From: Methanomassiliicoccaceae archaeon
Lineage (GTDB): Archaea; Thermoplasmatota; Thermoplasmata; Methanomassiliicoccales; Methanomethylophilaceae
Assembly: GCA_016282555.1 (NCBI GenBank)
Contig: JAEEKU010000154.1
Span: 1-33,821 of the forward strand
Direction of reading: 5' to 3'
DNA length: 33,821 nucleotides
Shown: positions 1 to 33,821 of the stretch, in pieces
How positions within the stretch are numbered: position 1 is the stretch's first letter
Layout of the letters: every line of letters starts with the position of its first letter
Translations under genes and position numbers: made by a program
The notes under the pieces: model-generated
Databases searched by the model: none
The model's input: only the letters and a program-made list of their open reading frames with translations
What the model was told of the DNA's origin: nothing

Positions 1-248
1 CCCATGACCGAAATGTCGTTCACGGTTCCGGCGACCGATATCTTTCCTATGTCCCCTCCCGGGAAGAACAGGGGCTTGACGGTGTGCCCGTCTATCGTGA
101 ATACGATATCGTCTATAACAGCCGAATCGTCCATCGAATCAAGCGGAACCTCGGCGCCCATTTTAGGAAAATGGCTTGTGATGTGCTTTCCGAGGAATTC
201 CTGCATCAGCTCCCCTCCGGCACCGTGATTCATTATAACTTTGGCCAT
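1..248 (-). CDS. hypE: Hydrogenase expression/formation protein HypE, N-terminal part (runs off the left edge)
   Basis: Minus-strand translation MAKVIMNHGAGGELMQEFLGKHIT...DSMDDSAVIDDIVFTIDGHTVKPLFFPGGDIGKISVAGTVNDISVMG has the HypE HGAGG, DSAV and FFPGGDIGKxxVxGTVND signatures. Absent from the ORF track because it is truncated. Confidence 0.9.
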   Translation of the reverse strand, partial: MAKVIMNHGAGGELMQEFLGKHITSHFPKMGAEVPLDSMDDSAVIDDIVFTIDGHTVKPLFFPGGDIGKISVAGTVNDISVM

Positions 249-356
249 GGGCGGGCGATCGCTGAATTCCGATAAAGGAGTTGCTGTCGCTTCCGGCGCC
301 CGGCCGCCTCCGGAAAGCAACCATCTATATATCAGGCGATCAACAATGAGGTAGCG

Positions 357-431
357 GGCCCTGTGGGGTAGTGGATATCCTGTTGGACTTCGGAACCAAT
401 GATTCGGGTTCAATTCCCGGCAGGGCCGCCA
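357..431 (+). tRNA. tRNA-Arg, anticodon probably UCG, with encoded CCA
   Basis: Acceptor GGCCCTG/CAGGGCC, D-arm GGGT/ATCC, T-arm TCGGG-TTCAATT-CCCGG, loop CTTCGGA, 3' GCCA. The anticodon stem closes with an A-A mismatch, so the isotype is less certain than the tRNA call. Confidence 0.82.
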
Positions 432-481
432 GGTTAACGGAAAATCCGCAGAATCCTTCCGTCGGAGTCTGCGGAATTTAA

Positions 482-985
482 TCAGGAAGTTTCCGGACCG
501 TATTTTCCCACGAGAACGGCAGTATCGAGGATGTGGCCCATCATGGCGAACACCAGATCGTTGAGGGCGAAGCCGGGTTTAAGATCAAGTTCGCAGTCGA
601 GAGCGAAAACTTTCAGAGTATATCTGTGGACTTTGTCCGGGGGAGCCATGCCGCCGTACCCTGTCGCTTCGGATGCAGGAAAACGATCAAGCACTCCGTG
701 CCAGCTGTTGAGCCCCTCCGTGAAATCCTTTGAATTGCGGGACTCTCCCTCTGCCACCGACGTTTTCTTAAGATTGGCCAGGATCCAGTGGATCCAGCAG
801 AATCCTGAAACGGGAACCGCGTCGTAATCATCGAAAACGGCTGCGAAACTCACAGTATTTCCGGGAGCGTCTTCTATCGAAAAAGGAAATGAGAGGGAGG
901 GCATGCCTTTGATCTTCTCGGTTCCTTTGGATCCGTACTTATCCAGAAAGAATCCGTCCTTTATTCCGGCGCTGGCGACTTTCAT
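482..985 (-). CDS. YbhB/YbcL (PEBP/Raf kinase inhibitor-like) family protein
   Basis: 167 aa with the PEBP pattern: SFAAVFDDYDAVPVSGFCWIHWILANL ... GYGGMAPPDKVHRYTLKVFALDCELDL. Confidence 0.85.
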   Translation of the reverse strand: MKVASAGIKDGFFLDKYGSKGTEKIKGMPSLSFPFSIEDAPGNTVSFAAVFDDYDAVPVSGFCWIHWILANLKKTSVAEGESRNSKDFTEGLNSWHGVLDRFPASEATGYGGMAPPDKVHRYTLKVFALDCELDLKPGFALNDLVFAMMGHILDTAVLVGKYGPETS

Positions 986-1507
986 TTACTTGCCCTCGTA
1001 TCTTATCAACGATTCCACGTCGTACCCTTTCAGTTTTTCTCTGCCGCCGAGGCCGGCCAGCTCCATCACGAAGCAGATTTTGACGACTTTTCCGCCGAGA
1101 CGCTCTATAAGCTTCACCATGGCTTCGGTCGTGCCGCCGGTAGCTATCAGATCGTCCACGATCACCACCTTCTGGCCGGGCTTTACCGCGTCCTTGTGGA
1201 TTTCCAGTTCGGCGCTTCCGTACTCCAGATCGTACTTTTCGGAAATGGTCTCTCTGGGAAGCTTTCCCTTCTTGCGGACGAGAATGAAGCCCTTCTCCAT
1301 CGCGTACGCGACCGGGGCTCCGAAAATGAATCCGCGGGACTCCGAACCGGCGACGAGATCGAAATCCAGATCCTCCAGCGATTCGATGAGCTGATCGATA
1401 GCCATGCCGAATCCCTCCGGATTCAGGGTGACGGTGGTAATATCTCTGAAAATTATTCCGGGCTTGGGAAAGTCGGGAATGGACGTGACGTAATCTTCGA
1501 GTTTCAT
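986..1507 (-). CDS. apt: Adenine phosphoribosyltransferase
   Basis: 173 aa: IPDFPKPGIIFRDITTV, AGSESRGFIFGAPVAYAMEKGFILVRKKGKLP and the PRPP loop VVIVDDLIATGGTTEAM. Confidence 0.93.
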   Translation of the reverse strand: MKLEDYVTSIPDFPKPGIIFRDITTVTLNPEGFGMAIDQLIESLEDLDFDLVAGSESRGFIFGAPVAYAMEKGFILVRKKGKLPRETISEKYDLEYGSAELEIHKDAVKPGQKVVIVDDLIATGGTTEAMVKLIERLGGKVVKICFVMELAGLGGREKLKGYDVESLIRYEGK

Positions 1508-1577
1508 ACATCCGTATCGTCACGGCGATAAAAACAGTAGCGTAAGAAAGGGATCCGGCGCGGGGCCGGATCGGGTT

Positions 1578-3391
<1,814 letters not shown>

Positions 3392-3395
3392 ATTA

Positions 3396-3761
3396 TCAGT
3401 TGTTCCTGTTCTTTATTGCCATTACTATTCCTATAGCGGCTATGATCACGATTAGTACAATAACGGTTATTATAAAGTCGCCGGTCAGGCTGTATACCAG
3501 GCCCGAGGCGCCTATCGCGGTCAGAAGAATCCCCCCGACCATGATGGAATCGCCGTAGGAAGCCCCGAAATTGTTCGTGCCCTTTCCTCTGAATACCGAG
3601 GATACGGCGGTGAACGCTCCGAACACTATCAGCACGGTCCAGAGTGCGTTCCAGGCCTCGCCGGTAACGTAGAATATCGCAATCCCGAGCGCGATCGCGA
3701 GAAGGAATACTCCTCCGGAGATCGCCCCCCAGGTACTGTTTGAATTAGACGCCATTCTCAT
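3396..3761 (-). CDS. Small multi-pass membrane protein
   Basis: Start taken at MRMASNS (3761; MASNS at 3755 also possible). Hydrophobic segments GGVFLLAIALGIAIFYV, WTVLIVFGAFTAVSSVF, IMVGGILLTAIGASGLVY and FIITVIVLIVIIAAIGIVMAI. Confidence 0.6.
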   Translation of the reverse strand: MRMASNSNSTWGAISGGVFLLAIALGIAIFYVTGEAWNALWTVLIVFGAFTAVSSVFRGKGTNNFGASYGDSIMVGGILLTAIGASGLVYSLTGDFIITVIVLIVIIAAIGIVMAIKNRNN

Positions 3762-3766
3762 CACGC

Positions 3767-5308
3767 TCAAATTATTACTAAACTCTTTGTTCCGAGTGCG
3801 CTGACGACTTTGGGAGCCAGTTTGTCGAACGCTTTGGGAAGCACGACGCGGTCCCCGTCGGTTTTGCACGGGATATAAATCAGCCTCTTTACTACGGGCT
3901 TGCTCAGTTTAAGCTTGGAGTGCGTGGTCGAACACTGCTTGAGATACTCTTCCACGAGCTTCGTAGCTTCGGTTTTCGTGCTGAGAGGAACGATGATCCT
4001 CTTGCTTCCGGGCGAATTGGAAGCGGCGGAATCGGACAGAACGCCTATTCCTGCCCCTCCGCTTATGCTGTTCTCCTGACCCTTGATCTTGGACATTATG
4101 GACGCCTCGGGAGCTGCCCCGAATATGTCGGTAAGCCCGGTCTTCGGATTGGAGAGAGCGGTCTCCGATATCGTGAACGTGGCCGGGATGAGGAGATCCT
4201 CGGTCACTTCCACGCTCTTCTTGGAGAACAGAGCGCCGGTCGTGAAGCTGTATTTCAGATCCACGTCCCAGAAGGGGTAGAGTGTGTCGCCGTCTCCGGC
4301 GCATATCAGGAGAGAACCGGAGTCGCGTGCGGAAATGATATCCTCGATTCCTTTGAACATCTCCACGTCCCTCTCCTTCTTGTCGAGAAGGTAATTCCAG
4401 GTGGGGTTGTCGGGATATCTCAGGCTGGTGATGCTGTTGAGAGTGTTCAGCAGCTTAAGCGGATCGGAGGAGGATCCGTTGGACATCTCGGCTATGTGAA
4501 GCAGCGTTTTGGACTGCGAGACCTCGAGATCCACGGCGCGTATCATAACGGCCATAGTGGGGCTCCTCAGAAGGTTCTTTTTCGCTTCCTCGAGGCTTTT
4601 GATTCCCCTTTCCGCGTACACCGTGCAGTCCAGAGCGTTGCCGTTGAGTATATAGTCCGATGCCGTGCAGATCTCGGCGAGCGCGTTCAGCCTCTGGACG
4701 AAGGGTTCGTACCCTTTGCATCTGCTCATGTTGCTCGCTGACTCCTTGAAATTGTTAGCCATCAGAACGAATCTCCCGGGTGTGGTATCCGAGAGCAGTT
4801 TGGAATTGTTGACCATCAGAGCGTACGTGGAGGCGAGGTTTTCGGCTTCCACTATGCTGTTCTTGTTGTCGACATCGATGGCCAGAGGCTCTATGCTCTT
4901 GAGTTTCGCATTGAATTCGAAAGCATAGTTCGACGTGTATTTGGCTTTCATAGGCTCCCCTTTGCTGAACGGGAGGACTATGAGCGGATTGCTTATGACC
5001 GAGTTCATGTTGAGCTTGAACTCTCTGATCTCGGGATCGATCATAGGCTTGACGTTGTTGACGTAAATGCTGTGTCTCGCTATCGGATCGACGTTCTCCG
5101 TCTGGCTTATCGAAAAACCTCCCGGAACGGCTTTGCTTATCCAGGATTTGATCTCGCCCATCATCTGATCCATGTACGCCTTGGCGTCCACGCGCTGCTG
5201 GCTGGTACCGCAGCACTGGCACGTGACATAGGGCGATTCCGATTCCAGATCTTTCTTATCCAGCGGTGCGCCGCAATATTTGCACCGGAGTTCAACCATC
5301 TCTTCCAT
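3767..5308 (-). CDS. Large zinc-ribbon protein of unknown function
   Basis: 513 aa with N-terminal zinc ribbon LRCKYCGAPL...YVTCQCCGTSQQ. Tightly packed in the operon. Confidence 0.75.
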   Translation of the reverse strand: MEEMVELRCKYCGAPLDKKDLESESPYVTCQCCGTSQQRVDAKAYMDQMMGEIKSWISKAVPGGFSISQTENVDPIARHSIYVNNVKPMIDPEIREFKLNMNSVISNPLIVLPFSKGEPMKAKYTSNYAFEFNAKLKSIEPLAIDVDNKNSIVEAENLASTYALMVNNSKLLSDTTPGRFVLMANNFKESASNMSRCKGYEPFVQRLNALAEICTASDYILNGNALDCTVYAERGIKSLEEAKKNLLRSPTMAVMIRAVDLEVSQSKTLLHIAEMSNGSSSDPLKLLNTLNSITSLRYPDNPTWNYLLDKKERDVEMFKGIEDIISARDSGSLLICAGDGDTLYPFWDVDLKYSFTTGALFSKKSVEVTEDLLIPATFTISETALSNPKTGLTDIFGAAPEASIMSKIKGQENSISGGAGIGVLSDSAASNSPGSKRIIVPLSTKTEATKLVEEYLKQCSTTHSKLKLSKPVVKRLIYIPCKTDGDRVVLPKAFDKLAPKVVSALGTKSLVII

Positions 5309-5309
5309 T

Positions 5310-6254
5310 TCAGTTCGACCTCATCATCCTCAGTGTGCTGATCTCTCTCTGCAGCGAGCTGATCTCGGCCTGAAGCCTCGCTTCCATGGCGCGCATCTCG
5401 CTCATTGCTTTCTGGTGGTATCCGTACGCGATTTCGTCGGCGCGTTTGGACACGGCCGAATAACACGCGCGGCAGATATAGATGTGTTTGCTCTCCTCGT
5501 CCCTGTTCTTGCTGGTGCCTTCGCAGCTGCTCTCGAGGGCGAGGGCGGGAGATATGTCCGCGGGCGCCGAATAGAAGTGTATCCCCTCTCCGGAGGCGAG
5601 CCTTCCGCAGAGCCAGCACTTGCACGTATTGTTATACGCTTTGAATCTGGCCTCGTTCGCGCTTCCGCTCTGTCCGTTCTGCTTGCGGTATCCCATCGCG
5701 ATCTGCTCGTACTCCGCGGCCTTGGAGGGGTTCTCCCACACGACCGAATCGGACAGCGCCTCGAACGAAACCGCCATCAGATTGAAGAATTCGCTCGTAC
5801 CGGTAACGGTAGTGTCGTTGTTGAATATCTCCTGGATGATCAGATGATCGCTTCCGATCTTCTCCTGGAACTCCTGAGCCAGAACTTCGAGGTTCTTGGA
5901 AACGGCTTCGAGATCCTTTTTCTGCGCCCTCTGGATCATCAGGCTGACTTTCCTGAACGTCAGCTCCGCTTCTACCAGAAGACGGTCCCTGTCGACATGC
6001 GTCAGTCCGAAATCGAAGTCGTCCGACTTCAGATTTTTCAGGGCGGCGATCAGGCCGGAGTAGCAGTCCGGCTTGTCCAGCTTGCCCATCATATCGATGA
6101 GGGCGACCTGGGCGGCCGCCACGTCGTTGACTCCTCCCTCTTTGTTTATAGATTTCTGAAGCACTCCGCGCGCCTTGGAGAATTCTCCGCGCTTGATCAA
6201 TTCGTTTCCTTCGCTGTATAGGTCGTCCCCGTTCTTGAACAGTTTAAACGCCAC
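5310..6254 (-). CDS. Helical/TPR-like protein with a Cys-rich zinc-binding motif and C-terminal coiled coil
   Basis: 314 aa: EGNELIKRGEFSKARGVLQKSI (TPR-like), CKCWLCGRL ... YICRACYSAV, C-terminal coiled coil AMEARLQAEISSLQREISTLRMM. Confidence 0.7.
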   Translation of the reverse strand: MAFKLFKNGDDLYSEGNELIKRGEFSKARGVLQKSINKEGGVNDVAAAQVALIDMMGKLDKPDCYSGLIAALKNLKSDDFDFGLTHVDRDRLLVEAELTFRKVSLMIQRAQKKDLEAVSKNLEVLAQEFQEKIGSDHLIIQEIFNNDTTVTGTSEFFNLMAVSFEALSDSVVWENPSKAAEYEQIAMGYRKQNGQSGSANEARFKAYNNTCKCWLCGRLASGEGIHFYSAPADISPALALESSCEGTSKNRDEESKHIYICRACYSAVSKRADEIAYGYHQKAMSEMRAMEARLQAEISSLQREISTLRMMRSN

Positions 6255-6279
6255 AGTCTCACCGACGGTTAATACAATT

Positions 6280-6301
6280 ACTATTCTAAAACTATTCTAA
6301 A
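6280..6301. repeat. Perfect 11-bp tandem duplication ACTATTCTAAA in the divergent intergenic region
   Basis: ACTATTCTAAA at 6280-6290 and 6291-6301, upstream of the minus-strand SPFH operon. Confidence 0.8.
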
Positions 6302-6446
6302 AGAATCCGTCCGGTTTTCGAAGACACATGAGGCCGCCGGCCCCTCCCTGTTCCGGACAGTGCTCTGAAAAATATTAAAAAACTGAATATATATCCATAA
6401 TTTTCAAAAATATTAGATATTTATCTATCCTAAAAACATCCTGCTA

Positions 6447-6465
6447 TTGATTTAAACTAAATCAA
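6447..6465. promoter_or_regulatory. Candidate operator: perfect palindrome TTGATTTA-AAC-TAAATCAA upstream of glnN
   Basis: 8-bp arms with 3-nt spacer, followed immediately by TATA-like ATTATTTATAA and the glnN start at 6500. Confidence 0.45.
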
Positions 6466-6499
6466 ATTATTTATAACGGTACCGGCATGCGAGAGCACT

Positions 6500-8683
6500 A
6501 TGGCAAACAGCAGGTTCAGAGCCGTGGAGGAGGCGTACGCCAAAACGGCGGTGAAAGCCCGGCCTCCGGCGGATTCCACTTCAGATTACTACGGATGCAA
6601 CGTTTTCAGCCGGAGCAACATGAGAAAGTACCTTTCGTCCGACACCAGGAGGAAAGTGTACGAATCCATCGAGCAGGGAGTGACTCTGGACCGCGATACG
6701 GCGGAACAGGTTGCCGCCGGAATGAAGCGCTGGGCCCAGGACATGGGCGCGACGCATTACACACACTGGTTCCAGCCTCTCACCGGAGGAACCGCCGAAA
6801 AACACGACTCCTTCGCGGAGCCGTACGGAAAGGGCGACTCCCTCGAGGTCTTCACCGGAAAAATCCTCTGCCAGCAGGAATCGGACGCCTCGTCTTTCCC
6901 AAACGGAGGGCTCAGGAACACGTTCGAAGCGCGGGGATACACCGCATGGGATCCTTCCTCGCCGGCTTTCGTCATGGGGGACCGCCTGTGCATCCCCACG
7001 GTTTTCGTCTCGTACACCAAGGAGGCGCTGGACTACAAAACCCCTCTGCTGAAATCGGAGGTCGCAGTCTCCTCCGCGGCAGAAGAGCTTCTTAAATACT
7101 TCGGAATCGAGGGGGACAGGGTATTCTCCTATCTGGGCTGGGAACAGGAATATTTCCTGGTGGATTCCTCGCTGTACGCCCAGAGGCCGGATCTCATAAT
7201 GGCCGAGAGGACTCTGGTCGGGCACAACTCCGCCAGAAACCAGCAGCTGGAGGATCACTACTTCGGATCCATACCGTCCAGGGTTCTGGAGTTCATGAAG
7301 GACCTGGAATTCGAATGCTACAAACTGGGCATTCCGGTGAAAACCAGGCATAACGAGGTCGCCCCCAACCAGTACGAGATAGCGCCTGTCTACGAGCAGG
7401 CCAACATCGCCATAGATCACAACCTTCTGCTCATGTCCGTGATGAGATCGGTGGCCGACAGGCACGGGTTCAAGGCCCTGCTTCACGAGAAGCCGTTCGC
7501 GGGCGTCAACGGCTCCGGGAAGCACTGCAACTGGTCTCTCGGAACCGAATCTGGAATAAGCCTCCTGGCTCCCGGAAAGACGGATCTGGAGAACCTCAGG
7601 TTCCTCGCGTTCATGGCCAACGTTCTGAAGGCGGTGTACGACAACAACGCTCTCCTGAAAGCAAGCATAATGACCGCGTCCAACGCCCACAGGCTGGGGG
7701 CCAACGAGGCCCCGCCCGCGATAATCTCGTCGTTCCTGGGGACCCAGGTGACGGAGGCATTCAGAGAGCTCCTGAACTCGATGGACATGGTCAAAATCAA
7801 GGGAAAGGTGGGATACAGCCTGGGAATCCCGCAGGTTCCGGAGCTTCTGATCGACAACACCGACCGGAACAGGACGTCCCCCTTCGCGTTTACCGGAAAC
7901 AGATTCGAGTTCAGAGCCGTGGGATCTTCTGCCAACTGCTCGAGCGCGGTATCGGTGCTGAACACGATAACGGCATATCAGCTGGAGAGGTTCAGAGAGG
8001 CGGTTGACAGGCGCGTAGCCTCCGGAATCCCGGTCATGAAGGCTCTTCTGGACGAGACCAGGGACACCTTCAGATCGTGCGAGAAAGTGTGCTTCGACGG
8101 GAACGGATACTCGGAGGAGTGGAAAGCGGAGGCCGCCAGACGCGGGCTCGACTGCGAAACGAGCGCGCCTCTGATCTACGACAGCCTTCTCTCGGAAAGA
8201 ACGACGGAAGTGTTCGGCAGAACCGGCGTCATGAGCCGGACGGAGCTGCGGGCCAGAGCGGAGATAGACTGGGAGATCTACAGCAAGAAGATAGAGATCG
8301 AGGCGAGAGTCCTTGCCGATCTCACAGCCAACCACATCCTTCCGGTGGCCACCAGATACCAGTCCGTGCTTCTCGACAACGTCTCCAAGATGAAGGAGAT
8401 CTTCGAAGAAGACGAATACAAGAAGGTCGCATCCGGAGAGATCGATATCATCAGGGAAATCGCTGCGCGCATCAGCGAAGCCCGTTCCCTCGTGATCAGA
8501 ATGGAGGAGGCGGCCGACAGAATTATCGAGATAGGATCCGAAAGGGAGAGAGCCGTGGCGTTCCATGACGAGATCGTTCCCTTCCTGGACGAGATCAGGG
8601 TTCATGTCGACGCCCTCGAAATGATAGTCGACGATCAGATGTGGCCGCTCCCCAAGTACCGCGAGCTCCTCTTCGTAAGATGA
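6500..8683 (+). CDS. glnN: Type III glutamine synthetase
   Basis: 727 aa: THYTHWFQPLTGGTAEKHD, WEQEYFLVDSSLYAQRPDL, NQYEIAPVYE, HEKPFAGVNGSGKHCNWSL, NRTSPFAFTGNRFEFRAVGSSANCSSA, typical of GSIII. Confidence 0.95.
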   Translation: MANSRFRAVEEAYAKTAVKARPPADSTSDYYGCNVFSRSNMRKYLSSDTRRKVYESIEQGVTLDRDTAEQVAAGMKRWAQDMGATHYTHWFQPLTGGTAEKHDSFAEPYGKGDSLEVFTGKILCQQESDASSFPNGGLRNTFEARGYTAWDPSSPAFVMGDRLCIPTVFVSYTKEALDYKTPLLKSEVAVSSAAEELLKYFGIEGDRVFSYLGWEQEYFLVDSSLYAQRPDLIMAERTLVGHNSARNQQLEDHYFGSIPSRVLEFMKDLEFECYKLGIPVKTRHNEVAPNQYEIAPVYEQANIAIDHNLLLMSVMRSVADRHGFKALLHEKPFAGVNGSGKHCNWSLGTESGISLLAPGKTDLENLRFLAFMANVLKAVYDNNALLKASIMTASNAHRLGANEAPPAIISSFLGTQVTEAFRELLNSMDMVKIKGKVGYSLGIPQVPELLIDNTDRNRTSPFAFTGNRFEFRAVGSSANCSSAVSVLNTITAYQLERFREAVDRRVASGIPVMKALLDETRDTFRSCEKVCFDGNGYSEEWKAEAARRGLDCETSAPLIYDSLLSERTTEVFGRTGVMSRTELRARAEIDWEIYSKKIEIEARVLADLTANHILPVATRYQSVLLDNVSKMKEIFEEDEYKKVASGEIDIIREIAARISEARSLVIRMEEAADRIIEIGSERERAVAFHDEIVPFLDEIRVHVDALEMIVDDQMWPLPKYRELLFVR

Positions 8684-9159
8684 TGAATGCAATAAAGGGG
8701 GCTATGACGGATCCGGAGATCCGCAGATTTCTGGAGAACGGGGAGTACGGGATCCTCTGCACCGCCGGACGCGACGGCTTCCCCTGCGGAACTCCGGTGA
8801 ACTACGTCTTCTACGGAGACAGAATATATTTCCATGGATCCGGGAAAGGGGAGAAGGCACTGAACTTGGCTGCCGATCCCAGATGCTGCTTCGCCGTCGC
8901 GAGATCGGACGGATACATAATTACGGGGAATACCGCATGCAACGTCACCGCGTCCTACGAGTCGGTGATCGTTAAAGGAACCGCGGCCCCCGTCGCGGAT
9001 CCAGGCGAAAAAGAAGCCGTCCTGAGGGCTATGATAGGATCTCTCGCTCCCGGGAGAAAAGACCTGCCGATGAGCCCGGAGAGAATCCGCGCGGTATCGG
9101 TATTCAGAATCGATCCGGAATCGGTTACCGGGAAATACTGCCGTCCGGCGAAGCCGTAA
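8683..9159 (+). CDS. Pyridoxamine 5'-phosphate oxidase-like (Nim-like) flavin-binding protein
   Basis: MNAIKGAMTDPEIRRFLENGEYGILCTAGRDGFPCGTPVNYVFYGDRIYFHGSGKGEKALNLAADPRCCFAV. Start is ATG at 8680 or 8683, overlapping the glnN stop. Confidence 0.82.
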   Translation: MNAIKGAMTDPEIRRFLENGEYGILCTAGRDGFPCGTPVNYVFYGDRIYFHGSGKGEKALNLAADPRCCFAVARSDGYIITGNTACNVTASYESVIVKGTAAPVADPGEKEAVLRAMIGSLAPGRKDLPMSPERIRAVSVFRIDPESVTGKYCRPAKP

Positions 9160-9205
9160 CGTTCCCGCGCATCGTCTTTTCCGGCTGCGGTTTCGTTTTT
9201 TGCAA

Positions 9206-9232
9206 TTATCGGTTTACGCAAAAAACCGATAA
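9206..9232. promoter_or_regulatory. Candidate operator: inverted repeat TTATCGGTTT-N7-AAACCGATAA just upstream of the thermosome TATA box
   Basis: Perfect 10-bp arms, followed by GTTATATTTATATAG (TATA-like) and GGAGG before the ATG at 9302. Confidence 0.5.
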
Positions 9233-9301
9233 GTTATATTTATATAGAAGAACAAACTTTAACCGCTTAGTATTCCACAAAGGAAGAATGGAGGAACAAA
9301 A

Positions 9302-10927
9302 ATGGGTATGGGAAACGCACCTATTATCATTCTCAAAGAAGGAACCAAGAGAGAAAGAGGCAAAGACGCCCAGTTCAACAACATCACCGCCGCCAAGGCG
9401 ATTTCCGACGCTGTAAGGAGCAGCCTCGGCCCCAGAGGAATGGACAAAATGCTCGTCGACTCCATGGGAGACGTCGTGATCACCAACGACGGAGTCACGA
9501 TCCTGAAGGAAATGGACGTGCAGCACCCCGCCGCGAAGATGCTCGTCGAGGTCGCCAAAACCCAGGACGCCGAGGTCGGAGACGGTACCACAACCTCCGT
9601 CATCCTCGCCGGAGAGCTTCTGAAAAAAGCGACGGATCTCATCGACGCCAACGTCCACCCCACGATCATCGCCAACGGATACAGGCTCGCGAACGAGAAG
9701 GCCCAGGAAGTTCTGAAGAACATCGCCAAGAAAGTCACCATCGACGACGAGGCGAACCTGAAGCTGATCGCCCAGACCGCGATGATCTCCAAATCCGTCA
9801 GCGGATCCAGAGAATATTTCGCGAACATGGTGGTCGATGCTGTAAAGACGGTCGTCGACAAGGACGCAGACGGAAAATACACCGTGGACCTGAAAAACAT
9901 CCAGACCGTCAAAAAGGCCGGGTCCAGAATGGACGAGTCCTACCTCGTCAAAGGCCTCATCATCGACAAAGAGCCCGTCCAGCCCTCGATGCCCAAATGC
10001 GTCAAGGATGCCAAAATCGCTCTCGTCGACGCCGCGTTCGAAGTCAAGAAAACCGAAATCGACGCGAAGATCCAGATCACCGACCCGGCTCAGATCTCCG
10101 CCTTCGTCGCCGAAGAGGAGAACATGCTCAGGGAGATGGTCGACAAGATCAAATCCACCGGAGCCAACGTCGTCTTCTGTCAGAAGGGAATCGACGACCT
10201 CGCGCAGCACTTCTTCTCCAAGGCCGGAATCTACGCCTGCCGCCGCGTGAAGAAATCCGACATGGAGAGGCTGGGAAGATCCACCGGAGCCAACATCATC
10301 AACAAGATCATGGAGATCGACGCCTCCGATCTCGGATACGCCGAGAAAGTCGAGCTCAAAAAGGTCGAGGACGAGGAGATGACCTTCATCACCGGCGTCA
10401 AGGACCCCAAGACCGTTTCCATCCTCGTCAGGGGAGGAACCAACCACGTGGCCGACGAAGTCGAGAGATCCCTCGTGGACGCCTGGTCCGTCGTAAAGGT
10501 CGCCATCGAAGACGGAATGATGGTTACCGGAGGAGGATCCACCGCGATGGAGATCGCCATGCAGCTCCGCGACTACGCCGCATCCGTCGGAGGAAGGGCC
10601 CAGATCGCTATCGAAGCCTACGCTTCCGCTATGGAAGTCATCCCCTCCACTCTCGCCGAGAACGCGGGACACGACCCCATCGATATCGTGATCGAGATGA
10701 GGAAACAGCACAAAGCCGGCAGGAAATACGACGGATTCAACCCCTACACCGGAAAAGTCGAAGACATGGCGGCGCTGAACGTCATCGAGCCCTACAGAAT
10801 AGGCAAACAGGCCATCAACTCCGCCACCGATGCGGCGATCATGATCCTCAGAATCGACGACGTCATCGCGGCCCGCGGAGGCGGCCAGCCCCAGGGCGGC
10901 GACATGCCCGGAATGGACGACGACTGA
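9302..10927 (+). CDS. Thermosome subunit (group II chaperonin)
   Basis: 541 aa: AISDAVRSSLGPRGMDKMLVDSMGDVVITNDGVTILKEM, VEVAKTQDAEVGDGTTTSVILAGELL, C-terminal GGQPQGGDMPGMDDD. Confidence 0.97.
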   Translation: MGMGNAPIIILKEGTKRERGKDAQFNNITAAKAISDAVRSSLGPRGMDKMLVDSMGDVVITNDGVTILKEMDVQHPAAKMLVEVAKTQDAEVGDGTTTSVILAGELLKKATDLIDANVHPTIIANGYRLANEKAQEVLKNIAKKVTIDDEANLKLIAQTAMISKSVSGSREYFANMVVDAVKTVVDKDADGKYTVDLKNIQTVKKAGSRMDESYLVKGLIIDKEPVQPSMPKCVKDAKIALVDAAFEVKKTEIDAKIQITDPAQISAFVAEEENMLREMVDKIKSTGANVVFCQKGIDDLAQHFFSKAGIYACRRVKKSDMERLGRSTGANIINKIMEIDASDLGYAEKVELKKVEDEEMTFITGVKDPKTVSILVRGGTNHVADEVERSLVDAWSVVKVAIEDGMMVTGGGSTAMEIAMQLRDYAASVGGRAQIAIEAYASAMEVIPSTLAENAGHDPIDIVIEMRKQHKAGRKYDGFNPYTGKVEDMAALNVIEPYRIGKQAINSATDAAIMILRIDDVIAARGGGQPQGGDMPGMDDD

Positions 10928-10941
10928 AACCCGAACCTGTA

Positions 10942-10961
10942 ACGGGGGCTCAGTCCCCCGT
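10942..10961. terminator. GC-rich hairpin ACGGGGG-CTCAGT-CCCCCGT between the thermosome and grpE genes
   Basis: Perfect 7-bp inverted repeat directly after the thermosome stop and before TATA-like GTATTTATATT. Confidence 0.35.
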
Positions 10962-10994
10962 GTATTTATATTACGACTAACGAAGGCGACATCC

Positions 10995-11504
10995 GTGACT
11001 GACGAGTCTAAAGAGAAAAAAGAATCCTCCGCGGAAAAAGAGACCTGCGGGGAAGAGGCCGGGAAGGATGCTCTGGCGGAAGCCGAAGCCAAAGCGGAGA
11101 AATATCTGGATATGGCGAGAAGGATCCAGGCCGACTTCGACAATTACCGCAAAAGAACCGAGCGCGACAACGCCGAATTCCGCAAATTCGCCTGTTCCTC
11201 CATAATCACGGACCTCCTGACAGTGGTTGACGATCTCGACCGCGCTCTGGGCTACGCCGGAGAGGAGAACGAATTCGTGGTCGGCATACGCGGCGTCAGA
11301 TCGAATTTCATGAAAATCCTGGAATCCAACGGTCTGAAGGAGATTCCCTCGGAAGGCGATTTCAACCCCGATTTCCATGAAGCGCTGTGTATGGTGGAAG
11401 GCGAAGAAGACGGGAAGATTGCTGAGGTATTCCAGAAGGGATACACTCTCAACGGCAGAGTTCTGAGGTTCAGCAAAGTCAAAGTCACAAAGAAAACATC
11501 TTAA
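10995..11504 (+). CDS. grpE: Nucleotide exchange factor GrpE
   Basis: 169 aa: [22 protein letters not shown] ... [41 protein letters not shown] ... [16 protein letters not shown], upstream of dnaK. Confidence 0.93.
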
Positions 11505-11525
11505 GATAAAAGCAGGTGAGCAGAA

Positions 11526-13391
<1,866 letters not shown>

Positions 13392-13402
13392 GGTGTCCGG
13401 AA

Positions 13403-14539
13403 ATGCCGAGAGACTACTACGAGGTGCTTGGCGTCGACAAATCCGCCGATGCCGATGCGATCAAAAAGGCCTACAGGAACATGGCCAAGAAATACCATCC
13501 TGACGTCTCGACGGAGCCCAAGGATGTCGCCGAAGCCAAGTTCAAAGAGATATCTGAGGCCTACGAGGTCCTCTCGGATCCGGAGAAAAGGAAACTGTAC
13601 GATCAGTACGGATTCGACGGAGTGAAGCAGCAGTTCGGACAGGACGGCTTCACCTGGGACGACTTCACCCGCGCCGACGACATAAGCGACATCTTCGGAG
13701 ATATCTTCTCGGATATCTTCGGAGGGGGCAGGCGGAACAGATCCCGCAGTTCGTCGCAGGCGGGAGAATCTCTCAGATACGATCTGGAGATCACGCTGAA
13801 AGACGTTCTGGAAGGGAAGAAAGCAAGTCTCGACGTGCCTCACACCGTTTCCTGCCAGGCCTGCAAAGGCACCGGAGGAAAGGACGGAAACGTCAGCACC
13901 TGCAAGACATGCGGCGGGCAGGGACAAGTCCAGTCCGTGTCCCGCACTCCCTTCGGAAATATGATTTCGGTGAAGGATTGTCCCGACTGCCGCGGAACCG
14001 GAAAGAGCTACGCCGAGAAATGCCCGCATTGCCGCGGAACCGGAAGAACCACGAAGGAATCCCACATAAATCTGAACATTCCGAAAGGAGTGGAGGACGG
14101 CATGAAGCTGAGGGTTTCCGGAGAGGGGAACGCCGGGATCAACGGAGGCCCGTCCGGAGATCTGTTCGTGGTCGTCCATGTCAAAGAGGATAAGACGTTC
14201 GATCGCGACGGGAGCAACCTGTGGACCGGAATCGTCACCACGTATCCGAAGCTCGTGCTCGGAGGAGAGGAATCCGTAAAGACCCTGGAAGGGGAGAACG
14301 CGGTTCTCACCATACCTCCGGGGACTCAGGTCGGAACCGTGCTCAGAATCCAGGGCAAAGGGCTTCCGAGACTCAATTCCTCGCTCAGAGGGGATCTCCT
14401 GGTGAGAGTCACCATCGAAGTCCCGAAGAAGGTTTCCGAAGAGGAGCGCGATCTTCTGCGCAGACTCGACGATACCGCCGGTTCGAGACCTAAAAAGAAA
14501 TCCTCCATCCGCAAGAAGCTCGACGATATAATCAGCTGA
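13403..14539 (+). CDS. dnaJ: Chaperone DnaJ (Hsp40)
   Basis: MPRDYYEVLGVDKSADADAIKKAYRNMAKKYHPDVS; four CxxCxGxG zinc motifs. ATG at 13403 is preceded by GAGGTGT. The ORF-track start at 13388 is possible but less likely. Confidence 0.96.
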   Translation: MPRDYYEVLGVDKSADADAIKKAYRNMAKKYHPDVSTEPKDVAEAKFKEISEAYEVLSDPEKRKLYDQYGFDGVKQQFGQDGFTWDDFTRADDISDIFGDIFSDIFGGGRRNRSRSSSQAGESLRYDLEITLKDVLEGKKASLDVPHTVSCQACKGTGGKDGNVSTCKTCGGQGQVQSVSRTPFGNMISVKDCPDCRGTGKSYAEKCPHCRGTGRTTKESHINLNIPKGVEDGMKLRVSGEGNAGINGGPSGDLFVVVHVKEDKTFDRDGSNLWTGIVTTYPKLVLGGEESVKTLEGENAVLTIPPGTQVGTVLRIQGKGLPRLNSSLRGDLLVRVTIEVPKKVSEEERDLLRRLDDTAGSRPKKKSSIRKKLDDIIS

Positions 14540-14597
14540 CTGCTGTATTGCCGGGCTTTGCAAACCTTTTGACTCTTACCGTCCTTCAAGGACTTCA

Positions 14598-14618
14598 GGG
14601 GACCGGGCCCCGGTTCCC
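14598..14618. terminator. GC-rich hairpin (GGGACCGGGCCCCGGTTCCC) downstream of dnaJ
   Basis: Near-perfect inverted repeat followed by a pyrimidine-rich stretch (TTCTCTTTCC). Confidence 0.35.
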
Positions 14619-14680
14619 TTCTCTTTCCGTATCGGGACTAAAGAATTATTAATAGCTGATACCGGGATTCGTCTGCGGGG

Positions 14681-15664
14681 ATGAACGTGGGTCTTTTCGA
14701 CAAAGTTATCAAAGACGCTACAAAAAGCCTGCAGGACGCCGTGAACAAGAAAGCCGAAGAGGCGATCGAATCCGAAGTCGGAAAAGCCGTGGACGAAACC
14801 GTTGACAAAATCGCCGAAGAGACGACTGGCAAAACTGTCAGCGAAGCCGCCGGAGCCGTTTCCGCCGGAGCGGCGGAGGCATCGGACGAACTGGGTTCCG
14901 CCCTCAAGGATCTTAATTCCGCCATAAAGGACCTGAATACGGCTATGGCGGAGGCGGAAGAGGCGACCAAAGACATAACTCCGGAACAGTGGGATCAGGC
15001 TACCTCCACGCTGGAGCGCATGGCGATGGATAAACTGAAGACCATGCACCTGTGCCTCAAATGCGACAAGCCGTTCAAAGGAGATCTGAAATTCTGTCCG
15101 GAATGCGGCTCCAGACTGACGGAAAAGTCCGTGCTGGAACTCGGCCAGTGCACGAAATGCGGAAAACAGAACGATCTCGGCGCCGAATTCTGCACCGAAT
15201 GCTCCGCGAAGCTCCCGTACAAAGAACTGCTGGAAGAGGAGGAGCGCAGAAAGGACGAACTGGTTCTGGACAGATGGAGGAAAGAGCTCCCCTGGTTCCC
15301 CGTATGGGAGTGCGGGGGAAAGCAGTTCGATCTCTCCGAACTGGAGGAAGGCAGGTATTATTTCAGTTCGTGGTTTGACGGAGACGTTTCAGCTTCAAAG
15401 AAATCCGTTCAGGATTACACCAGACGCCTGAAGGAGAACGGTTTCCATACCGCCGGGAAATATCCCGGAGACCAGCACCTCTACAAGAAGATCGACGGCG
15501 TAGTCTACCATGCGGATCTGGAGCACTGTTTCGAGGGAGATGAAGAGACTCCTTCCTTCTATTTCCTGATAAACGACGAACCCACCGGCGGATACGACTA
15601 CGTCCCGCCGGAACCCAAAAAGAAACCGTCCGGAGGAGGACTCTTCGGATCCATATTCAAATAA
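14681..15664 (+). CDS. LEA/apolipoprotein-like amphipathic helical protein with double zinc ribbon and novel C-terminal domain
   Basis: 327 aa: DKVIKDATKSLQDAVNKKAEEAIESEVGKAVDETVDKIAEE..., CLKCDKPFKGDLKFCPECGSRL, CTKCGKQNDLGAEFCTECSAKL, C-terminal tail KKKPSGGGLFGSIFK. An in-frame GTG at 14687 (MGLFDK) is an alternative start. Confidence 0.75.
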   Translation: MNVGLFDKVIKDATKSLQDAVNKKAEEAIESEVGKAVDETVDKIAEETTGKTVSEAAGAVSAGAAEASDELGSALKDLNSAIKDLNTAMAEAEEATKDITPEQWDQATSTLERMAMDKLKTMHLCLKCDKPFKGDLKFCPECGSRLTEKSVLELGQCTKCGKQNDLGAEFCTECSAKLPYKELLEEEERRKDELVLDRWRKELPWFPVWECGGKQFDLSELEEGRYYFSSWFDGDVSASKKSVQDYTRRLKENGFHTAGKYPGDQHLYKKIDGVVYHADLEHCFEGDEETPSFYFLINDEPTGGYDYVPPEPKKKPSGGGLFGSIFK

Positions 15665-15744
15665 ACCCTTCCGGGGATCCCGCCGATCCCCTCTTTATCT
15701 TAAACAGCCGGCAGAAGAAAACCGCGCTTCCGGCGGTGATAAGA

Positions 15745-15829
15745 TGGCGCCGAGGGAGAGATTCGAACTCCCGAGGATTGCTCCAGCGGTTTTCGAGACC
15801 GCCGCCATACCGGGCTTGGCTACCTCGGC
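15745..15829 (-). tRNA. tRNA-Ser (anticodon CGA) with encoded CCA
   Basis: Reverse complement GCCGAGG...GCGGTCTCGAAAACCGC...GAGTTCGAATCTC...CCTCGGCGCCA; class II tRNA with a long variable arm. Confidence 0.92.
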
Positions 15830-15882
15830 TTCGCCGTTGCTATAGGATTACATTATTTAATGTCTTTGACGTTGGGTGGCCC

Positions 15883-17199
15883 ATGTCCGATCTGATATCA
15901 GAGATTAAGGCTGCCAAAACCGCTTCGGTTTCCATGTCGGTTCTGGAAACGGAAACGAAGAACGATGCCCTGAGGGCGATGGCGGCCGCATTGGATTCGG
16001 AGAGAACCGCGATTCTCGAGGCTAACCGGAAAGATATCGAGGAGAACCGCCCGCTTGTGGAATCGGGGGAAATGTCGGGATCCATGTTCAAGCGCCTCAT
16101 CATAGACGATTCCAAGATCGACGCCATGATCGCCGGGATAAACGATGTGGCCGGACTGGAGGATCCCGTGTGGAAAACCATGTCCTCTCTTGAGCTGGAC
16201 GATAATCTTACGCTCTATCAGATGAGCTGCCCCATCGGAATGCTCGGAGTGATATTCGAATCGCGCCCCGATGTCGTCCCCCAGATAATGTCTCTCTGTC
16301 TGAAATCCGGAAATTCGGTCGCGTTTAAAGGAGGAAAAGAGGCTAAAGAATCCATACGCGCCCTGTTCTCCGTTCTGAAGAGCGCGGCGGAATCGGCGGG
16401 CGTCCCGGGAGACGCTTTCGTGCTTATGGAATCCAGATCGGATATAGATTCCATCCTGGGCCTTCACGATTACATCGATCTTCTCATTCCCAGAGGATCG
16501 AATTCTTTCGTCAGATACATTCAGGAGCATACGAAAATACCAGTGCTGGGACATGCGGCGGGGATATGCCACGTATACGTGGACTGCGACTGCGATATGA
16601 AGATGGCCGAAACCGTGACCGTAGATTCCAAAACCCAGTATCCGGCGGTATGCAACGCGGCGGAGACGCTGCTGGTGCATTCCGAAATCGCCGGAACCTT
16701 CGTCCCGCTCATCGCGGATGCCCTGCGGAAGAAGAACGTCGAGATAAGAGGGGATGAAACCGTATGCAGGCTTGTGCCCTTCGCCGTTCCCGCCTCCGTA
16801 TCCGACTGGGACACCGAATACGGGGATCTCATAATCTCGGTTAAAACCGTAGATTCGCTGGAGGAAGCGATAGATTTCATAAACAGGCACAGCTCCCGCC
16901 ACACCGACGTAATAATCACTTCGGACAACAGAAAAGCGGCCGTATTCGCGAGATCCGTGGATTCCGCGGATGTTTTCATCAACGCTTCTTCGAGATTCGC
17001 GGACGGGTACAGGTTCGGCAAAGGAGCGGAAGTCGGTATAAGCACCAATAAAATCCATTCCCGCGGACCCGTCGGAATGGAGGGACTCATGATTTACAAA
17101 TACGTCCTGATAGGAAACGGACAGATCGTCGCCGATTATACCGGAAGCGGCGCCAAAAAGTTTTCGCATGTGAAAACCGGTAAAAAATACCCTCTCTGA
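15883..17199 (+). CDS. proA: Gamma-glutamyl phosphate reductase
   Basis: MSDLISEIKAAKTASVSMSVLETETKNDALRAMAAAL; PIGMLGVIFESRPDVVPQIMSLCLKSGNSVAFKGGKEA; VDCDCDMKMAETVTVDSKTQYPAVCNAAETLLVH. Upstream of proB. Confidence 0.95.
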   Translation: MSDLISEIKAAKTASVSMSVLETETKNDALRAMAAALDSERTAILEANRKDIEENRPLVESGEMSGSMFKRLIIDDSKIDAMIAGINDVAGLEDPVWKTMSSLELDDNLTLYQMSCPIGMLGVIFESRPDVVPQIMSLCLKSGNSVAFKGGKEAKESIRALFSVLKSAAESAGVPGDAFVLMESRSDIDSILGLHDYIDLLIPRGSNSFVRYIQEHTKIPVLGHAAGICHVYVDCDCDMKMAETVTVDSKTQYPAVCNAAETLLVHSEIAGTFVPLIADALRKKNVEIRGDETVCRLVPFAVPASVSDWDTEYGDLIISVKTVDSLEEAIDFINRHSSRHTDVIITSDNRKAAVFARSVDSADVFINASSRFADGYRFGKGAEVGISTNKIHSRGPVGMEGLMIYKYVLIGNGQIVADYTGSGAKKFSHVKTGKKYPL

Positions 17200-17208
17200 G
17201 GAAAAAAC

Positions 17209-18324
17209 ATGTCAAGGAAAGAGCTTCTCGGCGATGTCAGACGCGTCGTGATAAAGGTAGGAACCACCTCTCTCATAAAAGACGGCGCCGTATCGTCCGA
17301 TTTTATGGATTCCCTGGCGGAACAGGTTTCCCGCCTGCGCGAAGAGGGACGCGAAGTTCTGATAGTCACGTCCGGAGCTGTGGGAATAGGCCTGAAGGCT
17401 ATGGGGGTCAGACCCAAACCGAACGAGATGCCCATCAGACAGGCGGCCGCGTCGGTCGGACAGAGCATTCTGATGCAGAAATGGTCGGAAAGCTTTCAGA
17501 AGTACGGGATACTCACCGCCCAGGTCCTCCTCACTCTGGACGTTTACTCTGACAGGGAAAGCGCCATCAATCTCAACAACACCATAGAATCCCTCATTTC
17601 GAACGGAGTGGTGCCTATCTTCAACGAAAACGATGCGGTGTGCATCACGGAAATAAAATTCGGCGACAACGACACTCTTTCAGCGATAATAGCCAGCAGA
17701 GCGGATGCGGATCTTCTGATCATACTGTCGGATATCGACGGATTATACGACAGCAACCCGGGCCGCAACAAGAATGCGAAATTCATACCCGTCGTCCGCG
17801 GAGTGGATGATTCCATCAGAGCGATGGCGGGCGACTCGGAATCCGGACTGGGAACCGGGGGAATGAAAACCAAACTGGATGCGGCGGTGATCTGCGGGGA
17901 ATCCGGATGCAATATGATCATCGCCTCCAGCAGAGCCTACGGCGTAGCCTACCGCGCGGCGGCGGGAGACGAGATCGGAACCCTGTTCCTTTCCGGAAAT
18001 GAAATTTCCAAAAAGCGCAGATGGATCAGATCGGCCCATCCCTCAGGCCGCATTTATATAGATTCGGGCGCGAAGGATGCGGTTCTGAACCATAAATCCC
18101 TGCTTCCTGTGGGAATCGTGAGAATCGAGGGCGACTTCGGAAAAGGAGACGTCGCCGATATCGTATCGGACGGCGCCGTCATAGCCAAAGGCATAGTTAG
18201 CTACAGTTCCAAAGAACTCGCTTCCATCGCCGGAAGAAAAAGCCATGAGATCGAAAAACTTCTCGGATACAGAGGGCACAGCGACGCCGTGATATCCGAG
18301 AATATGGTTCTTCTGGTTTCGTAA
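17209..18324 (+). CDS. proB: Glutamate 5-kinase with C-terminal PUA domain
   Basis: RRVVIKVGTTSLIKDG, LIVTSGAVGIGLKAMG, PIFNENDAVCITEIKFGDNDTLSAIIASRADADLLIILSDIDGLYDSNP, GTGGMKTKLDAA; PUA-like C-terminus. Confidence 0.95.
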   Translation: MSRKELLGDVRRVVIKVGTTSLIKDGAVSSDFMDSLAEQVSRLREEGREVLIVTSGAVGIGLKAMGVRPKPNEMPIRQAAASVGQSILMQKWSESFQKYGILTAQVLLTLDVYSDRESAINLNNTIESLISNGVVPIFNENDAVCITEIKFGDNDTLSAIIASRADADLLIILSDIDGLYDSNPGRNKNAKFIPVVRGVDDSIRAMAGDSESGLGTGGMKTKLDAAVICGESGCNMIIASSRAYGVAYRAAAGDEIGTLFLSGNEISKKRRWIRSAHPSGRIYIDSGAKDAVLNHKSLLPVGIVRIEGDFGKGDVADIVSDGAVIAKGIVSYSSKELASIAGRKSHEIEKLLGYRGHSDAVISENMVLLVS

Positions 18325-18331
18325 AGGGACG

Positions 18332-18345
18332 GCCCCTTGCGGGGC
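18332..18345. terminator. Hairpin GCCCC-TTGC-GGGGC between convergent proB and the small membrane protein gene
   Basis: Perfect 5-bp stem with tetraloop followed by TCATTCTTTGATTTTT. Confidence 0.5.
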
Positions 18346-18561
18346 TCATTCTTTGATTTTTCCGTATTTCTGATCGTATTTCTTTTCTATGAGATAAAAA
18401 AATACGAATATATCCGCGAATCCTATGATCAGAGGAATGAATGCCAGATTTACATCGTCGGTATTCCTTTCGATGTAAGCCATGGCGATTCCGAGCAGAA
18501 CGGCGATGATTCCGGCTGCGGCTATACACATGTCGGTTTTTTCCATACGAATCACTCCCAT
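18346..18561 (-). CDS. Small two-TM membrane protein downstream of the AGCS symporter
   Basis: 71 aa: MCIAAAGIIAVLLGIAMAYIERN ... LAFIPLIIGFADIFVFFYLIEKKY. Overlaps the 3' end of the symporter gene. Confidence 0.5.
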   Translation of the reverse strand: MGVIRMEKTDMCIAAAGIIAVLLGIAMAYIERNTDDVNLAFIPLIIGFADIFVFFYLIEKKYDQKYGKIKE

Positions 18562-19982
18562 TCGGTAACTCCTTCGGAATTTGACAGAACGCTCTTGGTG
18601 AATTCCGGTTCTTCGATCCCCGCTTTTCTCTGCCTCCGGTAATCCGCGTAGGCTTCGAACACGCTTCTGCTGAGCAGCGCGACTATTACCATGTTGACGG
18701 CGGCCATTGCTGCCATGAACGTATCGCTGATATCGTCGACGATGGTGACATCCGCGATAACGGATGCGATGAACGCGGAGCGGATCACTATTATGCGCAC
18801 CAGATTCACCGTGAGTTTGTTATCCTTTACGAACCTCGCGTTGGATTCGGACATCGTGTAGTATCCTATCATGCTCGTGAACGCGAATACGAACATGAAT
18901 ATCGCTATGATGTAATTCGCGGCGGATCCGAGCGCCGTGCTGCTCACGACGTCCTGCACCAGAACCGATCCCTTGTCTCCGAAGGCGAGAATGGACTCGA
19001 AGCTTCCGTATGAAAGAACCACAAGCGCCGTTACGGTACAGACCACCAGAGTGTCGACGAGAACGCCGAAAGACTGGATTTTTCCCTGTTTGATCGGATG
19101 CTTGATATCGGAGGTCGCCGCGATGTTGGCGATGGAACCGAGACCTGCCTCGTTGGAGAACACGCCCCTCTTCAGTCCGGTGATGATTATAGTTCCTATT
19201 CCTCCCCCTATGATGCTCGGAATATCGAACGCGTGCCGGAATATCATAGCGATGGCGTTCCCGAGATTTCCGATGTTGAAGCAGATAGCCACTATCGCGA
19301 AAATTATCCAGAGCAGCGCCATAACGGGAACGATCGACGCCGAGAACTTGCCGATAAGCTTGAATCCTCCGAAAACTAGAACCGCCGCGATGACGGCGAT
19401 TAACGAAGCGAAAATCAGAGTGTTGTTTTCGAATTCGAACGCTCCGCAGAGCGCATTGGTCGCGTTGCAGGACTGCACCATCACGAAGCCGACTCCGAAG
19501 GTCAGGACCAGCAGAATCGCCACGAATATGCCGATCTTTCTGCTTTTGAGACCTTTGGTGGCGTAATACGCGGGGCCTCCGTGGTAGCCTCCGTCGGTTT
19601 TCTGCTCTTTATATATCTGAGCGAGAACCGACTCCATGAAACTGCTCGCCGATCCTATAATAGCGAAAATCCACATCCAGAAGACCGCTCCCGGACCCCC
19701 GGTAGCGATAGCGGTCGCGACTCCGGCGATGTTTCCTACGCCTATGCGCGCGCCCATGCTGATGCAGAACGCCTCGAACGCGGAGAGTTTTTTCATCCCT
19801 TTGCCTTCGCTGACCCCGCGAACGGCCAGTCTGGCATTGTCTCTGAGATGGGTTATCTGCATTCCTTTCAGTTTGATGGTAAAGACTATACCCAGACCTA
19901 TGAGGAATACAAATGAAATACGCCAGAAATAAGTATTCCAGACGCTAACCATCCCGTCTATAACAGTCAGTAGATCATCCAT
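18552..19982 (-). CDS. Alanine or glycine:cation symporter family (AGCS) protein
   Basis: 476 aa: FEAFCISMGARIGVGNIAGVATAIATGGPGAVFWMWIFAIIGSASSFMESVLAQIYKEQKTDGGYHGGPAYY; GLKRGVFSNEAGLGSIANIAATSDIKHPIKQG. Confidence 0.95.
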   Translation of the reverse strand: MDDLLTVIDGMVSVWNTYFWRISFVFLIGLGIVFTIKLKGMQITHLRDNARLAVRGVSEGKGMKKLSAFEAFCISMGARIGVGNIAGVATAIATGGPGAVFWMWIFAIIGSASSFMESVLAQIYKEQKTDGGYHGGPAYYATKGLKSRKIGIFVAILLVLTFGVGFVMVQSCNATNALCGAFEFENNTLIFASLIAVIAAVLVFGGFKLIGKFSASIVPVMALLWIIFAIVAICFNIGNLGNAIAMIFRHAFDIPSIIGGGIGTIIITGLKRGVFSNEAGLGSIANIAATSDIKHPIKQGKIQSFGVLVDTLVVCTVTALVVLSYGSFESILAFGDKGSVLVQDVVSSTALGSAANYIIAIFMFVFAFTSMIGYYTMSESNARFVKDNKLTVNLVRIIVIRSAFIASVIADVTIVDDISDTFMAAMAAVNMVIVALLSRSVFEAYADYRRQRKAGIEEPEFTKSVLSNSEGVTEWE

Positions 19983-20190
19983 CTGTACACACCTTGCACC
20001 GGTATGGCGATTGCTCTATGCCGCCGCATCAGACCGATACCAGGCATTTTACTGCAATCTATGCGTCACCTTTACTGAATAACAATAAATAAACCTAACC
20101 TGAGAAGAAACGGCGATTCGGTGCGGTTACGCGCGGAATATATAAAAAAACGCGATAACATCGGTCCGCTGTAAACAGGTAACAAAGAAG

Positions 20191-20267
20191 TGGTGGACCC
20201 GGCCGGATTTGAACCGGCGACCTCCGCCATGTCAAGGCGACGTCATAACCATCTAGACCACGAGTCC
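20191..20267 (-). tRNA. tRNA-Val (anticodon GAC) with encoded CCA
   Basis: Reverse complement GGACTCG TGGTCTAGATGGTTATGA CGTCGCCTTGACATGGCGG AGGTC GCCGGTTCAAATCCGGC CGGGTCC ACCA. Confidence 0.92.
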
Positions 20268-20380
20268 GATGAGTTGAGCATAAAATTATAGTATATAATG
20301 ATTATTATGAGACCGCTGTCTTCAGCATACAGCGGATCGGGATTTTAAAGACGATACATCCCGTTCCGGCGGGTAATTCC

Positions 20381-21409
20381 ATGATAATACTGGGCATAGA
20401 GGGAACGGCGCATACTTTCGGCGCGGGAATAGTCGATTCTGAACATAATATCTTAGCGAACGAGATCGACATGTTCAAACCTGCTGAAGGCGGGCTTCAC
20501 CCCCGGGAAGTCGCCAATCATCATTCCGAAACCGCCGCTCCGGTGATAAAAAAAGCTCTGGATTCCGCGGGAATGGCCGCAGAGGATATCGATCTGGTTT
20601 CTTTCTCTATGGGCCCCGGACTCGGCCCCTGCCTCAGAGTCGCCGCGACCGCCGCGCGCGCCTTCGCCGGATATATGCGCATACCGATAATCGGAGTCAA
20701 CCATTGCATCGCGCACATAGAGATCGGACGCGCCGTCACCGGATGCACGGATCCCGCTCTCCTTTACGCTTCCGGCGGAAATACCCAGGTGATCGCCTAT
20801 TCCGAGGGACGCTACCGTATTTTCGGAGAAACTCAGGACATAGGCATAGGGAACATGCTAGATAAACTGGGCAGAGAGCTGGGAATGGGATTCTACGCCG
20901 GACCCAGGATCGAAGAGCTCGCGAAAAACGCCGACAGATACTACGAGCTTCCGTATTCCGTGAAAGGCATGGACGTCGCGTTCTCCGGGCTTATGACCGC
21001 CGCCGTCGCCTTATACCGCAAGGGAGTCTCCCTGGAGAACATATCATATTCGGTGCAGGAAACGGCCTATTCCATGCTCACCGAGGTCACCGAACGCGCC
21101 ATGGCCCACATAGGAAAGAAAGAGGTTCTCCTGGGGGGAGGCGTGGCCCAGAATATGCGCCTCCGCGAAATGATAGAAGAAATGGCTCATGCCAGGGGCG
21201 CCGAGATGTTCGTTCCGGACCGCAGGCTCTGCATGGACAACGGGGCGATGATCGCCTGGCTCGGATACCTCATGCACTCATCCGGAGTCAGAATGGAGAT
21301 AAAAGACACCGAAGTGAGACAGAGATTCAGAACCGACGAGGTCAGCGTGACCTGGCGGAAGCGATCTGCTCCCCGATCTTCTTGTCGAGAATTTCCAGAA
21401 ATTCGCTGA
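20381..21409 (+). CDS. kae1: tRNA threonylcarbamoyladenosine (t6A) biosynthesis protein Kae1
   Basis: MIILGIEGTAHTFGAGIV, GGLHPREVANHHSETA, NHCIAHIEIGRA, LYASGGNTQVIAY, GGGVAQNMRLREM, DRRLCMDNGAMIAWLG. No fused Bud32 kinase domain. Confidence 0.96.
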   Translation: MIILGIEGTAHTFGAGIVDSEHNILANEIDMFKPAEGGLHPREVANHHSETAAPVIKKALDSAGMAAEDIDLVSFSMGPGLGPCLRVAATAARAFAGYMRIPIIGVNHCIAHIEIGRAVTGCTDPALLYASGGNTQVIAYSEGRYRIFGETQDIGIGNMLDKLGRELGMGFYAGPRIEELAKNADRYYELPYSVKGMDVAFSGLMTAAVALYRKGVSLENISYSVQETAYSMLTEVTERAMAHIGKKEVLLGGGVAQNMRLREMIEEMAHARGAEMFVPDRRLCMDNGAMIAWLGYLMHSSGVRMEIKDTEVRQRFRTDEVSVTWRKRSAPRSSCREFPEIR

Positions 21410-22703
21410 CTTTGTCGGACGGAACCGATCCTCCGGACGCTATTTTGTGGCCCCCGCCGTTTCCTCCGACGGCTTCGCAGGAATATTTCATCGCTTCCGA
21501 GAGATCGACTCCCTTCTCGAGCTGGCACCACATCCCTCTGGAGGATATGTTCACGGGCTCGTTGGACAGATTCATTCCTATAGTGGGCTTGTCCGGATGC
21601 GCGATGGACTGCATAGCTATGCCGCACAGCATTCCCGTGAACCCGGAATCGCTGGTATCGAACCACTGTATGTTCCGCATCTGCTTAAGGCCCTTGGAAT
21701 CCAGATCCACCATCCCGCAGACCGTTTTGACCGAAGCTTCCCTGAGAGTCTCCTCTCCCTGCTTCAGGCATTTCCTGTCGCCCATCCCCGCGGCGATGCC
21801 GATCCCTCCTATTCCGGAGCGGCCGCAGCTGTTCAGAATGGAAGAGAGCAATTCAGAATCCATATCCATCCCGTTGAGATAGTATCTGTCGTGGACGGCT
21901 TCGTTCATGGAGGAGACCTGCATTCCCTGAACGGCGAGCTTCACCGCGATAAGCGAAGACAGTTTCCTCTTCTCCTCTTCGGAGAGGCTCCTGTAGGTTC
22001 TGTCGCCGGAGATCCCCGCGTCTTTCAGCAGAGAATCGACGCCCTCCCTGTTGCCGCTGACTCCGCGTATGTACGGATCCGTGGTCAGGTACAAGGACGA
22101 TGACAGCGTTCCAGAGGGTATAAGGGAGCCGGGCTCTCTGGTTATATATCCTCTTCCGATCCCCTCTTCCAGAAGGTAAGCGTTCAGCCCGGACAGGCCG
22201 TTTATGTGCTGTCTGTCTCCGACGATTCCCGCGAACGCCGCCTGCACCAGATCCCAGTTCTTCTCGTCCGCGGTTACGGAGAACAGCAAAGACATGGTCG
22301 CTCCGCACCCGGAGGTCATGCCGTCGATCCCGTAAAGATGGGGATTGGCGTAGCAGATCCTCCCGGCCTCCGATATCACCGTGTGGTGATCCAGAACGAT
22401 GACGTCGAACGGCATCTCGTCCAGTTCTTTAATGTAGGATGCCCCGAGATCGGTCAGAATCACGCAGCCGCATCCGCAGTCTCTGATAATGTCTATGCCG
22501 CGGCTGTTCAGCGTCGTGAAGAGCGTGACGCGGAATTCCTTTCCCATGCGGATGAGAGTCTTCGCGATTATCGCCGCGGAAGATACCCCGTCGGCGTCGT
22601 AATGAGAATAAACCTGAATAAAACCGTGGCTGCGGACTATCTCCGCGGCCTTGGTTAAAGTTGAAAGAAGTTTCTGAGGGACCTTACCGTCCATCTGACT
22701 CAC
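21342..22703 (-). CDS. Archaeal RecJ-like DHH-family phosphoesterase
   Basis: 453 aa: VYSHYDADGVSSAAI, CVILTDLGA, VIVLDHHT, C-terminal GGNGGGHKIASGG (DHHA1-like). GTG start at 22703 or ATG at 22694. Confidence 0.88.
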   Translation of the reverse strand: MSQMDGKVPQKLLSTLTKAAEIVRSHGFIQVYSHYDADGVSSAAIIAKTLIRMGKEFRVTLFTTLNSRGIDIIRDCGCGCVILTDLGASYIKELDEMPFDVIVLDHHTVISEAGRICYANPHLYGIDGMTSGCGATMSLLFSVTADEKNWDLVQAAFAGIVGDRQHINGLSGLNAYLLEEGIGRGYITREPGSLIPSGTLSSSLYLTTDPYIRGVSGNREGVDSLLKDAGISGDRTYRSLSEEEKRKLSSLIAVKLAVQGMQVSSMNEAVHDRYYLNGMDMDSELLSSILNSCGRSGIGGIGIAAGMGDRKCLKQGEETLREASVKTVCGMVDLDSKGLKQMRNIQWFDTSDSGFTGMLCGIAMQSIAHPDKPTIGMNLSNEPVNISSRGMWCQLEKGVDLSEAMKYSCEAVGGNGGGHKIASGGSVPSDKVSEFLEILDKKIGEQIASARSR

Positions 22704-23155
22704 TTAAGCATGAGCTCCGCGTTCTTGAGAGAATATTTCCACTCTGCGGGAAGGACTCCGTTTTTCTTGTAGTAGCGCTCAAGCCTTCTGATCTTAGCCT
22801 CAATCATGTTGAGACCTCTCTTGTTGGAGATGTCCCCTCTGTTGCTGTTAAGGTGAACATTGAGCGAGATCGCGCGCCTCATGAGGTTGGAAAGGTCCTC
22901 CGGAAGAGAAGGCATGACACCCTTTTCTTTCATAATCCCGGTGACGGTTTTTCCGGTAGCGAGCTTGACGTCAGGGACGCCGTACTGGTCTCTGAGTACA
23001 AGTCCGATTTTGGCGGAAACGTTGCCGTCTTTCGCGAGCTTCACTACGAGGTCCTCTATTTCGGTGGCATTGAGAGGAACCCATGCAGGATTCTCGGAAA
23101 TCATGGGACGTTTGGAGCAGGATTTACCTTTTCTTCTTGTGTGCATTCTTGCCAT
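22700..23155 (-). CDS. rps15: 30S ribosomal protein S15 (archaeal type)
   Basis: 151 aa: MARMHTRRKGKSCSKRP ... LPEDLSNLMRRAISLNVHLNSNRGDISNKRGLNMIEAKIRRLERYYKK. Confidence 0.96.
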   Translation of the reverse strand: MARMHTRRKGKSCSKRPMISENPAWVPLNATEIEDLVVKLAKDGNVSAKIGLVLRDQYGVPDVKLATGKTVTGIMKEKGVMPSLPEDLSNLMRRAISLNVHLNSNRGDISNKRGLNMIEAKIRRLERYYKKNGVLPAEWKYSLKNAELMLK

Positions 23156-23307
23156 AGTCTGATCCTCCGAATCATATCTATGCGGCGAGGCTGAGGTTCC
23201 GATGTAACGGTCCTATTTAATACGTTTGAATACCCCGGCACCGGCTCCCGCAAAGCGGAAGGCCTGACGCAAATTAATTGAATGACGTAGTCGATCCTCC
23301 GGCCGGC

Positions 23308-24678
23308 ATGAAAATACTGAACAAAGTCGTATGGTACGCGGGATTCGTCGTCTCGGTCTTTCCGGTCTGCTGGGTTTTCTTCTACCTGTGGGAGGACGAG
23401 GATATATGGATGGAGATTCCCCTCGCCATAGGCATAATCGGTACCCTCTCCATAGCGGCCGCGGGAAAGGTCGGCAAAATCAATCTCGCGCCTCCCGATC
23501 CGGACACGTATCCGGTTCCGTTCATAGGCCTCAGCTCCATGGGTGGAAGCCAGATCTACGCCTTGTTCTCCTCCGGACTGATCATGCTGGCGATGTTCAT
23601 CGCCTTCGGACGGTCCCCGGTCGGAATTGCCGTGGCGCTGATCACGGTCCCCATCGGATTCGTCATGCTCCTTATGGCCGCTTTCGTGGTGCCTTATCTG
23701 GCCGCCGTGGACGGGATATTCCTGCTGTCGGTTTTCCTGGCTAAGATCATAGACAGATACGAGTACGACGTGAATACGCGCAGGTTCGTCTGCCCCGGAT
23801 GCGGAAGGAAATTCTACCGCCCGTCCTACGAGGTCGAGGGGGAACTCATCGACGGCCTGTGCCCTACCGACAAGGGCGTTTTCCACAGGGAGATGAGATC
23901 ATCCAAAATACCCTGCTTCGGTTCCAAAAGCGGAAGGAAAAGACTTCCGCAGTGCTGTCCGGCATGCAGAGAACCCGTTAATACCGAGGAGGGAAAACCT
24001 TTCGTTCTGTCCGTGGCGGGCGCGCCCTCCTCCGGAAAGACCAGTTTTATTCTCTCGGCCGCCGGAAAGGCGATTTCATCCTCCGGAAACGGAAACGCTT
24101 CTTCCGCGGAATTCTACTTCAAAAAAGACGCATCGGTACTCTCGGATTACAGGGCGGGCCGCTGCGATCCGACTCCCGTATCGTTCCTGTCTCCGCGCAT
24201 CGTGTGCTTCGAACCCAAGCATTTTCCCACGAAAAGACTGGTGTACATGTGCGACGTGAGCGGAAAATTCTTCTCCGGCGGCGTCGAGACCGATCTCCAG
24301 CCCCAGTACGTATACAACGACGCCATAGTGTTCATGATGGATCCGTTCTGCTCCGATCCCGCCGGAACGGCTTTCGGAGCGTACATAGGATTTATGGAAA
24401 AATACCGCCTCCTTAACAGGCTGGATGCTTCCAAGCAGATAACCGTCCCGTTCGCATTGGTCGTCTCTCATTCGGACAAGCCGGGTCCTTTCAGCGGAAT
24501 CAGCGGAGCGGAACTCAAAGAAAAGCTGTCCGAAGAGGGTTATTTCACCCTGGTGAACATGATTGAAAAAGACTTTTCCTCCGTATCCTTCTTCTCCTGC
24601 GACGCTTCGAAAGAAGACGGATCCGCGAGCGCCGTGATGAAGCATCTGTGCGGAAAGGAGTTCGGGCAGTTCTTCTGA
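23308..24678 (+). CDS. Membrane-anchored zinc-ribbon P-loop GTPase-like protein
   Basis: Several N-terminal hydrophobic segments, zinc ribbons CPGCGRKF and CCPACREP, Walker A GAPSSGKTS (24019-24045), DVSG (DxxG-like), VVSHSDKPG (NKxD-like position). First ATG is at 23308; the TTG start at 23278 is less likely. Confidence 0.75.
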   Translation: MKILNKVVWYAGFVVSVFPVCWVFFYLWEDEDIWMEIPLAIGIIGTLSIAAAGKVGKINLAPPDPDTYPVPFIGLSSMGGSQIYALFSSGLIMLAMFIAFGRSPVGIAVALITVPIGFVMLLMAAFVVPYLAAVDGIFLLSVFLAKIIDRYEYDVNTRRFVCPGCGRKFYRPSYEVEGELIDGLCPTDKGVFHREMRSSKIPCFGSKSGRKRLPQCCPACREPVNTEEGKPFVLSVAGAPSSGKTSFILSAAGKAISSSGNGNASSAEFYFKKDASVLSDYRAGRCDPTPVSFLSPRIVCFEPKHFPTKRLVYMCDVSGKFFSGGVETDLQPQYVYNDAIVFMMDPFCSDPAGTAFGAYIGFMEKYRLLNRLDASKQITVPFALVVSHSDKPGPFSGISGAELKEKLSEEGYFTLVNMIEKDFSSVSFFSCDASKEDGSASAVMKHLCGKEFGQFF

Positions 24679-24683
24679 AAAAA

Positions 24684-24707
24684 CCGGACCGGGATAATCC
24701 GGCCCGG
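24684..24707 (-). terminator. Hairpin CCGGACCGGG-ATAA-TCCGGCCCGG with T-tract on the minus strand
   Basis: Inverted repeat between convergent genes. Read on the minus strand it is followed by TTTTTTC, like an intrinsic terminator for the Hsp70 paralog. Confidence 0.5.
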
Positions 24708-24715
24708 AAAAAGGT

Positions 24716-26287
24716 TCATCCGAGAATGTATTTTCTGGCCTTGCGGATCTGATCGTCGTTCAGCAGACCCTTGGCGGCGAGAGTGTGGCTCTTCGTTATG
24801 TCCCTGAAGGTACAGGTGCATATAATATCTGCTTTGTCGTCGGCTTCGATGGATACCATTACAGGTTCTCCGGCCTTGCTGTCCGAGGGAATTTCCACGA
24901 CGAAAGATCCCACTTCCTCGCATTCCTCTTCGGAGACTTCCCTGTTCTCCTCGGCCTCGTCGAAATCGCTCTGGAAGATTACCACTTCCAAAGCTGTCTG
25001 TTTGTCTTTGTGGACGTAATATTCGCCCTCGTCTTTGATGGGAAGAGCGCGGTTTCTGAATATTATGTTGGAGATCAGATACTTCTGCTTCGCCTCGTCC
25101 CAGACCTTGACGCCCATCGTATGGGAGAGAACCTTCTCGATCTCGATGTTTCCCACCGTGGGAGCGAACTTGGACAGTTTTCCGTCGACCGGTTTCTCTC
25201 CGTTCCCGGTATCCACTATCACGTCGCGCGTGTTCTGATAGATCGCCGCGCCGGTCGCTATAGCCAGATCCGGATCGTGGATGTGTATCTTTGCTTCGCA
25301 CGAGGGATATGCCGCGATTATTCCCGCCTTCACCTGAGGCATGCGGGTGGATCCGCCTACAAGAACGATGTCGTCTATGCCGTCCATAGTCAGATTCGCG
25401 CTGGCCAGAGCGCTGTCGACCTTCATGATGGTCGCCTGAAGCTCCCCGGCGGTCGCCGCCTCGAACTCCTCGCGGGATACGGTGTATTTCAGAGTGGACG
25501 TTCCGAAGCGGACCGCGCCCTTGACTTCTTTCAGGGAGCTCAGGGAGATCTTCTTTCCCTCGGCCTGGGTCTTCAGGTCGGTCATGGTGTCCTCGTTGGC
25601 TTCCAGCTCTTCCATGGTTACGTCGCTGCCCTCGCACAGCTTTTCTTTTATGATCTGGATGAGCGCTGCGTCCCAGTCCTTTCCTCCGAGGTTGCAGTCC
25701 CCGTCCGTAGCCAGGACTTTGAACCTGTTGTCGCTGACCCTCATTATGGTGACGTCGAAGGTTCCTCCGCCGAGATCGTATACCAGTATATTCCTCTCGC
25801 CGGAATTCTTGAGCCCGTAAGATATTGCCGCAGCGGTGGGCTCCTCTATTATGTTGACCTCTTCGAATCCGGCTATTATTCCGGCCTGGCGGGTCGCCTC
25901 CCTCTCTTTGGGCCCGAAATACGCGGGACAGGTTATTGTCGCGCTTTTGAGCTCCGCGTCGGGATATTTCTCGAGAAAATCATCGACCAGTTTGCGGATG
26001 ATTCTCGCCGAAAGCTCTATAGGCCCTTATTCGACGCCCCCGATGTTTATGCGCCAGGTGTCGGCCTCGCTCATGTTCCTCTTCACGGCCTCGACGACCA
26101 CCTCGGCGAAACCCGCCTGATCCTTGGCGATTTCACCGACGCAGAACTCTCCGTTGTCGTACGAGATAACCGACGGGGTGGTATCGTGCTCCTGATTGTT
26201 CTTCACCACGATCGGGGTTCCGGTCGCGTTCATGATCGAAAGACAGGAATACGTGGTCCCCAGGTCTATTCCGATATCGTATATCAT
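24716..26287 (-). pseudogene. Hsp70/DnaK paralog (lidless, about 523 codons) interrupted by a single in-frame TAA at 26027-26029; may be a true nonsense mutation, recoding or an assembly error
   Basis: N-part [19 protein letters not shown]...[22 protein letters not shown]...NIGGVE, then TAA, then in the same frame GPIELSARIIRKLVDDF...ATITCPAYFGPKEREATRQAGIIAGFEEVNIIEEPTAAAISYGLKNSGERNILVYDLGGGTFDVTIMRV... to ...IRKARKYILG. 26027 and 25742 differ by a multiple of 3. Confidence 0.85.
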
Positions 26288-26470
26288 GCTGAATCCCCTT
26301 TATTATAGGATTAACGTCCTGATTCGTCATATTTTAATTAAGATATAGCGGTTTCGGACGCACGGGACGAGACGGTTTCACATTATTTTCCGGAAGCGGA
26401 CGGCGGCTGCGGGGAACTCGGTGCACCCCGCTAAGAAATTAATGAAATATGTGTATCCCCATGCCGGAAT

Positions 26471-27676
26471 ATGGCCTTCATCTGTCCGTATTGTTTTGAA
26501 TCCATCAAAAAGATAGACGACGTTCATTACATGTGTACCGATGTGGGGCACAACAGCAGCTCCATTCTGGAGGACGATCCGGAGTTCGCCAGATACCGCG
26601 GCCTGCCGTCCTATACCCGCACGTCCCACGTAGTCAGGACGTTCAACAAAAGGGATCCCAAATGCGACGTGTGCCAGGCCCGCCTGACCAGAATGCTGTG
26701 CCCGGTATGCCACAACACCCTGCCCTACGGAATCGACAAATGGGATCTGAACTTCTTCGCCGTTCTGGGCCCCCGTGCGGTCGGGAAATCACATTACATC
26801 GGAGTGCTGATCAAAGTCCTCGAGAAAATGAGCAAGGAATTCGAATGGTCTATAAGCCCCATAGATTCCAAGGTTAACGATCTTTACAACAAAAAATACG
26901 CCAACTCCCTGTTCAGCAAGAAGAAGGGCATAGATCCGACCCGCCGCGTCACTCTAGATATATACGAGCCTCTGGCGTATACCATAAAATCGTTCAACGG
27001 AAGGGTCGCCGGGCTGTTCTTCGTGGATACTGCGGGAGAAGATGTGTCCGCTGACGATTACGCTTATACCATCCAGAAGTACATCTCGAACTCCTCCGGG
27101 ATCATCTATCTGGTCGATCCCCTTCAGTTCGAGTACGTCAAAGACAGGATCGGAGCGAGAGACAGCAACCAGGCCAACTATACGAACACCCTGTCGGTGA
27201 TAAGCCAGGTTTACCGCTCCGGAAGAGGAATGAGCGTCAACAAAAAAATCGACATACCTCTGGCCGTGGTCGTGACCAAATGCGACGTCCTTCTGAGGGA
27301 GCCGACAAACGCGACCGAGGAGGAGGTTTATCTCGGCTCGGATTCAGCGATCAACAATCCCCGCAAATACGGAGTTTTCGACGACGAGAACAGCCGGCAG
27401 ATCAGCGCGGAGATGGAAGCTTATCTGGACAGGGTGAGCGGAGGAACCTTCCCCATGGCCGTAAAGAACGATTTCAAAGAATACAGATACTTCGCGGTTT
27501 CCGCGCTGGGGGCGGAACCGGATGCCAGCGGGATGCTGAAAACCGTCTCCCCCATAAGAGTGGAGGACCCGATGCTGTGGCTGATGAAGAAGGAAACTGA
27601 CGTTATACGTCCCCCGAATACCCAGGAATCGGTAAAAAAGACCATGGGATTTCTGAAGAGGCGGTTGAATGTCTGA
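26471..27676 (+). CDS. Zinc-ribbon TRAFAC-type GTPase, resembling the 'double-GTPase' (DO-GTPase2) family
   Basis: CPYCFESI, CDVCQARLTRMLCPVCHNTLP, Walker A GPRAVGKSHYIGVLI (26768-26791), FFVDTAGED (DxxG), LAVVVTKCD (NKxD-like). Confidence 0.8.
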   Translation: MAFICPYCFESIKKIDDVHYMCTDVGHNSSSILEDDPEFARYRGLPSYTRTSHVVRTFNKRDPKCDVCQARLTRMLCPVCHNTLPYGIDKWDLNFFAVLGPRAVGKSHYIGVLIKVLEKMSKEFEWSISPIDSKVNDLYNKKYANSLFSKKKGIDPTRRVTLDIYEPLAYTIKSFNGRVAGLFFVDTAGEDVSADDYAYTIQKYISNSSGIIYLVDPLQFEYVKDRIGARDSNQANYTNTLSVISQVYRSGRGMSVNKKIDIPLAVVVTKCDVLLREPTNATEEEVYLGSDSAINNPRKYGVFDDENSRQISAEMEAYLDRVSGGTFPMAVKNDFKEYRYFAVSALGAEPDASGMLKTVSPIRVEDPMLWLMKKETDVIRPPNTQESVKKTMGFLKRRLNV

Positions 27677-30017
27677 GCAGCTCGTTTACACATTGTGCAG
27701 AAGCGGAGTCGGGGTCGTAGCGGGGTACGGGGTGTATTCCGCGTCGGAGGGACTGTCCGCTTCCGACAGAACCGAGATAGAGTCGAAATACAGCATGTAC
27801 GTCGCGCCGGAGTCCGTTCCGGTGTCCGGGAAGGACGATCCGAACATACGCAGAATGCCGGTCAGCCTCGGATTCGTGAAATTAGGATCGGGATCGGAGT
27901 GCATCACGCACCAGATTTACACCGGCGCCGATTACGACAATCCGTCCAGAATGGGAAATTACATATCCCATTCCGTGGTGGATCCGTGCTTCGGATTTTA
28001 TCCGGCGGAAGCCTGCGGATTTCCCGGATTCTGCACGGACATGCATTACGATATGATGGACTGCACCGCCGCGCCTCCGGTTTAGCCTTCCGTAGAAATT
28101 GTTCCGCGGCCGATGCTGGAGAAGATTTCGGCGTTCGTGAGGGGAAAGGACAAAGCATTCTTCCGCGAGCTCGCCTACAGAGTGCTGGACGCCATGGATG
28201 ACAAACTTAAAAAAGTATATATCCGCGAAAAATACGACAATTTCAGCTGGATTGCCGCCGTCACCATGCTTTTCCCGAGAGAGATATCCAAACAGATTCC
28301 CTTCATAACGTATACCGGCACTCCGGACCGCTGCTTCCACAAACTCGCGGGAATATTCGACGAGGATCCTTCTCCCATGGTCTCTATGTTCACGCTTTCG
28401 GCGGATAATTTCAGAGAATCAGAAAGAGACGATCTCTTCGATTCGTACGTGGACAACGCTTACACGGAATCGTCGGACAGAGAGCGGTTCTTCGCGTTCC
28501 TTTCCAGAACGGGCTGGAACAGCATAGGAAAGGATATCATAAACATGTATCACCTGTTCTCGGTCTGCGAGAAGGGATTCGTTCCTTCCCCCGGGGACAG
28601 CCGCAAATCCTTCGCAGCGCTGAAATCCGTGATCCGCAGCGCGACGGATTCCGATATCGTCTCCGTTTACTCGGTGATGAAAAACGTCATGGATGCCGAG
28701 GCGGCGGATTTCTTCGGAAACGAAGCAGTTCCGGCAATGAAGGACAAGGAAGCGGCCGATCGCATCCTGGCCGAAGTCACCGCGTTCTCGCTGGAGCCTT
28801 CCCGCAGTCTGAAAGACGTCCGCTCCGTAATATCGTCGTACGAGGATCACTCCGACGAAGTCCGGAAGTGCATCAGCCTGAAATCCTTCGATCTGCTGGA
28901 CTATCCCGCGGGAAGATATTACTGCCTCAGGGAGTACGTTGCTTCCGGAGATCCGGAACTGGCCGGCGCCCTGCAGGGATTCGATCTGGACAGCCTTTCG
29001 GCGGAGGCGGCGGCCGCGGACGGGAAGACGTGCGCCGAAGCTCTGAAGAACAGTTTCCCTCTGAAACCGTCCTCCAAAGAGATGCTCAAAGAAACTGTGA
29101 TCGGATCCGCCGGAACGCTTCCCGGGGACACTCTGATCTCCCTGTTCGGACTTGCGATAAAAGAGGACAGGGCTTTCGCTATGCGCCTCTCCGAAGCGGT
29201 TTCGGACGGCCGGCCGGATCTGGCTGAGAAATTCATCATAAAATCCTCCGAAGCCGGCGATGCGGAGCTGGCTTCCTTCATATCGGACGCGTACGTCTCC
29301 CGGTACGTAAGCGGCGGAAAGGACCTCCTTCCCGCGATAACTTTCATGAAAGAGAGGGGCCCCTCCGGAAAGGAGCATCTGGCCCGTCTGATCCGGGCGC
29401 TGGCGCAGTCGATCGACTTCTCCGGATTCGGCCCCTTCCCCGCCGCCAAAGCGGCGACGGAACTGATTCCGGAAACGGAACCGGAGTCCGATGACGCCGC
29501 GCGCATACGCATGCTCGTGAACGCTGACCGCATCCGCAGAGAAGGCAGATCCGATCTGGATCTGGATCTCTCCATGCTGGACGACGCGGCCGCGAAATCT
29601 TATATCAACCTGTGTCTGGGGGCCCCGATGCCCGCGAAACACCGGGGGCAATGGATATCCGACAGGCTGGAATGCCTTAAATCGCGTCCGGACGAGGCGG
29701 CCGACCGCATGTGCACCAGCGTCATCACCACGATGTACGCCGCGTTCGACGCGGAAACGGTCGCTGCGTACATTATAGCGGCCAAAAACATCGGGGCGTC
29801 GGACGAGACCGTCTACAAGCGCCTGAAACTGGATCCGAAACAGCGCGCGAAAGTCAGGAAGCATCTGGGGAGCGGCTTCGAGGAGAGCTTCGACGCGTAT
29901 TTCGGAAAAGAGGAGGAGCCATCCGGATCCCTTAAGGATAAACTGACGGGAAAGCAGAAGGATTCCGAGGGGAAACGGTCCGCAAAGAGCATTCTCGGCG
30001 GGCTGTTCAGGAGATGA
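27669..30017 (+). CDS. GAP1-like GTPase-associated protein, one gene with an in-frame TAG at 28083-28085 (candidate pyrrolysine/readthrough codon)
   Basis: 27669-28085 and 28113-30017 lie in the same frame with no other stop between them. N-part (LVYTLCRSGVGVVAGYGVYSASEGLS...RMGNYISHSVV) looks like a GAP1 N-terminal domain. C-part (FSWIAAVTMLFPREISKQIPFITYTGTPDR...) looks like a GAP1 middle domain. No SD before the ATG at 28113. Gene overlaps the upstream GTPase by 8 bp (ATGTCTGA). Confidence 0.72.
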
Positions 30018-30021
30018 TCGG

Positions 30022-32052
30022 ATGAAAGTAGGAATAGATCTGGGAACCACTTACTCCGCAGTCGCCTACGTGGACGGCACCGGCCAGCCCGTGATAATCA
30101 AAAACGAGTTCGGCGACGAGACCACTCCGTCGATCATAGCGTTCACCGGCGGAGAGATCAGCGTCGGCAGAGAGGCCAGAGAGCTTCAGGCCGCCGGAAT
30201 AAGCACCGTAGTTTCTTCGTTCAAAAGAAACATGGGCGATCCGGACTTCTCCTTCTCCGCCGGCGGCAGGAGCTACGACGCGACCGAACTCTCGGCGATA
30301 CTTCTAAGACATATGAAGGAAGCCGCCGAAGCCCGCACCGGAGAAAAAATAGAATCGTGCGTGATCTCCGTTCCGGCGTATTTCAACGACCTCCAGAGGT
30401 CCGCGACCCTGGAAGCCGGACGCATGGCCGGCCTCAGCGTGGAGATGCTGGTTCACGAGCCTACGGCGGCCTCCGTATGCTACGGAATGAAGAACGCGGG
30501 GGACTGCACCCTGATGACTTTCGATCTCGGCGGCGGAACGTTCGACATAACCATTCTCCGCATCGTGGACGGATCGATAGAAGTGGTCGGCACACTCGGG
30601 GATCCCAATCTCGGAGGGAAAGACTGGGACGAAGTCGTCAAGGAGATTCTGGCGGAGCAGTTCTTCGACGAGTTCTCGGTGGATCTGCTCAGCGACGACG
30701 AGTTCATGACCAGGTTCTCCGTGGAAGCGGAAAAAATCAAAAAAATGCTATCTTACAATTCCCCTATCCGCGTCCCTCTCAGATTCGGAGGGAAAAGCAT
30801 GGTAGCCGTCGTTACCCGGGAAGACTTCGAATTCAGATCGTCCGGGCTCGTGGATTCCACCATAACCATGTGCGAGCGCCTCCTTTCGGAACAGAACATG
30901 TCGTGGAGCGACCTGTCCGACATCATACTGGTGGGAGGATCCACCCGCCTTCCCGCTATAAGGGAGGCTCTCAGGAAGGCGTCCGGAGTCAGACTGATCA
31001 TAAACGAGGATACCGACACCGCCGTCGCCAAAGGGGCCGCACTGCTGGCGACATCCGTGGAAGGACGCATCTCCAGACGCGCGCCCGGCGCCGGAGGAGA
31101 TACCCGCATAATGAAAGTGAGCGACGCCATAGCCCACAGCCTGGGGGCTCTGGCCGAGAATCCGGAGGGGACGATGTACGTCAACGACATAATCATCCGC
31201 CGCGGATCGAAGATACCGGTTACGAAAAAGCGCACGTTCGAGATCAAACCCCGGAACCTCACCGAAAAAATAGACATTTACACGATGCAGGGCGAGAGCA
31301 AAGCCCCCCTGGAATGCACTGTCCTGAAGATGGTTACCGCGGAGGGAATAAAAAACTCCGGAACCGGAGCCAGAATCGATATAGAATACTCCTATGACCG
31401 GAGCGGGATGGTAAACGTGCAGGCATATCAGGACGGAGAACCCCTGAGAATGATCAAAGGCGACGTTCCGGAGGACGTTTCCTGGATGGGGAAACCGATC
31501 GAAAGGAAAAAACAGGATCAGATACCGGTTTACATCATCCTGTCCATGGATCTCTCCGGAAGCATGAGCGGATCTCCGAAAAGAAAGGCCATAGCCGCCG
31601 CCCACAAATTCGTCAGAATGCTTCCGGAAGCCAGATACGCGGTGATAGCGTACGCGGACAGAACCAAGGTCCTCTGCAGCGACTGCCCCTCCTCCAAAGT
31701 CGGAACCTTCATAGACGCGCTGGGAACGACGAACGTCGGAGGATGCAACGGCGCCCATCCGTTCAAAGACATTCTGCGCCTCAATCCGGGATCCAAATAC
31801 AAAGTGTTCGAGATAACGCTCACCGACGGGCTCTGGTCCTGCTGCGACGACGCCGAGGAAACGGCTAAAGCGTGCATGAACGAGGGAATCGAATGCATCG
31901 CAGTGGGATTCGGAAGCGCGGATCACGCTTTTCTTAAGAGAATATCCTCTATGGACGAGGGAGCCCTGATGAGCAGCGTCGACGGCCTGGAATCCACATT
32001 CTCGACCATCGCCTCCTCCATCAGCTCCGGCGGATCGAGATTCATAAGGTGA
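30022..32052 (+). CDS. Hsp70 (DnaK)-von Willebrand factor A fusion protein
   Basis: [55 protein letters not shown], then C-terminal YIILSMDLSGSMSGSPKRKAIAAAHKFV with MIDAS DxSxS (31549-31569). Confidence 0.93.
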   Translation: MKVGIDLGTTYSAVAYVDGTGQPVIIKNEFGDETTPSIIAFTGGEISVGREARELQAAGISTVVSSFKRNMGDPDFSFSAGGRSYDATELSAILLRHMKEAAEARTGEKIESCVISVPAYFNDLQRSATLEAGRMAGLSVEMLVHEPTAASVCYGMKNAGDCTLMTFDLGGGTFDITILRIVDGSIEVVGTLGDPNLGGKDWDEVVKEILAEQFFDEFSVDLLSDDEFMTRFSVEAEKIKKMLSYNSPIRVPLRFGGKSMVAVVTREDFEFRSSGLVDSTITMCERLLSEQNMSWSDLSDIILVGGSTRLPAIREALRKASGVRLIINEDTDTAVAKGAALLATSVEGRISRRAPGAGGDTRIMKVSDAIAHSLGALAENPEGTMYVNDIIIRRGSKIPVTKKRTFEIKPRNLTEKIDIYTMQGESKAPLECTVLKMVTAEGIKNSGTGARIDIEYSYDRSGMVNVQAYQDGEPLRMIKGDVPEDVSWMGKPIERKKQDQIPVYIILSMDLSGSMSGSPKRKAIAAAHKFVRMLPEARYAVIAYADRTKVLCSDCPSSKVGTFIDALGTTNVGGCNGAHPFKDILRLNPGSKYKVFEITLTDGLWSCCDDAEETAKACMNEGIECIAVGFGSADHAFLKRISSMDEGALMSSVDGLESTFSTIASSISSGGSRFIR

Positions 32053-32056
32053 ACCT

Positions 32057-33821
32057 ATGGGAACGGAAAGTTTCAGAATCCTCGGGATCGACCCGTTCAA
32101 AACCTGCTCCCCGTCCGAAGCCGACGCTATCGTCGAAGAAGCGAGGAAAAAAGCGGAGATCAGGAAAACCAAGGGCCAGTCCCTTCTCGAAAAACAGAAC
32201 GCTCAGAAAGATCTCGACGCCCTCCCCGGATGCCGCAGAGACGTTCTGGATCCGGCCGTGGCGGCAAGAGCCAGGGAAGAGGTGCTTTCGATCATAACCA
32301 GGGATCTGGACAGACATCTCTTCCACCGTATCGACGGTTCGGCTGTGTTCTTCGAAAAGAACATCGATGACATTCTGGAACCGGCTCTGAAGAAGAACTG
32401 GAACGTTGACAGGGACGCGGTTTCCTTCATAAAAGGAGCGAAGATGGTCAGCGAGAAGGATTTCAAAGATCTTCCGTCCGATACCGCGTTCAGCATCCTG
32501 AACTCCCTGGGAACCGACGACATAGTCGCCTGGACGAACTCCGCCATAGACGCGCTGTATTCCGGGGACAGCGGTTCGGTTCCGCAGAAAGTCTCTCCCG
32601 ACACGTCGTATCCCACCTTCAAATCGGCGATCAACGCCGTCGCGGCCAGAGCCCAGAAGGTCCAGACGAATTCGCATTTCAAAGACGCCGCCAAGAAATA
32701 TTATCCCCTTCTGAAGAAGCTCATCCCGATGTTCGCGAACGAATCCTCGTACAAAAAGTTCAGAACGGCCGCGATCATGTACTCCGTGGAATCGGAGCTC
32801 CAGTCGGGAACGTCGTCGCTGGATTACCGCACTATCGCTTCCCTGATCAACTCCAGAATCGCCGGGAAGGGAGTGAATACGGACGAGGCTCTCCGCGAAC
32901 TGGAGAGGTTCTGCCTTTCGAAGGGAATTCTCGCCGACTTCTCCAAAGTTTCCAGAGAATACGCCGCCTGCGGATTCTGCGGATGCAGGTTCCGGATAGA
33001 CAAAGATACCAATTTCTGCCCCTACTGCAACAAGCCGATGGCCGTGAAGTGCCCCAGGTGCGGAGTGAGGAACAATTCCTCCAACATCCACTGCAAAGGA
33101 TGCGGACTCGACTTCTCGTTCCTGTCGGACATTCCTTCTCTTGAGAAGGGTCTCAGGGAGGATATCAGAAAAGGAAATATGGGATCCGTGAAGGCGGTTC
33201 TCCCGAGATTCGAGGGATACGAGGATTTCGCGGACAAATCTCTTCTCAAAGAGGCGGAAGACTTCGTGAAAGAGACCGGGGATCTGATGAGGGATCTTCG
33301 CTCGATGGAGTCTTCGGGAAAATACTGCTCCGCCCTGAAAAGATGCGAGGACTATCTCCGCATATACCCCGGACTCGATGAATTCAAGGAGATGAGAGAC
33401 CGGTATGCCGGCATAATCGCGGACGTCGACCGGAAATTCAGGGAGATCCCGGCGGGATCTGAAAGCAAGTACGTGGAGCTCGTGGCCCTGTGCTCGGATC
33501 ATCCCGGGCTGATCGGGTATTTCAACAGCCACCGCCCCGCTCCGCCCGCGAACGTAAGCGTTTCCCGCAGCGGGGACGGAAACATTCTGATTTCGATGGG
33601 AGCGCCTCCCCCCGCGGATACCACTTACCTCATAATCCGCAAAGCGGGATCCTCTCCTCTGAGCGAGAAGGACGGAGATCAGGTTGCCGAAACCAGAGAC
33701 GCGGAGTATACCGACCGCGGAATGTCTTTTGGAACGGAATACCGTTACGCGGTATACTCCAGACGCTGGGGCGTGACTTCCGCGTCCGCCGCGCTGTCCG
33801 GGCCGATCACGGTTTTCGCCG
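32057..33821 (+). CDS. Zinc-ribbon protein with C-terminal FN3-like domain (runs off the right edge)
   Basis: Translated by hand from ATG 32057, open to the window end: MGTESFRILGIDPFKTCSPSEADAIVEEARKKAEIRKTKGQS..., CGFCGCRF...CPYCNKPMAVKCPRCGVRN...CKGCGLDF, FN3-like PPANVSVSRSGDGNILISMGAPPPADTTYLIIRKAG...YTDRGMSFGTEYRYAVYSRRWGVTSAS. Absent from the ORF track because it lacks a stop. Confidence 0.8.
   Translation, partial: MGTESFRILGIDPFKTCSPSEADAIVEEARKKAEIRKTKGQSLLEKQNAQKDLDALPGCRRDVLDPAVAARAREEVLSIITRDLDRHLFHRIDGSAVFFEKNIDDILEPALKKNWNVDRDAVSFIKGAKMVSEKDFKDLPSDTAFSILNSLGTDDIVAWTNSAIDALYSGDSGSVPQKVSPDTSYPTFKSAINAVAARAQKVQTNSHFKDAAKKYYPLLKKLIPMFANESSYKKFRTAAIMYSVESELQSGTSSLDYRTIASLINSRIAGKGVNTDEALRELERFCLSKGILADFSKVSREYAACGFCGCRFRIDKDTNFCPYCNKPMAVKCPRCGVRNNSSNIHCKGCGLDFSFLSDIPSLEKGLREDIRKGNMGSVKAVLPRFEGYEDFADKSLLKEAEDFVKETGDLMRDLRSMESSGKYCSALKRCEDYLRIYPGLDEFKEMRDRYAGIIADVDRKFREIPAGSESKYVELVALCSDHPGLIGYFNSHRPAPPANVSVSRSGDGNILISMGAPPPADTTYLIIRKAGSSPLSEKDGDQVAETRDAEYTDRGMSFGTEYRYAVYSRRWGVTSASAALSGPITVFA

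Follow-up and report, generated by a model that had tools for sequence, protein, structure and literature searches.

The right-hand part of the window, as we call the whole stretch of DNA analysed (33,821 nucleotides), carries an accessory island that is an archaeal variant of the known GAP1-N2 "HSP70 theme"; what sets this variant apart is an Hsp70-vWA fusion and a paralogous core operon without GAP1. From the genes of the island we infer a GTPase-gated Hsp70 remodelling machine, with a probability of about 0.6 for this function. The idea itself is not new, because the bacterial prototype and a few archaeal occurrences were already mentioned by Kaur, Burroughs, Iyer, and Aravind (2020; PMC7159879). 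The window is an entire contig (C186) of a draft MAG (82% complete, 1.65 Mb), and the relatives of this genome in the public records are rumen Methanomethylophilaceae MAGs.

Six genes lie between position 23308 and the contig end at 33821, which cuts the last one. The ribosomal protein S15 gene (22700..23155, minus strand) forms the left flank. It is followed by a membrane DO-GTPase-like protein (23308..24678, plus strand), syntenic in loci L012-L015, and a lidless Hsp70 (24716..26287, minus strand). The plus-strand run on the other side of this gene consists of a zinc-ribbon DO-GTPase (26471..27676), GAP1 (27669..30017), an Hsp70-vWA fusion (30022..32052) and a zinc-ribbon/FN3 protein (32057..33821, incomplete). 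The GTPase and GAP1 frames overlap by 8 bases, and gaps of 4 bases separate GAP1, Hsp70-vWA and the FN3 gene; because of this tight spacing the four genes very likely form one operon. The intergenic region between this operon and the divergent lidless Hsp70 (26288..26470) likely holds promoters for both directions, as the gene positions and the conserved arrangement suggest; scans for sigma-70 promoters and terminators gave matches at chance level. Past the window end, the island should continue with the remainder of the FN3 gene, and it should also include a gene for GrpE. GrpE is convergent to the FN3 gene in the islands of L012, L014, and L015 (PF01025, 2.4e-11 in L015).

The zinc-ribbon DO-GTPase has three CxxC motifs, GPRAVGKS, DTAGED, and TKCD. 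Its matches to DO-GTPase1 and DO-GTPase2 (5.9e-5 and 8.1e-5) stay under the Pfam cut-off (score 22.9 versus 27); two relatives from core operons exceed the cut-off of 27 for PF19993, scoring 36.0 and 34.9 bits. The conserved glutamate in Walker B, which was named as a hallmark of DO-GTPases (Kaur et al., 2020; PMC7159879), is included in DTAGED. The protein encoded at 23308 has CxxC zinc-ribbon motifs and a Walker A motif (GAPSSGKT). It matched Pfam DO-GTPase2 only at an E value of 0.04, and the zinc-ribbon GTPase family at 98.5% (E 2e-15) in an hhalign profile comparison. The TM scan found four N-terminal segments and no C-terminal one.

The GAP1 frame matches GAP1-N2 (PF20013, 67.8 bits, 1.3e-18) and then GAP1-M (PF20014, 38.2 bits, 1.7e-9), both above the cut-off of 24, with a TAG interrupting the frame. 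A long alpha-solenoid (residues about 290-750, pLDDT mostly >85 in the structure prediction) and a basic/hydrophobic C-terminal tail follow. The predicted solenoid would fit a docking role. The N2 and M domains gave poor models with six sequences as input, and Foldseek searches with the GAP1 model returned only generic alpha-solenoids.

A single frame, 30022-32052, encodes both HSP70 (8e-102; NBD and SBD-beta, residues 3-472) and VWA (1.9e-7; residues 505-646). The phosphate loops of Hsp70 are present, as are the MIDAS motif DLSGS (DxSxS) and TDG. Both Hsp70s of the island match the Hsp70 profile across the NBD and SBD-beta and end before the helical lid; in the fusion, the vWA occupies the place where the lid would be. 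Domain order alone suggests that the vWA may act as the lid. If true, this would be a new way to build an Hsp70 clamp. Read through its stop, the lidless Hsp70 matches PF00012 (2.6e-87) at profile positions 2-475 of 599, and because the match reaches this far, SBD-beta seems to be retained.

The zinc-ribbon/FN3 protein consists of a helical N-terminus, a double zinc ribbon, a helical stretch (residues 353-490) that is repeat-like in the model, and FN3 repeats. The latter were recognized from an AlphaFold model, for which Foldseek returned FN3 arrays such as that of fibronectin (best E 7e-12), and the Pfam fn3 family gave no match. The helical N-terminus has a J-domain-like helix order. A J-domain is not supported for this protein, as HPD is absent, Pfam DnaJ gave no match, and a PDB J-domain was reached only at E 0.16.

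The bacterial HSP70 theme of GAP1-N2 comprises zinc-ribbon and four-TM DO-GTPases, HSP70, GrpE, a second HSP70, and an FNIII protein (Kaur et al., 2020; PMC7159879). Like this theme, the island has a zinc-ribbon DO-GTPase followed by GAP1 (N2 and M), a second, DO-GTPase-like protein with four N-terminal TM segments (the theme adds a C-terminal one), an HSP70, a second shortened HSP70, and an FNIII-repeat protein, with GrpE known here from the islands of relatives. There are also differences. The Hsp70 of the island carries a vWA domain where the lid would be; its FNIII protein has zinc ribbons and no HPD J-domain; and the host belongs to a gut methanogen family that also has a paralogous core operon without GAP1. 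The FNIII protein of the theme is fused to DnaJ or TPR repeats; that of the island has the helical N-terminus and the repeat-like stretch described above. In a subset of the theme, the second HSP70 lacks the peptide-binding domain, unlike that of the island with its apparent SBD-beta; as this concerns a subset, it does not decide membership.

The closest arrangement to be compared besides this theme is a Streptosporangiaceae locus (L041), where one operon encodes Hsp70, an FN3 protein, a zinc-ribbon DO-GTPase, GAP1, and a TM-zinc-ribbon DO-GTPase2 (3.4e-14), in this order. It differs from the island in its gene order, in an Hsp70 without vWA, and in a GTPase of only 25% identity. The Hsp70-vWA fusion was found in none of 198 genomes of the class to which this Streptosporangiaceae genome belongs, in a search run without a positive control. 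Type III CoCoNuT (PMC11090510) also combines a GTPase, Hsp70-like NBD/SBD, vWA, and zinc-ribbon in one operon, but its GTPase is of the McrB-type AAA+ kind and it includes RNases and McrC homologues, all absent from the island, and the fusion partner of its Hsp70 is McrC or McrB instead of vWA. With DnaK-DnaJ-GrpE the island shares an Hsp70 and a dedicated GrpE; it differs in having neither a helical lid nor an HPD J-protein, and in the added vWA and GTPase switch. The window also encodes an ordinary GrpE-DnaK-DnaJ set at 10995-14539. No experimental papers on DO-GTPase/GAP1 systems were found within the literature searched.

Four congeneric relatives share the genes of the island, their order, and the adjacent S15, DHH, and tsaD; the contig of one of these relatives ends inside GAP1. 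A NUDIX gene and a fibrillarin-like gene (flpA) lie on the far side of the island. Three occupied sites could be read throughout, and there S15 and NUDIX stand 12,564, 12,717, and 12,727 bp apart, versus 77-136 bp in six genomes and 678 bp in a seventh without the island. The occupied and empty distances establish that the gene block was inserted as a discrete unit of roughly 12.6 kb, of which about 10.7 kb lie inside the window. Chance grouping is excluded by the synteny in four relatives together with the empty sites. The island is patchily present, in 7 species of the genus; a PF20013 match in a further genome (G123) was not counted, being weak, below the cut-off, and interrupted by one TGA. 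The base composition of the island does not deviate. A second form, in two other species (G084 and G091; L016, L017), occupies a different genome site and has two TM-GTPases; at its end lie GrpE and the lidless Hsp70, both on one strand with it.

These results confirm the gene content given in a preliminary description of this DNA and support its reading in part. The six genes and the families it named are borne out by Pfam, motifs, profile comparison, and structure/Foldseek, and its DO-GTPase/GAP1 assignment by the GAP1-N2 and GAP1-M scores and the near one-to-one match to the theme of Kaur et al. (2020; PMC7159879). The accessory island that it proposed is seen in the occupied sites (12.6-12.7 kb) and empty sites (77-136 bp), the neighbourhood conservation that it suggested checking in the same order in four relatives, and the archaeal version that it inferred, built with Hsp70 and vWA, in the single-frame Hsp70-vWA, the second Hsp70, and the archaeal relatives. 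It had missed two in-frame stops, a TAG in GAP1 and a TAA in the lidless Hsp70.

The TAG of GAP1 (28083-28085, residue 139) lies between the N2 and M domains. The relative G080 (L015) has a TAG at the same codon in an otherwise intact island, and three other relatives have leucine. G080 is among the 28 of 31 congeneric genomes that encode PylS; a search of the window's own genome, which is 82% complete, gave no PylS match over the cut-off. TGA terminates 266 of 284 called genes, TAA 11, and TAG seven, and several of these seven TAGs are in-frame cases. The core FN3 genes of G080 and G092 (L091, L092) and a TM-GTPase gene of G084 (L016) likewise contain a single TAG in frame, with intact sequence on both sides; in-frame TAGs from antisense frames were disregarded. 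Because the TAG is shared with the PylS-bearing G080, is a rare terminator, and recurs in frame, its read-through as pyrrolysine in GAP1 is plausible. As an alternative, the TAG would be a true stop in G000 (the window's genome) and G080, yielding one protein with N2 and a second one, M/C, restarted at a nearby ATG or GTG, so that GAP1 works in two pieces. The position of the TAG between both Pfam domains and a start codon within 10 codons of it (<=10) fit such a split; the few genes terminated by TAG (7/284) and its recurrence within the FN3 and TM-GTPase genes of relatives speak against it, and we regard it as possible but somewhat unlikely. The recurrent in-frame TAGs are candidate sites of read-through as pyrrolysine in proteins that have nothing to do with methylamine use, and through them it can be tested whether pyrrolysine has spread into ordinary proteins.

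A profile of the C-terminal half of Hsp70-vWA found matches in 31/31 genomes of the genus and strong matches in 65 genomes, which belong to five genera of the family. Elsewhere in the phylum sample, no match passed 1e-30, and weak vWA-only matches in family f5 were set aside. We read this distribution as that of a core operon without GAP1. In 16 of the 24 loci examined, Hsp70-vWA, the FN3 protein, the zinc-ribbon DO-GTPase, GrpE, and the lidless Hsp70 form a collinear core operon; in the other eight, contig ends interrupt it or genes are incompletely called. This operon is syntenic and mostly single-copy, it often stands beside a SEL1-repeat gene and a gene read as a FeoB match, and neither GAP1 nor the TM-GTPase occurs in it in any of the 24 loci. 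The window's own genome carries it on contig C94 (L018, 3061-10707, reaching the contig end), with a SEL1-repeat gene, Hsp70-vWA, the FN3 protein, DO-GTPase, and GrpE; this operon is unusually divergent from its orthologues.

Quick trees, with several long branches, were built for Hsp70-vWA and the GTPase. The Hsp70-vWA tree separates the GAP1 type (99) from the core type (93), and the core copies cluster largely by genus, with the window's genus in two clades. The GTPase tree supports the core clade and does not support one joint GAP1 clade. The island is paralogous to the GAP1-less Hsp70-vWA core operon of five genera. The core Hsp70-vWA copy of the window's genome has a very long branch, which points to a fast-evolving or decaying copy. 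The GAP1-type clade may go back to an old duplication or may have been imported, and Firmicutes relatives are likely other hosts.

Hsp70s are ATP-driven clamps that are reset by GrpE and normally driven by a J-protein, vWA domains bind ligands via the MIDAS metal, and TRAFAC GTPases are switches. In the remodelling machine that we favour, Hsp70-vWA would be the ATP-driven clamp, gripping a partner or client with the metal-binding vWA in the lid position; the dedicated GrpE would reset it and the lidless Hsp70 would assist it. The zinc-ribbon/FN3 protein would serve as scaffold and client selector. The two DO-GTPases, one cytosolic and one in the membrane, would form with GAP1 a GTP-dependent switch that sets when and where the clamp works. 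The machine would likely assemble or remodel protein complexes at the membrane rather than kill invaders directly, and the island with GAP1 and TM-GTPase would be a membrane-tethered form of the machine. We counted in its favour the family matches, the likeness to the theme of Kaur and to L041, the synteny, GrpE beside the FN3 gene, the empty site, the spread of the core operon, the trees, and the intact nucleotide-binding and MIDAS motifs; the failure to find a J-domain with HPD in the FN3 protein, which was searched for it, and the two in-frame stops in this genome count against it. A wider reading is tentative, though worth considering: the family would have an undescribed core chaperone machine, a vWA-"lid" Hsp70 gated by a GTPase, with the GAP1 islands as membrane-tethered derivatives and with pyrrolysine carried outside methylamine metabolism by GAP1, the FN3 scaffold, and the membrane GTPase.

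GAP1/DO-GTPase systems have so far been viewed as mobile conflict systems, mostly of multicellular bacteria. As an anti-virus or conflict system of the kind proposed by Kaur et al. (2020; PMC7159879), the island would sense an invader through the FN3 protein, set a threshold through GTPase-GAP1, and contain the invader in Hsp70 assemblies. This is unlikely, even though the published classification places GAP1-N2 families among the conflict systems (PMC7159879) and both the empty sites and the patchy presence of the island would fit. No PADLOC family matched at E up to 1, and no effector domain occurs among the island genes seen. Searches for a viral or plasmid carrier near the island found no phages and no viral contigs among its relatives; on plasmids, the GTPase matched only two Rhodococcus megaplasmids (26-28% identity), and GAP1 and Hsp70-vWA matched none. 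The conservation of the paralogous core operon, near-universal, mostly single-copy and syntenic, argues against a purely anti-phage role. The defence role raised in the preliminary description is therefore not upheld, and an envelope-stress or proteostasis role is possible. In the core operon of gut methanogens, the coupling of Hsp70 to a GTPase could be studied without presuming defence.

The TAA of the lidless Hsp70 (26029-26027) is private to this genome, with TAC (Tyr) in four relatives, and may reflect decay or an assembly error. Because of this stop and the GAP1 TAG, the island may be partly decayed here, but that both inactivate it and leave no working system is improbable. The six genes, about 3,400 codons together, contain no other stop or frame shift; G080 has the GAP1 TAG in an otherwise intact island; PylS is present in G080 and most of the genus; and a single TAA in a draft MAG may be an assembly error.

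Some further genes were noted. In a run of minus-strand genes at 1578-6254 of the window, one gene encodes a Band-7/SPFH protein that has a zinc ribbon (PF13421, 7.4e-21), and the four other genes tested from this run had no Pfam match. The second island form (L016, L017) lies directly after an argC-like gene, judged by eye. A double-zinc-ribbon protein is encoded at 14681-15664 (plus strand), directly after the ordinary GrpE-DnaK-DnaJ set.

Follow-up and report, generated by a model that had tools for sequence, protein, structure and literature searches.

The reading frame at positions 27669-30017 (+ strand) of the window, i.e. of the whole analysed stretch of 33,821 nucleotides, very likely constitutes one full-length gene for GTPase-associated protein 1 (GAP1, N2 type), with an in-frame TAG that would be decoded as pyrrolysine by tRNA-Pyl. 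Judging from the sequence, residue 139 is most likely pyrrolysine. We base this reading on the orthologs, which are single proteins with either Leu or TAG at the site, and on the pyrrolysine biosynthesis genes and Pyl-type mtmB genes found in the genome. These observations support the initial annotation, which had proposed full-length synthesis by amber decoding. Full-length GAP1 synthesis would then depend on the pyrrolysine supply of the host, a rumen-type Methanomethylophilaceae archaeon.

The GAP1 frame

With TAG taken as sense, the gene comprises 782 codons. The initial annotation had placed two open reading frames (27669-28085 and 28113-30017) in one frame, and the TAG at 28083-28085 (+ strand, codon 139) is indeed the sole stop before the TGA at 30015-30017. 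Re-reading the sequence also bore out the nine open codons directly 3' of the TAG (PSVEIVPRP, 28086-28112, + strand) and the ATG that follows them. These nine codons align to the close orthologs without gaps. The TAG lies in the linker separating GAP1-N2 from GAP1-M. The 138 codons upstream of it (27669-28082, + strand) make up the GAP1-N2 part, which Pfam matched at residues 1-129 (PF20013, E 1.3e-18 with the N part alone). The part from the ATG onwards (28113-30017, + strand) contains GAP1-M at residues 154-227 (PF20014, E 2.6e-9) and a C-terminal helical part. Both families scored above the cut-off. Beyond residue 227 Pfam gave no domain and no GAP1-C match, and this region is helical in the structure model. 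The domain resemblance suggested earlier is borne out for GAP1-N2 and GAP1-M.

A six-frame codon test showed that both flanks of the TAG code frame-specifically. These coding flanks, the uninterrupted frames of the orthologs and a TAG at the identical codon in a second species lift the feature above chance. In the structure model residue 139 lies in a coil of low confidence that links the N domain to the first GAP1-M helix, and a long side chain would be expected to do no harm at this place; the mean pLDDT of the model is 73.5 across the whole protein and the N domain is poorly predicted.

Codon 139 in related genomes

A GAP1 match was obtained in only six of the 30 genus relatives. The identity to the GAP1 of our genome (G000) was 58% for G026, 54% for G001 and 53% for G017; G002 carries a further close ortholog, which is fragmented, and the proteins of G029 and G025 are distant (28-29%). 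GAP1 is a single frame in G026, G001, G029 and G025, and also in G017 if its TAG is included. An ortholog alignment had been suggested together with the initial annotation. It gives TAG at codon 139 in one species, G017, and Leu in three (CTG in G026, CTT in G001 and G002), with gap-free flanks and no two-gene arrangement. Across the orthologs the linker has kept its length and part of its sequence. The lack of a TAG in three of the four close orthologs counts against the amber reading. The earlier statement that GAP1 is normally one polypeptide agrees with the single-frame orthologs and with the GAP1-N2 systems, where a single GAP1 protein combines three domains (Kaur et al. 2020, PMC7159879).

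The named genomes among the alignment matches were Candidatus Methanomethylophilaceae from sheep rumen, sheep omasum and water buffalo rumen, the Thermoplasmata assembly SIG7 and one Methanomassiliicoccaceae assembly. SIG7 corresponds to G017. It was assembled independently of our genome and belongs to a different species, so that the TAG can hardly be a sequencing error. Trees of GAP1 and of Kae1 prefer G026 to our genome as the partner of G017. This preference is not significant, and both a loss of one old TAG in G026 and two separate gains of the TAG would be compatible with the trees. A TAG at one codon in two species makes it possible to test concretely whether pyrrolysines of this kind are neutral or have been kept.

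Pyrrolysine machinery of the host

The assembly of our genome is fragmented (187 contigs) and 82% complete. Searching for the pyl genes, as had been proposed, was successful in part: we found pylB and pylD as well as pylC, the latter in two pieces on two contig ends, whereas the searches of this 82%-complete assembly yielded neither pylS nor pylT. The genome also has two mtmB genes, each containing a single TAG, which served as control genes since their pyrrolysine is obligatory. The contig carrying pylB stops three bases short of the start codon of this gene. In G017 the order on one strand is pylT, pylS, a gap the size of pylB, pylC and pylD. Across the 30 genus relatives a PylS match was present in 29 (27 of them above the cut-off) and pylT in 28; the two relatives lacking pylT are G002, which is 61% complete, and G003, in which pylS is cut by a contig end. 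As nearly all members of the genus have both genes, and as our pylB contig breaks on the side where relatives carry pylT and pylS, both genes probably lie in the assembly gap at this contig end. A model of the PylS N-terminal domain was uninformative as evidence for pylS because the domain is missing from this order. To our knowledge, PylS lacks it across the Methanomassiliicoccales.

Stop codon usage and further in-frame TAGs

Stop codons were counted across ∼230 kb of our genome and 340 kb of G017 for coding ORFs of at least 80 codons, with coding calls made by the six-frame codon test. A hexamer score for amber frames was dropped as too noisy, since overlapping shadow frames scored well too. 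Among the 119 coding ORFs in our genome we counted 92 ending in TGA, 21 in TAA and 6 in TAG, i.e. TAG is rare as a terminator. A coding in-frame extension followed the stop for four of the six TAGs compared to nine of the 113 TAA and TGA codons (Fisher p 0.001). The corresponding numbers for G017 were 4/7 for TAG and 9/171 for the other stops (p 0.0005). Some TAGs, such as codon 721 of L063, resemble real stops, and thus TAG is not purely a sense codon in our genome.

Two further in-frame TAGs were followed across the genus. The AlaX-like gene of the alanyl-tRNA editing type (L054:2330-3505, G000:C30:2330-3505) was found in all 31 genus genomes and shows TAG in our genome at a position where each of the 29 relatives read has CAG (Gln). 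The TPR-repeat gene (L053:12445-13386, G000:C20:12445-13386) carries a private TAG at a site that varies among the relatives. As both are private to our genome, the GAP1 TAG is the only shared one of the three sites followed. Standard gene calling splits such amber genes in Methanomethylophilaceae, as seen for GAP1, the AlaX-like gene and the TPR gene.

Other in-frame TAGs came to our attention during the scan. Those in an AAA_14/DUF4143 ATPase gene (L063:1179-2366, − strand, G000:C120) and an HTH regulator gene (L069:4613-5422, − strand, G000:C180) have coding sequence on both sides. Two relatives have further ones, G025 within an AAA-type gene close to its GAP1 cluster (L045:4062-5444) and G017 within a gene of the integrase-core (rve) type (L038:1733-2944, − strand).

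Proposed decoding and alternative explanations

We propose that tRNA-Pyl would read the GAP1 TAG and yield full-length GAP1 with pyrrolysine at codon 139, and that part of the product would stop at the TAG and leave some truncated GAP1-N2. Such a mixture would be expected by comparison with Methanosarcina acetivorans, where an introduced amber codon was decoded as pyrrolysine with an apparent efficiency of 20-30% and otherwise caused termination (PMC2933860), and where the physically observed pyrrolysine of Thg1 is described as dispensable (PMC2933860 citing Heinemann 2009). Given the tolerant linker site and the Leu of the relatives, the GAP1 pyrrolysine is probably not catalytic and would be a neutral replacement that ties GAP1 synthesis to amber decoding. 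The best reading of the comparison is that the GAP1 amber arose by largely neutral evolution, as for Thg1 of M. acetivorans. We consider it improbable that the TAG is instead a kept switch, by which high pyrrolysine levels (methylamine metabolism) would give full-length GAP1 and low levels would release only GAP1-N2. If it were, the conflict system discussed below would be set by the pyrrolysine supply and the TAG in two species would reflect selection, not drift.

If the TAG were a real stop, GAP1-N2 and GAP1-M/C would be made as separate proteins, and synthesis of GAP1-M/C would begin at 28113, either by reinitiation or by a start of its own. The 27 bases between TAG and ATG are short enough to permit termination-reinitiation, and GAP1-N2 and GAP1-M are separable domains. 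The candidate start itself speaks against this arrangement. The initial annotation had noted that the ATG at 28113 is without a recognisable Shine-Dalgarno sequence, and the pairing of the upstream bases with the 16S tail is indeed only −1.1 kcal/mol, compared to −7.5 kcal/mol for the start at 27669 and −9.5 kcal/mol for the next gene at 30022. Even the internal in-frame ATGs pair more strongly (median −3.3 kcal/mol). The candidate start is also not constant between the two TAG species (codon 149 in our genome, codon 150 in G017) and is absent in G001. In addition, the linker conservation and the description of GAP1 as one three-domain protein (PMC7159879) do not fit two proteins, and we regard this arrangement as very unlikely.

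The fragmentation of our genome and a private TAA in the adjacent Hsp70 gene would be in line with a nonsense-interrupted pseudogene or an assembly error. However, the identical TAG is present in an independently assembled genome whose GAP1 is only 53% identical, and the ∼640 codons 3' of it are intact and coding in both species. A frame that stays intact despite this divergence is not that of a dead gene, and so a pseudogene or error is very hard to credit. A similarly slim chance remains for a suppressor or near-cognate tRNA that would insert Gln, Lys, Tyr or another standard residue. The failure to find pylS and pylT in our assembly and the Gln at the AlaX-like site in the relatives would suit such a tRNA, whereas pylBCD and the amber mtmB genes in the genome as well as the almost universal presence of pylT and pylS in the genus argue for pyrrolysine. 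Decoding as pyrrolysine is consistent with what was found on each point on which the initial annotation could have failed: pylBCD are present, the orthologs are single-frame and the TAG recurs; pylS and pylT are missing from an incomplete assembly.

The gene cluster around GAP1

Directly 5' of GAP1 lies a gene for a zinc-ribbon double-GTPase (DO-GTPase, 26471-27676, + strand), which overlaps the GAP1 start by 8 bases. The protein scored just under the Pfam cut-off and its G017 ortholog just over the cut-off of DO-GTPase2. By synteny a DO-GTPase gene also precedes GAP1 in G017, G026, G001, G002, G025 and G029. Further upstream we find a second GTPase-like protein (23278-24678, + strand), assigned by a weak DO-GTPase2 match, by synteny and by a Walker-type motif and membrane segments on reading the sequence, and the Hsp70 gene of the cluster (24716-26287, − strand). 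An Hsp70 with a C-terminal vWA domain (30022-32052, + strand, assigned by Pfam scan and by synteny) follows directly 3' of GAP1. The close orthologs keep this set of second GTPase, Hsp70, zinc-ribbon GTPase, GAP1 and Hsp70-vWA. Between G017 and G026 Kae1 is 96% identical and the membrane GTPase of the cluster only 57%, so the cluster is fast-evolving or exchanged.

The cluster Hsp70 (24716-26287) was rejected as a second amber gene since its single in-frame stop (26027-26029, codon 87) is TAA. This TAA is private, with Tyr (TAC) in four relatives, and is possibly a nonsense change, a strain variant or an assembly error. It is beyond the reach of pyrrolysine decoding and hence indicates that some private stops in the assembly are nonsense changes or errors.

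GAP1 has been proposed as the partner of double-GTPases in conflict systems (PMC7159879). By analogy, GAP1 probably acts together with the adjacent double-GTPase and the Hsp70 proteins as a switch in such a system, directed against invaders. As in the GAP1-N2 double-GTPase/HSP70 systems of that study, the zinc-ribbon GTPase lies directly 5' of GAP1 and is accompanied by Hsp70 genes and by another GTPase-like protein that has membrane segments. In contrast to them, the host is an archaeon and the vWA domain is fused to Hsp70; they also differ in that the Pfam scans of cluster genes showed no FNIII-repeat protein, no GAP1-C match was obtained and the PADLOC defence scan found nothing. With GAP1, the set of amber genes in methanogens from gut and rumen gains a protein of a probable conflict system.

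Comparison with known amber genes

A report in Science in 2025 is said to describe a full archaeal amber-to-pyrrolysine code. The initial annotation stressed that GAP1 would be a non-methyltransferase Pyl protein. As a novelty this was overstated, as accounts of the order already list 16 in-frame amber genes besides the methyltransferases in Ca. Methanomethylophilus alvus (PMC4153887) and 46, methyltransferase genes included, in ISO4-H5 (PMC5011839). GAP1 resembles the genes described there in several respects: the hosts are Methanomassiliicoccales from gut or rumen with pyl genes, each gene has a single TAG and TAG-free homologs, and TAG rarely terminates genes (1.6% of stops in Ca. M. alvus, as given in PMC4153887). 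The amber genes of the two accounts include the defence genes cas1 and cas3. GAP1 is absent from the table for Ca. M. alvus and does not occur among those ISO4-H5 genes that PMC5011839 names in its text, where 17 hypothetical proteins are unnamed. As in Thg1 of M. acetivorans, an amber codon would have been gained in a non-methyltransferase gene and tolerated. The Thg1 pyrrolysine, as cited in PMC2933860, was physically observed and occurs in one species only, whereas a pyrrolysine in GAP1 is predicted from the sequence and the codon occurs in two. GAP1 is thus a further non-methyltransferase amber gene, and its distinctive point is the shared codon: its TAG is common to two species, and as far as the accounts in PMC4153887 and PMC5011839 extend, none is reported as shared for a non-methyltransferase gene.
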